A stretch of DNA of 64,000 bases from Aminicella lysinilytica (GTDB lineage: Bacteria > Bacillota > Clostridia > Peptostreptococcales > Anaerovoracaceae). This document shows, piece after piece, positions 1 to 64,000 of this stretch. Made by a program: the position numbers and the translations under genes. The notes beneath the pieces are model-generated. The model made no database searches. It was not told the DNA's origin and was given only the letters and a program-made list of their open reading frames with translations. The DNA lies in contig NZ_SNXO01000006.1 of the NCBI RefSeq assembly GCF_004362975.1, positions 1 to 64,000 of the forward strand, given 5' to 3'. Numbering within the stretch: the first letter of the stretch is position 1; the number at the start of each line of letters is the position of its first letter.

Positions 1-2
1 TA

Positions 3-89
3 GTTGACAGATACGCTTACTCTGCATACTGGATCGAGACAGGAACTATGAATATGCGAGAATATTACTCACGTAATTCAAAACTATGA
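3..89 (+). CDS. C-terminal fragment of an open frame cut by the window edge
   Basis: A frame is open from the window edge and closes with TGA at 87-89. It encodes about 28 residues rich in Tyr (RYAYSAYWIETG near its start). It may be the tail of a gene upstream of the portal gene, where a terminase would sit in many phages, but 28 residues are too few to identify. It is not in frame with the portal gene, so it is not simply the missing portal N-terminus. It could equally be a chance open frame. Confidence 0.25.
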   Translation, partial: VDRYAYSAYWIETGTMNMREYYSRNSKL

Positions 90-117
90 TGTCAATGTGG
101 GGCCATGAGGAGAACCG

Positions 118-1143
118 GTGGTTTTCTTAAGAGAGTTACTGGAGCGGATCATAGATCCGCTCTGGGGCTCCTACTGTGAAATATTCAATTATCAGATAGC
201 AAAAGATATTTATACTTATGGCAACGCCTATGAGTATGTTTATAAGGATGAAGATGGAGTTGTAAAATCAAAGGGAATCAGACCTGAATACGCTTATCCT
301 ATCTATGACGATGGTGGTAAGTACGTTCAATTCGTCGAATATATGATAGACAATTCAAACAACGTTGAATACAAAACTGTATACGATACGGATAAAGTAA
401 GCGAATATGTTAATGGTACGCTTACGGGTGAATACAATAACCCAACGGGTCTGCCGATACATTATACTTGCGGTGACCTAGACAGAAGTGGTTATTTTGG
501 GGCTAGTATTGTTAACGATTTAATGCCTATTATAGACGAGATAGAGGGGTTACTATCTAAAATGAGTGATAGCGTGTCTACTTTATCACTTAACCCATTA
601 GGTGTTAGCGTGGGTGATAGGGTAGATGCAAGTGTTGATAAAGATATTACTGGTGCAGTATTGAACATTGAATCTGGTGGTGAATACAAATGGGCGACTG
701 CTCAACTTGATACGCCAGCGATTAGTGTAATATTAGATAATCTGCTTAATCAATTCTATACGATAGCACAAGTACCTAGTGTATTATACGGACAAAGTAA
801 CGTTGCTAATGTTAGTGAGGTTAGTTTGAAGTTACTTTTTAATTGTGCCGATAACTTAGCGAAGAAAACAAGTTATGAACTTTTAAAAGGATTTTATAAG
901 AGGTTAGAATATATTGGTATGTTGGTTAATGATAACTTTAATGATATTGAAATATCATTTAACTATAATAGACCTGCTGATGATAGTAGTATTATATCTG
1001 ATATTAAAACACAAATGGAGTTGGGTATTATGTCGAGAGAAACTGCTATGAGGGTTTCGCCGTATATAACGGATGTTCAAAGGGAACTTGAAAGGGAGTT
1101 AGAGGCGTCTAACCAACAACATACTGGTGTGGTAGGTAATTAA
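118..1143 (+). CDS. Phage portal protein, SPP1 Gp6-like, N-terminally short
   Basis: Portal proteins form the dodecameric DNA gate of tailed-phage capsids. The 341 residues resemble the middle and C-terminal parts of the SPP1-type family: an Ala-Lys-rich helix leading into YGNAYEYVYKDEDG (about residues 39-52), a beta-rich segment around DKVSEYVNGTLTGEY, then the long helical part with GQSNVANVSEVSLKLLF and a C-terminal SRETAMR stretch. The family is usually 440-500 residues, so roughly 100 N-terminal residues are missing. The GTG start has a good GAGGAG ribosome site at 107-112, and an in-frame TGA lies just upstream. This is therefore either a genuinely short version or a truncated gene with a fortuitous start. 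Base composition is far more AT-rich than the chromosome genes after 4 kb. The family call is by recognition; truncation is inferred. Confidence 0.72.
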   Translation: MVFLRELLERIIDPLWGSYCEIFNYQIAKDIYTYGNAYEYVYKDEDGVVKSKGIRPEYAYPIYDDGGKYVQFVEYMIDNSNNVEYKTVYDTDKVSEYVNGTLTGEYNNPTGLPIHYTCGDLDRSGYFGASIVNDLMPIIDEIEGLLSKMSDSVSTLSLNPLGVSVGDRVDASVDKDITGAVLNIESGGEYKWATAQLDTPAISVILDNLLNQFYTIAQVPSVLYGQSNVANVSEVSLKLLFNCADNLAKKTSYELLKGFYKRLEYIGMLVNDNFNDIEISFNYNRPADDSSIISDIKTQMELGIMSRETAMRVSPYITDVQRELERELEASNQQHTGVVGN

Positions 1144-1273
1144 AGGGTAATAGATATACTATATATAGTGGTGGTAAATATTATGGTATACAATATATAT
1201 GTTATTATCAACCAATAGTAAATATAAAGGTGATAATGGGATAATATTTATATTAGTGATTTCCCGATTACCC

Positions 1274-1290
1274 TTGAAATACCAACGATT
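1274..1290 (+). repeat. Palindromic motif copy 1 (half-degenerate)
   Basis: TTGAAATACCAACGATT. The 14 bases TTGAAATACCAACG recur exactly at 1871-1884 and, inverted, at 25199-25212. It lies in the non-coding part of the phage remnant. Confidence 0.6.
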
Positions 1291-1370
1291 TTAAGACGGA
1301 ATCACGCCAACCCTGACCGTCACGCCACCCACCACCCACCAACCTAAATATAAAAATCAAAATTCTACAA

Positions 1371-1389
1371 CCGTTGGAATTCCAACGAT
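1371..1389 (+). repeat. Palindromic motif copy 2 (perfect palindrome)
   Basis: Contains CGTTGGAATTCCAACG (1372-1387), a perfect 16-base palindrome. This is the best-preserved symmetrical form of the family and looks like a dimeric protein-binding site. No T-tract follows, so it is not a terminator. Confidence 0.65.
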
Positions 1390-1870
1390 AGTAAGTAATG
1401 GTTGACAATAAATACACTTATTATTATTAGGGTGACAATCAAACCCAAATACTAAATCCCTAATCCGAAAACGATTAGCAGACATTCTAAGGGTAGGATT
1501 TAATAGGAATGGGGCTTAAAATGGTATCTATTATCGATTTTAATACGATTAACGATAGATTATACCTTTAACTATTAAGGGCGATAATAGGGCGTGTGTG
1601 TGTTGATTTGATTGCAAGTATTTACTTGATTATCTAAACCTATTCCAATTACTTGAATCTGATAAATCAAAAACGATCGTTGTGATTTTTAGAATAGTGG
1701 CTATAATAAACCATTATAACCACTATTAGTATTGGTCTGGGTAGTAGAATAGGTGGTGTCTATACACGAATCGTGCATATATATAAGGAATAACAGGGCA
1801 ATTTTACTTTAATATTGGCTTGTATAATAGATTTATATAAGTATTTTACTATGCAAATTGCTTGTATATA

Positions 1871-1888
1871 TTGAAATACCAACGATTT
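1871..1888 (+). repeat. Palindromic motif copy 3
   Basis: TTGAAATACCAACGATTT, sharing 17 bases with copy 1. Non-coding context. Confidence 0.6.
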
Positions 1889-2078
1889 ATGGGTATTATA
1901 TACATTTCCCAAAAGAACGATTTTGGGAATAGTTCAAAATTGGCGTGAATAATCAATGTTGAAGAGGGTCTGATTAGATGGGATATTTGGGCTATAATTA
2001 TTTGTGTTTAATACTAAATTAGTATGGTATTTTTAGTGTTAGTACACAAATTAGTGTTAAAAAAGGGGTCAAAATCGC

Positions 2079-2103
2079 TGTAACCGTTGGAATTTCAACG
2101 TTT
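2079..2103 (+). repeat. Palindromic motif copy 4
   Basis: Core CCGTTGGAATTTCAACG at 2084-2100. The preceding TGTAA makes a 20-of-21 match with the single copy at 25.2 kb. It lies about 125 bases before the start of the head-tail adaptor gene. Confidence 0.6.
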
Positions 2104-2226
2104 GTGGCACCCCAAAACCCAAAAAACCGCTTTAGCAGACCCATTTTTTTCCCACATCAAAAAATTGAAAACCAACCCTAACCATTGAAAAATTAGGGTT
2201 TACAAGATATATAAGGAGATGAAAAA

Positions 2227-2565
2227 ATGACAAATGAAGAAAGATTATTGCTGGAAATGGGCAATAGATTATATTTTAGTCAGGAACAATATGCAGAGTT
2301 ATTAGCCGAAAACGGCTTAACATCAACGGCTACATTTGAAAAAGATTATTGTATGAAAGCATTATTAGAAACCGTCAAGCAAATATTAGAATCACTATCG
2401 AATAATATTGACTATTATATGACTGTTCAGACCGAGTATACTACTCAATCATCGGCATACAACGCCTTACAAGATAGAATCCACCGATTAGATAACAGGA
2501 TTAATGAACTATCTGCCAATGGTGTAAATGATAGTAACCCTATATGTTACCTCTATCGTAATTAA
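2227..2565 (+). CDS. Putative phage head-tail adaptor/connector protein
   Basis: A 112-residue acidic protein. It opens with an LLEMGNRLYFSQEQY helix, followed by an LLETVKQILESL helix (about residues 44-55) and a C-terminal coiled-coil-like segment (RIHRLDNRINEL). Size, helical pattern and position after a portal gene and before an Ig-domain structural protein fit the small head-completion proteins of siphophages, which plug the portal and link it to the tail. The start is well supported by AAGGAG 7 bases upstream. Composition matches the flanking phage genes. The functional call rests on position and general resemblance, not on a diagnostic motif. Confidence 0.5.
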   Translation: MTNEERLLLEMGNRLYFSQEQYAELLAENGLTSTATFEKDYCMKALLETVKQILESLSNNIDYYMTVQTEYTTQSSAYNALQDRIHRLDNRINELSANGVNDSNPICYLYRN

Positions 2566-2576
2566 GGGGGCGTGAT

Positions 2577-3764
2577 ATGAGTACACTAAATGAAAGAATG
2601 TTTATCACGACACTTGAACGTGAGGGCATAGACATTAAAGTAAACGGTGGTATCGTTAAAGGATTTTTCCGTATTAATAATAGTGGCGAAGGTAAACAAT
2701 TCGCAACATTATACACGGCTATTGATAAGGTCAATCAGGGCGATTTAGTGTTGATTGACACAATACCACTTATAGCCCAAAAGGTTATCACCGAAGAATC
2801 AACGGTATATCAGAAATCAACATTACAGAAATGCAACCAGTTAATTGAAATTATGGTCAAGAATCCACTTGATAATACTAAGGCGACCCTTACATCATTC
2901 TATGGTATATCGGATGATATATCCCAATCTTTAAAAATAGATAGCGATATAATCACTTCCCAAAGTTCTTTGCATTTACAGTTGCCGTTAACCAGCCAAT
3001 CTAAAAATATATTATTAAATGACCGTCTTTATGTCGGCGGTAATCAGATGGCGTGGAAAGTCAATGATATGATAGAGCAGAATGGCGTGATAGAACTACA
3101 TTTAACCCGTTCTGCCATTGATACGACCTATGACGATACAACAAATGGCATTGCTGACAGGTGGCGTTACGAAACCAAACCATCTATTTATACAACCAAT
3201 ATAACAGAAAGCACCGTTACACTCAATCAGGACGATACCAGCCAATTAACGGTATCAGTATTAAAAGATGGTGTTGCTATGACCGAAACGCCAACTATTA
3301 ATTGGAGCGTATCAGACACCACCATAGCAAGTGTGGATTCCACTAATACCATTAAGGGGCTTGTAGTTGGTTGTTGTGAAGTAAGTGGGTCGTATAAAGC
3401 AACTGATAATGATATAGCGATTGGCGATACAGTTAGTGTTACCGTTAATGCAAAACCCGTTGTGGCAGATATTGTTGTGACACCAGCGTATAACGAAACC
3501 AGCGATTATAAATTGAAACAGGGATATAGTGCGGTAACATTTACTTGTAGTATTGATGGCGTAACAAGTCCAGTATGGAATATTACATTAAATAATAATG
3601 GTGTGGCAAGTAGTTATTATGAATCTACCATCGATAACGGGCTAGGTACATTTACTTGCAAATGTGTTACAAGAAATGCTAATTTAATTGAGTATGATAT
3701 TTCGGAATCCACAACAGGTAAAACGGCAAAATATTATGTAAAATTGGCAAGTATGGTGGGTTGA
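2577..3764 (+). CDS. Phage structural protein with two Ig-like domains
   Basis: A 395-residue protein. Residues 1-180 resemble phage head-tail stopper or connector-type proteins: FKV-like opening MSTLNERMFITTLEREGIDI, then GFFRINN and a QGDLVLID turn. Residues about 205-291 form a bacterial Ig-like (BIG2-type) domain with LNQDDTSQLTVSV, INWSVSDTTIASV and the typical G-L-V-V-G-x-C turn. Residues about 297-392 form a second beta-rich, Ig-like domain. Ig domains on phage structural proteins are usually surface-exposed and can bind glycans. The start follows the adaptor gene by 11 bases behind GGGGG/GTGAT. The gene is intact, although the surrounding module lacks capsid, tail-tube and tape-measure genes. 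Structural role is likely; exact position in the particle is not determined. Confidence 0.6.
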   Translation: MSTLNERMFITTLEREGIDIKVNGGIVKGFFRINNSGEGKQFATLYTAIDKVNQGDLVLIDTIPLIAQKVITEESTVYQKSTLQKCNQLIEIMVKNPLDNTKATLTSFYGISDDISQSLKIDSDIITSQSSLHLQLPLTSQSKNILLNDRLYVGGNQMAWKVNDMIEQNGVIELHLTRSAIDTTYDDTTNGIADRWRYETKPSIYTTNITESTVTLNQDDTSQLTVSVLKDGVAMTETPTINWSVSDTTIASVDSTNTIKGLVVGCCEVSGSYKATDNDIAIGDTVSVTVNAKPVVADIVVTPAYNETSDYKLKQGYSAVTFTCSIDGVTSPVWNITLNNNGVASSYYESTIDNGLGTFTCKCVTRNANLIEYDISESTTGKTAKYYVKLASMVG

Positions 3765-3768
3765 TTTT

Positions 3769-3831
3769 ATGGTTAAAATAGTATATAATAATCGAATCAA
3801 ATATTGCTTTAGAAACCCTATAAATAATTAA
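3769..3831 (+). CDS. Possible 20-codon peptide or truncated phage gene start
   Basis: A short ATG frame begins 4 bases after the Ig-protein gene, behind GGTGGG, and encodes MVKIVYNNRIKYCFRNPINN. A start this close to the preceding stop suggests it was the beginning of the next phage gene, cut short by decay. There is no other support. Confidence 0.25.
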   Translation: MVKIVYNNRIKYCFRNPINN

Positions 3832-3860
3832 ATGTTTTTATTGGTTGGGTAGGTAAAAAT

Positions 3861-3879
3861 CGTTGAAATTTCAACATTT
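3861..3879 (+). repeat. Palindromic motif copy 5
   Basis: GTTGAAATTTCAAC (3862-3875) is a perfect 14-base palindrome of the same family as the four copies at 1.27-2.1 kb. It sits between the last phage gene and the promoter of the chromosomal ynzC-like gene. Confidence 0.6.
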
Positions 3880-3940
3880 TCCTTTTGATATTTTTCCAAA
3901 TACAGTGAATTTATCGGATTGCTGGCATGGAAGATCGGTA

Positions 3941-3969
3941 TTGAAAGGTCAGGCAAGTTTTGATATAAT
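3941..3969 (+). promoter_or_regulatory. Sigma-A promoter of the ynzC-like gene
   Basis: TTGAAA (3941-3946), a 17-base spacer and TATAAT (3964-3969) form a near-consensus promoter 30 bases before the ATG. It probably marks the return to host chromosome after the phage remnant. Confidence 0.75.
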
Positions 3970-3998
3970 GTACCTTGCTTGCAAGGGAGAATTATTAT

Positions 3999-4235
3999 AT
4001 GATTACAAAAGAAAAAATTAACAGAATAAACCAGCTATCCAGAAAGTCGAAAACCTCGGGTTTAACTGAAGATGAAAAGGCTGAGCAACAACTTTTGCGC
4101 AGGGAATACATAGATTCCTTCAAGGCGAATCTGAAAGCTCAGTTGGATCAGATCGAGATAGTTGAAGGCATCGAAAAAGAAGAAGGCCGAGATAAGAATG
4201 ACTACGTTGTAGAGATAGAAGATGAATTAAGTTAA
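3999..4235 (+). CDS. DUF896 (YnzC-like) family protein
   Basis: A 78-residue protein starting MITKEKINRINQLSRKSK, the hallmark N-terminus of the DUF896/YnzC family, with a central TSGLTEDEKAEQQLLRREYI. The fold is a two-helix hairpin. In Bacillus subtilis ynzC lies beside SOS-linked genes, but its molecular role is unclear. I chose the ATG at 3999 because AAGGGAGA lies 8 bases upstream and family members begin there; an upstream in-frame TTG at 3975 is less likely. It has its own promoter and terminator, so it is monocistronic. The C-terminus is longer and more acidic than in the shortest family members. Confidence 0.85.
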   Translation: MITKEKINRINQLSRKSKTSGLTEDEKAEQQLLRREYIDSFKANLKAQLDQIEIVEGIEKEEGRDKNDYVVEIEDELS

Positions 4236-4243
4236 ATGCAATG

Positions 4244-4283
4244 AAAAAGGGGAGAGTTTTTCAAAAAAACATCCTCTTTTTTT
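4244..4283 (+). terminator. Rho-independent terminator after the ynzC-like gene
   Basis: AAAAAGGGGA (4244-4253) pairs with TCCTCTTTTT (from 4272) with one G-T pair. The arm runs into seven Ts. Confidence 0.65.
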
Positions 4284-4311
4284 GTTTGAAAACTGCTTAA
4301 TATGGTATAAT
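4282..4311 (+). promoter_or_regulatory. Promoter of the iscS-iscU-mnmA operon
   Basis: TATAAT at 4306-4311 is convincing. The -35 is weaker: TTGTTT (4282-4287) with an 18-base spacer. I do not see an IscR-type operator. Confidence 0.5.
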
Positions 4312-4345
4312 CTACAAAGTAAGTTTAGAAAGGGAGTAGAAACAT

Positions 4346-5530
4346 ATGAGTCAGACCAGAAGAGTTTATCTCGATTATTCGGCGACTACACCGGTCAAAG
4401 AAGAAGTCTTAAAAGAAATGATTCCATATTATACTGAAAAATTCGGCAATCCATCCAGCCTTTATACTATAGGCCTTGAATCTAAGGCGGCCATAGATAA
4501 GGCAAGGGCACAGGTAGCCGGTTTGATAAATGCAGATCCTGCGGAAGTTTATTTCACAGGTGGCGGCAGTGAAGCTGATAACTGGACCCTCTTCAGCGTT
4601 GCCAACGCAATGAAGACCAAAGGAAAAGGTAATCACATAATCACGAGCAAGATCGAGCACCATGCAGTATTGCATTCCTGCCAGTTCCTTGAGAAAAATG
4701 GATTCGAGGTTACATATCTTGATTGTGAGAAAGACGGAACGATAACTCCTGAATCCCTGGAGGCTGCTATCAGACCTGACACGATTCTGGTAAGCATAAT
4801 GTTTATTAATAATGAGATAGGAACTATAGAACCTGTGGAAGCACTGGCTAAAGTAGCTCATGACCACGGTATTCTGTTCCATACAGATGCAGTTCAGGCA
4901 TTGGGAAACACACATATAGATGTTAAGAAAATGGGCATAGATATGATGTCAATGTCATCCCATAAGATATATGGACCTAAGGGCGAGGGAGCTCTGTATA
5001 TGCGTAAAGGTATCAAGATCCCTAGTTTTATCCACGGTGGAGCTCAGGAAATGGGCAAGAGGGCAGGAACTGAAAACCTGCCAGGCATCGTAGGCTTCGG
5101 AAAAGCCGCTGAGTTGGCAGGCGAGAATCTTGATAAGCATATCAAACATTGTACAGATATCAGGAATTATCTCCTGGATCAGATAAAGAAGAATATCCCT
5201 GATGTGGTTGTGAACGGAAATATGGAACACAGACATCCGGGAAATGCTAATGTAATCTTTGAATATATTGAAGGTGAGTCGATTCTTCTACTGCTGGATA
5301 GTTTTGGCATCGCTGTATCTACAGGATCAGCCTGCTCATCTAAATCTTTGAAGCCTTCACATGTATTGGCTGCTATAGGAGTTCCTGATGAGATGATACA
5401 CGGCACTATAAGGTTCACAGTAGGTGATTTCACCACTAAGGAAGACATTGATTATGTAATAGATTGCCTGACAAAGGTAGTATCAAGATTGAGAGAGATA
5501 TCCTCAGTCAACAGTAAGAAAGGCTGGTAG
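4346..5530 (+). CDS. iscS: Cysteine desulfurase (IscS/NifS family)
   Basis: This PLP enzyme takes sulfur from cysteine as an enzyme-bound persulfide and hands it to IscU for Fe-S clusters and to MnmA for tRNA thiolation. The 394 residues begin with YLDYSATTP and contain the PLP lysine in SHKIYGPKG (Lys207). The persulfide cysteine is in STGSACSSKSLKPSHVL (Cys330), with the short-loop arrangement of group I enzymes. Length is typical. AAAGGGAG supports the ATG. iscU follows after 2 bases and mnmA overlaps iscU, so sulfur donor and two acceptors are co-expressed. Fe-S biogenesis helpers (hscA, fdx, iscR) are absent here, as is usual in Clostridia. Confidence 0.95.
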   Translation: MSQTRRVYLDYSATTPVKEEVLKEMIPYYTEKFGNPSSLYTIGLESKAAIDKARAQVAGLINADPAEVYFTGGGSEADNWTLFSVANAMKTKGKGNHIITSKIEHHAVLHSCQFLEKNGFEVTYLDCEKDGTITPESLEAAIRPDTILVSIMFINNEIGTIEPVEALAKVAHDHGILFHTDAVQALGNTHIDVKKMGIDMMSMSSHKIYGPKGEGALYMRKGIKIPSFIHGGAQEMGKRAGTENLPGIVGFGKAAELAGENLDKHIKHCTDIRNYLLDQIKKNIPDVVVNGNMEHRHPGNANVIFEYIEGESILLLLDSFGIAVSTGSACSSKSLKPSHVLAAIGVPDEMIHGTIRFTVGDFTTKEDIDYVIDCLTKVVSRLREISSVNSKKGW

Positions 5531-5532
5531 AA

Positions 5533-5973
5533 ATGGGATTATATAATGATACAGTAATGGATCACTTCATGAATCCAAGAAATGTAGGAGAAATAGAAGA
5601 TGCAGACGGTACAGGCGTTTACGGAAGCCCTGTCTGCGGAGATATGATGCAGGTCCAGATAAAAGTTAAGGACGACATAATTACAGATGCTAAATTCAAG
5701 ACCTTTGGTTGTGGAAGCGCCATTGCTTCATCAAGCATGGCTACAACTATGATCATAGGAAAATCTGTTGAAGATGCTTTGGAAGTAAGCAATAAGAAAA
5801 TCATCGATGAACTTGGAGGTCTGCCGGCAGTTAAGGTACATTGTTCGGTTCTGGCTGATCACGCAATCAAATCTGCCATATATGATTATGCTCAGAAGAA
5901 TAATAAGACATATAAGGGACTAGAAGGATTTGATCCAAATGAGGATGATGACGATGAAGGAGCTACGGAATAA
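5533..5973 (+). CDS. iscU: Fe-S cluster scaffold protein IscU/NifU N-terminal type
   Basis: IscU assembles [2Fe-2S] and [4Fe-4S] clusters from sulfur delivered by the cysteine desulfurase encoded just upstream. The 146-residue protein has the three ligand cysteines at Cys35 (SPVCGDMM), Cys60 (FGCGSAIASSS) and Cys104 (KVHCSVLA), plus the conserved Asp37. The C-terminal tail is unusually acidic (DPNEDDDDEG). Such tails are common in clostridial NifU-like proteins. The last 20 bases overlap the start of mnmA. No SUF genes are present here. Confidence 0.93.
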   Translation: MGLYNDTVMDHFMNPRNVGEIEDADGTGVYGSPVCGDMMQVQIKVKDDIITDAKFKTFGCGSAIASSSMATTMIIGKSVEDALEVSNKKIIDELGGLPAVKVHCSVLADHAIKSAIYDYAQKNNKTYKGLEGFDPNEDDDDEGATE

Positions 5974-7045
5974 TAAAGTTGTACTTGGACTGAGTGGCGG
6001 AGTGGACAGCACTACCGCCGCTTTGTTGTTGAAGGAAAAGGGCTATGAAGTCATAGGTCTTTTTTTAGATGTGATGGGAGACGGAAGTTCTGACATAGAA
6101 GCTGCTGCTAAGGCGGCAGAACAGTTAGACATACCTTTTGTCCATCGAGATGTATCTGACATTTTTGAAAAGGTAGTAATCAGTGATTTTTGCCGGGAAT
6201 ACAGTATTGGGCATACGCCTAACCCTTGCGTCGTATGCAATCCAAACGTAAAATTCAAGACCATTATAGATGTGGCTGATGAATTAGGCGCATATTACAT
6301 TGCTACAGGTCATTACGCCAGAATAATAAATCGGTATGACAGATATTATGTTCAACAGGCGGCAAGTCTGAGGAAAGATCAGTCATATATGCTATATCGA
6401 CTAGGGCAGGATATACTATCCAGAATCATATTTCCTTTAGGCAATTTTCAGGACAAGGAAGAAACGAGAAATCTTGCAAAGTCACATAAGCTGTTTTCTG
6501 CAGATAAAGCGGATAGCCAGGAAATCTGCTTCATAGAAGATGGAAAGAAAGCTTACGTGGATTTCATAGAAGATCGCGGTTTTCATTGCGAACAGGGAGA
6601 TTTTATATACAGTGACGGCAGTGTCATCGGCAAACACAAAGGCCTGCTTTATTATACCGTTGGCCAGCGTAAAGGCCTGGGCCTGAACCTGGGCAAGTCA
6701 GCCTTTGTTACAAAGATTGACCCAGCCGGAAATACTATCACCTTAGGCAGCAATAAAGACCTGTTCAAGGAAAATGTCGTATCCCACAGCAATTTCTTTG
6801 TTGCAGATTCTACAGAAAGAATACCTGAGACCGTTGATAATGATTGCCTGCTGGCTAAGATACGCTATGGAGCCGGTCTTTCACCGTGCACATTGAAGGC
6901 TGGAGACAATGGCAGAGTCATAGCAACTTTTGATATAGCACAACGCGCAGCAACACCCGGCCAGTCCATAGTATTCTACGCTAAGGACAGCGAAGAGGAA
7001 AGCGCCTACGTAATAGGCGGCGGACTTATAGAAAGTGATTACTAA
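5954..7045 (+). CDS. mnmA: tRNA-specific 2-thiouridylase MnmA
   Basis: MnmA adenylates C2 of wobble uridine 34 in Lys, Glu and Gln tRNAs and replaces the oxygen with sulfur relayed from IscS. Visible motifs are the ATP pyrophosphatase loop SGGVDS (residues 14-19), the catalytic cysteine in NPCVVCNPNVKF (Cys92) and the persulfide-carrying cysteine in DSQEICFIEDG (Cys192). The KGLLYYTVGQRKGLG region leads into the C-terminal beta domain. I chose the ATG at 5954 (363 residues): AGGA lies about 9 bases upstream and the SGGVDS loop then falls at the usual distance. The frame is open further up to 5930, but that only duplicates the end of iscU. Overlap with iscU suggests translational coupling. Confidence 0.93.
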   Translation: MKELRNNKVVLGLSGGVDSTTAALLLKEKGYEVIGLFLDVMGDGSSDIEAAAKAAEQLDIPFVHRDVSDIFEKVVISDFCREYSIGHTPNPCVVCNPNVKFKTIIDVADELGAYYIATGHYARIINRYDRYYVQQAASLRKDQSYMLYRLGQDILSRIIFPLGNFQDKEETRNLAKSHKLFSADKADSQEICFIEDGKKAYVDFIEDRGFHCEQGDFIYSDGSVIGKHKGLLYYTVGQRKGLGLNLGKSAFVTKIDPAGNTITLGSNKDLFKENVVSHSNFFVADSTERIPETVDNDCLLAKIRYGAGLSPCTLKAGDNGRVIATFDIAQRAATPGQSIVFYAKDSEEESAYVIGGGLIESDY

Positions 7046-7098
7046 ATCCTCACATTATGGATATATAATTACTATAATAGATGTGATAGAATAACGAT

Positions 7099-8754
7099 AT
7101 GGATATTAATGAAATAAAAGCAATAGCGACAACTGAATATGAAAGATGGCTGCTCAACACTATGGGCGATGATGAGGCTCAGAAGCAGCTTGAGGCACTA
7201 GGTGGAAATCAGGAGGAAGTATTAGATTCTTTTTATACCCACCTTTCTTTTGGTACATCGGGCATGCGCGGCCTTATGGGCCTTGGTACTAACAGGATCA
7301 ACGGTTATGTAGTCAGAAGGGCTACCCAGGGCGTGGCAAATTACCTGAACAAAAGGTACTCTGCGCCGTCTGTTGTCATATCCTATGACAGCAGAAAAAA
7401 CTCTGAGTTTTATGCTAAGGAGACTGCGGCCGTGTTACATGGTAACGGTATCAAGACTTACCTATTCCCGGAGATAACACCGGTTTCGGTACTTTCCTAT
7501 TCCATATCATATTTGAAATGTCATATGGGAATAATGGTGACAGCCAGTCATAACTCTAAAGATTACAACGGATATAAAGTATATAATAAATATGGATATC
7601 AGATAGTGGGCCATGAGCCGGATCTTATTCTGGATGAAATAGAATCGCTGGATTATTTCGATGGCATCAATTATGACCCAAGCGGAGTGATTACCGTTAA
7701 TAATAAAGTCGGCAAGAGCTTTGTTAAGCAAATAGTTTCAATGACCACAAAGCTGGAACATGACACTCTCAATGATCTGAAAGTGATATACACGCCACTT
7801 AACGGGGCGGGACGTAAATATGTGAAAGACGTTTTCAAAGGCATAGGCTTTGAAAATTACGATATAGTGAAGGTGCAGGAATACCCGGACGAAAAATTTT
7901 CTACCTGCCCGGCACCAAATCCAGAGAGGATACTGGCCTATGACCAGGCATTCAAATATCTGGATTCTGAAGGCGGAGACATTATTATTGCTACGGATCC
8001 TGACTCGGACAGAATAGGAACTGCCATATACCACGACGGCATGCGCACGCTTCTGACAGGAAATCAACTGGGGATATTGATATTGGATTACCTTTGTCAT
8101 ATGAGGCCTCCTGAGGCTGGTCAGATAATGGTCAACAGCATCGTATCTTCGCCCCTTGCAGGGAAAATTGCCCGCGATAATGGACTGAGAGTAGTAAACA
8201 CATTGACAGGCTTCAAGTATATAGGAGAAATCATATCGGATCTTAAATCTGAAAATGATGAAAATAAATACTATTACGGTTTCGAAGAAAGCAACGGGTA
8301 TCTCATATCGCCATTCATCTGTGATAAAGACGGCGTAAGCGGCGTTATGATCACATTAGAAATGGCAGCTTATCATAAATCCCATGGAAAAGATATGATA
8401 GACAGATTGAACGAACTCTACGATAAATATGGAGTCTGCGTAGATAAGACCAGAAATTACTTCTTCAACGGCGCGGAGGGCGCCGATAAAATGAATAGGA
8501 TCATGGCTTATTTCAGAGACGAAGTCAATGATTCGATCGGTGGTTTGAAAATAGTAGATAAAATCGATTACAATGAAAATACGGGCCTTCCAAAGGCGGA
8601 TGTGATACAGTTTGACCTGGAGAAGGGCAGTACTCTTATAATCAGGCCTTCAGGGACAGAATCAAAACTGAAGATATATTCATTCGAGGCCACTGACATT
8701 ACCCCTGTGGAGAAGGATATAATAAGTATAATTGAAAAATTCAAGGGTTTATAG
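7099..8754 (+). CDS. pgcA: Phosphoglucomutase/phosphomannomutase (PgcA-like)
   Basis: An alpha-D-phosphohexomutase that interconverts glucose-1-phosphate and glucose-6-phosphate (and possibly mannose phosphates), feeding glycan and nucleotide-sugar synthesis. The 551 residues contain all four active-site loops: the phosphoserine loop TASHNSKDYNGY (Ser150), the metal loop DPDSDR (300-305), the sugar loop GFEESNGY and the phosphate loop RPSGTES (516-522). The N-terminal FGTSGMRG matches the family. Length fits the Bacillus PgcA group rather than the shorter GlmM group. The start has only a weak ribosome site. A TATAAT at 7073-7078 could belong to its own promoter, but no good -35 is visible. 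Confidence 0.88.
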   Translation: MDINEIKAIATTEYERWLLNTMGDDEAQKQLEALGGNQEEVLDSFYTHLSFGTSGMRGLMGLGTNRINGYVVRRATQGVANYLNKRYSAPSVVISYDSRKNSEFYAKETAAVLHGNGIKTYLFPEITPVSVLSYSISYLKCHMGIMVTASHNSKDYNGYKVYNKYGYQIVGHEPDLILDEIESLDYFDGINYDPSGVITVNNKVGKSFVKQIVSMTTKLEHDTLNDLKVIYTPLNGAGRKYVKDVFKGIGFENYDIVKVQEYPDEKFSTCPAPNPERILAYDQAFKYLDSEGGDIIIATDPDSDRIGTAIYHDGMRTLLTGNQLGILILDYLCHMRPPEAGQIMVNSIVSSPLAGKIARDNGLRVVNTLTGFKYIGEIISDLKSENDENKYYYGFEESNGYLISPFICDKDGVSGVMITLEMAAYHKSHGKDMIDRLNELYDKYGVCVDKTRNYFFNGAEGADKMNRIMAYFRDEVNDSIGGLKIVDKIDYNENTGLPKADVIQFDLEKGSTLIIRPSGTESKLKIYSFEATDITPVEKDIISIIEKFKGL

Positions 8755-8796
8755 TATAATAAATCATTGTTGTAATTTTGGAGGAAGATATTATAT

Positions 8797-11418
8797 ATGG
8801 AAAAGCTAGGCTTAAATGAAATAAGGAAGATGTTCAGGGATTTTTATGTTAGTAAGGATCATTATCCCGGAAAGAGCGCTTCACTTATACCTAAGAACGA
8901 TAAATCTCTTTTGATAATAAACTCTGGAATGGCTCCTTTGAAGAACTATTTCTCCGGAGCAGAAGTGCCACCGGCTAAGAGAATGACTACCTGTCAGAAA
9001 TGTATAAGAACGGGTGATATAGATAATGTTGGACTCACTTCCAGACACGGCACGTTCTTTGAGATGCTGGGCAATTTCTCTTTTGGTGATTATTTCAAGG
9101 AAAAGTCACTTACCTGGGGCTGGGAATTCCTGACCGAATACCTGAAAATGCCAGCGGATAAGATCTGGGCAACTATATACCTGGATGATGATGAAGCATA
9201 TAGAATATGGCATGATGTCATAGGTCTTCCTGACGACAGGATCGTACGTCTCGGCAAAGAAGATAATTTCTGGGAAATAGGTCTGGGACCTTGCGGTCCT
9301 GACTCTGAGATATTTTTCGACAGAGGTCCTGAATATGGCTGTGGTAAGCCGGATTGCAGACCCGGATGCGAATGTGACAGATATATCGAGATATGGAATC
9401 ATGTATTCACGCAGTTCTCTAAAGAAGAAGATGGATCCTACACTGATCTTGCTCATCCTAACATAGATACAGGCATGGGACTTGAAAGAATGGCCTGCGT
9501 AATGCAGGATGTAGATTCTATTTTTGATGTAGATACTATCAGATACATTCTTAACGGCGTAGTAGACCTATGTGGCAAAGAATATGAGGCGGGGGACGCT
9601 AAGGCAGACGTTTCCATGAGAATAATCACGGATCATATGCGTTCTATGGTGTTCATGATATCAGACGGCATCATACCGTCAAACGAAGGCAGAGGCTATG
9701 TTTTGCGCAGACTCATAAGACGAGCAGCCAGACACGGCCGTATCCTCGGAATTGAAGGTAATTTCCTGCAGGGACTTGCTGATAGAGTCATAGAAGTATC
9801 CAAAGAGGCATATCCTGAACTTTTGGAAAAACAGGATTATATCAAGAAGATAATATCCCTTGAGGAATGTAAATTTGCTACTACTTTGGATCAGGGATGC
9901 TCTATAATAACTGAATGCATCGATGATATGAAGAAGGAAAATAAGACCGTACTCAGTGGAGATAAGGCATTCAAGCTTTACGACACTTATGGATTCCCGC
10001 TGGAACTTACTGAGGAGATCCTTGAGGAAAATAATATGACAGCTGATGTGGAAGGTTTCGATGAAAACATGAAGCAGCAGAAGGAAACAGCCAGAGCCGG
10101 CAGGAAATCTACAGACGAGGAAGCATGGAAAGATGCCGACATAGTTGTAGATGTTCCAGAGACTGAATTCACCGGATACAATGATTTGGTGGATCAGTGT
10201 AAGGTCCTTAAATTATATAAAGAAGGTGAGGAAGCTGAGTTCGCCAGTGCAGGGGAGAATGTGATAGTCTACCTTGACAAAACGCCTTTCTATGCTGAAG
10301 GCGGCGGTCAGGTTTCTGATAACGGATTTATGTCAACCGAAGAGGGCAAGGTACAGATTTTGTCCGTGTCCAAGACACAGGGAATATATGCCCACAAGGG
10401 CACGGTAGTTGAAGGCAGTATCAACTGTGGAGAAACTGTAGAATGCCATGTGAATGTAGTAAAGAGGAATAAGACAGCCAGAAACCATACAGCTACGCAT
10501 CTTTTACAGAAGGCATTGCGAGAAGTACTTGGTAATCATGTAGAGCAGGCTGGTTCCTACGTCAATGAGAAGGAACTGAGATTTGATTTCACTCACTTCG
10601 AAGCTGTTTCTAAGGAAGATTTAATAAAGGTCGAGAATATCGTAAATGAAAAAATCTGCGAGTTCTTACCGGTCAATACGGTAGAAACTTCCATGAAAGA
10701 AGCTCAGACTATGGGTGCTATGGCTCTATTTGGAGAAAAGTACGGCGATAAGGTCCGCGTAGTAAATTGCGGCGAATGGAGCAAGGAACTGTGTGGAGGC
10801 ACACACGTCGCTAATATCGGGCAGATCGGTTCTATGAAGATAGTTTCTGAAACCGGTGTGGCATCTGGTGTTCGAAGAATCGTAGCTTATACGGGCACCG
10901 GTGTGCTGGATGCGGCTAAGAAAGCAGAGAATACTATAGAAGAGGTCGCTCAGATAGTAAAGGCAAGTCCTAATGTAATAGTAACCAGGGCTGCAGGCCT
11001 TATGGACGAGTTGAAGGAATCCAGAAAAGAATTAGATGACATGAAGAAAGATGCTATCGGTTCTGAACTAGATGATATAGTATCGGCAGCTGAGAACATA
11101 GGCGATATCAAATTAATAACTAAAGAATTCAAGGATATGAAAATAGAAGATCTGAGGAGCTTGTCTGATGAAATAAAGGCGAAGAATCAGAGTACTGTAA
11201 TGGTATTTGCAACTGTAAGCGGAGGCAAGGTAACTATGCTTGTTTCTGTAACAGATGATCTGCTTGATAAAGGCTATCACGCAGGAAATATGATCAAGAA
11301 AATAGCTCCGGCTGTGAAAGGCGGAGGTGGAGGTAAAGCTGATATGGCTCAAGCCGGCGGTAAGGATCCTTCAGGAATTTCTAACGCATTTAAGGTTGCA
11401 GAAGAGTTGTTATCATAG
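8797..11418 (+). CDS. alaS: Alanyl-tRNA synthetase
   Basis: AlaS charges tRNA-Ala. The 873-residue protein starts directly with the class II catalytic core (GLNEIRKMFRDFY), with TCQKCIRTGDIDNVG and the GRGYVLRRLIRRA helix. The editing domain follows, with its zinc ligands in HTATHLLQKALRE and CGGTHVANIG (about residue 665). The C-terminal C-Ala/DHHA1 domain ends with the glycine-rich GGGGGKADMAQAGG. GGAGG sits upstream of the ATG. Only 42 bases separate it from pgcA, so there is no room for a T-box leader. ireB and ruvX follow, the conserved Firmicutes order. Confidence 0.97.
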   Translation: MEKLGLNEIRKMFRDFYVSKDHYPGKSASLIPKNDKSLLIINSGMAPLKNYFSGAEVPPAKRMTTCQKCIRTGDIDNVGLTSRHGTFFEMLGNFSFGDYFKEKSLTWGWEFLTEYLKMPADKIWATIYLDDDEAYRIWHDVIGLPDDRIVRLGKEDNFWEIGLGPCGPDSEIFFDRGPEYGCGKPDCRPGCECDRYIEIWNHVFTQFSKEEDGSYTDLAHPNIDTGMGLERMACVMQDVDSIFDVDTIRYILNGVVDLCGKEYEAGDAKADVSMRIITDHMRSMVFMISDGIIPSNEGRGYVLRRLIRRAARHGRILGIEGNFLQGLADRVIEVSKEAYPELLEKQDYIKKIISLEECKFATTLDQGCSIITECIDDMKKENKTVLSGDKAFKLYDTYGFPLELTEEILEENNMTADVEGFDENMKQQKETARAGRKSTDEEAWKDADIVVDVPETEFTGYNDLVDQCKVLKLYKEGEEAEFASAGENVIVYLDKTPFYAEGGGQVSDNGFMSTEEGKVQILSVSKTQGIYAHKGTVVEGSINCGETVECHVNVVKRNKTARNHTATHLLQKALREVLGNHVEQAGSYVNEKELRFDFTHFEAVSKEDLIKVENIVNEKICEFLPVNTVETSMKEAQTMGAMALFGEKYGDKVRVVNCGEWSKELCGGTHVANIGQIGSMKIVSETGVASGVRRIVAYTGTGVLDAAKKAENTIEEVAQIVKASPNVIVTRAAGLMDELKESRKELDDMKKDAIGSELDDIVSAAENIGDIKLITKEFKDMKIEDLRSLSDEIKAKNQSTVMVFATVSGGKVTMLVSVTDDLLDKGYHAGNMIKKIAPAVKGGGGGKADMAQAGGKDPSGISNAFKVAEELLS

Positions 11419-11445
11419 TATAATAGGTTCAAAGGAGGTCGTAAC

Positions 11446-11694
11446 ATGGATAATAAGAAGACTATAATGTTTGATGCTACTAAAACACAGCAAAGAACAA
11501 CTAAGGAGATCCTCGAGACAGTTTATGATGCCCTGGAGGAAAGAGGTTACAACGGTATCGATCAGATGGTCGGCTACATTTTGTCAGGCGACCCTTCGTA
11601 CATTACCAGTCATAACAATGCGCGACTTATGATAAGCCGCATAGACAGAGATGATCTGGTTGAAGAGATACTGAAAGAGTATCTGAAAAAATAA
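11446..11694 (+). CDS. ireB: IreB family regulatory phosphoprotein (UPF0297)
   Basis: An 82-residue protein, nearly invariant across Firmicutes: TIMFDATKTQQRTTKEIL at the N-terminus and an AARLMISRIDRDDLVEEIL-like C-terminus (here NARLMISRIDRDDL). In Enterococcus the orthologue is phosphorylated on N-terminal threonines by the PASTA kinase IreK and restrains cephalosporin resistance. Thr residues near positions 5-13 are present here. It sits between alaS and ruvX exactly as in Bacillus (yrzL). AAAGGAGG precedes the ATG. Function in this organism is inferred from the family. Confidence 0.9.
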   Translation: MDNKKTIMFDATKTQQRTTKEILETVYDALEERGYNGIDQMVGYILSGDPSYITSHNNARLMISRIDRDDLVEEILKEYLKK

Positions 11695-11704
11695 CGTCTT
11701 GAAG

Positions 11705-11738
11705 ACGGCAGGTTATTATGTTAGCTTGCCGTTTTTTT
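11705..11738 (+). terminator. Probable weak terminator between ireB and ruvX
   Basis: ACGGCA (11705-11710) pairs with TGCCGT (11727-11732) and the arm runs into a T-tract of seven. A second small hairpin, CGTCTT/AAGACG, just upstream could compete. With only 60 bases to the next gene it may be partial. Confidence 0.5.
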
Positions 11739-11754
11739 ATTATGAGGTAGGAAA

Positions 11755-12180
11755 ATGAGAAAAATCGGACTTGATGTAGGTGATAGGACCGTCGGAATAG
11801 CTGTCAGTGACCCTCTTGGCATAACAGCCCAGGGAGTCACTACTTTAGATAGAGTAGGCATACGTAAGGATACTGGTAAAGTCCTGGATCTGGTCAGAGA
11901 ATACGATTGCGATGGCATAGTAATAGGACTTCCTCTCAGTATGAATGGAACAGACAGCGAACAGACAGGAAAGGTACGTGAATTCGGCACTATGCTTGAG
12001 AATAAAATGCGCAGTACAGCCATGAAAGGCATAGAAATCATATGGCAGGATGAAAGACTAACTACCGTACAGGCAGAGCGAGTACTTGTCGAGGCAGATG
12101 TGAGCAGAAAAAAACGTAAACAAGTCATAGATAAGCAGGCTGCAGTATTAATTTTACAGTCATATCTTGATGCCCATTGA
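11755..12180 (+). CDS. ruvX: Putative Holliday junction resolvase RuvX/YqgF
   Basis: An RNase H-fold nuclease of 141 residues. It starts MRKIGLDVGDRTVGIAVSDP, with the first catalytic Asp in GLDVG. A VIGLPLSMNG motif follows, then the acidic WQDERLTTVQAE segment and a final DKQAAVLILQSYL with the last catalytic Asp. Escherichia coli YqgF acts on 16S rRNA precursors, and mycobacterial RuvX resolves junctions, so either role is possible. Position after alaS-ireB is the standard Firmicutes arrangement. AGGTAGG precedes the ATG. A 172-codon antisense frame here is a shadow. Confidence 0.9.
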   Translation: MRKIGLDVGDRTVGIAVSDPLGITAQGVTTLDRVGIRKDTGKVLDLVREYDCDGIVIGLPLSMNGTDSEQTGKVREFGTMLENKMRSTAMKGIEIIWQDERLTTVQAERVLVEADVSRKKRKQVIDKQAAVLILQSYLDAH

Positions 12181-12183
12181 TTA

Positions 12184-12218
12184 CGAACTATAATACCATA
12201 ACGCCATAATATAGTTCG
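12184..12218 (+). promoter_or_regulatory. Paired PurR box (operator of the purine operon)
   Basis: CGAACTATA (12184-12192) and its exact reverse complement TATAGTTCG (12210-12218) are separated by 17 bases. This matches the Gram-positive PurR operator: two CGAA-centred boxes in inverted orientation about 16-18 bases apart. PurR in Bacillus represses pur genes and is released by PRPP. The site lies 140 bases before purE. No T-tract follows, so it is not a terminator of ruvX. Confidence 0.75.
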
Positions 12219-12297
12219 CGATTTCACCTGATTTATCAATAAATCGTAAAGAATTCTTGCATTTATTCTACTTTTTGCTGAACGAATGTTGAAGACA

Positions 12298-12334
12298 AAA
12301 AGTATCTATGATAAAGTTGTCTATAGATACTTTT
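12298..12334 (+). promoter_or_regulatory. 12-bp hairpin in the purE leader (possible attenuator)
   Basis: AAAAGTATCTAT (12298-12309) and ATAGATACTTTT (12323-12334) form a perfect stem around a 13-base loop, ending 24 bases before the purE ATG. The downstream arm continues TTTTGGTTTATTT, moderately U-rich, so it could act as a leader terminator or attenuator. I do not find the purine-aptamer core or a ykkC/PRPP-type core. Confidence 0.5.
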
Positions 12335-12358
12335 GGTTTATTTGGAGGTTAGATACAT

Positions 12359-12853
12359 ATGAAAAAAGTTGGAATAATAATGGGCAGCGACAGCGATCTG
12401 CCAGTAGTTGAGAAAGCAATCAATGCATTGGAAGAATTAGGTGTGCCGTATGAGGTACATGTCTATTCGGCCCATAGAACTCCTGCAGAAGCTAAAGACT
12501 TTTCTGCAAACGCAAGAGAAAGAGGCTTCGGAGTAATTATTGCGGCAGCAGGAAAGGCAGCCCATCTTGCCGGTGCTTTAGCAGCCAACACGACTTTGCC
12601 TGTAATAGGCGTACCTGTAAAATCGTCAACGTTAGACGGTTTGGATGCACTGCTATCTACAGTTCAGATGCCCGGCGGAATACCTGTAGCAACTGTGGCC
12701 ATAGATGGAGCACAGAACGCAGGGCTTTTGGCTGCCCAGATGATAGCTATAGAAGACGCAGAACTCGCAGCTAAATTAGATGCCCAGAGAAAGGCAGCAG
12801 CAGATAAAGTCCTTTCGAAAAATAAAGCAGTTGAAGATAAGTTTAATAAATAG
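12359..12853 (+). CDS. purE: N5-carboxyaminoimidazole ribonucleotide mutase PurE
   Basis: Class I PurE moves the carboxyl group of N5-CAIR to C4, giving CAIR (de novo purine synthesis). The 164 residues open with the phosphate-binding GIIMGSDSDLPV, have YSAHRTP with the catalytic His (His39), and GVIIAAAGKAAHLAGALAA. PVIGVPVKS and the SxVQMPGGIPVATVAIDGAQNAGLLA region complete the fold. PurK, its usual partner in making N5-CAIR, is not adjacent. It is the first gene of the operon, behind a PurR box and a hairpin; GGAGG lies upstream of the ATG. purF follows after 9 bases. Confidence 0.95.
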   Translation: MKKVGIIMGSDSDLPVVEKAINALEELGVPYEVHVYSAHRTPAEAKDFSANARERGFGVIIAAAGKAAHLAGALAANTTLPVIGVPVKSSTLDGLDALLSTVQMPGGIPVATVAIDGAQNAGLLAAQMIAIEDAELAAKLDAQRKAAADKVLSKNKAVEDKFNK

Positions 12854-12862
12854 GAGAGACAA

Positions 12863-14293
12863 ATGAGCGGTTTAAGAGAGGAATGCGGCGTATTCGGCGT
12901 ATTCGGTACAGAAACACAGGATGTGGCCAGCACTACATATTACGGGCTCTTTGCCTTACAGCACAGAGGTCAGGAAAGTTGCGGCATAGTTGTCAATGAT
13001 GACGGTATCTTTAACAGTTACAAGGATACGGGATTGGTAAACGATGTTTTCACACAACAGAATATCGAAGATCTGGGACAGGGACAGATGGCTGTAGGTC
13101 ATGTGCGTTACGGTACTACAGGCCATAATGACAGGCTGAATTCCCAACCTATACTAGTAAATCATCATAAAGGGCGCATGGCTCTTGCCCACAACGGAAA
13201 TCTTGTAAATTCATATGAATTGCGTCATGACCTTGAAATGGAAGGATCGATTTTCCATACTACCAGTGATACGGAAGTGATCTCATATATCATTACTAAA
13301 GAACGCATACACAGCGATTCTATAGAAGAAGCCGTCAATAAAGCTATGAATAAACTTCAGGGAGCGTATTCCCTGGTGATCATGTCACCGTCCAAACTCA
13401 TAGCAGTCCGAGACGAGTATGGTTACAGACCTCTTTGTTACGGTCAGAGAGATGACGGAACTTACATAGTAGCTTCAGAAACCTGCGCCTTAGACGCAGT
13501 CGGAGCTAAATATATAAGAGATATAGAACCTGGAGAAATAGTAATATTCGATGCTGACGGCGTCAGGAATATAGATGACCATTGCAATAAAAAACCACAT
13601 CAGATATGCATTTTCGAGTATTTATACTTTGCAAGACCTGATTCTGTAATCGAGGGAAAGAGCGTGCACGGTGCCAGAGTCAAGGCCGGAGCATGTCTGG
13701 CTATGGAGCATCCTGTTCAGGCTGACGTTGTAGTCGGAGTTCCTGATTCTGGTCTTGATGCCGCTATAGGCTACGCAAGACAATCGGGCATACCTTACGG
13801 AATAGGCTTCATTAAGAACAAATACATCGGCCGTACATTTATCGCGCCGGGACAAAAGGTCAGAGAGGACAAAGTCAGAATCAAACTGAATGTACTTGCT
13901 GACACAGTCAGAGGCAAGAGGGTAGTCCTGGTAGATGACTCTATCGTTCGCGGCACTACCTGCGCCAGAATAGTAAGGTTGCTGAGAGAAGCCGGTGCCA
14001 CAGAAGTCCATATGAGATCGTCAGCACCTCCTTTTACGAATCCATGCTATTATGGAACTGACATCGATTCTAAGGAAAATCTCATTGCCTGCAAATATCC
14101 TCTAGAGCAGATAGCAGAGGTCATTGGCGTAGACAGTATGGGATATTTGGATATAAATCATTTGAATATGCTGATCGGCAATAAGCCGGGAGAAGGCTTC
14201 TGTGACGGTTGCTTCAGCGGAAATTACGCTACGGCCATACCAACAGAAGGCGAGAAAGACAGATTCGAAAAGAAAATCAGTGAGAAAGAGTAA
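12863..14293 (+). CDS. purF: Amidophosphoribosyltransferase PurF (Fe-S type)
   Basis: PurF makes phosphoribosylamine from PRPP and glutamine, the committed step of purine synthesis. Residue Cys8 follows a 7-residue propeptide ([15 protein letters not shown]), as in the Bacillus type that is processed to expose the N-terminal nucleophile. The glutaminase domain covers about 8-230. The PRPP loop [13 protein letters not shown] is at 355-367. Four cysteines fit the [4Fe-4S] ligands of the Bacillus enzyme: Cys249, Cys395, Cys447 and Cys450 (FCDGC). That suggests oxygen-sensitive stability control. It lies 9 bases after purE. Confidence 0.96.
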
Positions 14294-14303
14294 GGAGAGA
14301 AAA

Positions 14304-15344
14304 ATGGCTAAGAGTTTCAGTGAAAGTTATAAGGATGCCGGCGTTGATATCACAGCCGGATACAAGTCGGTAGAACTTATGAAAAAGCACATTGCCAAGA
14401 CCATGGCTTTCGGCGACACGTCGGACCTTGGGGGCTTCGGCGGGCTGTTCCATCTTGATATGAAGGGCATCAACGAACCTGTCCTGGTAAGCGGCACAGA
14501 CGGCGTAGGAACTAAGTTAAAGCTGGCTTTTCTCATGGACAAAAATGACACTGTAGGCATCGACTGCGTTGCCATGTGTGTGAACGACATCATTTGCGTA
14601 GGAGCTAAACCTTTGTTCTTCCTGGACTATATAGCCTGCGGTAAGAACTATCCTGACAAAATCGCTCAGATAGTAAGCGGCGTAGCAGAGGGTTGTGTTC
14701 AGTCCGAATCAGCTCTCATTGGAGGCGAAACAGCAGAAATGCCAGGATTTTATCCTATAGATGAATACGACCTGGCTGGCTTCGCTGTTGGAGTCGTTGA
14801 TAAATCCCGGGTTTTGAACAAAGAAAACATCAAGGCCGGCGATGTACTCATCGGTCTTCCTTCATCTGGCATTCATTCCAATGGATTCTCTCTCGTAAGG
14901 AAGGTATTCGATGTGGAAAACGCAGACCTCAGTGAGAAATATCCTGAACTAGGTGGAAAGTCTATTGGAGAAACACTTCTGACGCCGACTAAAATATATG
15001 TAAAACCAATGCTGAAGCTGTTCGACGCAGTAACAGTCAAGTCTGTCGCACACATTACAGGAGGTGGCTTCTATGAAAACATACCAAGGAGCCTTCCAAA
15101 GGGTATGGGCGTTAAAATCGAAAGAAGCGCTATCAGAGTGCTTCCGATATTCGATTTGCTGGCAGCTAAGGGCAACATACCTGAAAGAGATATGTTCAAC
15201 ACTTATAACATGGGCGTAGGAATGACATGCATAGTAGCACCGGAAGATGCCGAGAAAGCTTTGGCTACACTTCATGAGGCAGGGGAGGATGCATATATCC
15301 TCGGTGAAACCGTAGAATCAGAAGAGGGTGTAGTAATATGCTAG
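14304..15344 (+). CDS. purM: Phosphoribosylformylglycinamidine cyclo-ligase PurM
   Basis: AIR synthetase closes the imidazole ring of FGAM using ATP. The 346-residue protein starts [16 protein letters not shown], the family signature ([11 protein letters not shown]). It has [48 protein letters not shown] and [14 protein letters not shown] placed the start at 14304, behind TAAGGAGAG. The frame is open back to 14202, but that is only overlap with purF and family members begin at this MAKSF. The last 7 bases overlap purN. Confidence 0.96.
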
Positions 15345-15928
15345 GTTCCAAAACCAAAATAGCAGTAATGGTTTCCGGTGGCGGTACTAACCTTCAGGCT
15401 TTGATAGACGCTGAAAAAAGCGGTATTATCAAAAGCGGTGAGATCGTCATGGTAGCATCAAATAAAAGCGATGCTTATGCTTTAACAAGGGCTGAACAGA
15501 ATGGCATTGAAGCTGTGATCATGACAGGTGAATCCGATATTCTGAATATTTTCAGAGAAAAGGGCATAGAACTCATAGTTCTGGCCGGATTTCTGAAAAT
15601 ACTGAGCCCGGAATTCATAAACGAATACAGAAGCAGGATCATCAATATCCATCCTGCACTGATACCTTCCTTTTGTGGGGACGGCTGCTACGGACTCCAT
15701 GTCCACGAGAAAGCCCTGGCCTACGGAGTCAAGGTGACAGGCGCCACTGTACATTTTGTTAATGAGGTAACCGACGGCGGAGAAATAATAGCACAGAAAG
15801 CCGTAGATGTAATGGACGGGGACACTCCTGAAATACTTCAGAAGAGAGTAATGACCCAGGCAGAATGGATACTGCTTCCGCAGGCCACAGAGAAAATATC
15901 CTATGAAATCATGAAAGGAATCAGATAA
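15338..15928 (+). CDS. purN: Phosphoribosylglycinamide formyltransferase PurN
   Basis: PurN transfers the formyl group from 10-formyl-THF to GAR. The 196-residue protein has the phosphate loop [11 protein letters not shown] (11-20) and the catalytic NIHP (Asn103, His105). The [15 protein letters not shown] segment supplies the active-site Asp (Asp146). The insertion [17 protein letters not shown] between catalytic His and Asp is longer than in E. coli and is the form found in clostridial enzymes. Overlap with purM and with the next start implies tight translational coupling. A formate-dependent PurT is not seen here. Confidence 0.93.
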
Positions 15929-16650
15929 TGGACGTATATGAAACTAAACCTATGAAGGAATATCTGTCCGGAAACCCTTATGTGGGCCGCGGACTGGTGA
16001 TCGGCCGCAGTGAGGACGGTGAAAAGGCGGCTATAGCATATTTTATCATGGGCAGGTCGGAAAACAGCAGAAACAGAGTATTTGTGGAGCAGGAGGATGA
16101 TCTGATGATCAAGCCATTCGACGAATCTAAAGTCGAGGATCCTTCACTGATAATATATTATCCGATAAGGAAGATCGATCATGAGATCATAGTGACAAAC
16201 GGCGATCAGACTGATACCATTGAGAGATACAGAATCGAGGGAGGAAGTTTCGAGGATGCTCTTATGACGAGAGAATTCGAACCTGACGGCCCTAACTGGA
16301 CTCCGAGAATAAGCGGCGTCCTGAATTTCGAAGAAAAAGATGGCTTCAGATATAAAATCAGCATATTAAAGAGCCTTGATGCAGAAGGCAGTCAATGCAG
16401 CAGGTATTTCTTTAATTACAACGCCAAGGCGGGCCTGGGGCATTTCATCCACACATATATCACTGACGGCGATCCCATACCTACTTTCATGGGTGAGCCA
16501 GAAAGGGTACTGATACCTGACAGTATAGATGATTTCACTGATGAAATATGGAATAATCTCGATAAAGACAATAAGATATCTTTATATACGAGATATGTAG
16601 ACATAGCAACAGGAAAGGCGGAAAATCGCCTGATCAATAAGAACAAATAA
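15928..16650 (+). CDS. purO: IMP cyclohydrolase, PurO-like
   Basis: IMP cyclohydrolase closes FAICAR to IMP, the last step of the pathway. Most bacteria use the N-terminal half of PurH. Here a 240-residue protein of the archaeal PurO-like family (IMP_cyclohyd) stands in its place. The N-terminus reads YVGRGLVIGRSEDG (about 18-31), then YFIMGRSENSRNRVF with the family's GRS-x-SRNR (48-56). FEPDGPNWTPRISGV and FNYNAKAGLGHFIHTY lie in the middle. The start overlaps the stop of purN (TAATG). The stand-alone AICAR formyltransferase follows 15 bases later, so together they replace a bifunctional PurH. Family recognition is by motif; activity is inferred from context. Confidence 0.85.
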   Translation: MDVYETKPMKEYLSGNPYVGRGLVIGRSEDGEKAAIAYFIMGRSENSRNRVFVEQEDDLMIKPFDESKVEDPSLIIYYPIRKIDHEIIVTNGDQTDTIERYRIEGGSFEDALMTREFEPDGPNWTPRISGVLNFEEKDGFRYKISILKSLDAEGSQCSRYFFNYNAKAGLGHFIHTYITDGDPIPTFMGEPERVLIPDSIDDFTDEIWNNLDKDNKISLYTRYVDIATGKAENRLINKNK

Positions 16651-16665
16651 GCTAGGAGGGCTTCC

Positions 16666-17850
16666 ATGAAAGAATTCCAATTAAAATACGGATGTAACCC
16701 AAATCAGAAACCGGCCAGGATATTTATGGACGATGGAACAGATCTTCCTGTTGAGATACTCAACGGCAAGCCTGGATACATTAACTTCCTGGATGCATTC
16801 AACAGCTGGCAGCTTGTAAAGGAACTGAAAGACTGCCTTGGAATGCCGGCAGCAGCGTCATTCAAGCATGTCAGTCCTACATCGGCCGCAGTAGGCGTCA
16901 GGATGGGCGATAAACTGAAAAGAGCGTGTTTTGTTGACGATATAGAGGGACTTGACGACTCGCCCATAGCCACAGCCTACGCAAGAGCCAGAGGCACCGA
17001 CAGAATGTCATCCTTTGGAGATTTTGCCGCTCTCAGCGACATCTGCGACGCTACAACGGCTACACTGCTGAAAAGGGAAGTATCTGACGGCATCATAGCT
17101 CCGGGATACACTGATGAAGCCCTGGAAATACTCAGGACCAAGAAAAAGGGCAATTACAATATAATCAAGATAGATCCTGATTATGTACCTGCCGTGAAAG
17201 AGCATAAGCAAGTTTTCGGCGTCACATTCGAACAGGGCAGAAACAACTACTCTGTGACAACTGATGACTTTACCAATATAGTAACTGATAATAAAACTCT
17301 GACTGAAGAAGCTAAACGCGACATGGTCATAGCCCTGATCACATTGAAATATACGCAATCCAACTCAGTAGCCTTTGTTCAGGATGGGCAGGCCATAGGC
17401 GTAGGTGCCGGCCAGCAATCCAGAATCCACTGCACTAGACTTGCAGGTGACAAGGCTGATTTCTGGCACCTGAGACAGGCCGATAAAGTTCTGGACCTTC
17501 CTTTCAAAGAGGATATCAGAAGACCTGAGAGGGATAACGCCATAGATTCATATCTGGGCACAGAGCCAGAAGAAATACTTAGGGATGGCGCATGGGAGAA
17601 TTTATTCACAAGGAAACCCGAACCGTTTACTAAGGTAGAACAGAAAGAATATCTGAAGACTATAACAGGCGTAGCTCTTGGAAGCGATGCCTTTTTCCCG
17701 TTTGGTGACAACATAGAAAGAGCCGCAAGAAGCGGCGTAACTTATATAGCAGAGCCGGGAGGTTCAGTGCGCGACCAGAATGTCATAGATACCTGCAATA
17801 AATACAATATGGTAATGGCATTTACAGGTATGCGCCTGTTCCACCACTGA
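16666..17850 (+). CDS. purH: AICAR formyltransferase (stand-alone PurH C-terminal type)
   Basis: This enzyme formylates AICAR to FAICAR with 10-formyl-THF. The 394 residues correspond only to the transformylase half of PurH. LKYGCNPNQ (6-14) matches the RYGENPHQ junction motif. SFKHVSPTSAAVG (65-77) carries the catalytic Lys67-His68 pair. KYTQSNSVAFVQDGQAIGVGAGQQSR and FFPFGDNIERAARSGV complete the fold. The MGS-like cyclohydrolase domain is absent; its role is taken by the PurO-like protein encoded immediately upstream. The short form is seen in other Clostridia. AGGAGGG precedes the start. Confidence 0.92.
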   Translation: MKEFQLKYGCNPNQKPARIFMDDGTDLPVEILNGKPGYINFLDAFNSWQLVKELKDCLGMPAAASFKHVSPTSAAVGVRMGDKLKRACFVDDIEGLDDSPIATAYARARGTDRMSSFGDFAALSDICDATTATLLKREVSDGIIAPGYTDEALEILRTKKKGNYNIIKIDPDYVPAVKEHKQVFGVTFEQGRNNYSVTTDDFTNIVTDNKTLTEEAKRDMVIALITLKYTQSNSVAFVQDGQAIGVGAGQQSRIHCTRLAGDKADFWHLRQADKVLDLPFKEDIRRPERDNAIDSYLGTEPEEILRDGAWENLFTRKPEPFTKVEQKEYLKTITGVALGSDAFFPFGDNIERAARSGVTYIAEPGGSVRDQNVIDTCNKYNMVMAFTGMRLFHH

Positions 17851-17869
17851 TGACAAGGGAGGAATCAAT

Positions 17870-19141
17870 ATGAAAGTAATGGTCGTAGGCGGTGGCGGTA
17901 GAGAGCACGCTATAATCAAAAAGATCAAAGAAAGTCCCAAGGTGGATGAGATTTACGCATTGCCGGGCAATGGCGGTATCGCCGCTGACGCAACCTGTGT
18001 AAATATAGGCGCAGAAGATCTCGACGCCATTGTAGATTTCGCAAAAGTAAACAAGATGGATTTTGCCGTAGTTGCTCCTGATGACCCCCTTGTAATGGGT
18101 CTGGTGGATATGCTGGAAGACAAGGGGATACCTTGCTTCGGACCCCACAAGGATGCAGCCATAATAGAGGGAAGCAAGGCCTTCGCTAAAGATCTTATGA
18201 AGAAATATGGCATTCCTACTGCTCAGTACGAGGTGTTTACTGAAATGGAGCCTGCTCTGAAGTATGTTGAAGACTGCAAGATACCTGTAGTTGTCAAAGC
18301 TGACGGTCTTGCCAAGGGGAAAGGCGTCATAATAGCGGAAGATAGAGATACTGCCAGAAATGCCGTAGAATCAATGATGGAAGATAAGATGTTCGGCGAC
18401 AGCGGCAGTTGCGTGGTCATAGAAGAATTCCTTACAGGCCCAGAGGTCTCAGTTCTGTCATTTACCGACGGAAAGACACTGATACCTATGGTATCCTCTA
18501 TGGACCATAAAAGGGCTCAGGACGGCGATAAAGGCCTCAATACTGGCGGCATGGGAACCATAGCTCCGAATCCTTATTACACCCAGGAAATTGCAGATCA
18601 GTGCGAGGAAGAGATATTCCTGCCTACGATGATAGCCATGAACAGGGAGAACAGAAGCTTTTCCGGCTGCCTGTACTTCGGCCTCATGCTTACGGAAGAA
18701 GGACCTAAAGTCATAGAATATAACTGCAGATTCGGAGACCCTGAGACACAGGTTGTCTTGCCGTTACTGGACAGCGACCTTATGGATATATTCCTGCATG
18801 TTTCAAGGGGAACACTGTCAAGTGCAAAGGTTTCCTTCGCTAAGGATGCTGCCTGCTGTGTAGTAATGGCAACGAAGGGATACCCGGGGTCATATGGCAA
18901 GGGTTATCCTATAAGCATACCTGAGGATGTGAAAAATGTATATGTCGCAGGAGCTACCGTCGAAGCTGACGGTTCACTGCGTTCCAACGGCGGCAGGGTC
19001 TTGGGAGTAACTGAACGCGGCAGCGATATAAGAGAAGCCATAGATAAAGCCTACAAGTCTGTAGAGAAGATATCATTTGAAGATGGATTCTACAGACACG
19101 ATATCGGCCAGAAAGCACTAAAAGCAATGGAGGGTAAATAA
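17870..19141 (+). CDS. purD: Phosphoribosylamine-glycine ligase PurD
   Basis: PurD, an ATP-grasp ligase, joins phosphoribosylamine and glycine to GAR. The 423-residue protein has the N-terminal VVGGGGREHAI signature and the VVAPDDPLVMGLVD segment. The ATP-grasp core includes VVKADGLAKGKGVIIA, and GGMGTIAPNPYY and YNCRFGDPETQVVLPLL lie in the active site. Length is normal. GGGAGG lies before the ATG. The stop (TAATG) overlaps the purL start by one base. Confidence 0.96.
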   Translation: MKVMVVGGGGREHAIIKKIKESPKVDEIYALPGNGGIAADATCVNIGAEDLDAIVDFAKVNKMDFAVVAPDDPLVMGLVDMLEDKGIPCFGPHKDAAIIEGSKAFAKDLMKKYGIPTAQYEVFTEMEPALKYVEDCKIPVVVKADGLAKGKGVIIAEDRDTARNAVESMMEDKMFGDSGSCVVIEEFLTGPEVSVLSFTDGKTLIPMVSSMDHKRAQDGDKGLNTGGMGTIAPNPYYTQEIADQCEEEIFLPTMIAMNRENRSFSGCLYFGLMLTEEGPKVIEYNCRFGDPETQVVLPLLDSDLMDIFLHVSRGTLSSAKVSFAKDAACCVVMATKGYPGSYGKGYPISIPEDVKNVYVAGATVEADGSLRSNGGRVLGVTERGSDIREAIDKAYKSVEKISFEDGFYRHDIGQKALKAMEGK

Positions 19142-22100
19142 TGGTTTACAGGATTTATGTAGAAAAGAAAGATGAATTTGCCAGCGAAGCTGAATCTCTG
19201 AGGAAGGAAATGATCAGTCTGTTCCAGTTGAATGATTTCGACGACCTGAGAATAGTGAATAGATATGATGTTGAAAATCTTCCAGAAAATCTCTTTAAAT
19301 ATGCAGAAACTACTGTATTTTCAGAGCCTCAGGTAGACAACGCATATGATAAACTGAATATCTCCGATTCAGACAAGGTATTTGCTGTAGAGTATTTGCC
19401 GGGACAGTTCGATCAGAGAGCTGAGTCAGCAGCAGAGTGCATACAGCTCATTTCTAAAGGCGAGAGACCTGTAGTGAGAACTGCTAAGATTTATATAATG
19501 AAAGGTGATCTCAGCCATAAGGATATAGATACTATTAAGAACTACGTTATTAACCCTGTGGAAGCAAGAGAGGCTTCACTGGAAGAGTATGACACTTTAA
19601 AGACAGATTACGATATCCCTACAGAAGTCAAGACTCTGGATGGATTCAACAATATGGATGATGAGGCATGCGGCGAATTCATCAAGGAATATGGTCTTGC
19701 AATGGATAGGGGAGACCTGGAATTCTGCCAAAACTACTTCAAATCAGAACACAGGGATCCAACTATAACAGAGATCAAGGTAATAGATACTTACTGGTCG
19801 GATCACTGTCGCCACACGACTTTCAATACGACTATAGACAGTGTGACATTCGAGGATCCTGAAATACAGAAGACCTATGAAGACTACATCAGAACCCGTG
19901 AAAAACTAAACAGGACCAAGCCTGTAACACTTATGGATATAGGTACACTGGCAGCTAAATACTTGAAATCTAAAGGTCTTATGGACAAATTGGATGAGTC
20001 AGAGGAAATAAATGCCTGCACTGTAAAAATGGATGTAGACGTTGACGGAAAGACCGAAAAATGGCTCCTTTTGTTCAAGAATGAGACTCATAATCATCCT
20101 ACTGAAATCGAGCCTTTCGGAGGTGCTGCTACTTGCATAGGCGGAGCCATCAGAGATCCGCTTTCAGGAAGGAGCTATGTCTATGGCGCTATGAGAGTTA
20201 CCGGCGCAGCAGATCCACTTAAGCCAGTGTCTGAGACTCTGAAAGGAAAACTGCCTCAGCGTAAACTGGTGACCACAGCCGCTGACGGGTACAGTTCCTA
20301 CGGAAATCAGATAGGACTTGCGACTGGTCAGGTAGACGAACTCTATCATCCAGGCTATGTAGCTAAGAGGATGGAAGTCGGCGCTGTCATAGCGGCAGCC
20401 CCTGCAGAAAACGTTCGCAGAGAAAGACCTGTAGACAGCGACATAGTAATCCTTCTCGGTGGAAAGACCGGAAGAGATGGATGTGGCGGAGCTACAGGAT
20501 CTTCTAAGAAACATACACTTGAATCGCTGAAGACCTGTGGCGCAGAAGTCCAGAAGGGCAACGCCCCAGAGGAAAGGAAACTTCAGCGGCTCTTCAGAAA
20601 CCCTGAAGCATCTAAAATGATCAAACGCTGCAACGATTTCGGAGCAGGCGGGGTTTCCGTTGCTATCGGAGAACTTGCCGATGGACTGGAAGTAGACTTA
20701 AACGCTGTGACCAAGAAATACGAAGGACTGGATGGTACCGAACTGGCAATCAGCGAGTCCCAGGAGAGAATGGCCGTAGTAGTTGCTGCAGAAGATGCAG
20801 ATGCCTTCTGCAAGCTGGCTGAGGGAGAAAACCTTGAGGCTACTAGAGTCGCAGTTGTTAAGGATGATCCATATCTGAGAGAATACTGGAACGGTAAAGC
20901 AATAGTGAATATTTCCAGGGCTTTCTTGGATACCAACGGCGCAGAGAAACACATAAATATTGAAATTCCTAAGCATACAGACTTCAGAAAGGAACACGGC
21001 AGTGATTTCCGGAAAGACTATATGGATCTGGCAGGAGATTTGAACGTCTGCTCCAAGAGGGGACTGTCAGAAGAATTCGACTCGACCATAGGTGCAGGCT
21101 CTGTTATGATGCCTTTCGGAGGCAAATACCAGAGAACGCCGGTACAGTCAATGGTCGATCTGGTATCCATAGAGAAAAAACATACGGATACATGCTCGCT
21201 TATGTCCTGGGGATTCAACCCTATGATATCCAGCGCAAGCCCATATCACGGTGCTTACCTGGCAGTAGTAGAGTCAGTTTCCAAACTTATTGCTACAGGG
21301 GCTTCGTTTAAAGACGTATATCTGTCATTCCAGGAATACTTCGAAAAGCCTGGTAATGATGGCAAACGCTGGGCCAAGCCAATGGCAGCGGTTTTAGGTG
21401 CTTTCAAAGCACAAAAGGAACTGGGAGTAGCCGCCATCGGTGGCAAAGATTCAATGAGTGGAACCTTTGAGGACATAGATGTCCCGCCGACATTGATATC
21501 ATTTGCGGTCACAACTGATAAAGCCGATAGGATAATCACTCCTGAATTTAAAGACGTTAACAGTAAATGTATTCTGTTAACTCCTGAATATGATGAAGAT
21601 GGTTTACCTACAGGTGAGTCACTCAAGAAGATATTCACTACTATGAACTCTATGAATTATAACGGACTCATTAAAGCAGCCTATACGCCGGGATATGGCG
21701 GTGTTGCAGAGTCTGTACTGAAAATGTCCATGGGCAACAGAATAGGTTTCAGATATGATGACAAGCTGTCCTTAGATGATATATTTGGATATCATTACGG
21801 TGCCTTCGTTATTGAAACAGATAAAAATGTCAATATAGAAGGTAATAATGCTACTTTGCTGGGAGAAACCACAGCCAGAAACACCATGGAGTGGGGCAGC
21901 AATGCTTTGCCTATGGAAGAGCTCTACATGGCTTATGAGAATAAACTGGAGCCAGTATATAAATGCAACATCAAGCCGGAACTGAAAAAGCTCGATACTT
22001 TCACATTTAACAGTAAGGATAAAGTTCACCCTAAGACTACAATTGCTGTTCCTAAGGTACTGATACCGGTATTTCCGGGCACAAACTGCGAGTACGACTC

Positions 22101-22845
22101 AGCCAAGGCCTTCAGAGACGCAGGAGCAGACCCAGAGATCTTTGTTATAAACAACCTTTCATCAGAGGCTGTAGCCAAGTCAGTAGAAGAATTTGCGGCT
22201 GGCATCAGAAAGTCGCAGATCATATTCATTCCTGGCGGATTCTCAGGAGGAGATGAGCCTGACGGATCCGGCAAATTTATAACAGCTTTCTTCAGAAATG
22301 CTGAGATAAAAGAAGCCGTAACAGATCTTCTGGACAACAGAGATGGTCTCATGGCCGGTATTTGCAATGGTTTCCAGGCTTTGGTAAAACTGGGGCTTGT
22401 GCCTTATGGTAAAATAGTAGAAACAGATGAAAACAGCGCGACATTGACATTCAATGAAATCAGACGTCATCAATCTAAGATCGTCAGAACTCGAGTGGCT
22501 TCCAATAAGTCACCATGGATGTCCAAGGTAAACGCCGGCGATGTTTTCATGGTTCCAATATCTCATGGTGAAGGAAGATTCATCGCACCGGACAGCTTGA
22601 TCAGAGAACTTGCTGATAATGGTCAGATACTGACTCAGTATGTAGATATGGCCGGGCAGGTTACTTCCGACATCCAATACAATCCTAACGGTTCATATTA
22701 CGCTATCGAAGGCATAACATCACCAGATGGAAGGGTAATTGGAAAGATGGGACATTCAGAGAGGATAGGTAAAGATCTATATAAGAATGTGCCTGGAATC
22801 TATGATATGAAGATATTCGAATCTGCAGTAGAATATTTCAAATAA
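19141..22845 (+). CDS. purL: Phosphoribosylformylglycinamidine synthase, single-chain PurL
   Basis: FGAM synthase converts FGAR to FGAM using ATP and glutamine. At 1234 residues this is the large single-chain form. A PurS-like N-terminal region is followed by the synthase core with the DHCRHTTF motif (near residue 222), FKNETHNHPTEIEPFGGAATC and a second AIRS-like repeat. A C-terminal glutaminase carries nucleophile Cys1075 (GICNGFQALVKLG), SHGEGRF and GHSERIG. Many Firmicutes use separate PurS, PurQ and PurL; this clostridial type is fused and slightly shorter than the E. coli enzyme. It closes the pur block; purB, purC and purK are not in the window. Confidence 0.96.
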   Translation: MVYRIYVEKKDEFASEAESLRKEMISLFQLNDFDDLRIVNRYDVENLPENLFKYAETTVFSEPQVDNAYDKLNISDSDKVFAVEYLPGQFDQRAESAAECIQLISKGERPVVRTAKIYIMKGDLSHKDIDTIKNYVINPVEAREASLEEYDTLKTDYDIPTEVKTLDGFNNMDDEACGEFIKEYGLAMDRGDLEFCQNYFKSEHRDPTITEIKVIDTYWSDHCRHTTFNTTIDSVTFEDPEIQKTYEDYIRTREKLNRTKPVTLMDIGTLAAKYLKSKGLMDKLDESEEINACTVKMDVDVDGKTEKWLLLFKNETHNHPTEIEPFGGAATCIGGAIRDPLSGRSYVYGAMRVTGAADPLKPVSETLKGKLPQRKLVTTAADGYSSYGNQIGLATGQVDELYHPGYVAKRMEVGAVIAAAPAENVRRERPVDSDIVILLGGKTGRDGCGGATGSSKKHTLESLKTCGAEVQKGNAPEERKLQRLFRNPEASKMIKRCNDFGAGGVSVAIGELADGLEVDLNAVTKKYEGLDGTELAISESQERMAVVVAAEDADAFCKLAEGENLEATRVAVVKDDPYLREYWNGKAIVNISRAFLDTNGAEKHINIEIPKHTDFRKEHGSDFRKDYMDLAGDLNVCSKRGLSEEFDSTIGAGSVMMPFGGKYQRTPVQSMVDLVSIEKKHTDTCSLMSWGFNPMISSASPYHGAYLAVVESVSKLIATGASFKDVYLSFQEYFEKPGNDGKRWAKPMAAVLGAFKAQKELGVAAIGGKDSMSGTFEDIDVPPTLISFAVTTDKADRIITPEFKDVNSKCILLTPEYDEDGLPTGESLKKIFTTMNSMNYNGLIKAAYTPGYGGVAESVLKMSMGNRIGFRYDDKLSLDDIFGYHYGAFVIETDKNVNIEGNNATLLGETTARNTMEWGSNALPMEELYMAYENKLEPVYKCNIKPELKKLDTFTFNSKDKVHPKTTIAVPKVLIPVFPGTNCEYDSAKAFRDAGADPEIFVINNLSSEAVAKSVEEFAAGIRKSQIIFIPGGFSGGDEPDGSGKFITAFFRNAEIKEAVTDLLDNRDGLMAGICNGFQALVKLGLVPYGKIVETDENSATLTFNEIRRHQSKIVRTRVASNKSPWMSKVNAGDVFMVPISHGEGRFIAPDSLIRELADNGQILTQYVDMAGQVTSDIQYNPNGSYYAIEGITSPDGRVIGKMGHSERIGKDLYKNVPGIYDMKIFESAVEYFK

Positions 22846-22861
22846 TGTAAGGAGGTAAGTC

Positions 22862-23209
22862 ATGAAGGATGACCTTATGAAAACGTTGAAAGATGCCGGA
22901 TTTGACACAGAAGGGACTTTGGAAAGATTTGGTGGAAGCGAAGAAATGTACGAAGAATTTTTAGGTACATTTCTTAAGGATAAAACTTTCGAAACTATAA
23001 AGCCTGCTTTTGATAAAAACGATAAAGAAGAGGCCCTGAACACTACTCATACTCTGAAGGGAGTGTCTGGGAACCTTGGAATGACAAGGCTGTATAAAGC
23101 CTGCTGTAATACAGTCGAACTTATCAGAGCCAATGAATTCGAGAAGGCCAGAGATTCATATGGCGAATTAGAAGCAGCCTATGAAGAAACATGCAATCTT
23201 ATCAAATAA
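22862..23209 (+). CDS. Stand-alone Hpt (histidine phosphotransfer) protein
   Basis: A 115-residue helical protein with the Hpt phosphorylation motif THTLKGVSGNLGM: phosphoacceptor His63, followed by Lys66-Gly67 and the helix-packing Gly-Asn-Leu-Gly. Hpt proteins relay phosphate between response regulators or receiver-containing kinases. No kinase, receiver or regulator gene is nearby. It has a strong AAGGAGG ribosome site 16 bases after purL and so is probably transcribed with the purine genes. Its partner must be encoded elsewhere, or it may serve a non-relay role. Confidence 0.82.
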   Translation: MKDDLMKTLKDAGFDTEGTLERFGGSEEMYEEFLGTFLKDKTFETIKPAFDKNDKEEALNTTHTLKGVSGNLGMTRLYKACCNTVELIRANEFEKARDSYGELEAAYEETCNLIK

Positions 23210-23233
23210 ACAAGAAGGGAAATTAACTAATAT

Positions 23234-24532
23234 ATGAACAATTGCTATCAACCGGATATTGAGACTGCGCCTCGCGAACAAATCAAGGCGTGGCAGGATG
23301 AAAGACTGGTTCGTACCGTAAAACACGTATACGACCATGTTGAATACTACAGGAACAAAATGAAGGCTATAGGGCTGGAGCCCGGCGATATCAAGTCGAC
23401 GGAAGATCTCTACAAGCTGCCTTTTATGAGCAAAGATGATCTTAGAGAAGCTTACCCCTATGGTTTGCTGGCAATGCCCCTCAAGGACTGCGTTAGGATA
23501 CAGTCTACCAGTGGCACTACAGGAAAGAGGGTAGTGGCTTTTTACACGCAGAATGATATAGATATGTGGGACGAATGTTGCGCCAGAGCGCTGGTAGCAG
23601 CCGGCGCCACACCGGAAGATGTCGTTCACGTTTCATATGGCTACGGCCTGTTCACTGGTGGAGCTGGATTTAACGGTGGAAGCCATAAATTAGGCTCTCT
23701 GACGCTGCCTATGTCATCAGGAAACACTGACAGACAGATACAGTTCATGACAGACCTGCATTCTACAATACTTTGTTGTACGCCTTCATATGCCGCATAC
23801 CTGACAGAGACCATCTGCGAAAGAGGACTGCAGGACCAGATAAACTTGAAAGCCGGCATATTCGGCGCTGAAGCCTGGAGCGAGGAAATGCGTCACGATA
23901 TAGAAGATAAACTTGGCATCAAGGCTTACGATATTTACGGCCTGACAGAGATATCAGGACCGGGTGTATCATATGAATGTCAGGAACAAGATGGTATGCA
24001 TATCAATGAAGATAACTTCATTGCTGAAACTATCGATCCGAAAACAGGGAAACCTGTACCTGACGGTGAAAAAGGGGAGTTGGTATTCACCAGCATTACC
24101 AAAGAAGCATTTCCTCTTATCCGTTACAGGACAAAGGATATCTGCATACTCAATAATGAACCGTGCGCCTGTGGAAGGACTTTCAAGAGAATGTCCAAAC
24201 CTCTGGGCAGAAGCGATGATATGCTCATAGTCAAGGGAGTCAACGTATTCCCAAGCCAGATAGAGACCGTTCTCATGAACGAGGGATATCCGGCCAACTA
24301 CCTGATTACAGTCACCCGTGAAAACAACAGTGATAAGATCGAACTGCAGGTAGAAATCACCAATGAGATGTTCTCCGATGAACTGTCTGAAGTTTCAAAG
24401 AGAGAAAAGAAGCTTGTGAATGCTCTTAAGTCGATGCTCGGCATCTATGTGGACGTGAGACTTGTTGCTCCGAAAACCATAGAACGCAGTGAGGGCAAGG
24501 CTAAGAGAGTTATAGACAAGCGGAATATATAG
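23234..24532 (+). CDS. paaK: Phenylacetate-CoA ligase (PaaK family)
   Basis: An adenylate-forming enzyme that activates aryl acids such as phenylacetate to CoA thioesters. The 432-residue protein has the AMP-binding P-loop STSGTTGKR (91-99), the YGLTEISGPGVSYEC segment, DYRTKDI-like FPLIRYRTKDIC and the hinge into the small C-terminal domain (GRSDDMLIVKGVNVFPSQIE). Length matches the family. The next gene encodes a double-ACT protein, a pair that recurs in anaerobes, often with indolepyruvate ferredoxin oxidoreductase for aromatic amino-acid fermentation; that oxidoreductase is not in this window. Substrate is inferred. Confidence 0.9.
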   Translation: MNNCYQPDIETAPREQIKAWQDERLVRTVKHVYDHVEYYRNKMKAIGLEPGDIKSTEDLYKLPFMSKDDLREAYPYGLLAMPLKDCVRIQSTSGTTGKRVVAFYTQNDIDMWDECCARALVAAGATPEDVVHVSYGYGLFTGGAGFNGGSHKLGSLTLPMSSGNTDRQIQFMTDLHSTILCCTPSYAAYLTETICERGLQDQINLKAGIFGAEAWSEEMRHDIEDKLGIKAYDIYGLTEISGPGVSYECQEQDGMHINEDNFIAETIDPKTGKPVPDGEKGELVFTSITKEAFPLIRYRTKDICILNNEPCACGRTFKRMSKPLGRSDDMLIVKGVNVFPSQIETVLMNEGYPANYLITVTRENNSDKIELQVEITNEMFSDELSEVSKREKKLVNALKSMLGIYVDVRLVAPKTIERSEGKAKRVIDKRNI

Positions 24533-24546
24533 AAAGGTGGTAAATT

Positions 24547-24978
24547 ATGGAAGTTAAACAAATCTCCGTTTTTCTGGAGAATAAACCTGGCATGCTCACT
24601 GAATTTGCCAAGATCCTACAGAAAAATGATATCAGTATGAAGGCACTGTGCCTGGCTGAAACGCCTGAATACGGCGTCCTCAGAATAATAGTAGATGACA
24701 ACTATAAAATTGCCACTGTCTTGAAAGATGAGGGTTATGTATACAGGGTAACACCGGTTTTGGCAGCAGTGATCCCGGATAAACCGGGTAGCCTTGTCAA
24801 GATACTTGATGTACTTGCAGCCAATGACATAAACCTAGAATATACATATGCTTTCATAACAAGAGAAAAAGACGAAGCATATATAATTATCCGTGTTCAG
24901 GATACAGAGAAAGCCAATAAAGTCTTCAGAGAAGCCGGAATCAAGCTTCTCTCACAGGATGAAATCGATAAAATGTAG
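24547..24978 (+). CDS. Tandem ACT domain protein
   Basis: A 143-residue protein made of two ACT domains. The first begins MEVKQISVFLENKPGMLTEFAKIL (residues about 1-70), the second begins VLAAVIPDKPGSLVKILDVLA (about 72-143). Each has the Gly-turn (ENKPGML, PDKPGSL) that contacts an amino-acid ligand. It probably senses an amino acid, likely aromatic given its partner paaK 14 bases upstream, and modulates that enzyme or its expression. AAAGGTGG precedes the ATG. It is the last gene on the plus strand. Confidence 0.85.
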   Translation: MEVKQISVFLENKPGMLTEFAKILQKNDISMKALCLAETPEYGVLRIIVDDNYKIATVLKDEGYVYRVTPVLAAVIPDKPGSLVKILDVLAANDINLEYTYAFITREKDEAYIIIRVQDTEKANKVFREAGIKLLSQDEIDKM

Positions 24979-25029
24979 TAAAACGAACAGCAATAATTCA
25001 AATTAAGACTAAATCCTAAGGGAAAAACA

Positions 25030-25080
25030 GACACCGTACCTGAATGGGGGAAGAACGATTCCTCGGGTACGGTGTCTTAT
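25030..25080 (+). terminator. Terminator hairpin after the purine/paaK operon
   Basis: GACACCGTACC (25030-25040) is exactly complementary to GGTACGGTGTC (25066-25076). The loop can extend the stem through GGGGAA/TTCCTC. The trailing TTATT is a weak U-tract, but the stem is strong and the position between convergent genes fits, possibly bidirectional. Confidence 0.7.
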
Positions 25081-25094
25081 TCAGAAGACTAAAT

Positions 25095-25122
25095 TATTCC
25101 TAAAATCTTAATTTTGGGAAAT
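25095..25122. other. dif-like imperfect palindrome (candidate Xer site)
   Basis: Two 11-base arms, TATTCCTAAAA and TTTTGGGAAAT, flank a 6-base centre (TCTTAA), the geometry of a chromosomal dif site. Compared from memory with the Bacillus subtilis dif arms, 15 of 22 arm positions agree. It lies exactly at the switch from all-plus to all-minus gene orientation, and a XerS-like recombinase gene lies about 5 kb away. Chance resemblance in AT-rich DNA remains possible. Confidence 0.3.
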
Positions 25123-25196
25123 GTTATTATATACAAATAAAGAACGCACTCAATCTGGCGCTTTTCTGCTGGTATACGTCTGCTCTATATCCTGTA

Positions 25197-25216
25197 ACCG
25201 TTGGTATTTCAATACT
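25197..25216 (-). repeat. Isolated copy of the phage-remnant palindrome
   Basis: CGTTGGTATTTCAA (25199-25212) is the exact inverse of the 14-mer found twice in the phage remnant. With flanks (TGTAACCGTTGG) it matches the copy at 2.08 kb at 20 of 21 positions. I found no phage gene beside it. Confidence 0.5.
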
Positions 25217-25352
25217 TGCAAATATTGAGGCTCTAATTTGCGTTTTAAGCGATTTTATTTCCCCTCTTGGTATAATCGGTCGCTGCGAAATCCTGTAAAT
25301 ATTGATAAATACAGGAAAAGCCACCTCTCGGTGACATTTCTCTGCAGTATGA

Positions 25353-25376
25353 TAAAAATTCAATCTCTTGATTGAG
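25353..25376 (-). terminator. Terminator of the yneA-like gene
   Basis: On the minus strand TCAATC, a 4-base loop and GATTGA (plus-strand 25360-25375) are followed by ATTTTTAT. This is a short but typical Rho-independent terminator just downstream of the LysM gene. Confidence 0.6.
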
Positions 25377-25383
25377 ACACTGT

Positions 25384-25683
25384 TTATTGATATACTGGTA
25401 TTATGATTTTCTGTCCAACGTTCAGATCTTCTGCTGACATATCATTAGCTTCACATATATCGTAAACCACCTGACGGACATCCTTATTATCCGGTTTATA
25501 TTCTTTAGCAATATTCCAAAGCGTATCTCCGGATTCGATTTCTACACATTGATACTGTGTCATAGATGAACTGCTGGCTATATTATTGCCGGCTATAGTA
25601 CTGATCCCGGTAAATATGCACAATGCTACTATAACTGCAAATACTGTAAATCTTATTTTAGATGTTATTCTATACTTCTTCAT
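25384..25683 (-). CDS. LysM-domain protein, YneA-like SOS division inhibitor
   Basis: A 99-residue protein with an N-terminal membrane anchor or signal segment (about 11-32, FTVFAVIVALCIFTGIS). A short Ser-rich linker follows, then a single LysM domain (about 47-96) with the typical SGDTLWNIAKEY and GQKIIIP. Bacillus subtilis YneA has the same architecture and size (about 100 residues) and blocks septation during the SOS response. The promoter here carries a consensus LexA box, which supports the comparison. I took the ATG at 25683, behind AGAGGTGAG; the frame is open to 25704. lexA, usually divergent from yneA, is not adjacent. Division inhibition is inferred from architecture plus regulation. 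Confidence 0.72.
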   Translation of the reverse strand: MKKYRITSKIRFTVFAVIVALCIFTGISTIAGNNIASSSSMTQYQCVEIESGDTLWNIAKEYKPDNKDVRQVVYDICEANDMSAEDLNVGQKIIIPVYQ

Positions 25684-25697
25684 CGCTCTCACCTCTT

Positions 25698-25747
25698 GGA
25701 ACATTTGTTCGTACCATTATAATAGCAGAATATATGTTCGCTGTCAA
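25698..25747 (-). promoter_or_regulatory. SOS promoter with LexA box for the yneA-like gene
   Basis: On the minus strand TTGACA (25742-25747), a 17-base spacer and TATTAT (25719-25724) form a strong promoter. Just downstream CGAACAAATGTTCC (25698-25711) matches the Gram-positive LexA consensus CGAACRNRYGTTYC at every position. A second, imperfect box, CGAACATATATTCT (25727-25740), lies inside the spacer. LexA bound at either would block RNA polymerase. Confidence 0.85.
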
Positions 25748-25754
25748 GAGGAAA

Positions 25755-25793
25755 ATAAACAATTGTTCGCATTATTTTGGAGCAATTGTTTAT
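25755..25793 (-). terminator. Terminator of the long minus-strand run ending in the amidase gene
   Basis: ATAAACAATTG and CAATTGTTTAT (plus-strand 25755-25765 and 25783-25793) are perfect 11-base inverted repeats with a 17-base loop. On the minus strand a TTTCC tail follows. The stem is AT-rich, so efficiency may be moderate. Confidence 0.55.
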
Positions 25794-25802
25794 CAGTAGC
25801 TT

Positions 25803-27305
25803 CTATTTGTTTGCTTTAGTTGTATCTACGCCTAGATAATCGCATAATCCCAAGGCTAAAGCCTTGCCGTAGGCATCGTATTTCTTAGTAAATATCTTGC
25901 GTTCGTACCTGATAGAACCTGTTTCAAATAAGCATGCAGCAGGTGCCTTAGTTAGATTCAAACCTTTCAGATCCGTTCTGTATGTGATTCCATTGGTCCG
26001 TAAATGCATTTTAGAAATTACGCTCTTATTGAGACATTTGGCCAGTTTAAGATCAGCTGCAGACCTGTAAAGGGGCTGCGTGCCGCTTTTGGCGCCATAC
26101 CAGTCACAGTGTATATCCAAGTAAGTCTCAACAGGATATTTGTTAGCTCTGCGTATGCACAGGTTGACATTCATGTCATTGTTATTGTCAGCATCAGTTA
26201 TTACAGAAACCCCGTAAGAACGCATATATTTTACCATGGCTTTTGTAATAGGAAGCATCAGTTTAGCTTCCTGATATCCGCCATAGCAGCAACCGCTGTC
26301 CCACCTGCCCTTATCATCGACACCATGGCCACAGCTGATGAACACCAGATGTCCTTCAGTCACTACCTTATCGACATTTGAATAAGCGCTGTATGTATGG
26401 CTGCCATCGCTGTTGGTCTTATAAGCTCTGACTTTATAATACCATTTAGTACGCGGCAGAAGCTTATCGTCAGTATATTTATTGGATGTTACTGTAGCCA
26501 GTTTCTTATATGAAGCCTTCGTGCTGAGTCTGCTGTAAATCACATAGCCGTCAGCTTCATCCACAGCATTCCAGGTTATCTTATTGATTTTCTTAGCATA
26601 GGCTGTGGCTTCTATAGAAGGCGTAGATAATTCTGATAATGCAATAATTGACTTTTCTGAAGACTTGTGGCTATATACATCCCTGCCCTTTACTGTCATA
26701 TAAGCTCTGACATAATAATAGTACTCAGTACCCTGAACAGCAGCTGAGTCAGTATAACTGGTTTCAGAAGTCGTACCTGTTTTTGAATATGAACCTGTAG
26801 ATGTGCGACGATAAATAGCATAACCTGTCGCGCTGTCCACTGCTGACCAGGTCATATCAACTACGCCTGGTTTTTCCGATATTACGGTCAGCAACTGTGG
26901 CTTGCCGGGAATTGCAACGGCTTTCACAGCCGAGGTGTACTTCCCGAAGAAAACCCTGGAGCCTGAAGACTTATAAGCCCTTATTTTGTAATAATAGGCA
27001 CGGCCAGTCGTAATATTAACGTCTGCATACGATGTGACTGAAGCAGATGGAGTCGCAATCAGTGTGTATCTGCCCTTGGAGCTGGTGGCTCTGTAAAGCC
27101 TGTAACCACTCACATTTGAGGATTTCTTCCATGTAACGCTGATGGTGTTATAAGAAATCCCCGAGGCTTTCAATGAAGAAACTTTCGACGGAATATTACC
27201 GGCAAAGGCTTCATTTGATGAAGGTACATAAATAATAGTCAGGCATAATACTATTATAATAGTAAAAGATAATCTGATGATTCTCGGTAAATTATAGAAT
27301 CTCAT
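25803..27305 (-). CDS. Secreted N-acetylmuramoyl-L-alanine amidase with three fibronectin III domains
   Basis: A 500-residue exported protein. A basic N-terminus and hydrophobic signal segment (about 12-30) end near SNEAFAGNIP. Three fibronectin type III repeats follow (about 40-125, 128-215, 222-312), each with a VTWxxSxxxxGYRLYR-type strand and YYYKIRAY-type strand. The C-terminal 180 residues are an Amidase_3 domain opening HLVFISCGHGVDDKG (zinc His) and containing YLDIHCDW (second His) and AACLFETGSI (catalytic Glu). Such enzymes cut the amide between muramic acid and the stem peptide. I placed the start at the ATG at 27305, 8 bases after AGGAG. It ends the minus-strand run beside the division inhibitor. 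Confidence 0.85.
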   Translation of the reverse strand: MRFYNLPRIIRLSFTIIIVLCLTIIYVPSSNEAFAGNIPSKVSSLKASGISYNTISVTWKKSSNVSGYRLYRATSSKGRYTLIATPSASVTSYADVNITTGRAYYYKIRAYKSSGSRVFFGKYTSAVKAVAIPGKPQLLTVISEKPGVVDMTWSAVDSATGYAIYRRTSTGSYSKTGTTSETSYTDSAAVQGTEYYYYVRAYMTVKGRDVYSHKSSEKSIIALSELSTPSIEATAYAKKINKITWNAVDEADGYVIYSRLSTKASYKKLATVTSNKYTDDKLLPRTKWYYKVRAYKTNSDGSHTYSAYSNVDKVVTEGHLVFISCGHGVDDKGRWDSGCCYGGYQEAKLMLPITKAMVKYMRSYGVSVITDADNNNDMNVNLCIRRANKYPVETYLDIHCDWYGAKSGTQPLYRSAADLKLAKCLNKSVISKMHLRTNGITYRTDLKGLNLTKAPAACLFETGSIRYERKIFTKKYDAYGKALALGLCDYLGVDTTKANK

Positions 27306-27328
27306 ATACACAACTCCTCTGTAATAAA

Positions 27329-28099
27329 TTATTCGGATATCTTTTTATATATGTTATCTATTACACCTGTCAGACGTTTTCTGAATATCAGGCATAATAC
27401 CAATATTATGGCGCAAATAACTCCAACAACGATCATTCCTGTGTAACTCTTATTCAGATACATGACGCCGAAGAGCAGACTTCCGCACATGCCCGGTATA
27501 CGCCCGACCGTTGAAAGTATCAGGAAAGGCTTCAGTTTCATATCGGAAATTCCTGCAGCATAGCAAACCAGATCCTTAGGCAGACCAGGTATCAAATAAA
27601 TCAGAAATATTATTACATATGCCTTCTCGCTGTTGAGCCGTTCAAGAAAGTATTGCATTTTATCCTGTCCAAGAAAGAGTTTCATGGCGTCCGCACCCAG
27701 AAACCTGGCCAGATAGTATGTTATTGTCGAACCGAGGATCGCTCCTGTAAGAGATAGTACCAGACCCGGCAGGAATCCGAACATAAACCCTGCAGCCACC
27801 TGAAATACCTGACCCGGCAGAACACTTATGATTATCTGCAGTATCTGCGCACCTATATAGGCGATCGCGCCTATTTTCTTATAACCTCTAAGGTAATTAG
27901 TTGCTTCATCTAAAGACTTGAACTGTGTTATTACATCTTGCTTGAAAATAATAATATAGGCAGGTATCCCAATAAGGATCACTATCAATACGGCAAATTT
28001 GGCTATTGTAAGTATAGTATTCCATTTTTTCGCGCGCTTCTCCCCTGCACTCATATTCTCTTTAATGTTCTCTTTTTCCCTTTTGTTTACGTCATCCAT
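27329..28099 (-). CDS. TVP38/TMEM64 (DedA-like) membrane protein
   Basis: A 256-residue polytopic membrane protein. After a charged N-terminus the first membrane segment lies at about 29-51. The VTT/SNARE-associated core contains the re-entrant LPGQVFQVAAGFMFGFLPGLVLSLTG-like region (written here in part), an ILGSTITYYLARFLGAD helix and the conserved IPGLPKDLVCYAAGISDM loop. Related DedA and TMEM64 proteins act in lipid flipping and membrane homeostasis. The substrate here is unknown. The start lies 3 bases after the stop of the gamma-lyase-like gene, behind AAGGGGGAA. Confidence 0.85.
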   Translation of the reverse strand: MDDVNKREKENIKENMSAGEKRAKKWNTILTIAKFAVLIVILIGIPAYIIIFKQDVITQFKSLDEATNYLRGYKKIGAIAYIGAQILQIIISVLPGQVFQVAAGFMFGFLPGLVLSLTGAILGSTITYYLARFLGADAMKLFLGQDKMQYFLERLNSEKAYVIIFLIYLIPGLPKDLVCYAAGISDMKLKPFLILSTVGRIPGMCGSLLFGVMYLNKSYTGMIVVGVICAIILVLCLIFRKRLTGVIDNIYKKISE

Positions 28100-28102
28100 A
28101 GT

Positions 28103-29398
28103 TTACTGTTCCCCCTTTAGCAAACCTTTCGACATAAGTCTCTCCATGGACATCATAACTCCCAGTTTAGAATGTTCATAGGTGAGACCACCCTGAAAAT
28201 AAACTATATAAGGCGGCCGTATAGGCGCGTCCGCACTTAATTCTATTGAAGAACCCTGTACAAAGGCTCCCGCAGCCATTACAACTTTGTCTTCATAGCC
28301 CGGCATGTCCCATGGTTCCGGCGTTACGTAGGAATCCACAGGCGCTGCCGCCTGTATGCCTTCGCAAAAGGCAACTACAGCCTCCGGCGATCCGAGTTTG
28401 ACTGACTGTATTATGTCGCTTCGCTGATCGTCAACGCCAGGCCGTATGTCATAACCCAGGTCTTTATATACCTGGCCACAAAGTACAGCTCCTTTCAGTG
28501 CAGCATTTACAACGGTCGGCGCCATAAATAATCCCTGTAGCACGCCTCTGGTCTGGCCAAAGGTAAGGCCGCATTCGCCGCCTATGCCAGGGCATGTCAT
28601 TCTATAGGAAATAGCCTCCACCAAGTCCGCTCTACCGCATACATAACCGCCTGTCAGAGCCTGTCCGCCGCCGGGATTCTTGATCAGTGAGCCCGCCATA
28701 ACATCAACACCTACATCGGTAGGTTCTTTAATGTCAAGGAACTCGCCGTAGCAGTTGTCAGCCATACATACTATATTAGGATCGATTTCATGAACAAAAT
28801 CAGCCCATTCTTCTATTTGGTTTACCGTAATGGAATTACGCCAACTATAGCCCGTTGCCCGCTGAACACAGACCATCTTAGTATTTTTTGTTATGGCATT
28901 CCTGACACCTTCCAGATCTATGGAGCCGTCAGACAAAAGTTCAACCTGTTTGTATTTTACCCCGAAATCCTTCAGTGAACCTTTGTTCTCACCGCGGATC
29001 CCTATGACTTCCTCAAGAGTGTCGTAAGGGCCGCCTGTGCAGTAAATCATTTCATCGCCAGGACGAAGTATACCCATGAGGGTTATAGCAAGCGCGTGAG
29101 TGCCGTTTACTATCGTTGGCCTGACAAGAGCCGCTTCCGTATGGAAAATGTCAGCATATACCTTTTCTACGGCTTCCCTACCGGCATCATCATAACCATA
29201 GCCAGTATTCCAGCTGAAATGTCTGTCTGATATGCGGTTCTTCTGTAAAGCAGCCAATACCTTATATTGATTATATGCCTTTATCTCATCGAGAGCTGCA
29301 AACTTGTCCCCCACTGCTTTCTCTGATTTTCCGACCTGATCGAGTACTTTCTCATTTATATTGAATTTTTCCGCTAATAAAGTTGTAATGTCGTTCAT
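28103..29398 (-). CDS. Methionine gamma-lyase/aluminium-resistance family PLP enzyme
   Basis: A 431-residue fold-type I PLP enzyme of the Met_gamma_lyase (aluminium resistance) family. Visible motifs are HFSWNTGYGYDDAGREAVEKV near the N-terminus (about 60-80), VNGTHALAITLMG and MADNCYGEF. The PLP lysine is in AGSLIKNPGGG (Lys240), followed by LTGGYVCGRADLVE. Members are annotated for cystathionine/methionine cleavage, but the substrate is rarely proven. The gene overlaps the upstream transporter gene by 4 bases and is probably coupled to it. Both could handle sulfur amino acids, which is inference from adjacency only. Confidence 0.85.
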   Translation of the reverse strand: MNDITTLLAEKFNINEKVLDQVGKSEKAVGDKFAALDEIKAYNQYKVLAALQKNRISDRHFSWNTGYGYDDAGREAVEKVYADIFHTEAALVRPTIVNGTHALAITLMGILRPGDEMIYCTGGPYDTLEEVIGIRGENKGSLKDFGVKYKQVELLSDGSIDLEGVRNAITKNTKMVCVQRATGYSWRNSITVNQIEEWADFVHEIDPNIVCMADNCYGEFLDIKEPTDVGVDVMAGSLIKNPGGGQALTGGYVCGRADLVEAISYRMTCPGIGGECGLTFGQTRGVLQGLFMAPTVVNAALKGAVLCGQVYKDLGYDIRPGVDDQRSDIIQSVKLGSPEAVVAFCEGIQAAAPVDSYVTPEPWDMPGYEDKVVMAAGAFVQGSSIELSADAPIRPPYIVYFQGGLTYEHSKLGVMMSMERLMSKGLLKGEQ

Positions 29399-30318
29399 AG
29401 TTTATAGATCTCCTCATCTATTTTTTTCGGTTTTGAGTTAGTTTCTGCAAGCATAACTGCGGCAAACATAAGGCCGCAGCCTATATATTCTCTGAATGTC
29501 AGGACTTCGTTAAGTAATATCATGCCAGATAGCAGTGAAAACAGGGTTTCCAGGCTAAGCAGTATAGTTGCTCTTTCTGACTCTACATATTTCTGTCCCA
29601 GCATCTGGAATGTGTAACCGACGCCGCAGATGCCTAAACCGGCGTATAATAGCGGCCACATGGCCAGATATATATCGTGCAATGTACATGTCTCAAGTAT
29701 CAGCGCGAAAGGCAGGCAGATAGCGCCTGTTGCCAGGAACTGCAATAAGGTGAATATGCAGGTGTCAGCCTTTCCCGCAAAATATTCTATAGTGTACAGA
29801 TATATGGTGCCTGCGATTGCTGTAATAAGCATGAGAACATCACCGCGGTTGATGTTGTCGATTCCGCCGCTAAGGCTTAGGAAGTAGAATCCAACAACAG
29901 ATATTATTGCTGCGACCCATATCCTCGGGCTTATCTTTCTTTTCAGGAACAACACACCTGCTATAGGCGTCAAAATTACGTATAGGCCTGATATGAAGCC
30001 CGCCTTACCTACAGTTGTATATGGCAGCCCGTACTGTTGAGCAACGACCATGGCCGTAAGAACAAATCCCGTTGCGATGCAACCCTTAAGCATCTTTCTG
30101 ACAGGCATTTCAGCCGCTTTTTGTTCAGGCGATTTATGTTTCCTGACTATCATTGCAACAGGTATCAGTACGATTCCACCCATTATGAACCTGATTGCCG
30201 TAAATGTAAAGGGCCCCAGATTATTCATGCCGTCTTTCTGTGCTACAAGTCCACTACCGTAGACCAGGGCAGCCAAAACCAGAATGATGTCGCCTTTGTA
30301 TGATTTTAGTTTATTCAT
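29395..30318 (-). CDS. EamA/DMT-family transporter
   Basis: A 307-residue membrane protein of the drug/metabolite transporter family, with about ten predicted membrane segments in two EamA repeats. The first begins GDIILVLAALVYGSGLVAQKDG (quoted from the first ones) and the second begins after KRKISPRIWVAAIISVVGF. I placed the ATG at 30318 because AAGGA lies close upstream and family proteins begin this way; the frame is open to 30456 but that stretch only overlaps the recombinase gene. Substrate unknown; amino acids or related metabolites are typical. The gene overlaps the xer gene by 8 bases and the gamma-lyase-like gene by 4. Confidence 0.85.
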   Translation of the reverse strand: MNKLKSYKGDIILVLAALVYGSGLVAQKDGMNNLGPFTFTAIRFIMGGIVLIPVAMIVRKHKSPEQKAAEMPVRKMLKGCIATGFVLTAMVVAQQYGLPYTTVGKAGFISGLYVILTPIAGVLFLKRKISPRIWVAAIISVVGFYFLSLSGGIDNINRGDVLMLITAIAGTIYLYTIEYFAGKADTCIFTLLQFLATGAICLPFALILETCTLHDIYLAMWPLLYAGLGICGVGYTFQMLGQKYVESERATILLSLETLFSLLSGMILLNEVLTFREYIGCGLMFAAVMLAETNSKPKKIDEEIYKL

Positions 30319-31465
30319 GTTTATCCTTTTCAGTTTCCTGTCGCTCAGTTTCCCACTCCATATCATGGACCAGATCACGTTTGACATTTGCCTTATGCTT
30401 GGCATATAGCTGTGTTGTAGTAACTTGTTCGTGATCCAGCAGAGCCGCCACGTCATATATTGAGTTTCCCCTGCCTATAAGGCTGGTAGCAGCCGTGGCC
30501 CTGAGTTTATGAGGGCTATAACCACTCTTGCGGGATGTTTTCATAGCTATTGAAGTATATTTCTTGACAAGCTCACGTATTTGTCTCTCCGTCATTCTTC
30601 GGCCCTGAAGTGATAAGAACAGCGCATCCTTATATTCCGGATCCAAACTGCTGTCATCAGCTCTCTCGTGGTTTATATAGTCGTTTATTACCATAGTCAC
30701 CGAATTATTCATAGGCATTATAGACTCCTTGCCACGCTTTCTGTATATCTTGAATTCGCCCCGGCTGAAGTTGAATGATGAAATATTCAGCTGCTGGAGT
30801 TCTGATAGTCTCAGGCCATAAGTAAGGAACAAAATGAGAATTGCCTTGTCTCTCTTTTTCGTTTTCTCCCAGTAGGAACGTTCGTGGTTAGTCAGGCCCG
30901 ATCCCGTTGATACAGCGTCAAGCATGACCATGACTTCGTCATCCTGCAGTGCCTTGATCTCCCGCTCTCCGGCTTTCGGCACTTTGATCGGGTCGAAGCC
31001 GTCAGTTATGTTCTTAGATACCATTTCTTCTCGATACAGATGCTTGAACATGACCGATATGGAAGATTTCTTACGGGCCAGAGTTTTATTATGATTCTCG
31101 TATATAGTTATGGTTTTGTCGGTCTCAACCTTGTATTTACGGCAGTAATCCAAGAACATGTTCACATCTACTGCTCTGACTGAATCCAGCTCCTTCAATG
31201 TTATCTTATCTATTGTGTCTCCTTTGATGAGGTCGGTCTCCTCTAATAGATATGTAAAGAAGAATTTGATATCATGTAGATAAGCAAGCCTTGTCATTGG
31301 AAGCACGTTTCCCTTCAGATATACGAAAAAGCTGCGCAGAAACTTAGGCATCTGTGCTTCAAGGTCTTCGCATTCCTGAAATATCTCATTTTCCTTTTCT
31401 ACGATATTATCGGGTTTGTCGCTCTTATTATGGATTCTTACGGTTTTATTCGTTTTCTCAGCCAT
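30311..31465 (-). CDS. Tyrosine recombinase, XerS-like
   Basis: A 384-residue site-specific recombinase. Numbered from the ATG at 31465, it has the full catalytic set: Arg219 (YGLRLSEL), Lys246 (RKRGKES), His319 and Arg322 (PHKLRATAA), His345 (LLDHEQ) and nucleophile Tyr354 (TQLYAKH). A SAM-like N-terminal core-binding domain covers about 35-165. Its length and long N-terminus resemble the single-recombinase XerS of streptococci more than the ~300-residue XerC/XerD pair. It lies in the mutSL-miaA operon, overlapping miaA by 28 bases, not in a phage or integron context. That argues for chromosome dimer resolution. GGGAG precedes the chosen start. Confidence 0.82.
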   Translation of the reverse strand: MAEKTNKTVRIHNKSDKPDNIVEKENEIFQECEDLEAQMPKFLRSFFVYLKGNVLPMTRLAYLHDIKFFFTYLLEETDLIKGDTIDKITLKELDSVRAVDVNMFLDYCRKYKVETDKTITIYENHNKTLARKKSSISVMFKHLYREEMVSKNITDGFDPIKVPKAGEREIKALQDDEVMVMLDAVSTGSGLTNHERSYWEKTKKRDKAILILFLTYGLRLSELQQLNISSFNFSRGEFKIYRKRGKESIMPMNNSVTMVINDYINHERADDSSLDPEYKDALFLSLQGRRMTERQIRELVKKYTSIAMKTSRKSGYSPHKLRATAATSLIGRGNSIYDVAALLDHEQVTTTQLYAKHKANVKRDLVHDMEWETERQETEKDKHE

Positions 31466-32370
31466 ATGAGTATGTCTCCCATACACTCTTCTTCGTCTGC
31501 ATAATCAGATATGTTGAACCATTTCATATTCTTATATCTTCTGAACCAGGTCATCTGTCGTTTGGCCAGGTGACGAGTGTTCCTCTTAATGAGCCTTACA
31601 GCTTCATCTATGTTATATTCTCCATTGAGATAACCAATGATTTCCTTATATCCTATGCCTTTCATGGATATATCGTCACTATCAAGCCCCATAGTCATAA
31701 GGGATTTCACTTCATTCACCAGTCCCTCATCCAGGAGCATATCTACCCGTCTGTTTATTCTATCATAAAGCTCTTCACGATTTCTTGCAAGACCAATGAG
31801 AATACTTTCATAGTCCTTAGTCGGAACAGGTCCTGTTGCGAAATCCTTGACCCCGTCTCCATATTCGGATGCTTCCAAGGCTCTGACCACCTTCTTGATA
31901 TTGTTAGGGTGTATCCTGGACGCTGCATCAGGATCTATTTTTTTCAGTTTATCATAAATGGCCATAGGTCCCTTCTCTTCAGCTTCTCTGAAGAGAGATT
32001 CCCTGTAATCATTATTTCTTGGCGGCGTACTGAAGTCCATATCATAGAGCAATGAATTAAGATAAAGGCCCGTACCTCCCGCAATTACCGGAATTTTACC
32101 TTTGGCAATTATTTCTGTTATGGCTGATTTAGCCATTGACTGATATTTGACTACAGAAAAACTCCCAGAAGGATCGATTTCATCGACCAGGTAATGTCTT
32201 ACCTTAGCCCGTTCTTCAGCCGTTGGCTTGGCACTGCCGATATCCATATATTTGTAAAGCTGCATGGAATCGCAGGAGACTATTTCCCCATTGATATCCA
32301 AGGCAGTTTTTATGGCAAATTCAGTTTTTCCTACTGCTGTAGGTCCGCAAATCACAACTATCTTATCCAT
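31438..32370 (-). CDS. miaA: tRNA dimethylallyltransferase MiaA
   Basis: MiaA adds the dimethylallyl group to A37 of tRNAs reading UNN codons. The 310-residue protein starts MDKIVVICGPTAVGKTEFA, with the P-loop at residues 8-15. DSMQLYKYMDIGSAKPT, then AGGTGLYLNSLLYDMDFS and the FRRYKNMKWF tail motif follow. I placed the ATG at 32370, one base after the mutL stop. The frame is open to 32436 but that overlaps mutL. mutL-miaA is a common Firmicutes order; hfq, which often follows, is replaced here by a xer gene. Its substrate DMAPP links to the isoprenoid genes dxs and ispA upstream in the run. Confidence 0.95.
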   Translation of the reverse strand: MDKIVVICGPTAVGKTEFAIKTALDINGEIVSCDSMQLYKYMDIGSAKPTAEERAKVRHYLVDEIDPSGSFSVVKYQSMAKSAITEIIAKGKIPVIAGGTGLYLNSLLYDMDFSTPPRNNDYRESLFREAEEKGPMAIYDKLKKIDPDAASRIHPNNIKKVVRALEASEYGDGVKDFATGPVPTKDYESILIGLARNREELYDRINRRVDMLLDEGLVNEVKSLMTMGLDSDDISMKGIGYKEIIGYLNGEYNIDEAVRLIKRNTRHLAKRQMTWFRRYKNMKWFNISDYADEEECMGDILIWLRKRIKP

Positions 32371-32371
32371 A

Positions 32372-34168
32372 TCAGACCCTCTTGAACATTTTCTCAATAT
32401 CATAAATGGAGAACCTGATAAATGTAGGTCTGCCATGAGGGCAGGAAAATGGATTGCGGCAGAGTTTCAACTGGTCAATAAGGGCTTGTATCTCGGCCGC
32501 AGACAAGTGATCATGAGCCTTTACAGCGCTTTTGCACGACCTGGTTATGAGCTTGTCTATGACAACGGTGTTGCCAAGGTCATCTCTTTCGCTTACATTT
32601 TCAATGTAGTCTTTAACAAAGTTTTCAGCTTCGGATATTTCCATGAAGTCAGGTATCTCCTTGACTATATATGAATTTGGTCCGAATTCTTCTATGAGAT
32701 ATCCCATATCTCTCAGAGAATCAAGCCAGTCATACTGATTTTCCTTAACTGACAGAGGCACGTCGACTGTAAATGGTGTCAGTATCATCTGTCTCACCTT
32801 TTCATCAGCGCCATATTGGCCAACAAGCTTCTCGTAGAAAATACGTTCATGGGCCGCATGCTGATCTATCATATAGAAATCTTCGCCGTCTACTGCTGTG
32901 ATATATGTATCAAAAATGCAGCCGGTTATTGTCAGATTGTTGAAATCAAAAGGTTTTAGTTTAGTCTCTTCAACAAGTATATGGCTTTTGGAAGTCATTT
33001 CCTGTGGTGCTGCTTCTGCCTGTGGAACAGATCTCTCTGATTTGACTATATTATCGCTGACTTCGGAGGTCTCTCTTTTGCTTGACAGTATTTGTTTTAT
33101 GTCAACTTGTTCGGGAGTCGGCTTGTCTTTTGCTTTTTCAGCATTGCTTTGCTTTATGAAATAATCAGCAGCACCTGCCATGGCCTCTTTTGTACCAAGT
33201 GCGTCTATAACTGCCTCTTTCACTGCAAGTTCAACAGCCTTGTCATCGTGAAAGCGTACTTCCTTCTTGTTAGGATGAATGTTCACGTCTACAGAGGCGG
33301 GATCCGTCTCCAAAAACAAGAAGGCTACAGGGTAACGACCTTTAAAAAGCCTCTCCTTATAGGCTTCTGAAAGGCCCTTTTCTATTACTTTACTCTTTAC
33401 GATCCTGCCATTTACGAAGAATATCTGATCCCGCCGGGTGCTCCTGGACAAGGATGGCCTGGAAATGCAGCCTGTCACCGTAAAACCAGGAGTTGTAAAA
33501 TCTACATCTGCCAGATCATCATATTCTCTTTGTCTATAGACCGTCATGATGGTTTTCTTCAAGGAACTATCTCCTGCCGTTGCAAACAGTACATTCCCAT
33601 TGTTTATGAATTGAATCTTTATGTCAGTATAGGCCAGAGCCATTTCTGACATGAGATCTATTATCATGCCGCTTTCGGCAGAATCGGACTTAAGGAACTG
33701 TCTTCTTGCAGGAGTGTTGTAGAACAGGTCTGTAACTATGATAGTAGTGCCGTGAGGACAGCCAACAGGAACATTCTCAACAACTTCGCTGCCGTTTATA
33801 AGAAGTCTGCGTCCGGTTTTCTCAGCTTCCGGTCTCGTTATAAGGGTAGTCTGCGTAACTGCAGCTACGCTGGCCAGAGCTTCTCCTCTGAATCCCAGGC
33901 TGCTTATGGAAGTCAGATCTGCCACAGTCTCAATTTTGCTTGTGGCATGACGAAGAAAGGCCGTTTCAACCTGATCTGCCTCTATGCCGCAACCGTTATC
34001 CGTAACGCGTATGAAGGTCTTGCCGCCATTCTTTATCTCCACTGAAATAGTATCGGCCCCTGAATCTATAGAATTCTCAAGGAGTTCCTTGACTATGGAA
34101 ACCGGGCGTTCTATGACTTCCCCCGCCGCTATTTTATCTGATATGTTTTTTTCTAAAACTCTAATCAT
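32372..34168 (-). CDS. mutL: DNA mismatch repair protein MutL
   Basis: MutL couples MutS mismatch recognition to strand removal. The 598-residue protein has the GHKL ATPase N-terminus (KIAAGEVIERPVSIVKELLENS, DNGCGIE, TSKI..LGFRGEAL). A variable linker (about 330-400) leads to the C-terminal endonuclease domain, with DQHAAHERIFYEKL and, near the end, CPHGRPTF. The DQHA(X)2E(X)4E motif marks the nicking MutL of bacteria without MutH. It overlaps mutS by 8 bases. Confidence 0.96.
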   Translation of the reverse strand: MIRVLEKNISDKIAAGEVIERPVSIVKELLENSIDSGADTISVEIKNGGKTFIRVTDNGCGIEADQVETAFLRHATSKIETVADLTSISSLGFRGEALASVAAVTQTTLITRPEAEKTGRRLLINGSEVVENVPVGCPHGTTIIVTDLFYNTPARRQFLKSDSAESGMIIDLMSEMALAYTDIKIQFINNGNVLFATAGDSSLKKTIMTVYRQREYDDLADVDFTTPGFTVTGCISRPSLSRSTRRDQIFFVNGRIVKSKVIEKGLSEAYKERLFKGRYPVAFLFLETDPASVDVNIHPNKKEVRFHDDKAVELAVKEAVIDALGTKEAMAGAADYFIKQSNAEKAKDKPTPEQVDIKQILSSKRETSEVSDNIVKSERSVPQAEAAPQEMTSKSHILVEETKLKPFDFNNLTITGCIFDTYITAVDGEDFYMIDQHAAHERIFYEKLVGQYGADEKVRQMILTPFTVDVPLSVKENQYDWLDSLRDMGYLIEEFGPNSYIVKEIPDFMEISEAENFVKDYIENVSERDDLGNTVVIDKLITRSCKSAVKAHDHLSAAEIQALIDQLKLCRNPFSCPHGRPTFIRFSIYDIEKMFKRV

Positions 34169-36782
34169 CTATAAGTTCCTTCAGATCTTCTAATATCTTG
34201 ATGGCCTGTGAAGGCGTAACTTCCATGAGATCCAGCTGTTTCAACTGTTCTATGACCGGATCCGGCTCGGCGAATAGAGACAGCTGTTGTTCTGCCACAT
34301 GATCCTTCTCACGAGAGTACTCACTTTGGAAAGCCGTTGTGACTGACCCATGAGAGCCCTCTTCCTCAAGCCTTCCCAGCTTATCCTCAGCATTCATAAG
34401 CAGTTTAGCCGGCACACCGGCAAGCTTAGCCACATGTATACCGTAGCTTCTGCTGGCCGGGCCAGGCACTATTTTGTGCAGGAATACAACGTCCCCGCCT
34501 TCATCAGAAACGTCCACATTGAGATTTCGTACGCCTTTGATCTCATCCTCCAGGACAGTCAGCTCGTGGTAATGAGTCGCAAAAAGCGTGCGTATGTGTT
34601 TCTTCTCGTTGCAAAGGTATTCTACGGCTGCCCAGGCTATGGACAGGCCGTCATAGGTACTGGTTCCGCGACCTATCTCGTCCAGGATTATGAGACTTCT
34701 CTCCTTGGAATTACGGAGAATGTAAGCAAGTTCACTCATCTCCACATAGAATGTGGACTGACCCTGGGACAGATTGTCTGAGGCGCCTATACGGGTGAAT
34801 ATCCTGTCGACGACGCCGATAACGGCTTTCTCCGCCGGAACGAAGCATCCTGCCTGAGCCATAAGCACGATCAGTGCTGTCTGCCTCATATATGTTGATT
34901 TACCGGACATATTAGGTCCAGTGATTATGAGCATACTGGCGTCCGAATCGTTTAGATAGGTGTCGTTAGATACGAAAAGTCCCTGCTCCGTGGTCTGCTC
35001 TATGACAGGATGGCGGCCTCGTTCAATTTCTATGGTGAGGCTATCGTTTATGACAGGTCTGATGTAACCGAGTTTGGTGCTGACGCTTGCGAAGGAACAA
35101 AGCACATCCAGTACGGCTATTGCCTGGGATGTCTGCTGTATCTGAGCTATGTAGCCTTCTATGTCTTCTCTTATCTGAGAGAATATCTCATATTCCAGCT
35201 GATTTATCTTAGTCTCAGCATTAAGAACTATAGACTCCATTTCCTTAAGTTTAGGGGTTATGTATCTCTCCCCTCCTACCAGAGTCTGCTTCCTGACATA
35301 ATCATCAGGAGCCTGGTCCACACTGGACCGGCTGATTTCGATATAATATCCGAATACTTTATTGTATCCTACTTTCAGGTTCTTGATACCTGTCCGTTTC
35401 TTTTCCTTATTCTCCAGCTCTGCTATCCACTGTTTGGCATCCTTTATGGACAGTTTCATCTGATCCAGTTCCTGGGAACAACCATCTTTTATGACTCCGC
35501 CTTCCTTGATGGTGAACGGCGGATCATCAGAAATCGAATCGTCAATAAGATGAAAAACTTTGCTGAGATCGCAGATATCCCGGCTGAGCTGCGTAAGCAG
35601 TTCACTGGCTGCATATCCCAGTGCTTCCTTAACTTCAGGAAGTACACCTATGGAATTGCGCAGGGATATGAGATCTTTGCCGTTGGCGTTGCCTGAGGCA
35701 ATACGTCCTGCCAGTCTTTCAAAATCATAAACATGTTTCAGGCCTTCGCAGAGGTTATTCAGTACCATAGGCTGATCTACGAGTTCTTCTACGGCGTCAA
35801 GCCTGTCGTTTATCTCTTCTGATGAATTCAGCGGCTCTCTGAGCCATTGCTTCAGTTTTCTGCCACCCATAGCGGTGTTGGTATTGTCAAGGATTCCCAG
35901 TAAGGATCCCTGTACTTTTTTATCATACAATGTCTCTGTGATTTCAAGGTTTCTGATAGTCGCCTTGTCCAAAGCCATGTGATTTCCTATTTCATAAAAC
36001 TGACATCTGGTCAGTTGTTTTAAATTCTGTTTCTGTGTTTCCAAAAGGTATGCCAGCAAAGCGCCGATTGATAATATACAAAAATGGCGGCCGTCTATGC
36101 CAAGGGCTGTCATGGATATATGGCCGAATTGGGCTTTAATTGACGTTTCTGCGGCTTTTTTAGAATAATACGAGTTGGGCATTGCGTGAATGAATGCGTC
36201 CGTGTAAGCCTTGATTTCGTCCTCATCGCAAAGTTCAACAAAGCCTTCATTGATTATTATTTCTTTAGGGCTAATTTTCACCAGCTCGTTAATTAGATCC
36301 TCAATGAGGTTTGAACCGGTATTTTTTTCTGTTGTGTATAGTTCTCCTGTAGAAATGTCGCAATAAGAGACTGACATGCCGTCTTTGTCTAAATAGACCG
36401 ACGCCAGATAATTGTTCTCATTTTCCTTGAGCATGGCCCTGGAAGTCACTGTGCCGGGGGTCACTATCTGTATGACTCCCCTTTTCACCATTCCCTTAGT
36501 CGTGGCCGGATCCTCCAGCTGTTCGCATATAGCCACCTTGTATCCCATCTTTACAAGCTTCTCTATATAAGAATCTGCGGCATGGAACGGGACTCCACAC
36601 ATAGGAGCCCTCTCTTCCATACCGCAGTTTTTACCTGTAAGTGTCAGTTCAAGCAGGCGTGAAACCAGCTTGGCATCCTCAAAGAACATTTCATAGAAGT
36701 CACCCAGTCTAAAGAATAATATACAGTCGTTATACTGTTCTTTTATTCCTTTATACTGTTCCATCATCGGGGATAACTTCAT
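34161..36782 (-). CDS. mutS: DNA mismatch repair protein MutS
   Basis: MutS recognises mispairs. The 873-residue protein starts MKLSPMMEQYKGIKEQY, with the mismatch-contacting Phe-x-Glu motif in RLGDFYEMFFEDA (near residue 30). A long lever/clamp helical part leads to the ABC-type ATPase with Walker A GPNMSGKSTYMRQ, LSQGQSTFYVEM and LDEIGRGTSTYDGL. The C-terminus carries a LSLFAE beta-clamp-like peptide (QLSLFAEPDP), typical of MutS1. The gene follows the aminotransferase gene by 27 bases. Confidence 0.97.
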   Translation of the reverse strand: MKLSPMMEQYKGIKEQYNDCILFFRLGDFYEMFFEDAKLVSRLLELTLTGKNCGMEERAPMCGVPFHAADSYIEKLVKMGYKVAICEQLEDPATTKGMVKRGVIQIVTPGTVTSRAMLKENENNYLASVYLDKDGMSVSYCDISTGELYTTEKNTGSNLIEDLINELVKISPKEIIINEGFVELCDEDEIKAYTDAFIHAMPNSYYSKKAAETSIKAQFGHISMTALGIDGRHFCILSIGALLAYLLETQKQNLKQLTRCQFYEIGNHMALDKATIRNLEITETLYDKKVQGSLLGILDNTNTAMGGRKLKQWLREPLNSSEEINDRLDAVEELVDQPMVLNNLCEGLKHVYDFERLAGRIASGNANGKDLISLRNSIGVLPEVKEALGYAASELLTQLSRDICDLSKVFHLIDDSISDDPPFTIKEGGVIKDGCSQELDQMKLSIKDAKQWIAELENKEKKRTGIKNLKVGYNKVFGYYIEISRSSVDQAPDDYVRKQTLVGGERYITPKLKEMESIVLNAETKINQLEYEIFSQIREDIEGYIAQIQQTSQAIAVLDVLCSFASVSTKLGYIRPVINDSLTIEIERGRHPVIEQTTEQGLFVSNDTYLNDSDASMLIITGPNMSGKSTYMRQTALIVLMAQAGCFVPAEKAVIGVVDRIFTRIGASDNLSQGQSTFYVEMSELAYILRNSKERSLIILDEIGRGTSTYDGLSIAWAAVEYLCNEKKHIRTLFATHYHELTVLEDEIKGVRNLNVDVSDEGGDVVFLHKIVPGPASRSYGIHVAKLAGVPAKLLMNAEDKLGRLEEEGSHGSVTTAFQSEYSREKDHVAEQQLSLFAEPDPVIEQLKQLDLMEVTPSQAIKILEDLKELIDD

Positions 36783-36809
36783 CTTATTTTCTGCTCCTTC
36801 AGATTAGTA

Positions 36810-38009
36810 TTATTTTCCGAGTTTCTTATTATATGCCTCCAGGCCTAACTTGATAAGCTCAGTTCCTCTCTTCATATCTTTCTGATTCAGAACGTATGCT
36901 ATTCTCATCTCGTTTTTGCCCAGACCCGGTGTTGCATAGAATCCTGCAGCCGGTGCGAACATAACTGTTTCGCCGTGATCATCGAATTCAGTCAGCAGGA
37001 ACATCAGGAAATCCTCAACATCATCTACCGGCAATTTGGCTGTCAGATAGAAAGCTCCGCCTGGTTTCTGGCAAACAACTCCAGGGATCTTCATGAGTTC
37101 TTCGTAAACTACGTCTCTTCTTCCGCAGTATTCAGCCTTGACTTCATCATAATATGATTTAGGCATTCTGAACAGAGCTGCAGCTCCTACCTGATCGATA
37201 GTTGAAACGCACAGTCTTCCCTGAGCAATCTTCATCATTCCAGAATTGAATTCCTTATTCTTGCAGATAGCGAATCCGATTCTTGCTCCGCATGCGGAAT
37301 ATCTCTTGGATACTGAGTCTATGATGATAACTCTGTCGGAATACTCAGGAAGCATACCGAAGGAAGCCATCTCTCTGCCATCATATACGAACTCTCTGTA
37401 TACTTCATCAGCGATTATCCAAAGATCATGTTTCTTAGCGATCTCGCAGATTAGTTTCATCTCGTCAAGAGTAAGTACTGTTCCTGTAGGATTTCCCGGA
37501 TTCAGGCAGCAGATAGCTCTTGTCTTAGGTGTGATGCAGGATTCGATCTGATCTTTGTCAGCATAATGATATCCATCTTCAGTCTTGGTAGTGATAGGAA
37601 CTACCTTTCCACCTGCAGCTGTAGCAAATGTATGATAGTTAGTATAGAATGGTTCAGGAATAAGAACTTCTTCTCCCTCATTTAGTATAGTAAGGAAAGT
37701 CATGTTCAAAGCCTCAGAACCACCTGTAGTTACCATGATATCTTCAGGTGCGAAGTCCATATTGTAACCTTTAAAGTAGTCACATACAGCATCACGAAGG
37801 TCATTGATTCCGCCTGATTCAGCGTAAGCGATGACTTTCTTGTCATATGCTCTGATAGCGTCCATGAAACATTCTGGTGTTTCTACGTCCGGCTGTCCAA
37901 TGTTCAGATGGTATACCTTCTTGCCATCTGCTTCGGCTTTAAAACCAAATGGATTAAATCTTCTGATCGGTGAAAATTGCATCGATTCAACTTTCTTTGA
38001 TAGTTTCAT
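36810..38009 (-). CDS. Class I PLP-dependent aminotransferase
   Basis: A 399-residue aspartate/aromatic-type aminotransferase. It starts MKLSKKVESMQFSPIRRF and has HLNIGQPDVETP, GGSEALNMTFL, CLNPGNPTGTVLT and WIIADEVYREFVY. The PLP lysine is in DSVSKRYSACGARIG (Lys235). C-terminal MRIAYV carries the carboxylate-binding Arg. Substrate cannot be set from sequence; aspartate, alanine or aromatic amino acids are all possible. The gene precedes mutS by 27 bases, so this metabolic gene is probably in the mismatch-repair transcript. Confidence 0.9.
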   Translation of the reverse strand: MKLSKKVESMQFSPIRRFNPFGFKAEADGKKVYHLNIGQPDVETPECFMDAIRAYDKKVIAYAESGGINDLRDAVCDYFKGYNMDFAPEDIMVTTGGSEALNMTFLTILNEGEEVLIPEPFYTNYHTFATAAGGKVVPITTKTEDGYHYADKDQIESCITPKTRAICCLNPGNPTGTVLTLDEMKLICEIAKKHDLWIIADEVYREFVYDGREMASFGMLPEYSDRVIIIDSVSKRYSACGARIGFAICKNKEFNSGMMKIAQGRLCVSTIDQVGAAALFRMPKSYYDEVKAEYCGRRDVVYEELMKIPGVVCQKPGGAFYLTAKLPVDDVEDFLMFLLTEFDDHGETVMFAPAAGFYATPGLGKNEMRIAYVLNQKDMKRGTELIKLGLEAYNKKLGK

Positions 38010-38040
38010 TTCTCTCAGTCTCCTTTTTATTTATAAAACT

Positions 38041-38850
38041 TTACTTTAGCTCTTCATGAGAGCATTTAACGACCCTTTGTATACAAGATAAATTATAACG
38101 CATATTTTCATTTTTGCCAACATATAAAAGGAATTCTCTGTTACCTTTTGCTCCTTTAACAGGAGAAAATGTCAGTCCATAAGGAACGAAGCCGTTCTCC
38201 TCAGCATATCCTACGCATTTTTCTATGACCTGTTCATGTATTTTTTCATCTCTTATAATACCGGATCCCTTGTCCACTTCCTCCTTGCCTGCTTCAAACT
38301 GAGGTTTTACAAGGCACACGAGAGTCCCTTCCTCTGACAGCACTCTGGCTGCTACAGGAAGTATCAGTTTCAGAGAAATAAAGGACACATCTATACTGAT
38401 GAAATCTATAGGATCCTCTATAAGTGCAGGATCCAGATATCGGACATTGCATTTCTCGATATTGACTACACGAGGATCCGTACGCAGTTTCCATGCCAGC
38501 TGTCCATATCCAACATCTATAGAATAAACCTTGGATGCGCCGTTCTGAAGCATGCAGTCGGTAAACCCGCCCGTAGACGCGCCTATATCCATGCATATCT
38601 TATCTTTCAGATCCAGATCAAATGTCTCTATGGATTTTTCAAGTTTAAGGCCGCCTCTGCTTACATATGGGCATGAATCCTCACGGACCTCAATAGTGGC
38701 TTCTGTATCTATCTTAGTGCCTGCCTTGTCGCTTCTCTGGCCTTCTACAAATACAACGCCAGCCATAATTGAAGCTTTGGCTCGTTCTCTTGACTGGTAA
38801 TAGCCTCTTTCCACCAGAAGCACATCAAGCCTTTCCTTCAAACCGGTCAC
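38041..38850 (-). CDS. tlyA: TlyA-family rRNA 2'-O-methyltransferase
   Basis: TlyA methylates ribose in 16S/23S rRNA (capreomycin sensitivity in mycobacteria). The 269-residue protein has an N-terminal S4 RNA-binding domain (about 6-65, RLDVLLVERGYYQSRERAK). The FtsJ-like domain has YVSRGGLKLEK (catalytic Lys69), the SAM motif DIGASTGGFTD (88-98), SIDVSFISLK and LVKPQFEA. Adjacent to dxs and ispA, the standard Firmicutes order; it overlaps dxs by 26 bases. NAD kinase and recN, which often follow, are absent here. Confidence 0.92.
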   Translation of the reverse strand: MTGLKERLDVLLVERGYYQSRERAKASIMAGVVFVEGQRSDKAGTKIDTEATIEVREDSCPYVSRGGLKLEKSIETFDLDLKDKICMDIGASTGGFTDCMLQNGASKVYSIDVGYGQLAWKLRTDPRVVNIEKCNVRYLDPALIEDPIDFISIDVSFISLKLILPVAARVLSEEGTLVCLVKPQFEAGKEEVDKGSGIIRDEKIHEQVIEKCVGYAEENGFVPYGLTFSPVKGAKGNREFLLYVGKNENMRYNLSCIQRVVKCSHEELK

Positions 38851-40675
38851 TTATCCTTTCCGCAATTGATTCTCCATCAAGTTTATATAACTTATAAAGA
38901 TCATCACATGAACCGTGTTCAATGAACTTATCCGGCCAACCAAAGTTTGTCACCTTGATGGAAGCGGGCACCAGAGCGCTCAGTTTCTCACCAAATCCGC
39001 CAAGGGCTGTGCCATCTTCTATGGTAACTATGTTTCTGCAGTTGCTGCTTATAACTGACATATCTATAGGTTTAATAGTGCGCACGCTGACTACTCCGGC
39101 ATGTATTCCTCTTAATTCCAATAATTCCTTGGCTTTTTCTGCTCTTTTCAACATAGAACCTACTGCCCAAATATCCACATCCTTGCCGGATGATAGCCTG
39201 ACATTCCTGCCATTGAATGTTTCCTCTCTGTTCTCGTCATAATCACAATTACCTCTCGGATATCTGATGGCCACGGGAGAATTCAGAGAAAATGCATAAC
39301 TGAGCATTGCCTTTAAATCGTTTCCATCTGAAGGCGATAATATAGTAAGATTTGGTATAGACGACAGATAGCTTATATCCAGTAGTCCATGATGAGTCTC
39401 ACCGTCTGCACCGACAAGCCCTGCTCTGTCTATAGCAAAAACTACCGGCAGATTCTGAAGGCAAACGTCTTCAACAATCTGGTCGTATGCTCTCTGTAAA
39501 AAGGATGAGTATATTGCCACCAGCGGCTTCATGTCTGACTTGGCAAGTCCTGCAGCAAAGGTAACCGCGTGGGCTTCTGCTATGCCCACGTCAAAATACC
39601 GTTTGGGGTATTTTTCTGCAAACTCAGCGAGTCCTGTAGCCGTACCCATAGCCGCCGTAATTGCAACTATTCTATCGTCATCATCTGCCAGTTTAACAAG
39701 TGTTTCACCCATAACCTTAGACGATGTGACTCCTGCAGGGAACTTTTCTGCACCCGTTTCAGGGTCAAATGGGCCTATACCATGGTATTTATTGGGATTC
39801 AGCTCAGCGTTCCTGTAGCCCTTGCCCTTCTTGGTCATGACATGGATAAATACAGGCCCGCGCACGTTTTGCGCCTGTTCCAGAATTCCCAGGACAGAAG
39901 GTATGTCATTGCCATCTATAGGTCCCAGATAAGTGAAACCAAGCTCCTCAAACATTACTCCTCCGGAGAGCAAGGCATACTTCAGCCAGTCTTTTGCTCC
40001 GGAGAGCCCCTTGGCAAGGCCTTCACCTACAGCCGGTATCCTGCTGATGTTTTCCTTTATGTTTTTCTTGGCATCCAAGTACTTGTTAGAAGTCCTGAGT
40101 TTGCCAAGATGTTTAGATATTCCGCCTATGTTGCGTGATATGGACATTCCGTTATCGTTTAATATAACGATAACTTTGGATTTGGAAGCCCCGATATTAT
40201 TGAGAGCTTCATAAGCCATACCCCCTGTCAGTGAACCATCGCCAATCACCGCAACTACATTATAATCCTCATTCTTGATGTCTCTTGCGGCTGCCATTCC
40301 TGCTGCTGCTGACAGCGATGTACTCGAATGGCCGGTATCATAGGCGTCGTATTCGCTCTCTCCTGATTTAGGGAAACCACTCATGCCTCCTGTCTGTCTC
40401 AGGGTATCGAATCTGTTCGCTCTGCCTGTCAATATCTTATGAACATATGACTGATGACCTACATCCCATATTATCTTATCTTTCGGGCAATCATAAAAGC
40501 GATGTAACGCTATAGTCAACTCCACCACGCCAAGATTAGAAGCTAAATGTCCGCCGGTAAGCGATATCTTATCTACAAGAAAATCACGTATGGCGTAGGA
40601 AAGCAACTCAAGTTCCTCTCCCGACATATTCTTCAGATCTTCGGGAAAATTATATTCTGCCAAATTTCTTTTCAT
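38825..40675 (-). CDS. dxs: 1-deoxy-D-xylulose-5-phosphate synthase
   Basis: DXS condenses pyruvate and glyceraldehyde-3-phosphate, the first step of the non-mevalonate isoprenoid pathway. The 616-residue thiamine-diphosphate enzyme shows SLTGGHLASNLGVVELT and KIIWDVGHQSYVHKILTGR. The ThDP motif is GDGSLTGGMAYEALNNIG. YSSFLQRAYDQIVEDV carries the catalytic Glu, and DRAGLVGADGETHHG and GGFGEKL lie further on. ispA precedes it by 10 bases. Confidence 0.96.
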   Translation of the reverse strand: MKRNLAEYNFPEDLKNMSGEELELLSYAIRDFLVDKISLTGGHLASNLGVVELTIALHRFYDCPKDKIIWDVGHQSYVHKILTGRANRFDTLRQTGGMSGFPKSGESEYDAYDTGHSSTSLSAAAGMAAARDIKNEDYNVVAVIGDGSLTGGMAYEALNNIGASKSKVIVILNDNGMSISRNIGGISKHLGKLRTSNKYLDAKKNIKENISRIPAVGEGLAKGLSGAKDWLKYALLSGGVMFEELGFTYLGPIDGNDIPSVLGILEQAQNVRGPVFIHVMTKKGKGYRNAELNPNKYHGIGPFDPETGAEKFPAGVTSSKVMGETLVKLADDDDRIVAITAAMGTATGLAEFAEKYPKRYFDVGIAEAHAVTFAAGLAKSDMKPLVAIYSSFLQRAYDQIVEDVCLQNLPVVFAIDRAGLVGADGETHHGLLDISYLSSIPNLTILSPSDGNDLKAMLSYAFSLNSPVAIRYPRGNCDYDENREETFNGRNVRLSSGKDVDIWAVGSMLKRAEKAKELLELRGIHAGVVSVRTIKPIDMSVISSNCRNIVTIEDGTALGGFGEKLSALVPASIKVTNFGWPDKFIEHGSCDDLYKLYKLDGESIAERISDRFEGKA

Positions 40676-40685
40676 TAAGGTCCCT

Positions 40686-41582
40686 CTATTTCGTACGGCT
40701 TTCTAGTTTCAGAACCAGATCGCGGAAAAATTCTGCATTATCATAGTAATCGGCTATAGCGTTAACAGCATTCTCAGTCAATTCGTGTAATTTCTTCTCT
40801 GCAGCTTCCATACCGCAAAGGGAAACATATGTGAGTTTTGCGTTCTTCTCATCTTCGCCGGTACCCTTGCCCATCTCCTCCGCGTTGCCTCTCACATCGA
40901 GAATATCGTCTGCCACCTGATAAGCCAAACCGAGATTTTCAGCATAAATGGTCATCTTTTCCATCATCGCGTCATCAGCGCCGCCGATATAAAGACCGGC
41001 TTTCACTGCCGCGACAATCAAAGCAGCTGTTTTGTTCACGTGTATATATTCAAGCATTTCATTAGACGGTTCTTTACTCTCAGACTCCACATCGCTGACC
41101 TGACCGGCTATCATACCGCCTACACCTGCTCCTTTAGCAATGACATATGCCGCATTTATACGCTTCTTAAGCTCCAGCTGACTGTCGAAATAAAGCAACA
41201 TGTTCTTATACATTATCTCAAAGGCTGTGTTTAGAAGGCCGTCGCCTGCCAGAGTGGCTATGCCTGCCCCGTATATCTTATGATTCGTTGGTACACCCCG
41301 CCGAAAATCATCATTATCCATAGCGGGAAGATCATCGTGGATCAAAGAATACGTCTGTATATACTCCATAGCGCACGCAAATGTCAGGGCGTCTTTGGAA
41401 TCGCCTCCGGCAAATTCACAGGAAGCCAGTAGTAGAACCGGCCTCAGCCTTTTCCCACCGGCCGTAAGGCTATACTTCATTGACTCATATAAGGGATTAC
41501 TCATATTGTTGATATTAGGCATAAAATCTAACAGATGCTCATCTATCATCTGTTTATATTCATCATAATTCTCTCTCATCAT
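40686..41582 (-). CDS. ispA: Farnesyl/geranylgeranyl diphosphate synthase (IspA-like)
   Basis: This trans-prenyltransferase condenses isopentenyl and allylic diphosphates for quinone, carotenoid or undecaprenyl precursors. The 298-residue protein has GGKRLRPVL (43-51) and the first Asp-rich motif HDDLPAMDNDDFRRG (82-96). The second Asp-rich motif, YQVADDILDVRG, lies near residue 220. Positions upstream of the first Asp motif (YSLIHDD) favour farnesyl-length products. The first of two adjacent ATGs lies at the better distance from AAGGA. It lies between xseB and dxs, as in Bacillus. Confidence 0.92.
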   Translation of the reverse strand: MMRENYDEYKQMIDEHLLDFMPNINNMSNPLYESMKYSLTAGGKRLRPVLLLASCEFAGGDSKDALTFACAMEYIQTYSLIHDDLPAMDNDDFRRGVPTNHKIYGAGIATLAGDGLLNTAFEIMYKNMLLYFDSQLELKKRINAAYVIAKGAGVGGMIAGQVSDVESESKEPSNEMLEYIHVNKTAALIVAAVKAGLYIGGADDAMMEKMTIYAENLGLAYQVADDILDVRGNAEEMGKGTGEDEKNAKLTYVSLCGMEAAEKKLHELTENAVNAIADYYDNAEFFRDLVLKLESRTK

Positions 41583-41591
41583 ACACCGTCC

Positions 41592-41786
41592 TTATTGTTC
41601 TAACTCAAAGGTCTCGATTTTCTGTTTGGCTTCCGCCAAGATCTTTTCACAATTCTTGTAATATTTCATTCCTTCTTCATAGCACCTGATAGATCCCTCA
41701 AGATCGGTCTCCGGTGATTTGATTTTTTCTGACATCTCCCTCAGTTTTTCAAGAGAAGTCTCAAAACTCTCGCCATTAATCGCCAT
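41592..41786 (-). CDS. xseB: Exodeoxyribonuclease VII small subunit
   Basis: XseB binds several copies to one XseA to form exonuclease VII, which degrades single-stranded DNA. The 64-residue helical hairpin has FETSLEKLREMSEKIKSPE and LEGSIRCYEEGMKYYKNCEKIL, the family signature LxxxxxxYxxGxxLxxxC. I chose the ATG at 41786 (AGGAAGTG upstream); a GTG at 41795 is a possible alternative. It overlaps xseA by 11 bases. Confidence 0.9.
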   Translation of the reverse strand: MAINGESFETSLEKLREMSEKIKSPETDLEGSIRCYEEGMKYYKNCEKILAEAKQKIETFELEQ

Positions 41787-42927
41787 CTTTATCACTTCCT
41801 GTCTCTATTATAGTACAATATGCCCATCCTTTGTGGAAAATCAACTTAAATTTATCCGATTTATCTATAGCTTTCGCATCAGTGATGACTTTTCCTCCGC
41901 TGCTTTCCACTATGGAATAGCCATTTTCCAATATCCTGCGGGGATCATTCTCGGTTAAGAGCATTTTCAGGCTTCCTACCTGATTGCGCGCCATCTCTAT
42001 TCTGTTATTGAATGAATCTCTGATGTCTTTCATCATGTTTTCAACTTTCATAGCATTGAACATGACTCTGTTATTGAGTTCCAGACTCATCTGTCTCTTC
42101 ATATCATCAATATTATTCTGTAATTCAGTCGTATCCGGCACTGCTATCTGTGCTGCTGCCGTAGGCGTCTCAGCTCTTACATCTGCCACCATATCAGATA
42201 TGGTGAAATCTATCTCATGGCCCACTGCAGATATTACAGGTATGCGTGAATCGTATATGCTGTGAGCTACGATTTCCTCGTTAAACGCCCACAGGTCTTC
42301 TGCGGCGCCACCGCCACGTCCAACAATAAGGACATCAATGTCATCAAATTTCTCGTTTGCTATATCTATTGCGTGAGATATCTGAGGCGCTGCTCCGTCC
42401 CCCTGTACTAAGACCGGGAAAACTACTATATCTACCACATTGTTCCGGCTCTTTATTATCTTAAGTATATCTCTTACCGCAGCTCCGGTGGCAGAAGTAA
42501 TTACGCCGACTTTATATGGGAATGCAGGCAATTGCTTTTTGTGAGATTTATCAAAAAGTCCTTCATTTTGCAGTTTGTTTTTCATCTGCTCAAAGGCTAT
42601 AGCCAGGCTTCCCTCGCCACAGATTTCCACATTTCTTACGAATATCGAATAGGAACCATTCTTTTTGTAAAGGCGTAAGGAGCCGTTTATGTTCAGATCC
42701 ATACCGTCCTGCAATTCATATTTCAAGTCTCTTGCGTACTCTCCCGGCAAAGCACAATTTACTTTGGCCGACTGATCTACCAGAGAAAAATAGATGAATC
42801 CATTTGAGTGGTATTTGACACCTGATGCCTCTCCATGGACTGTGACATTAGTAAGCAGAGGATCTGTGCTTAATACACGCGAAATGTATTCATTTAACTG
42901 TGTTACACTGATAGGCTTTATGGCCAT
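41776..42927 (-). CDS. xseA: Exodeoxyribonuclease VII large subunit
   Basis: The catalytic subunit of exonuclease VII. The 383-residue protein starts with an OB-fold domain (ISVTQLNEYISRVL, VHGEASGVKYHSNGFIYFSL). The nuclease core follows with PAFPYKVGVITSATGAAVRDIL, VGRGGGAAEDLWAFNEE and SAVGHEIDFTISDMVADVRAETPTAAA (shown in part). Coiled-coil helices end the protein; it is somewhat shorter than the 400-450 residues of many homologues. GGAGGG supports the start even though it lies 38 bases inside the preceding gene. Confidence 0.93.
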   Translation of the reverse strand: MAIKPISVTQLNEYISRVLSTDPLLTNVTVHGEASGVKYHSNGFIYFSLVDQSAKVNCALPGEYARDLKYELQDGMDLNINGSLRLYKKNGSYSIFVRNVEICGEGSLAIAFEQMKNKLQNEGLFDKSHKKQLPAFPYKVGVITSATGAAVRDILKIIKSRNNVVDIVVFPVLVQGDGAAPQISHAIDIANEKFDDIDVLIVGRGGGAAEDLWAFNEEIVAHSIYDSRIPVISAVGHEIDFTISDMVADVRAETPTAAAQIAVPDTTELQNNIDDMKRQMSLELNNRVMFNAMKVENMMKDIRDSFNNRIEMARNQVGSLKMLLTENDPRRILENGYSIVESSGGKVITDAKAIDKSDKFKLIFHKGWAYCTIIETGSDKDGD

Positions 42928-43879
42928 AAGTATTCCCTCCGAGTAAAGCTACTCCAACTGCATTATCTCCGGATAGCTCTTTATTACCAAAACATATATT
43001 GCGACTGCATCTTTCATTTAAATGCTTCCTTAAATAATCACTTGACGAAACGCCACCTGCATATATGAAATCATTTATATCGTATTCATTCCCTATTTCT
43101 TCAGTCACATCGCTTATAACAGTCACTATACTATTAAAAATCGAAGTTATCAAACTGTCACTGTCGACTTTCCCTACAAGTTGCTGACATTTTGTTTCTA
43201 TACCGGAAAGATTGAAAAATCCAGTATCTGTCTTGATTTTAGGCAGTTCCACCATTTTGCCATTGTATGTGCATGCTCTCGTGTCCATCTCTTCTCCACA
43301 GGGAAATTTCATGCCTAAGGATACGCCTACTCTGTCTATAAGCTGGCCTAAAGCGATATCTTTACTGCCTCCTACTATTTCATAGTTCACAGGATCCATG
43401 GTAGTATCCACCAGAATCGCTTCTGTAGTACCTCCGGAAAAATGAAAGGAAACGAATCTGTCTACGTCCTTAAATGCCGAATAATGTCGTATTGCCTCGA
43501 TGTGCCCCTCCTGATGTGAAAACTCATAATAAGCCACTCCTAAAGCGGCAGCCAGTGATTTTCCAAGGCTTACGCCGCCATTGAATACAGGCATATATGA
43601 TCCTTCTACAGGCCTCGGCCTACTGGAAGCAGATACGCAGACTATATTTTTTCTCATGTCATCATTCAGATTTCCCAGGACTTCTTCGCTTATATACTGT
43701 AGATTGATAATATGCTGAAAAAGGGCTTCTGACTGTCTCAGACCCCTTTTCCCCTTTGGCACTTCCAATAGCTTTCGTACATTTGATATGATATTACCCC
43801 TGTTATCGGTTAAAGCCATAGATGTTCTATAGTTGCTGGTATCTATTCCCAGACTATACCAAACTGTTTCCTCTCTCAT
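42890..43879 (-). CDS. Kae1/TsaD-like paralogue (peptidase M22 superfamily)
   Basis: A 329-residue ASKHA-fold protein related to TsaD. It has LGIDTSNYRTSMAL (phosphate loop, about 10-23) and RQSEALFQHIINLQ. The metal ligands are in EFSHQEGHIEAI (His122, His126) and SGDNAVGVALLG (Asp305), with FHFSGGTTEAIL in between. TsaD uses the same metal site to make t6A in tRNA. This shorter clostridial paralogue is usually annotated as an O-sialoglycoprotein endopeptidase or M22 peptidase, and its role is unknown. A true TsaD is expected elsewhere. The gene lies 2 bases after nusB and overlaps xseA. Confidence 0.78.
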   Translation of the reverse strand: MREETVWYSLGIDTSNYRTSMALTDNRGNIISNVRKLLEVPKGKRGLRQSEALFQHIINLQYISEEVLGNLNDDMRKNIVCVSASSRPRPVEGSYMPVFNGGVSLGKSLAAALGVAYYEFSHQEGHIEAIRHYSAFKDVDRFVSFHFSGGTTEAILVDTTMDPVNYEIVGGSKDIALGQLIDRVGVSLGMKFPCGEEMDTRACTYNGKMVELPKIKTDTGFFNLSGIETKCQQLVGKVDSDSLITSIFNSIVTVISDVTEEIGNEYDINDFIYAGGVSSSDYLRKHLNERCSRNICFGNKELSGDNAVGVALLGGNTYGHKAYQCNTVK

Positions 43880-43881
43880 TG

Positions 43882-44277
43882 TTATCCTTCTTTAACAATA
43901 TTTCCAAGAATAGCATTGACAAACTTCGGTGACTGATCCGTACCGTATTTCTTGGCAAGATCCACGGCCTCATTAATAGCTACGGCTGGTGGAACATCAT
44001 CAATATAGGATATCTCACATGCTGCCAGCCGCAAGATGGCAATGTCTGTCTTAGGCATTCTGTCTATTGACCAGCCGATACTGTATTTCTCTATTTCCGT
44101 GTCTATGGCTTCTCTGTTTTCGCAGATTAGTTTACACAGCCTCTCGCAGTATTCACGCTGAACACCGATTTTTCCTTCTGATAGATACTTCTCTGAAGAC
44201 AATTCATCGTAATCATTGTTCATGTCCATCTGATAAAAAACTTTCATCATGAATTCTCTGGCGTCTGTCCTATTCAT
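43882..44277 (-). CDS. nusB: Transcription antitermination factor NusB
   Basis: NusB binds boxA RNA with NusE in the rRNA antitermination complex. The 131-residue all-helical protein starts NRTDAREFMMKVFYQMD. It has WSIDRMPKTDIAILRLAACEI and VPPAVAINEAVDLAKKYGTDQSPKFVNAILG, the family's C-terminal signature (shown in pieces). It lies one base after the Asp23-family gene, as in many Firmicutes. Confidence 0.94.
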   Translation of the reverse strand: MNRTDAREFMMKVFYQMDMNNDYDELSSEKYLSEGKIGVQREYCERLCKLICENREAIDTEIEKYSIGWSIDRMPKTDIAILRLAACEISYIDDVPPAVAINEAVDLAKKYGTDQSPKFVNAILGNIVKEG

Positions 44278-44621
44278 TATTTATCTTCCTCCTCAGGTAG
44301 ATCCACGCCTTGGACGTGAATATTGATTTCTTTAATCTTACTTCCTATGACTTCCTCCAGAGCCTTTTTAACTGTGCTCTGTATGTCCCAAGCTAATTGT
44401 GGTATTTTGACCTTGTAAATCACTTTTATGTATAGGTCAACAACAAGCTTCTCATCTACAACCGAAAATTTAACTCCTTTGACCGGCGTACCGATTACCG
44501 GTATGCTCTTCAGGGTATTTGTCAGTGTAACGCCCATTCCGCTTACTCCGTCTACACTAGTAGCGGCCTTAACGGCTATATTCATCAGTTCTTCTTCTGT
44601 AGGTCTATTGCTGTCAGACAT
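44277..44621 (-). CDS. Asp23/Gls24 family envelope stress protein
   Basis: A 114-residue protein with the Asp23 signature: IAVKAATSVDGVSGM at the N-terminus (residues 11-25), KFSVVDEKLVVDLYIKV in the middle, and DIQSTVKKALEEVIG toward the end. Members associate with the cell envelope or membrane in Gram-positives. The copy next to nusB corresponds to Bacillus YqhY, linked to fatty acid synthesis control. It shares one base with each neighbour (cnnm upstream, nusB downstream), so translation is coupled. Confidence 0.88.
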   Translation of the reverse strand: MSDSNRPTEEELMNIAVKAATSVDGVSGMGVTLTNTLKSIPVIGTPVKGVKFSVVDEKLVVDLYIKVIYKVKIPQLAWDIQSTVKKALEEVIGSKIKEINIHVQGVDLPEEEDK

Positions 44622-45928
44622 TACTGTTCATCCTTATCACTTATTTTATCAGAACTTTCTTCTTTATCAGGCTCATCTATGTGAAGCCGTACTTTTTCTA
44701 TCCTGCGTTCTTTGACTGATAGGATAGTGAATACATAGTTCTCATATTTGATAGCTCGGTTTACATATCCATCCTGAGGTATTTCTCCTATTATGTCTAT
44801 CAGGAAACCTCCGATAGTCTCACTGTTTTCAGACTCAAGATGTGTTCCGAGTTCTTCGTTTATATCATCCAGATCCACATTACCGTCTACCAGATAGTTG
44901 GATTCGTCGAGTTTTTCTATTATCTCGTCTTCCTCATCATATTCATCGTCGATATCACCTACGATTTCCTCTATGATATCCTCCATAGTAGCAATACCGC
45001 TAAACCCGCCGTACTCATCTATAAGAATAGCTATATGCTGTTTTTCCTTCTGTAGTTCGAAAAACAGGGCATCAATATTCTTAGTCTCAGGGACGAAATA
45101 GGGCCTTCTCAATATAGACTTAATATCGACCTTATCGAAACCTTCTTCCCTGGCTTTTATCAGATAATCCTTGATATGCAGTATGCCTATTATATTATCC
45201 GGCTCATTTTCACACACAGGTATCCTGGAATAGCGTAATTGCATCAATTCATCCAGATATTCTTCCGGAGGATCATTGATATCTATAAGAAAAACATCCG
45301 TTCTAGGTGTCATTATCTCGTAGGCAAGCTCATCATCGAATTGAAATATGCTGCCTATCATTTTCTTTCCTTCTTCTTTAATGACTCCGCTTTCCTGTCC
45401 AACTTCCAGCATTGACATAACTTCATCTTCTGAAAAGTCCTTATCGTCAACATCTGTCTTCTGCCTGAAAAGTTTAAGAAACAGGTTCGCAAATACCAGA
45501 AGCAATCCTGTAACAGGTGTTAGTATTATGCACATAAATGTCTGTATACCGGCAAACTTCAGCGACAGAGTATCGCTGTGCTGACGAGCCAGTTTCCTTG
45601 GTAATATCTCACTTAAAGATATCAGCAAAGCCAGGTATATTGCTACTGATGCTATCTTGTTATAAGGCAGATACAAGACAAGCAACAGACCCATGGCAGC
45701 AAGAACATAGTTCATAGTGCGATTGGTGTATTTGTATTTATACGGTTTTTCAAGTAATTTCTCAAGTCTGACCGCTCTTGGTTCAGACTTATCCTCGAGC
45801 ATATGTCTTACTTTACTCCGGCTTACTGCTTTCATCGAAGAGTTCGAAAGAACTACGATGGCATTAAGCACAATTATTAATGCAATTGTTAACAGTAACA
45901 ATGTTAAATTGCTGGGGTCAGGGTTCAT
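44621..45928 (-). CDS. CNNM/CorC-type membrane protein with CBS domains
   Basis: A 435-residue protein. An N-terminal DUF21/CNNM membrane domain (about 1-190) has four hydrophobic segments and the conserved LSEILPRKLARQHS. A CBS pair follows (about 205-325, MTPRTDVFLIDIND, YSRIPVCENEPDNIIGILHIKDYL, AILIDEYGGFSGIATMEDIIEEIVG in part). A C-terminal CorC_HlyC domain and acidic tail complete it. The family takes part in magnesium or divalent-cation efflux and was formerly called hemolysin-like. It overlaps the Asp23 gene by one base. Confidence 0.88.
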   Translation of the reverse strand: MNPDPSNLTLLLLTIALIIVLNAIVVLSNSSMKAVSRSKVRHMLEDKSEPRAVRLEKLLEKPYKYKYTNRTMNYVLAAMGLLLVLYLPYNKIASVAIYLALLISLSEILPRKLARQHSDTLSLKFAGIQTFMCIILTPVTGLLLVFANLFLKLFRQKTDVDDKDFSEDEVMSMLEVGQESGVIKEEGKKMIGSIFQFDDELAYEIMTPRTDVFLIDINDPPEEYLDELMQLRYSRIPVCENEPDNIIGILHIKDYLIKAREEGFDKVDIKSILRRPYFVPETKNIDALFFELQKEKQHIAILIDEYGGFSGIATMEDIIEEIVGDIDDEYDEEDEIIEKLDESNYLVDGNVDLDDINEELGTHLESENSETIGGFLIDIIGEIPQDGYVNRAIKYENYVFTILSVKERRIEKVRLHIDEPDKEESSDKISDKDEQ

Positions 45929-45953
45929 TAATGATCACACTCCTTAATTATCA

Positions 45954-47186
45954 TTATTTAGTGATTCTTTTTCTCAAAATATAGTCCGGCCTTACCGGTT
46001 TGTTCATTTTAAATTTCAATATTTCCTGTGGATGAGGTGCTGATTCTATTGCCTCACCGCTTTCAAAGTCGTACATCTCAGTTACCTTTTGTTTAAAATA
46101 ACTGATATCCGGCCCGAATACCTCTATTTCTTCACCTACAGTCATTTTATTTCTCTGTTCGACTATGGCGTAACCTGTGCTTTCATCATAACTCTTCACT
46201 ATGCCAACAAATGAATACTCTCTGTTATAAGCGCTCGTTTGATAATTCTGATCCAGATTTGTAGGTTGATTGAAGTAAAAACCCGTAGTGAATTCTCTAT
46301 GGCTGGCTTTCTTTAATTCTGTCAACCATTCCTCATTGAATTCATAGTTATCTGGGTCAGCGTAATACGCATCTATTGCCTGTCTATAGGCATGTACAAC
46401 TGTAGCCACATAATATATGCTCTTCATACGACCTTCTATTTTGGCACTGCATATGCCCGCCTGTATCAACTCAGGTATATGTTCGATCATACATAGATCT
46501 CTTGAGTTCATTATATATGTGCCACGGTCATCTTCCTCGATAGGGTAATATTCCCCCGGCCGTTTCTCTTCCATCAGGCTATACTGCCATCTGCAAGGAT
46601 GAGCGCACTGTCCTCTGTTAGCGTCTCTCTCCGTCATAAAATTACTGAGGAGGCATCTGCCCGAATAAGATATGCACATAGCTCCGTGAACAAATGATTC
46701 AAGTTCCATGTCTTCAGGTATATGGCTGCGAAGTAGTCTTATTTCTTCAAAAGTAAGTTCTCTTGCTGTGACCAGTCTCTTGACTCCCATTCTGTACCAG
46801 AATCCTGCCGTCTTATAGTTTGTCATATTGGCTTGAGTAGAAAGATGTATCACTGCATCGGGATCATGCTCTCTTATCAGATCGAATACTCCCGGATCAG
46901 ATACCAGAAAGGCGTCTATTCCAATATCCTTTATGGTATTTAAATATTTCCCCAATGGTTCAATGTCTTCATTGTGAGCGAAAATATTTACAGTCAGGTA
47001 ACACTTCTTTCCACGTTCATGTGCGAAGGTTACACCTTCTTTCATTTCTTCTACAGAAAAGTTGCCGGCCCCGGCTCTCAGGGAGAACATCTCACCGCCA
47101 AAGTACACAGCATCAGCACCATAGACTATAGCTATCTTAAGTTTTTCAAGGTCGCCTGCCGGCGCCAGTAATTCTATCTTATTCAT
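45954..47186 (-). CDS. trhP: U32 family tRNA hydroxylation protein, TrhP/YegQ-like
   Basis: TrhP proteins make 5-hydroxyuridine at tRNA position 34 with prephenate as co-substrate. The 410-residue protein starts MNKIELLAPAGDLEKLKIA and has DAVYFGGEMFSLRAGAGNF and the U32 core ESFVHGAMCISYSGRCLLSN. Cysteines CISYSGRC and GQCAHPC form the family quartet that may bind a metal or Fe-S centre. The C-terminal beta domain ends KPVRPDYILRKR. The ATG at 47186 (GGGGAAAA upstream) is preferred over the frame's upstream extension to 47222. It overlaps trmR by 8 bases, whose product methylates the hydroxyl. Bacillus has two subunit-like paralogues (YrrN, YrrO); here there is one, of the YrrO length. Confidence 0.85.
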   Translation of the reverse strand: MNKIELLAPAGDLEKLKIAIVYGADAVYFGGEMFSLRAGAGNFSVEEMKEGVTFAHERGKKCYLTVNIFAHNEDIEPLGKYLNTIKDIGIDAFLVSDPGVFDLIREHDPDAVIHLSTQANMTNYKTAGFWYRMGVKRLVTARELTFEEIRLLRSHIPEDMELESFVHGAMCISYSGRCLLSNFMTERDANRGQCAHPCRWQYSLMEEKRPGEYYPIEEDDRGTYIMNSRDLCMIEHIPELIQAGICSAKIEGRMKSIYYVATVVHAYRQAIDAYYADPDNYEFNEEWLTELKKASHREFTTGFYFNQPTNLDQNYQTSAYNREYSFVGIVKSYDESTGYAIVEQRNKMTVGEEIEVFGPDISYFKQKVTEMYDFESGEAIESAPHPQEILKFKMNKPVRPDYILRKRITK

Positions 47187-47847
47187 TTTTCCCCATATAT
47201 ATCGACACTGCCAAACCATCACCTACAGAAAAAAGCGTAGTATGGAACCTTTTATCCCTGCATATAAATTCAACGTATTCCCGCATTTTTCTTATGTTGG
47301 ACTTATGTTTATCCCTAGGATCACAGTCTTCCGTAACCGTCATGCCATGCATTAGTATATTGTCAGAAACCAGAACTGCTCCTGGTTTGCATACTGTAAC
47401 GGCACTTTCCAGGAATCTCCTGTAATGACTTTTTGCCGCATCTATAAATACGAAATCAAAGCCATCAACCCCCTCATCTCTGAGTTTTTCTGTTTGTTCC
47501 TGACCGTCACCCATAAGCAATGTCACTCTGTCATCCAAGGCACTTTTGCTTATATTGGAAACAGCCGCCTTGTGAGCATACTCGTCTTTTTCTATGGTAT
47601 AGATTCTGGCCTCAGGACAATATAACGCGAAAAAAGTAGACGAATACCCGATGGCTGTGCCTATTTCCAAAATCTTCTCGGGTTTTTTCATATCCAAAAG
47701 CATTTTCAAAACTGATTCTGTCTCCTTGAGGATGATAGGCACCATTCCCCTCTCGCCAACCTGGCGAAATGAAATCAGCCTGTCATCTATGGGAGTATAG
47801 AAACTGTTGAAATAATCTCTGACCTGTGTATCTGTAATATCCATCAA
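47179..47847 (-). CDS. trmR: tRNA 5-hydroxyuridine methyltransferase TrmR (YrrM-like)
   Basis: TrmR methylates 5-hydroxyuridine 34 to 5-methoxyuridine in tRNA. The 222-residue class I methyltransferase has the SAM motif KILEIGTAIGYSSTFFALY (about 58-76), DFVFIDAAKSHYRRFLE and DNILMHGMTV. This is the family often named O-methyltransferase/CCoAOMT-like. In Bacillus subtilis yrrM sits after mltG (yrrL) and before the U32 genes, the same order as here. That neighbourhood is the reason for choosing TrmR over other O-methyltransferases. Confidence 0.85.
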   Translation of the reverse strand: MMDITDTQVRDYFNSFYTPIDDRLISFRQVGERGMVPIILKETESVLKMLLDMKKPEKILEIGTAIGYSSTFFALYCPEARIYTIEKDEYAHKAAVSNISKSALDDRVTLLMGDGQEQTEKLRDEGVDGFDFVFIDAAKSHYRRFLESAVTVCKPGAVLVSDNILMHGMTVTEDCDPRDKHKSNIRKMREYVEFICRDKRFHTTLFSVGDGLAVSIYMGKNE

Positions 47848-48933
47848 CTAATCGTTATCCTTCTCTGACTTATCTCTTGCTTCATAGTAAGCATCTTTAT
47901 CCTTAAGAAACTGTTTATAAGTAACTGAAAATGACATTGAATCATCTAGTTTATCGCTGAGGATAAAATACATATATTTAGTGTCAGCAGGATATAAAGC
48001 GGCCTTTATAGAAGCTTCGCCGGGACAACAAATAGGTCCCGGTGGAAGTCCTGTATTCTGATAAGTATTGTAAGGCGAATTTACCTCTGTATCATCATTG
48101 GAAAGGTCTTTCTTCCTGTTATTATCTAGTCCCAGCACATATTGTACCGTTGAATCCATCTGTAATGGCATACCATCATCTAGTCTGTTGTATATGACGC
48201 TGGCTATTTTAGCCCTGTCTTTATCAACACCGCTTTCCTTCTCGATAATGGAAGCTACTATGATTATTTCATTTTCTGTGTAGCCAAGTTTCTTAGCTCT
48301 GGCTTTATACTTAGCTGTAAATATGGAATCATACTTTTTCAACATAGCATTGATTATAGTACTTCCATCAGCATTAGCAGCTACTGAATAAGTGCTTGGG
48401 AAAAGATAACCTTCAAGATTATGACTCCCGCTCTGAGCACCTTTCAGGAATGAATACTTACCTGTAAAGCTACCGCCTTCCAATAATGAGGTGAATTCAG
48501 TCTTATTAACTATGCCAAGTTTGGATAGTTTCTTAGCTACGTCGTACTCTGTATACCCTTCAGGTATAGTGAATGTAATATCATTTGTCTTTCCGCTTTC
48601 AATTATCTTAGCTATCTTATCCATGGAATACGAAGCAGACAGTGCATAGCTCCCTGCCTTATAATTGCCATCATAGCTTTTGAATTTGGAATAGTATTTG
48701 AAGGCATCTGCTGACTCTATAACGCCTTTCTTGACCAGTATCTGGCCTATGGATTCTGTAGTAGAACCCGATGGGATCGTAACAGTCACTACTGTTTTAT
48801 CACTTGGATCGTATGCCTTAGCCATTTGATTCAAGGCAATAAGACAACCAACAAAGGCAAACACTACTAATATTAAGATAATAGCAAAGAGTTTGACTGT
48901 CGGATTCTTAAGCACTGTGGTCCTTTTACTCAT
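47848..48933 (-). CDS. mltG: Endolytic transglycosylase MltG (YceG-like)
   Basis: MltG cuts nascent peptidoglycan strands near the membrane and so limits glycan length. The 361-residue protein has a cytosolic stub and one membrane segment (about 12-34, LFAIILILVVFAFVGCLIAL). A LysM-like region follows, then the YceG catalytic domain with LEGYLFPSTYSV, IVASIIEKESGVDKDRAKIASVIYNRL (catalytic Glu in IIEKES) and LPPGPICCPGEASIKAALYP. It heads the mltG-trmR-trhP block. A 69-base gap with the efp terminator precedes it. Confidence 0.92.
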   Translation of the reverse strand: MSKRTTVLKNPTVKLFAIILILVVFAFVGCLIALNQMAKAYDPSDKTVVTVTIPSGSTTESIGQILVKKGVIESADAFKYYSKFKSYDGNYKAGSYALSASYSMDKIAKIIESGKTNDITFTIPEGYTEYDVAKKLSKLGIVNKTEFTSLLEGGSFTGKYSFLKGAQSGSHNLEGYLFPSTYSVAANADGSTIINAMLKKYDSIFTAKYKARAKKLGYTENEIIIVASIIEKESGVDKDRAKIASVIYNRLDDGMPLQMDSTVQYVLGLDNNRKKDLSNDDTEVNSPYNTYQNTGLPPGPICCPGEASIKAALYPADTKYMYFILSDKLDDSMSFSVTYKQFLKDKDAYYEARDKSEKDND

Positions 48934-48970
48934 ATAACCCTCTCAATCATACAAATAGTAGAAATATCTA

Positions 48971-48994
48971 AAGGGACGTAAGAATACGTCCCTT
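48971..48994 (-). terminator. Terminator of efp
   Basis: AAGGGACGTA and TACGTCCCTT form a perfect 10-base stem around AGAA, just after the efp stop on the minus strand. The tail is TAGATATTTC, a modest U-tract. Confidence 0.65.
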
Positions 48995-49002
48995 CTTGTT
49001 CC

Positions 49003-49563
49003 TTACTTGGATCTTCCGAGATATTCGTCTGTCCTTGTATCTATCTGTATTTTCTCTCCGGTCTCTATGAAAATAGGTACCTGAACGACTGCTCCTGTCT
49101 CAACAGTAGCTGCTTTCGTTACGTTTGTGGCAGTATTGCCCTTAACACCCGGTTCCGTATCTGTTACTAACAGGTCAACAAAATTCGGAGCCTCTACCTG
49201 GAAAGGATTTCCATTATAGAACTTAATAGTTGCTTCATCATTTTCTCTCAGATACTTGATTGCATCTTCAACATCCTCTTTAGAAATAGGTACCTGTTCG
49301 AATGTCTCCTGATCCATGAAATAATAAAGTTCACCGTCATTATACAGATACTGCATCTGTTTGGTGTCTATATGAGCCTTAGGGAATTTATCATCAGGAT
49401 TAAATGCATCCTCTCTGGTTGCTCCTGTAAGGATATTCTTATACTTAGTCCTTACGAAAGCTGCTCCCTTGCCAGGTTTAACATGCTGAAAATCCAGCAC
49501 TACATGGGGCTCTCCGTTTAATTCAAAGGTAATACCTTTTCTAAAATCTCCTGCACTGATCAT
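49003..49563 (-). CDS. efp: Translation elongation factor P
   Basis: EF-P relieves ribosome stalling at consecutive prolines. The 186-residue protein has three beta-barrel domains, starting [18 protein letters not shown]. The ribosome-facing loop carries Lys32 in [12 protein letters not shown], the Bacillus-type site (Pro-Gly-Lys-Gly). The C-terminal [18 protein letters not shown] is canonical. Neither the E. coli type epmA/epmB nor a Bacillus-type modification gene lies nearby. It has its own promoter and terminator, so it is transcribed separately from both long minus-strand runs. Confidence 0.96.
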
Positions 49564-49618
49564 TGGTTTCTTATCTCCTTCTATATTTAAATCAATTAAT
49601 TAACGTTCCTAGTCTTAC

Positions 49619-49647
49619 ATTATATCAAAAATCTTACTCGTTGCCAA
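49619..49647 (-). promoter_or_regulatory. Sigma-A promoter of efp
   Basis: On the minus strand TTGGCA (49642-49647), a 17-base spacer and TATAAT (49619-49624) form a near-consensus promoter. The -35 lies inside the last codons of the ylbF gene. AGAAGGAGAT follows about 55 bases later, before the efp ATG. Confidence 0.75.
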
Positions 49648-49969
49648 GTCCTACAGCTTCTGCCAGCACTTTATACACATCGCTCATCATAAGAGAAAAC
49701 CTCATCTCAGCCTGCAAATACTCAGCTGCAGAAGGATCTTTCATCAGTATGCTATACAGGTCCTGAACCTGCTGAGCCATGTCCTGAGGCATTTCTTCAC
49801 CCATCATCTGCTTAGTCTGCTGTTCCATGTTCTTTCTTTCGAAATCTTTGATCATAGATGATATCTCTGGGTTCTGGTCGATCTTGACTTTTAATGCCTG
49901 ATATTGCTTATATTCTTCTGATTCTCTTATGGACTGAGCAAGTCCGTGCGCCTGTTCATATACGTTCAT
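49634..49969 (-). CDS. YlbF/YmcA family protein (RicF/RicA-like)
   Basis: A 111-residue helical protein with the YlbF/YmcA core: AHGLAQSIRESEEYKQYQALK near the N-terminus (about 7-27) and a C-terminal SLMMSDVYKVLAEAVGL. In Bacillus, RicA, RicF and RicT form a complex that steers RNase Y toward processing of operon mRNAs. Here the gene follows an RNase J gene by 20 bases, in keeping with a role in RNA turnover. I cannot decide whether it is the RicA- or RicF-type; it lacks obvious Fe-S cysteines. Confidence 0.8.
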   Translation of the reverse strand: MNVYEQAHGLAQSIRESEEYKQYQALKVKIDQNPEISSMIKDFERKNMEQQTKQMMGEEMPQDMAQQVQDLYSILMKDPSAAEYLQAEMRFSLMMSDVYKVLAEAVGLGNE

Positions 49970-49989
49970 AATTTACTCCATTCCGCCAA

Positions 49990-51954
49990 CTACGCTTCCA
50001 GGAAAATCGGAAGAATAATTGGGCTTCTCTTAGTTTTACTGAATATATGCTTACGCATATCATCTCTAACTCCATTTTTAATAGTGCTCCAGTCCTTGAA
50101 ACCGCCCTTCAGATTCTTTTCTATAGAATCATAAGCGACTTTCCTCATGTTATCCATAAGGTCTTCGTTTTCTTTAACATAGACGAATCCTCTGGATACT
50201 ATTTCCGGACCGGATACTATAGTACCATTGCTGCGATCTACGGCAGCAGCCACTATTATGAGTCCTGATTCTGAAAGAAGCTTTCTGTCTCTCAGAACGA
50301 TATTTCCTACATCACCTACTCCAAGTCCATCTACCAGGATGTCCTCGGCGCTGACAACATTCTTAAACTGAATGGCTTTCTTTCTATCGACTGTAAGCTG
50401 ATCTCCATTGTCCAAAACGAAGATATTATCCTTCTTCATACCTAATTCCTGAGCCAGCTTGGCATGTCTTACCAGATGTCTATGCTCACCATGTACCGGC
50501 ATGAAAAACTTCGGTTTGATCAGTGAATGCATCAACTTCAGATCTTCCTGACAAGCGTGTCCGGAAACATGTATGTCAGCTATATCATTGTAAATAACTT
50601 CAACTTCTTTTTCATAAAGCTTATTCACTACATTTGAAACAGTCTTCTCGTTTCCAGGTACGGGTGTTGACGATAATATTACCATGTCACCTTTCTTGAG
50701 CTTGACATTTCTATGTTCGTCAGCAGCCATCCTTGATAATGCGGACATTGGCTCTCCCTGACTTCCTGTGGTTATTATTACCAGTTCATTATCCGGTATG
50801 TTCTTGGTCTTGTTAAGATCCACATATGATCCCGGCGGTATCTTCAGATAACCAAGTTCTACGGCCAAAGTTACTACGTTTTCCATACTTCTCCCGGAAA
50901 CTGCAAACTTTCTGCCGTATTTTGCAGCCAATTCTATGATCTTCTGTACACGATGTACGTTAGAAGAGAAAGTGGCTATCAGTATTCTATTCTTTGCTTC
51001 CCTGAATATACCATCAAGAGTCTCGCCAACTACCTTCTCTGACGGCGTAAACCCTGGCCTCAGCACATTAGTGCTGTCCGCCATCATAAGATCAACGCCC
51101 TTCTTGCCTAGTTCAGCAAGTTTAGCAAAGTCTATAGGTTCGCCATCTACAGGTGTATAGTCTATCTTAAAATCTCCCGTATGGAATATTCTGGCTGCCG
51201 GCGTTTCTATGCAGAGGCATATGGCATCTGCAATTGAATGAGTCGTTCTAATTGCCTCTACCTTGAATTCACCGACATTAAACTTATCTCCTGCGTTTAT
51301 AGGCCTCAAGTCGCCCTTGAGTCCATGTTCATCAAGTTTGTTCTTTATCAGTCCTAAAGGAAGCTTGGTCCCATAAATAGGCACGTTTATCTGTTTTAAC
51401 AGATAAGGCACACCGCCAATATGATCCTCATGGCCATGGGTTATTACAACACCCTTGACCTTCTTAGCATTCTTTACCAGATAACTGAAATCCGGTATGA
51501 CCACATCTATTCCAAGCATCTCATCTTCCGGGAAAGACATTCCGCAGTCAATGACCAGTATCTGATCTTTGTACTCCAGGATGGTCATATTCTTGCCTAT
51601 TTCATTAAGTCCACCTATAGGTATTATCTTAATGTTCTCGGCTTTCTTAACAGGCTTTCTTTCACTTTTTTCCAGTTTCTTTTTCATAGGAACGTTTTTA
51701 CGTTCAGTGAGTCCAAGCTCTGCACCTATATCCTTCACATTAGTATTTCTGTGATTTACGGATCTACGGTTACTATTATTCTGATTGTGACCATTACCAT
51801 TATGGTTACGACCACGATTATTGTTATTACCATTGCCATTGCCCTGATTATTCACTCTGGGTTTTGGCCTGTTTTGGTTATTATTGCCTGAGCCACCCGA
51901 TCTTCTTGGAGTCGGCGTTGGATTATCAGGCTTTTTACTGTTAAAATCTCTCAT
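49990..51954 (-). CDS. rnj: Ribonuclease J with an Asn/Gly/Arg-rich N-terminal extension
   Basis: RNase J is the 5'-to-3' exonuclease/endonuclease of Gram-positive mRNA decay. From about residue 107 the 654-residue protein is a canonical metallo-beta-lactamase/beta-CASP enzyme: IPIGGLNEIGKNM, the zinc motif THGHEDHIGG (172-181), HTGDFKIDYTP, GSQGEPMSALSRMA and HVSGHACQEDL, with a C-terminal domain. The first ~106 residues are an extra, probably disordered segment: Asn, Gly and Arg runs (about 20-70), then Lys/Arg-rich residues 88-105. The extension begins at an ATG and is in frame throughout. Similar low-complexity tails on RNA enzymes bind RNA or drive condensates. Many clostridial genomes carry a single RNase J. 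Confidence 0.93.
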   Translation of the reverse strand: MRDFNSKKPDNPTPTPRRSGGSGNNNQNRPKPRVNNQGNGNGNNNNRGRNHNGNGHNQNNSNRRSVNHRNTNVKDIGAELGLTERKNVPMKKKLEKSERKPVKKAENIKIIPIGGLNEIGKNMTILEYKDQILVIDCGMSFPEDEMLGIDVVIPDFSYLVKNAKKVKGVVITHGHEDHIGGVPYLLKQINVPIYGTKLPLGLIKNKLDEHGLKGDLRPINAGDKFNVGEFKVEAIRTTHSIADAICLCIETPAARIFHTGDFKIDYTPVDGEPIDFAKLAELGKKGVDLMMADSTNVLRPGFTPSEKVVGETLDGIFREAKNRILIATFSSNVHRVQKIIELAAKYGRKFAVSGRSMENVVTLAVELGYLKIPPGSYVDLNKTKNIPDNELVIITTGSQGEPMSALSRMAADEHRNVKLKKGDMVILSSTPVPGNEKTVSNVVNKLYEKEVEVIYNDIADIHVSGHACQEDLKLMHSLIKPKFFMPVHGEHRHLVRHAKLAQELGMKKDNIFVLDNGDQLTVDRKKAIQFKNVVSAEDILVDGLGVGDVGNIVLRDRKLLSESGLIIVAAAVDRSNGTIVSGPEIVSRGFVYVKENEDLMDNMRKVAYDSIEKNLKGGFKDWSTIKNGVRDDMRKHIFSKTKRSPIILPIFLEA

Positions 51955-51963
51955 AGATTCCCC

Positions 51964-54435
51964 TTACTTGACAACGTAATTTACAAGCTTCTCAGGAACC
52001 ACTATAGTCTTGACGATGTTCTTACCTTCTAACAACGCTTTGATCTCCAAGTTATCATTTACAGCCTTCTCTAAGGCTGCTCTATCCAAACCGCTTGGCA
52101 CATCCATCTTACCTTTGAGTTTTCCATTTACCTGAACTATGATCTCGATAGTATCCTGTACCAGTGCGCTATCATCATACTCAGGCCATGAAACATCTGC
52201 CAGGGAACCTTTGTGACCTAATTCCTGCCACATTTCCTCGCATATATGAGGCGTGAATGGATTCAATACTATCACCAGTTTATTGATAGCATCTGCAAGT
52301 AATGGTTGGTTGATATTCTTTAATTCCTTATACTTGTAAAGTTCATTTACCAATTCCATAATGGAGCTTATAGCCGTATTAAAGCTGAAGCGTCCGCTAA
52401 CATCATCGGTAATTTTCTTGATTGTCGTATTCAACATATAATTTAACTTCTTGTCGTCTTCACTTATCACTTCATATGTATCTTCCTTGACATCATACTT
52501 AGTAACAAATTCATAAACCAGACGCCATACTCTGTTGAGGAACCTGTAACTTCCTTCAACGCCTGCGTCTGACCAATCCAACTCCCTGTCGGGAGGTGCT
52601 GCGAACAAAATGAAAAGCCTGGCTGTGTCAGCTCCGTACTTTTCTATGATTTCCTCGGGGCTAACGACATTGCCCAGAGATTTACTCATTTTCTTTCCGT
52701 CTTTGTTTACCATTCCTTGTGTAAGCAGGTTCTGGAATGGTTCCTCGTCTCTAACCAGACCGAGATCATGTAAAGCCATCATAAAGAATCTGGAATACAT
52801 CAAATGAAGTATTGCATGCTCTACTCCACCGATATACTGGTCTACGCTCATCCAGTAATCAGTCTTTTTCTTATTGAACGCTTCTTTATCGTTCTTGGGA
52901 TCACAGTATCTGAGGAAGTACCATGATGAATCAAGGAAGGTATCCATTGTGTCCATCTCACGTCTGGCCTTCTTGCCACACCTTGGGCAAGTACATTCTG
53001 CAAATGTTTTAGAAGTAGTAAGCGGAGATTCTCCTTTACCTGTGAATTCAACATCTGTAGGCAGCATAACCGGAAGGTTCTCTATTTTCTCTGGAACCCA
53101 TCCACAGTCTTCGCATTCGATCATCGGGATCGGTGTGCCCCAATATCTCTGTCTCGAAATGAGCCAGTCACGAAGTTTATAATTAACTGTCTTTTGTCCT
53201 ATACCCTTTTCATCGAGCCAATCTATCATGGCAGAGATTGCCTTGCGATTGTTCATACCGTTGAATTGAGCTGAATTGATCATAGTTCCTTCTGCTGCGA
53301 AAGCGCACTTAAGGTCATTGACATCTATGTCAGGATCCTTGGAATCTACAACCGGTATTATGTCCAGATCGAATTTCTTAGCAAAATCAAAGTCTCTCTG
53401 GTCATGAGCAGGTACGGCCATAATAGCTCCTGTACCATATCCCATGAGAACGTAGTCTGAAATAAAAATCGGAACTTTTTTCTCGTTGACCGGATTTATG
53501 GCATATTTACCGATGAATACGCCTGTCTTTTCATTAGAAGTTGAAGTACGCTCGATTTCGTTCATATGCTGAACTTTTTCAAGATACTCCTTAACAGGTT
53601 TCTCGTATTCAGTACCCTTTACCAGTTCCATAACATAAGGGTGCTCCGGGGCCATTACCATATAGGTACAGCCAAAGAGTGTGTCCGCACGTGTGGTGAA
53701 GACACGCATCTCTTTATCAGTGCCGTCGATCTTGAAATCGATGTTGGCTCCGATAGATTTACCTATCCAGTTCTTCTGCATGGTCTTCACTTTGTTTGGC
53801 CATCCAGGTAATTTATCCAGGTTTTCAAGCAGCCTGTCTGCGTAATCCGTGATCTTGAAATACCACTGGGAAAGATTCTTCTTTCCAACAGGTGTATGAC
53901 AGCGTTCGCAGCAACCGTCAACTACCTGTTCATTTGCCAGCACCGTCTGACAGCTCGGGCACCAGTTCACCGGATTCTCTTTTTTATATGCAAGACCTTT
54001 ATTATAAAACTGGATAAAGATCCACTGCATCCACTTGTAATAGTCAGGGTTGCAAGTCTGCACTTCCCTGTCCCAGTCATAGGAAAGTCCCAGTGTTCTA
54101 AGCTGGTCTTCCATTTCATGGATATTGTCCCATGTCCATTTAGATGGCTCCACGCCATGTTTGATGGCAGCATTCTCTGCCGGTAGTCCAAAAGAGTCGA
54201 AACCCATCGGATGAAGTACGTTAAAGCCCTGCATTTTCTTGAATCTGGCAACTATATCACCTATGGAATAGTTTCTCACATGACCCATGTGAAGCTTACC
54301 CGAAGGATAAGGAAACATTTCCAACACATAGTATTTTTCTTTGGTCTCATCATCAAGAGTGTTAAAACTCTCATTGTCTTTCCAGTACTTCTGCCATTTG
54401 CTTTCAATCACCTTGTGATTATACTTTTCTTCCAT
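51964..54435 (-). CDS. leuS: Leucyl-tRNA synthetase
   Basis: LeuS charges tRNA-Leu. The 823-residue class I enzyme has the HIGH motif in [18 protein letters not shown] zinc-type [21 protein letters not shown] knuckle (written in part) follows, then the editing CP1 domain ([35 protein letters not shown]) and a second zinc cluster. [11 protein letters not shown] is the KMSKS loop. It lies 19 bases after rsfS and 9 before rnj. The leader is too short for a T-box. Confidence 0.97.
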
Positions 54436-54454
54436 TTTCTTCTCCTTGACTATA

Positions 54455-55363
54455 TTACTCTATATCTAAAAAGTTGCAGTCTCCCCACACCTTTTCGATA
54501 TTATACTTCTCTCTCATTTCCTGGCTGAAAATATTAACTATTATGTCGCCATAGTCCATCAACATCCAACCGGAATTCTGTTTTCCTTCTATACTCTTCG
54601 GCAATATGCCGCTTTCTGCAAATTTATCTTCAACCGAGTCGGCCAGCGCTCCTACCTGTCTTTCTGAACCACCGCTGGCAATTATCAGATAGTCTGCGAA
54701 TGATGACTTCTCGGATACATCGATTATAGTGATATCTATGGCCTGCTTAGCGTCAAGTACATGAGCTGCTTCCATGGCCAGACTTTTATTGTCCATTACT
54801 TTCTCCTTTAAAATTTTCTCAAAATATTCCTTAGCGTGCAATGTGTCCTCGTCAAGGTAATTACCTTGATCCAAAACGTATTCGGCTGTTCTGGTCAGGG
54901 ACAAAAGGCAGGCTTTGTCTATGTCTTCGTCTGCGAGCTTTCTCAGTTCTTCGACACCGGGGTAATCTCGCCCCGGTTCAATGGCATCCGCTATGAAAAC
55001 TACTTTTTCCAGAGGAGACATTCCTGGCCTTCCTGTGGTATGAAAGCTGACGGCATTGAGTATGTCCTGATCTTTTATGTCGAAATCTCTCTCCATGATC
55101 AAAGCTGCGAGTTTGCCATGGGCCAGATTGGGATTATCTCTATATCTGTCAGGAAGCCCCAACTCGTCAATTTTTCTATTCAGTGTTTCCTTATCTACAC
55201 CGCGGAACATATCATGGTACAGAGCTGCAATTTCCGCTTTTTTCGGATCTGCTCCGTATTTTTCAGCAAGTCTGATAGCTGTAGTTCTCACACCTTCCGT
55301 GTGTACTCTCCGCTTTTCAGAGAAATGCTTTTCAATATATTCATTTATAGAGTCCGTGTTCAT
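54455..55363 (-). CDS. YqeK-RsfS fusion: HD-domain Ap4A hydrolase plus ribosome silencing factor
   Basis: A single 302-residue frame holds two normally separate neighbouring genes. Residues about 1-189 are YqeK: an HD phosphohydrolase ([25 protein letters not shown] with the HD pair, [25 protein letters not shown]) that cleaves Ap4A symmetrically. Residues about 190-302 are Rsf[29 protein letters not shown] and [15 protein letters not shown] (in part), which binds ribosomal protein uL14 and blocks subunit joining in starvation. At the junction the sequence reads AAAGGAG followed by an ATG (54796), an ideal start for free RsfS of 113 residues. I placed the start of the whole at the ATG at 55363 (AAAGG upstream), overlapping nadD by 23 bases. 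Fused, separate and both products are possible. Confidence 0.85.
54788..54809 (-). promoter_or_regulatory. Internal ribosome binding site and start for free RsfS
   Basis: On the minus strand AAAGGAG is followed by AAAGTA and the ATG at 54796, inside the fused frame. The spacing is what an independent rsfS gene would have. This suggests RsfS is also made on its own. Confidence 0.6.
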
Positions 55364-55943
55364 CGATATACCTTTCGATTCTCTGAGGAACATATTCGCC
55401 TATGGATCTGCCCTCCTTGATTGCTTCTTTTATTTCTGTTGAAGAAATATCCAGCATTCTGTTATGAAGGATCTTTACTTCTGCTCCATATTTCTCACTG
55501 TATTTATCAGCCTTGTATTCTACTACAGAAACATCGAACCTCGGTCTTGCTGCGACTGCAAAGGAATACTCCTCAAGAAGTTCATGTCCCTTGTACCAGC
55601 TTTCCAGGCTTACAAATGAATCCGTTCCCATCATAAACCAGATTTTAGTATCTTCCATTGATTTCTGAAGCAATTCCAGCGTTTTATATGTATAGGAAAC
55701 GCTGCTCCTGTCAGTTTCTATAGTAGATACTTCAAATTTCTCATCTTCCTGAGCGGCTAGACGAGTCATTGCAACTCTGTCCTTCTCACTAGCCATTTTT
55801 TTTCCTAGTTTAAATGGGCTTACCTTGGTAGGTATCAGAATCACTTTAGTCAGATTCAGTTCTTCTATGGCTGCTTCAGCTATAGACAGATGTCCCAAAT
55901 GGAATGGGTCAAAGCTGCCGCCTAAAATGCCTATTTCATTCAT
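55341..55943 (-). CDS. nadD: Nicotinate-nucleotide adenylyltransferase NadD
   Basis: NadD makes deamido-NAD from nicotinate mononucleotide and ATP. The 200-residue protein has the nucleotidyltransferase signature GILGGSFDPFHLGHLSIAE (about 4-22), a PTKVSPFK loop, FMMGTDSFVSLESWYKG and the late SSTEIKEAIKEGRS (ISSTxIR-type) motif. The order nadD-yqeK-rsfS is conserved in Firmicutes. It starts 2 bases after aspS. Confidence 0.94.
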   Translation of the reverse strand: MNEIGILGGSFDPFHLGHLSIAEAAIEELNLTKVILIPTKVSPFKLGKKMASEKDRVAMTRLAAQEDEKFEVSTIETDRSSVSYTYKTLELLQKSMEDTKIWFMMGTDSFVSLESWYKGHELLEEYSFAVAARPRFDVSVVEYKADKYSEKYGAEVKILHNRMLDISSTEIKEAIKEGRSIGEYVPQRIERYIDEHGLYK

Positions 55944-55945
55944 AT

Positions 55946-57715
55946 CTACTTTAATTTGATTCCTAATTCATCTAACTGAGCTTCATCTACTGTGTTAGGT
56001 GCATCACTGACCATACACTGTGCATTCTGATTTTTCGGGAATGCCATTACGTCTCTGATACTGCTTTCACCAGCCAGGAGCATTACCATCCTATCCAAGC
56101 CGTAGGCCAATCCGCCATGAGGCGGTGTTCCATATTTGAAGGCTTCCAGAAGGAATCCAAACTTACGCTGACTTTCCTCCTTGGATATACCAAGAATATC
56201 GAACATCTTAGCTTGCAGATCTCTATCGTGGATTCTGATGCTTCCTCCTCCAAGTTCAACGCCGTTCAATACTATATCATAGGCGTCTGCTTTAACACTC
56301 ATTGGATCAGTGTCAAGTTTAGGTATGTCCTCATCTTTTGGATGAGTGAATGGATGATGCATAGCCTTAACAACGCCTGTCTCATCGTCTTTCTCAAACA
56401 TCGGAAAATCCGTGACCCAAAGCAGGTTGAACTTTTTGTCATCTAATAATCCCATACGGCCTGCAATATGACGACGCAGGAATCCAAGACTGTCAAAGAC
56501 AACCTTTGATCTATCTGATACGATCAGGATCAGGTCACCTGCTTTAGCATTGAATTCGCCTGCGACTGAACCCAACTGGGCCTGGTCGAAGAATTTATTC
56601 ACCGATGACTTATACTCATCAGCCTCCACGCGGAGCCATACCATGCCTTTTGCGCCATATGACTTCAGAGAATCCGCCAGCTTATCAAGGTCTTTCCTGC
56701 TGAATTTCTCAGAGCCGCCGTCAATGCAGATACCTCTGATATCGTCACCCTTGGCCAGAACATCTGCGAATACTTTAAACTCTGTATTTTTAATAGCTTC
56801 ATTATTGCTCAGATCCACGAGTTCGAATCCAAATCTCGTATCAGGCTTGTCTGAACCATATCTTTCCATAGCTTCATCATAAGGTATTCGCCTTAGAGGA
56901 AGTTCAATGTCTGTGTCCATTAATTCCTTAAACAATCTCTTAAGGAATCCCTCCTGGATAGCCAAAACGTCATCTACGTCTACGAAGGACATTTCCAAGT
57001 CTATCTGTGTGAATTCAGGCTGTCTGTCTGCGCGCAGATCTTCATCTCTGAAGCATTTAGCGATCTGGAAGTAGCGATCTGTTCCGCCAACCATAAGCAA
57101 CTGCTTGAACAGCTGTGGTGACTGAGGCAGAGCGTAGAACTGTCCGGGGCTGACTCTACTTGGTACCAGATAGTCTCTGGCGCCTTCAGGTGTTGATCTT
57201 TCCAGCATTGGAGTTTCAACATCTGTAAAGCCCTGCTCATCGAAATAATCCCGAGCAAGTTTGGTTATCTTATGTCTGAATGTAAGATTTCTCTGCATAT
57301 GAGTCTTCCTCAAATCCAGATATCTATACTTGAGCCTGAGATTTTCATCAACATTATCGTCATCTTTAATATAAATAGGCGGAGTTTCGGCCTCAGAATA
57401 AATGACCAGATTACTTGCTATGACCTCTATATCTCCTGTTGGCAGATCGGGATTCTTGGAAGCCCTTTCTCTTACTTTACCTTTTACACCTATTACATAT
57501 TCGCCTCGCAGACCTTCTGCAAGATCAAAGATATTCTTTGGAATAGTATCGTCGAATGTTATCTGAACGATTCCTGTTTTATCTCTGAGATCAACGAATA
57601 TAAGCCCTCCCAAGCTTCTCTGCTTAGCTACCCATCCATTGAGTACGACTTCTTCTCCGATATTGTTCATGTTAAGGACGCCGCACATGTGTGTCCTTTT
57701 ATATAATTGTGACAT
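55946..57715 (-). CDS. aspS: Aspartyl-tRNA synthetase
   Basis: AspS charges tRNA-Asp. The 589-residue class II enzyme has an N-terminal OB fold that binds the anticodon (VVLNGWVAKQRSLGGLIFVDLRD, in part). Motif 2 is YFQIAKCFRDEDLRADRQPEFTQID, GAD insertion follows, and motif 3 is GLAYGLDRMVMLLAG. The bacterial-type insertion makes it longer than archaeal AspRS. It lies 20 bases after hisS, so no separate T-box leader. Whether it also charges tRNA-Asn cannot be judged. Confidence 0.97.
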   Translation of the reverse strand: MSQLYKRTHMCGVLNMNNIGEEVVLNGWVAKQRSLGGLIFVDLRDKTGIVQITFDDTIPKNIFDLAEGLRGEYVIGVKGKVRERASKNPDLPTGDIEVIASNLVIYSEAETPPIYIKDDDNVDENLRLKYRYLDLRKTHMQRNLTFRHKITKLARDYFDEQGFTDVETPMLERSTPEGARDYLVPSRVSPGQFYALPQSPQLFKQLLMVGGTDRYFQIAKCFRDEDLRADRQPEFTQIDLEMSFVDVDDVLAIQEGFLKRLFKELMDTDIELPLRRIPYDEAMERYGSDKPDTRFGFELVDLSNNEAIKNTEFKVFADVLAKGDDIRGICIDGGSEKFSRKDLDKLADSLKSYGAKGMVWLRVEADEYKSSVNKFFDQAQLGSVAGEFNAKAGDLILIVSDRSKVVFDSLGFLRRHIAGRMGLLDDKKFNLLWVTDFPMFEKDDETGVVKAMHHPFTHPKDEDIPKLDTDPMSVKADAYDIVLNGVELGGGSIRIHDRDLQAKMFDILGISKEESQRKFGFLLEAFKYGTPPHGGLAYGLDRMVMLLAGESSIRDVMAFPKNQNAQCMVSDAPNTVDEAQLDELGIKLK

Positions 57716-57735
57716 TTCTCACGCTCTCCTATAAT

Positions 57736-58989
57736 CTATTTAGTCAACTCGTTTACCAGGTCTGACAACTTAACTTCCTTTTGTTCATGACTGGCCATAT
57801 CCTTGACCTGTACTATTCCCTTGGCTATTTCGTCATCTCCGATAACTACTGTATATTTGGAATCCAGTCTTGCTGCATATTTGAACTGACCTTTTACATT
57901 TCTTTCCAAGTCGTCCATTTCAGCCTTGAGACCCTTCTGGTGTAGTTTTCTCAGTATGTTAAGCCCTTCTGCCTTGGCCGCCTCGCCCATAGTAACGATG
58001 AAGACTTCCACAGGTTCAGGTTTAGGGATCTCTACTCCGTTAGCATCCATCAGCATAAGTAGCCGCTCAATGCCCAATCCGAATCCTACTCCCGGGATCG
58101 GTGGTCCTCCAAGTTCCTCAACCAGGTCATCATAACGTCCGCCACCGCAAACAGTTCCCTGCGAGCCGATGCTCGTAGAAACAAATTCGAAAGCAGTTTT
58201 AGTGTAGTAGTCCAGACCTCTTACGATTCTTGGATTGATTGTGTATTCGATTCCCATGGAATCCAGGTTTTTCTGCACGTCTTCGAAAGCCTTCTTACAG
58301 TCGTCGCAAAGGAAATCAACCATCATAGGCGCATCCTTTACTATGTCCTGGCATATCTCAGATTTGCAGTCGATTATCCTCATAGGATTTCTCTCATATC
58401 TGTCCTTGCATGTATCACAAAGTTCATCGTAATGAGGCTTCAGAAATTCCCGCAACGCCTCTCTGTGTTTAGCTCTGCATTTAGGGCAGCCTACGCTGTT
58501 GATCTCAAGTTTTACGTCCTTGATACCCATTTCCGCCAGGAAATCATTTCCGATGCAGATAACATCTGTATCAGCAAGCATATTAGGAGTTCCGAATATT
58601 TCCACTCCGAACTGATGGAACTCGCGAAGTCGGCCCGACTGAGGTTTTTCATATCTGAAGCAAGGCGTTACGTAGTATATCTTAGTAGGCTGAACTTCAG
58701 CGTATGCTTTGCGTTCAATGAAAGCCCTGACTGCCGGTGAAGTCCCCTCTGGCTTAAGAGTCAGACTTCTGCCGCCAAAATCGTTGAAAGTATACATTTC
58801 CTTTTGTACGATATCTGTAGTATCACCAACGCCTCTGGTGAGAAGTTCTGTATGCTCGAATACCGGCGTCCTTATTTCTTTAAAGCCGTATCTTGCGCAG
58901 ATCTCAGCAAACTTCTTCTCTACATAATGCCATCTGTAGACCTGATCCGGCATTATGTCCTTGGTGCCTTTTGGCGCGTTTGTTAACAT
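57736..58989 (-). CDS. hisS: Histidyl-tRNA synthetase
   Basis: HisS charges tRNA-His. The 417-residue class II enzyme starts with APKGTKDIMPDQVYRW. Motif 2 lies around CFRYEKPQSGRLREFHQFGVE, and the histidine-specific VRGLDYYTKTAFEF and GGGRYDDLVEELGG are present. The anticodon domain occupies the last 90 residues. A cysteine-rich stretch (CPKCRAKH, CDTCKDRY, CDDCKKAF) in the insertion may bind zinc, a feature of clostridial HisRS. It lies right after hemZ. Confidence 0.97.
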   Translation of the reverse strand: MLTNAPKGTKDIMPDQVYRWHYVEKKFAEICARYGFKEIRTPVFEHTELLTRGVGDTTDIVQKEMYTFNDFGGRSLTLKPEGTSPAVRAFIERKAYAEVQPTKIYYVTPCFRYEKPQSGRLREFHQFGVEIFGTPNMLADTDVICIGNDFLAEMGIKDVKLEINSVGCPKCRAKHREALREFLKPHYDELCDTCKDRYERNPMRIIDCKSEICQDIVKDAPMMVDFLCDDCKKAFEDVQKNLDSMGIEYTINPRIVRGLDYYTKTAFEFVSTSIGSQGTVCGGGRYDDLVEELGGPPIPGVGFGLGIERLLMLMDANGVEIPKPEPVEVFIVTMGEAAKAEGLNILRKLHQKGLKAEMDDLERNVKGQFKYAARLDSKYTVVIGDDEIAKGIVQVKDMASHEQKEVKLSDLVNELTK

Positions 58990-60378
58990 TTATATTACCT
59001 CCTGTGTAAAAAATTTATTATCTTTACGTTCGCACATTTCGTCTATGCGATCTATATACTGTTCATAATTAGTGACGTTAGGTATACGCTCCAGCTTATC
59101 TGTCGATGGATAATAAACCTTGGAAATACCTCCCGCTCCTAAAGCAAGTATGGTCTGATGTTCATCCATTATCCTGATATTGTAGAGGCAGTCGCTGCCT
59201 TCTCTGCAGTATCCGGTGTTCTCGAAGAATCCGGCCATGTGCTTTTGCCTGTATAAATAATAAGGCCCAAAACCTTCCTTATTGAGTTTCTGCCGTGCTT
59301 CCGCCAGCATCTTCCCAACTGTTTCCGCCACTCTGTAGTGGTAATCTTCATCTATATCTTTCAATCTTGAAGCTCTCTTTACGGCCAGAGTGTGGATTGT
59401 TATGTTATCTGCTCCCATCTTTATGACCTTGTCAAGAGTTTCACTGAAGTCATGGCTGTCTTCTTCCGGCAAACCTGCAATAAGGTCTGCATTTATAGAT
59501 CCAAAGCCTATTGATTTAGCCAGGTCAAAGGCTTTTACTATATCCTCCGGGCTATGGCTTCGGCCTATTAATTCAAGAGTCCTCGCCTTCATTGACTGTG
59601 GATTGATACTTATCCTGCCCACTCCATGGTCTTTCATGACCATAAGTTTATCTTCAGTAATAGTATCCGGCCTGCCCGCTTCTATAGTGAACTCCTTCAG
59701 TTCTGACAGATCCATATTCTTTTCCACCGCAACCAGCATTCTGTCAAGTTGCTCAGCCGTCAATGTCGTAGGGGTTCCACCGCCAATATATATGGTCTCA
59801 GGTCTGTCGCCCTTGGCTTTCATAGCATTACCCACGTAATCTATCTCATGTAATAGGGCGGGCATATACCTCTCGATTTCTGACCCCGGCACCTGGTTAG
59901 ATGCAAAGGAGCAATAGAGACATCTGGTAGGACAAAATGGTATTCCTATATATATTCCCACTGTGTTCTTGCTCGGGTTACCATAACTATTATATTGGTG
60001 ACTATATGTATCTACAATGAGTTTTGCTTTCTCTTCAGTGAGAAAGTACTCTCGAACAAGCACGTCCAATGCTTCCTCTCGAGAACTGTTGTGTATTATT
60101 TCTCCGGCTAGTTTTACCGGTCTGACGCCTGTCAATATTCCCCAGTCAGGCCTCTTTCCTGTGATTGCTGATAACTTACTGAACAATTCCCTCTTTATTT
60201 CATCCTTATCATGGCTTCCCTCAAGATTGACATGAAGAGCCGAATCCGTTAGAAATCCATCGTCTTCAAGCAATTCATAGTTAGTCGGCGATACGAACTC
60301 ATCTATCAGTTCTCGCATGAGGCTAAGCTTGCTGAATCCGTGAATCTTAATTTTTATTTTAAATCCATTATCTGACAA
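58990..60378 (-). CDS. hemZ: Oxygen-independent coproporphyrinogen III oxidase-like HemZ
   Basis: HemZ is a radical-SAM relative of HemN. The 462-residue protein has an N-terminal domain typical of HemZ (GILTGVRPVKLA, about 85-96). The radical-SAM cluster motif is GIPFCPTRCLYCSFASN (Cys-x3-Cys-x2-Cys). YIGGGTPTTLTAEQLD, the EAGRPDTITE segment and RISINPQSMKARTLELIGR follow. Many HemN-like proteins lack true oxidase activity; heme genes are not present here, so the reaction is uncertain. Start choice is difficult: ATGs exist at 60405 and 60399 inside the preceding gene. A TTG at 60378 lies 9 bases after AGAAGGAG and matches the start of Bacillus HemZ; I chose it. Confidence 0.85.
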   Translation of the reverse strand: MSDNGFKIKIKIHGFSKLSLMRELIDEFVSPTNYELLEDDGFLTDSALHVNLEGSHDKDEIKRELFSKLSAITGKRPDWGILTGVRPVKLAGEIIHNSSREEALDVLVREYFLTEEKAKLIVDTYSHQYNSYGNPSKNTVGIYIGIPFCPTRCLYCSFASNQVPGSEIERYMPALLHEIDYVGNAMKAKGDRPETIYIGGGTPTTLTAEQLDRMLVAVEKNMDLSELKEFTIEAGRPDTITEDKLMVMKDHGVGRISINPQSMKARTLELIGRSHSPEDIVKAFDLAKSIGFGSINADLIAGLPEEDSHDFSETLDKVIKMGADNITIHTLAVKRASRLKDIDEDYHYRVAETVGKMLAEARQKLNKEGFGPYYLYRQKHMAGFFENTGYCREGSDCLYNIRIMDEHQTILALGAGGISKVYYPSTDKLERIPNVTNYEQYIDRIDEMCERKDNKFFTQEVI

Positions 60379-60988
60379 ATGGGTTGTTCTCCTTCTCATA
60401 TCCAATCGTAGTTTTTTCCATATGTCCCGGCAATACCACCGTGTTATCAGGAAGTACGAATAGCCTTTCCCTGATGGACTTTATCAAAGCTCCGAAATCA
60501 CCGCCGTAAAAATCCGTTCTTCCCACAGAAGAATTAAACAGCGTGTCTCCGCTGAAGACATAGCCTTCCATGATTATGCTCATTCCACCTGGTGTATGAC
60601 CTGGCGTAAAAGCAAATGTAAGTTCCATGCTGCCTACTTCCAACTGTTCTCTATCCTTAACAAATTTATCAGCCTTAACAGTTATCGGCCTTCCGAATAA
60701 TTCTATGGAACTGTTTAGGTCAGCGTTTTCCAGGAAATCCTTTTCTCCACAGTAAGCTATGACCTTCAACTGTGGAAACTCAGCCTTGAATTCGTCGACT
60801 CCACCCATATGATCTCCATGTCCATGAGTAATTATGATGTACTCAACATCCAGTCTTTCCTCTCTGATCTTCTCGGCTAGTTGTTTGCTGTAGCCGCCGG
60901 GATCGACGATAAATCCTTTGCCTGTCTCATCATATACCAAGTATGTATTGACCATTATAGGTCCCGTCGTATATCTGAATACTTTCAT
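60368..60988 (-). CDS. Metallo-beta-lactamase fold hydrolase (glyoxalase II-like)
   Basis: A 206-residue hydrolase of the glyoxalase II-like branch. The zinc motif THGHGDHMGG (about 54-63) and FTPGHTPGGMSI with the third His are present. FSGDTLFNSSVGRTDF carries the bridging Asp and VLPGHMEKTTIGYEK the last His. Members include hydroxyacylglutathione hydrolase-like and other thioesterases; without glutathione the substrate in a Clostridium is unknown. It lies 9 bases after relA and overlaps hemZ by 11, a layout repeated in many Firmicutes. Confidence 0.88.
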   Translation of the reverse strand: MKVFRYTTGPIMVNTYLVYDETGKGFIVDPGGYSKQLAEKIREERLDVEYIIITHGHGDHMGGVDEFKAEFPQLKVIAYCGEKDFLENADLNSSIELFGRPITVKADKFVKDREQLEVGSMELTFAFTPGHTPGGMSIIMEGYVFSGDTLFNSSVGRTDFYGGDFGALIKSIRERLFVLPDNTVVLPGHMEKTTIGYEKENNPFVR

Positions 60989-60997
60989 GTATCCTCC

Positions 60998-63202
60998 TTA
61001 TGACTTAGATCTATAGACGCTGGTTACCCCAGGTACATTTCTAAGTGTTCTCTGCACTTTCTGCATTTGCTGAGTACTGGTAATAGATAACGTCAATGTT
61101 ATACGCACTCTGTCGTCCTTATCTGACTTAGCATTCACACCCTCGATATTTATATCCAGATTTTCACAAGCCCTGGATATATCGGAGAATATGCCCTTTC
61201 TGTCATTTCCCAGTACAGTTATATCGGCAGCATATGACTTGCCCACCTTTAGATCTTCCCATTCTACATCTATGAATCTTGCCTGTTCATGTTCCGGCAA
61301 AGCCTGTATGTTAGAACAATCCTTGCGGTGAACTGATATTCCTCTGCCCTTTGTAATAAATCCTATTATCTCATCTCCCGGCACAGGATTGCAGCACTTG
61401 GATATTCTGATCATAAGATTCTTATATGTGGAGCCCTTGACAATTATGCCAGGGTTTTCTCTCCTCTGTCTCTCAGCTCTTTCTTTTTTGGCGTTATTCA
61501 CCTGAAGAGCTTCTTCTTTTTCAGCCTGACGTTTCTGTTCTTTCTTAACATCCTCGTCAAAGTAACCGAACAAAATGTTTGCGAATTTGCTCAGCAGTGT
61601 TCCTCCCTGTGAAATCTGTGTATATGCTTCTTCCAGGGTAGCAAACTTCATTTCTTTAGTAGCACTGTTAAGATAAGCTGATTTAGCTACCAGTTGCGGA
61701 TCATAGCCCTTCTTCCTTATGAATTTATCCAAGGCATCCTTGCCCTTAGCTACGTCATCGCCCTTGTTCTGTTTCTTAAGCCATTGGCGTATCTTGTTTC
61801 TGGCAGTAGAACTCCTGGCTATTTTCAACCAGTCTATGCTTGGACCTGAGGAATTTGATGATGTCACTATTTCAACTATATCGCCATTATTCAGTTCATG
61901 GTCTATGGTTACCATCTTTCCATTGACTTTAGCTCCTACGCAACGACAACCTACATCTGTATGTATCTTGAATGCGAAGTCCAACGGAGTTGACCCTGCC
62001 GGAAGATCTATTACTTCTCCCTTTGGTGTAAATACGAAAACCTGAGAAGCAAAGAGATCCATTTTCAGTGTTTCCATAAACTCCTTAGGATCATTAAGAT
62101 CCTTCTGCCACTCCAGGGTCTGACGTAACCACGCCAGTTTCATATCTTCATTGTTCTGATTGCCGGATGTGTCACCTTCCTTGTACTTCCAGTGAGCAGC
62201 GATACCATATTCAGCTACCCTATGCATTTCATAGGTCCGTATCTGTATCTCGAATGGTTCCCCATGGTCTCCAAGAACTGTAGTATGCAGTGACTGATAC
62301 ATGTTCGGCTTAGGCATTGCTATGTAATCCTTAAATCTTCCCGGAATAGGTTTCCACATAGTGTGTACTTGTCCCAGTACTGCATAGCAATCGCGTACGT
62401 TATCTACAATAACGCGTATAGCCGTAAGATCGAATATCTCGTCAAGTTGTTTATGCTGCAGGACCATTTTCTTATAAACGCTGTATAAATGCTTGGATCT
62501 GCCCATGATATCATAGTGCATATCCATAGTGTCTAAAGCATCTTTGATTTCTTCAATGACATCGTTTATAAACTTCTCTCGCTGTTCCTTCTTCTCAGTT
62601 ACTTCTGCTTTCAAAGTAGCATACTCCTGGGGATGAAGATACTTCAGTGAAATATCCTCCAGTTCAAATTTAATCGTATAAATTCCCAGTCTGCTTGCCA
62701 AAGGCGCATAAATGTCCAATGTTTCTTTGGATTTTTCTATTATCTTCTCAGGCCGCATATACTCGATGGTTCTCATATTATGCAATCTGTCTGCTAATTT
62801 TATTATCAGTACTCTAATATCCTTGGACATGGCCAAAAACATCTTCCTGAGGTTCTCTGCCTGAGCTTCTTCCTTATTATCAAATTTGATGGCGCCCAAC
62901 TTAGTGACCCCATCAACCAATAGAGCGATTTCTTCGCTGAAATCATCAACTAACTGCTCTCTTGTGTATTCCGTATCCTCAACGACATCATGCAAAAGTC
63001 CACCTACCAGTGTGGCATCATCCATACCCAATTGGGCCAGGATAATCGCCACGGCAATAGGATGTATCAAATAAGGTTCTCCGCTCTTACGGAGCTGGCC
63101 TTCGTGAAGCTCTTTAGCTTTATCGAAGGCCTTCCCAATAAGTTCGGTATCATAGTCCTTATATTGTGATATTTCTTGTAAAAATTTTGCTTTTGTCTCC
63201 AT
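60998..63202 (-). CDS. relA: Bifunctional (p)ppGpp synthetase/hydrolase RelA/SpoT (Rel)
   Basis: Rel makes and breaks the stringent-response alarmone (p)ppGpp. The 734-residue protein has the HD hydrolase domain intact (HPIAVAIILAQLGMD, GLLHDVVEDTEYT, MRTIEYM). The synthetase domain follows with RFKDYIAMPKPNMYQSLHTT. The TGS domain (VFVFTPKGEVIDLPAGSTPLDFAF) and helical and zinc-finger regions (ISKCCNPVPGDEIIGFITKGRGISVHRKDC, in part) come next, and a C-terminal ACT domain ends it. Both activities appear possible. It lies between secF and the MBL gene; apt, common upstream, and dtd, common downstream, are missing. Confidence 0.96.
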   Translation of the reverse strand: METKAKFLQEISQYKDYDTELIGKAFDKAKELHEGQLRKSGEPYLIHPIAVAIILAQLGMDDATLVGGLLHDVVEDTEYTREQLVDDFSEEIALLVDGVTKLGAIKFDNKEEAQAENLRKMFLAMSKDIRVLIIKLADRLHNMRTIEYMRPEKIIEKSKETLDIYAPLASRLGIYTIKFELEDISLKYLHPQEYATLKAEVTEKKEQREKFINDVIEEIKDALDTMDMHYDIMGRSKHLYSVYKKMVLQHKQLDEIFDLTAIRVIVDNVRDCYAVLGQVHTMWKPIPGRFKDYIAMPKPNMYQSLHTTVLGDHGEPFEIQIRTYEMHRVAEYGIAAHWKYKEGDTSGNQNNEDMKLAWLRQTLEWQKDLNDPKEFMETLKMDLFASQVFVFTPKGEVIDLPAGSTPLDFAFKIHTDVGCRCVGAKVNGKMVTIDHELNNGDIVEIVTSSNSSGPSIDWLKIARSSTARNKIRQWLKKQNKGDDVAKGKDALDKFIRKKGYDPQLVAKSAYLNSATKEMKFATLEEAYTQISQGGTLLSKFANILFGYFDEDVKKEQKRQAEKEEALQVNNAKKERAERQRRENPGIIVKGSTYKNLMIRISKCCNPVPGDEIIGFITKGRGISVHRKDCSNIQALPEHEQARFIDVEWEDLKVGKSYAADITVLGNDRKGIFSDISRACENLDINIEGVNAKSDKDDRVRITLTLSITSTQQMQKVQRTLRNVPGVTSVYRSKS

Positions 63203-63226
63203 CAGGACCGCTCCCGGTAATAATTA

Positions 63227-64000
63227 TCAGTGTTTTTTCTTTTTTTTCTTATTCTTGCTCTTGCTGCCGCCGGTTCCTTTCTTGGAATTGCTCGCCGGTT
63301 TGTTAGCTTTTTCAGATTTTACAGTTTCTGTTTTCTTTTCAGTAGATTCAACATCTACCTGCGCTTCGATCTGGGCCTCCGTTGGCGGTTTCTCCAGTTT
63401 CATAGCCTTGGCCGCTTTCTTAGCTTCTATTCTCTGCTTAGCTTTCTGCTGAGCCATATACTTGGAAGCTTCCGCCTTCTTATTGAACTCGTAGTACAGT
63501 GGACTGCACAGGAATATTGAAGAATAAGTACCTGTAGCAACTCCGACCATCAACGGAAGTATGAACTGCGACAACTGTGTAGATACCAATACCAGTAACG
63601 GTACAATGGAAATCAGTGTCGTCATAGATGTCATTACCGATCTGTCTAAGGTCTGATTTATACTGTGATCCAGTATCTGCATAGTCGGCTTTCCTCGCAT
63701 CAGATGCGAATTCTCTCGGACTCGATCGAATATTACTATAGTATCGTTTATAGAATATCCTACTACCGTAAGTATGGCTGCTATGAATGGGTTGTTCACA
63801 GTTATTCCAAATATGGCATAGACCGCTATCATGACCAGTACATCATGTAATATACCTGCTATAGCGGCAACTCCGTATTTCCATGATCTGAATCTGAATA
63901 TAATATAGAGCAACATGCCCAATGCCGCTATTATTATGGATTTGACGGCGTTATTCTTGATTTCCTTGCCTATGGTGCCTCCAAATTCTTCTGAGGCCAC
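63227..64000 (-). CDS. secF: Protein translocase subunit SecF (5' part beyond the window)
   Basis: SecF works with SecD to drive late steps of protein export with the proton-motive force. The visible 257 residues are the C-terminal part. Transmembrane segments with YGVAAIAGILHDVLVMIAVYAIFG, NDTIVIFDRVREN (the family's conserved RVREN loop), and SVMTSMTTLISIVPLLVLV (all in part) lead to a long Lys/Glu-rich cytosolic tail (about 185-257), ending in a run of lysines. The tail is longer than in most SecF proteins. The start lies outside the window. Whether secD is fused or separate cannot be seen. Confidence 0.93.
   Translation of the reverse strand: MASEEFGGTIGKEIKNNAVKSIIIAALGMLLYIIFRFRSWKYGVAAIAGILHDVLVMIAVYAIFGITVNNPFIAAILTVVGYSINDTIVIFDRVRENSHLMRGKPTMQILDHSINQTLDRSVMTSMTTLISIVPLLVLVSTQLSQFILPLMVGVATGTYSSIFLCSPLYYEFNKKAEASKYMAQQKAKQRIEAKKAAKAMKLEKPPTEAQIEAQVDVESTEKKTETVKSEKANKPASNSKKGTGGSKSKNKKKKKKH

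Follow-up and report, generated by a model that had tools for sequence, protein, structure and literature searches.

Recurrent yqeK-rsfS fusions with a retained internal start in Aminicella lysinilytica and its family: candidate nested two-product genes

The 64,000-nt stretch of Aminicella lysinilytica DNA that we analysed (contig NZ_SNXO01000006.1, positions 1 to 64,000; the window in the following) encodes yqeK and rsfS as a single open reading frame (ORF), in which a Shine-Dalgarno (SD) sequence and an ATG are preserved at the border between the two domains. YqeK cleaves Ap4A, and RsfS blocks the joining of ribosomal subunits. We regard the locus as a nested two-product gene, the result of a lost stop codon or of small indels where genes are tightly packed, and we give this reading a probability of roughly 0.75. 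The features of the locus are the following.

54455..55363, minus strand: fused yqeK-rsfS ORF, 302 aa from the ATG at 55363 (302 codons and a stop)
54839..55330, minus strand: YqeK part (HD-domain symmetrical Np4N hydrolase, TIGR00488), residues 12-175
54485..54772, minus strand: RsfS part (TIGR00090 / PF02410), residues 198-293
54803..54809, minus strand: internal SD AAAGGAG, inside the fused coding sequence and 6 nt before the ATG, duplex energy -9.1 kcal/mol
54794..54796, minus strand: internal ATG, presumed start of free RsfS, at a position aligned across relatives
54455..54796, minus strand: presumed second product, free RsfS of 113 aa, as suggested by the internal start
55341..55943, minus strand: nadD (TIGR00482), overlapping the yqeK start by 23 nt
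51964..54435, minus strand: ORF of a leuS-like gene, 19 nt beyond the fused gene; we take it to be leuS from its sequence

Within the single ORF, residues 12-175 matched the YqeK model TIGR00488 at 139.7 bits (cut-off 70.15) and residues 198-293 matched the RsfS model TIGR00090 at 110.9 bits (cut-off 56.9). This bears out the proposal of a first-pass annotation, made from the letters of the window, that two adjacent genes had become joined in one frame. Its second observation, that the old rsfS ribosome site and start codon are intact at the junction, holds as well (AAAGGAG, six bases, ATG; junction sequence TTTTAAAGGAGAAAGTAATGGACAAT). The start of yqeK is ambiguous within 55341-55393, being either the ATG at 55363 or an in-frame ATG upstream of it at 55393, which gives a fused ORF of 312 aa. 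Since nadD ends at 55341 in a different frame from yqeK, the two are not joined in one frame here, and the NadD-YqeK model NF005519 scored below its cut-off (118.1 against 315 bits). The window genome contains one match in the genome search and one RsfS only. Of 118 family loci, 116 have a nadD match and 117 a same-strand leuS match; gene spacing is variable, and in a few split loci yqeK and rsfS lie farther apart.

The metal ligands of Streptococcus pyogenes YqeK are H29, H58, D59, H91, H117, and D135 (PMC11857287, excerpt), and they map onto H21, H50, D51, H82, H108, and D126 of the window fusion, a correspondence taken from the aligned ranges to PDB 8WMY (query 10-187, chain 18-196). All six are invariant in the 27 fused proteins that were aligned, of 52. 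The uL14 contacts of Staphylococcus aureus RsfS, Glu70, Asp81, and Tyr98 (PMC7125091, excerpt), map with a constant offset of 189 to E259, D270, and Y287, by equal-length aligned ranges (192-296 and 3-107) to 6SJ5/6SJ6; D270 and Y287 are invariant in the same 27 proteins and E259 is nearly so. The window fusion, modelled with AlphaFold2 (pLDDT 93, pTM 0.65), shows two confident domains, with a short gap between two helices (residues 189-191) and a relative domain placement that is uninformative. Taken separately, each predicted domain matches crystal structures of its family, YqeK or RsfS, the RsfS domain at TM scores by target of 0.87 (4WCW) and 0.88 (6SJ6). The fused form would presumably be active in both roles. 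A NadD-proofreading and a nucleotide-sanitising role have also been reported for YqeK, and the YqeK domain of a minimal-mycoplasma NadD fusion also hydrolyses wrong NadD products and 8-oxo-GTP (PMC9426524, excerpt), while late pre-50S particles also carry RsfS (PMC13246957, excerpt).

The SD energies were computed against an assumed anti-SD sequence, the 16S rRNA end of the window genome (GGATCACCTCCTTT), which is present in five of the six genomes tested and absent from G012. Motifs of the form AAGGAG-N4-9-ATG are common as such: the window contains 10 where 4.9 are expected, and at least 10 turned up in 4 of 100 shuffles. What exceeds chance is the position of the motif at the domain border and its recurrence there.

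We detected the fusion in nine of the 17 genomes of the window's genus; in the other eight a stop or a change of frame separates the genes. Across the family, 349 genomes were searched with a fused-protein profile and 336 gave a match; the junction DNA was read at 132 loci, 52 of them fused and 80 split. The fused loci span 23 of the 92 genera of the family, unread family genomes being counted as not fused where the matches listed held no stop-free full-length match, so that some fusions may have been missed. Splits in the same frame that showed as one match (for example in G009, G002, G094, and G096) were sorted from fusions by reading the DNA. Outside the family, where weak fused genes may be missed, there was no stop-free full-length match among the matches listed for 185 genomes from other families of the order, and at least one of 396 other genomes of a phylum sample (G847) had one among the matches listed. 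The G847 locus (L190), which belongs to another family, is a YqeK-RsfS fusion of its own. It carries GGAGG and, 21 nt before the aligned junction, an in-frame ATG; these were read by eye, the motif scan having begun at -18. An extra rsfS copy was found in none of the 46 fused genomes searched with PF02410 (46 of the 52 known; G126, G151, G265, G267, G269, and G275 were left out), each of which has one RsfS. The first-pass annotation had named two findings that would count against it, a sequencing error at the junction and relatives with a stop codon and only separate proteins. Split relatives do exist, eight of 17 in the genus, but fused ones occur alongside them, and neither objection applies. 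An error at the junction has a negligible probability: the window genome is a 91-contig assembly in which one wrong nucleotide could join the frames, but the fusion recurs in nine of 17 genus genomes and 52 of 132 family loci, including the single-contig assembly G118, and this recurrence across many assemblies rules out sequencing error as a general cause.

The distribution of fused and split loci requires many changes. On a tree of four genes (nadD, leuS, yqeK, and rsfS; 132 tips) the trait calls for no fewer than 22 changes, compared with a minimum of 31 and a mean of 40.5 in 50 label shuffles, and on a tree of nadD and leuS (131 tips) it needs 23, with a shuffled minimum of 35; these counts are approximate, coming from quick tree searches under a simple model with several weakly supported inner branches (seen on an earlier 118-tip tree). 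Each tree has 24 maximal fused clades, and the two sets are not identical. The direction of change lies outside the tree model, and some changes may be re-separations. One candidate is L009 (G009), in which a lone in-frame TGA, 24 nt ahead of the rsfS ATG, separates the two genes; it stands beside the fused sister pair L005/L007, and its split may be a re-separation.

The simplest route to fusion is visible at L035: the triplet immediately preceding the rsfS ATG is TTA there and TGA in the near relatives L045 and L046. In 50 of the 80 split loci yqeK stops within a span from 6 nt before to 60 nt after the rsfS start, and the rsfS SD therefore sits at or inside the end of yqeK. As a consequence, loss of the stop or a small indel would fuse the frames with the rsfS SD and ATG untouched. 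The other border of yqeK can be fused as well. Six loci (L046, L050, L051, L191, L193, and L196) encode NadD and YqeK in one frame with rsfS separate, and L081 (G257, L081:749-2215) encodes NadD, YqeK, and RsfS in one frame of 489 aa that retains AAGGAGG and ATG ahead of its RsfS part. Together, nadD-yqeK fusions occur in 7 of the 125 family loci with a nadD match. These nadD-yqeK and triple fusions argue that fusions can come from tight packing alone, and the repeated fusion of yqeK with rsfS can be explained equally well by tight gene packing.

A start codon (ATG, TTG, or GTG) is found at the aligned position, or up to 12 nt before it, in 45 of the 52 fused loci. An SD of -8 kcal/mol or stronger is present at 40 of the 52 fused junctions compared with 40 of 345 Met codons inside the same genes. 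The median SD energy is -9.4 kcal/mol in fused genes (n=45; span -12 to 0) and -9.3 kcal/mol at split rsfS genes (n=79; span -12 to +9), with P 0.57 after dropping the loci that have no nearby start codon (one split, seven fused); an earlier count of fused against split loci gave P 0.97. Folding of the mRNA is weak at the junctions (median -7.9, n=52) compared with internal Met codons (-15.2, n=337), in part a matter of base composition (GC 0.41 against 0.51). Two related genera (L069 in G135 and L184 in G151) have TTG as internal start with SD energies of -16.2 and -12.5; TTG makes up 15-18% of their Leu codons, so that retention of TTG on its own is weak evidence.

In a synonymous test, the amino acids were held fixed, codons were redrawn from local usage, and the SD was compared with the redrawn sequences. 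A first and stricter run (18 picks, one per clade, with ties counted against) gave 0.003 by Fisher's and 0.0008 by Stouffer's method. In a second run, based on clade medians with ties randomly split and covering 23 of the 24 clades (the clade without any start codon was dropped), 21 of the 23 fell below 0.5 (Fisher 5e-5, Stouffer 2e-6), and values at the 345 control sites were uniformly distributed (mean 0.500, 7% below 0.05). The window gene alone is not significant (P 0.096 and 0.076 in two calculations), and the six-member fused clade of its genus gave only P 0.04; among the nine fused species of that genus, L005, L006, and L007 have an SD weaker than -8. Across fused clades, then, the choice of SD codons exceeds what the amino acids require, which favours use of the internal start. 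The first-pass suggestion that the cell may make both a fused and a free RsfS stands in part: the comparative data favour continued use of the start in most of the fused lineages read, and the window gene by itself stays at P 0.076-0.096.

A recent fusion would give the same SD pattern by inheritance, and we therefore examined the deep fused clades. The four-gene tree has five fused clades deeper than 0.3. The start is kept in three of these, among them the six-member clade of the window's genus, where L006 has a weak SD; one (g17) has it in one of two members, and another, of seven genes, has lost it. The 11 start-bearing genes of the other four clades gave a Stouffer value of 9e-7 when members were taken as independent, and at most 2.4e-4 with any single clade omitted; this test is conditional on retention, genes without the start being excluded. 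Identical codons make up 0.35-0.57 in the deep clades against 0.34-0.46 expected at saturation, the members being not fully independent. As most of the remaining fused clades consist of one genome or have little depth, simple inheritance may account for part of the SD retention.

A usable internal start is missing from nine fused genes, which belong to three lineages. Seven of them (L057-L060, L062, L063, and L066) group in a supported clade that spans three genera, and L080 and L185 stand apart. Seven of the nine have no start codon at the position, and L059 and L060 have GTG with a weak SD. Their junctions fold like ordinary coding sequence (median -17.1, compared with -6.8 in the other 43 fused genes) at a GC of 0.51 against 0.41. 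A search with PF02410 found no other RsfS in these nine genomes, whose completeness ranges from 59 to 99 percent, and we infer from this that the fused protein can serve as RsfS.

These observations fit together if substitution of a stop codon, or a small indel, joined the frames and left the rsfS SD and ATG as before. Ribosomes reading through yqeK would then make the YqeK-RsfS fusion, an obligatory product because no stop lies between the domains, and ribosomes entering at AAAGGAG/ATG would make the free RsfS of 113 aa. We infer that both are made in the window cell. In most fused lineages the internal start would have been retained, most likely through selection for free RsfS, and in the three lineages without it the fused protein alone would act as RsfS. 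It is rather unlikely that the fused protein is the sole product of such genes and that the SD and ATG are relics of an unfused ancestor that have not yet decayed. The lineages without the site do suggest that free RsfS is not needed everywhere, the window gene alone reaches only P 0.076-0.096, a third of the fused species of its genus have a weak SD, and many of the fused clades have little depth or consist of one genome. Relics would hardly account, however, for SD codons kept beyond the needs of the protein in clades near synonymous saturation, and a strong SD should initiate unless hidden, whereas the junction is weakly structured. That the SD-like stretch serves as a translational pause, giving YqeK time to fold before RsfS is made, would suit its location at the domain border, but we consider this very improbable: a start codon stays near the SD in 45 of the 52 fused genes, and among the first 44 fused loci the SD was -8 or stronger in none of the six without a start codon compared with 33 of the 38 with one (related rows, not independent).

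A further reading, compatible with two products, is that the fusion was selected because it couples the breakdown of Ap4A, or of another nucleotide, to silencing of the 50S subunit. Alarmone breakdown may conceivably be linked to ribosome hibernation, as the first-pass annotation suggested. Selection for coupling would agree with the repeated fusion of the same pair (at least 22-23 changes) and with the conserved functional residues in both halves. We nevertheless hold such selection to be unlikely, as yqeK is also fused to nadD (7 of 125 loci, once together with rsfS), which would be expected were close packing the driver, and most fused lineages appear to retain a free RsfS.

Neither the two domains nor the gene cluster is new, and internal in-frame starts are known as well. 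The window protein shares the HD fold and the six metal-binding residues of YqeK, the COG1713 symmetrical Np4N hydrolase (TIGR00488; PDB 8WMY, 2O08, and 3CCG), and differs from known YqeK in carrying RsfS at its C-terminus. Likewise, it shares the fold and the uL14-contact residues of RsfS, also called YbeB or Iojap (TIGR00090; PDB 6SJ6), which here is the C-terminal part of a larger protein and probably occurs free too. The NadD-YqeK fusion of mycoplasmas (NF005519; PMC9426524, excerpt) is likewise a fusion within the same gene cluster, but it joins the other border of yqeK and does not include RsfS. The nadD-yqeK-lytR-rsfS cluster of Negativicutes and other Firmicutes represents the same neighbourhood with separate genes, and the excerpt of PMC7549365 describes no YqeK-RsfS fusion for these clusters. 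In cas8b, as in our proposal, an internal start in one gene yields the C-terminal part as a second protein, Cas11b (PMC11899642, excerpt); that second product was shown experimentally, whereas here the putative second product is RsfS, in an arrangement that fusion created many times. Among the papers listed by a literature search that covered titles and the beginnings of abstracts, with few subscription journals, none describes a YqeK-RsfS fusion or a kept internal start in one.

The family offers a replicated natural experiment, in which the two genes occur separate, fused with an internal start, and fused without one. This makes testable whether cells need free RsfS, whether the 50S subunit tolerates an N-terminal partner of 190 residues on RsfS, and how often a bacterial gene annotated as a fusion conceals another protein with an internal start; annotated as one frame, the window locus would give a single protein. 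A more tentative idea is that tethering itself pays, in that the fusion would hold a nucleotide hydrolase next to uL14 on the 50S subunit and the internal start would set the ratio of tethered to free RsfS. If so, the family would form a natural series that starts with separate genes, passes through two-product genes and ends with genes making the fusion alone, and this series would show the evolution of an adjustable connection between nucleotide stress and ribosome silencing.
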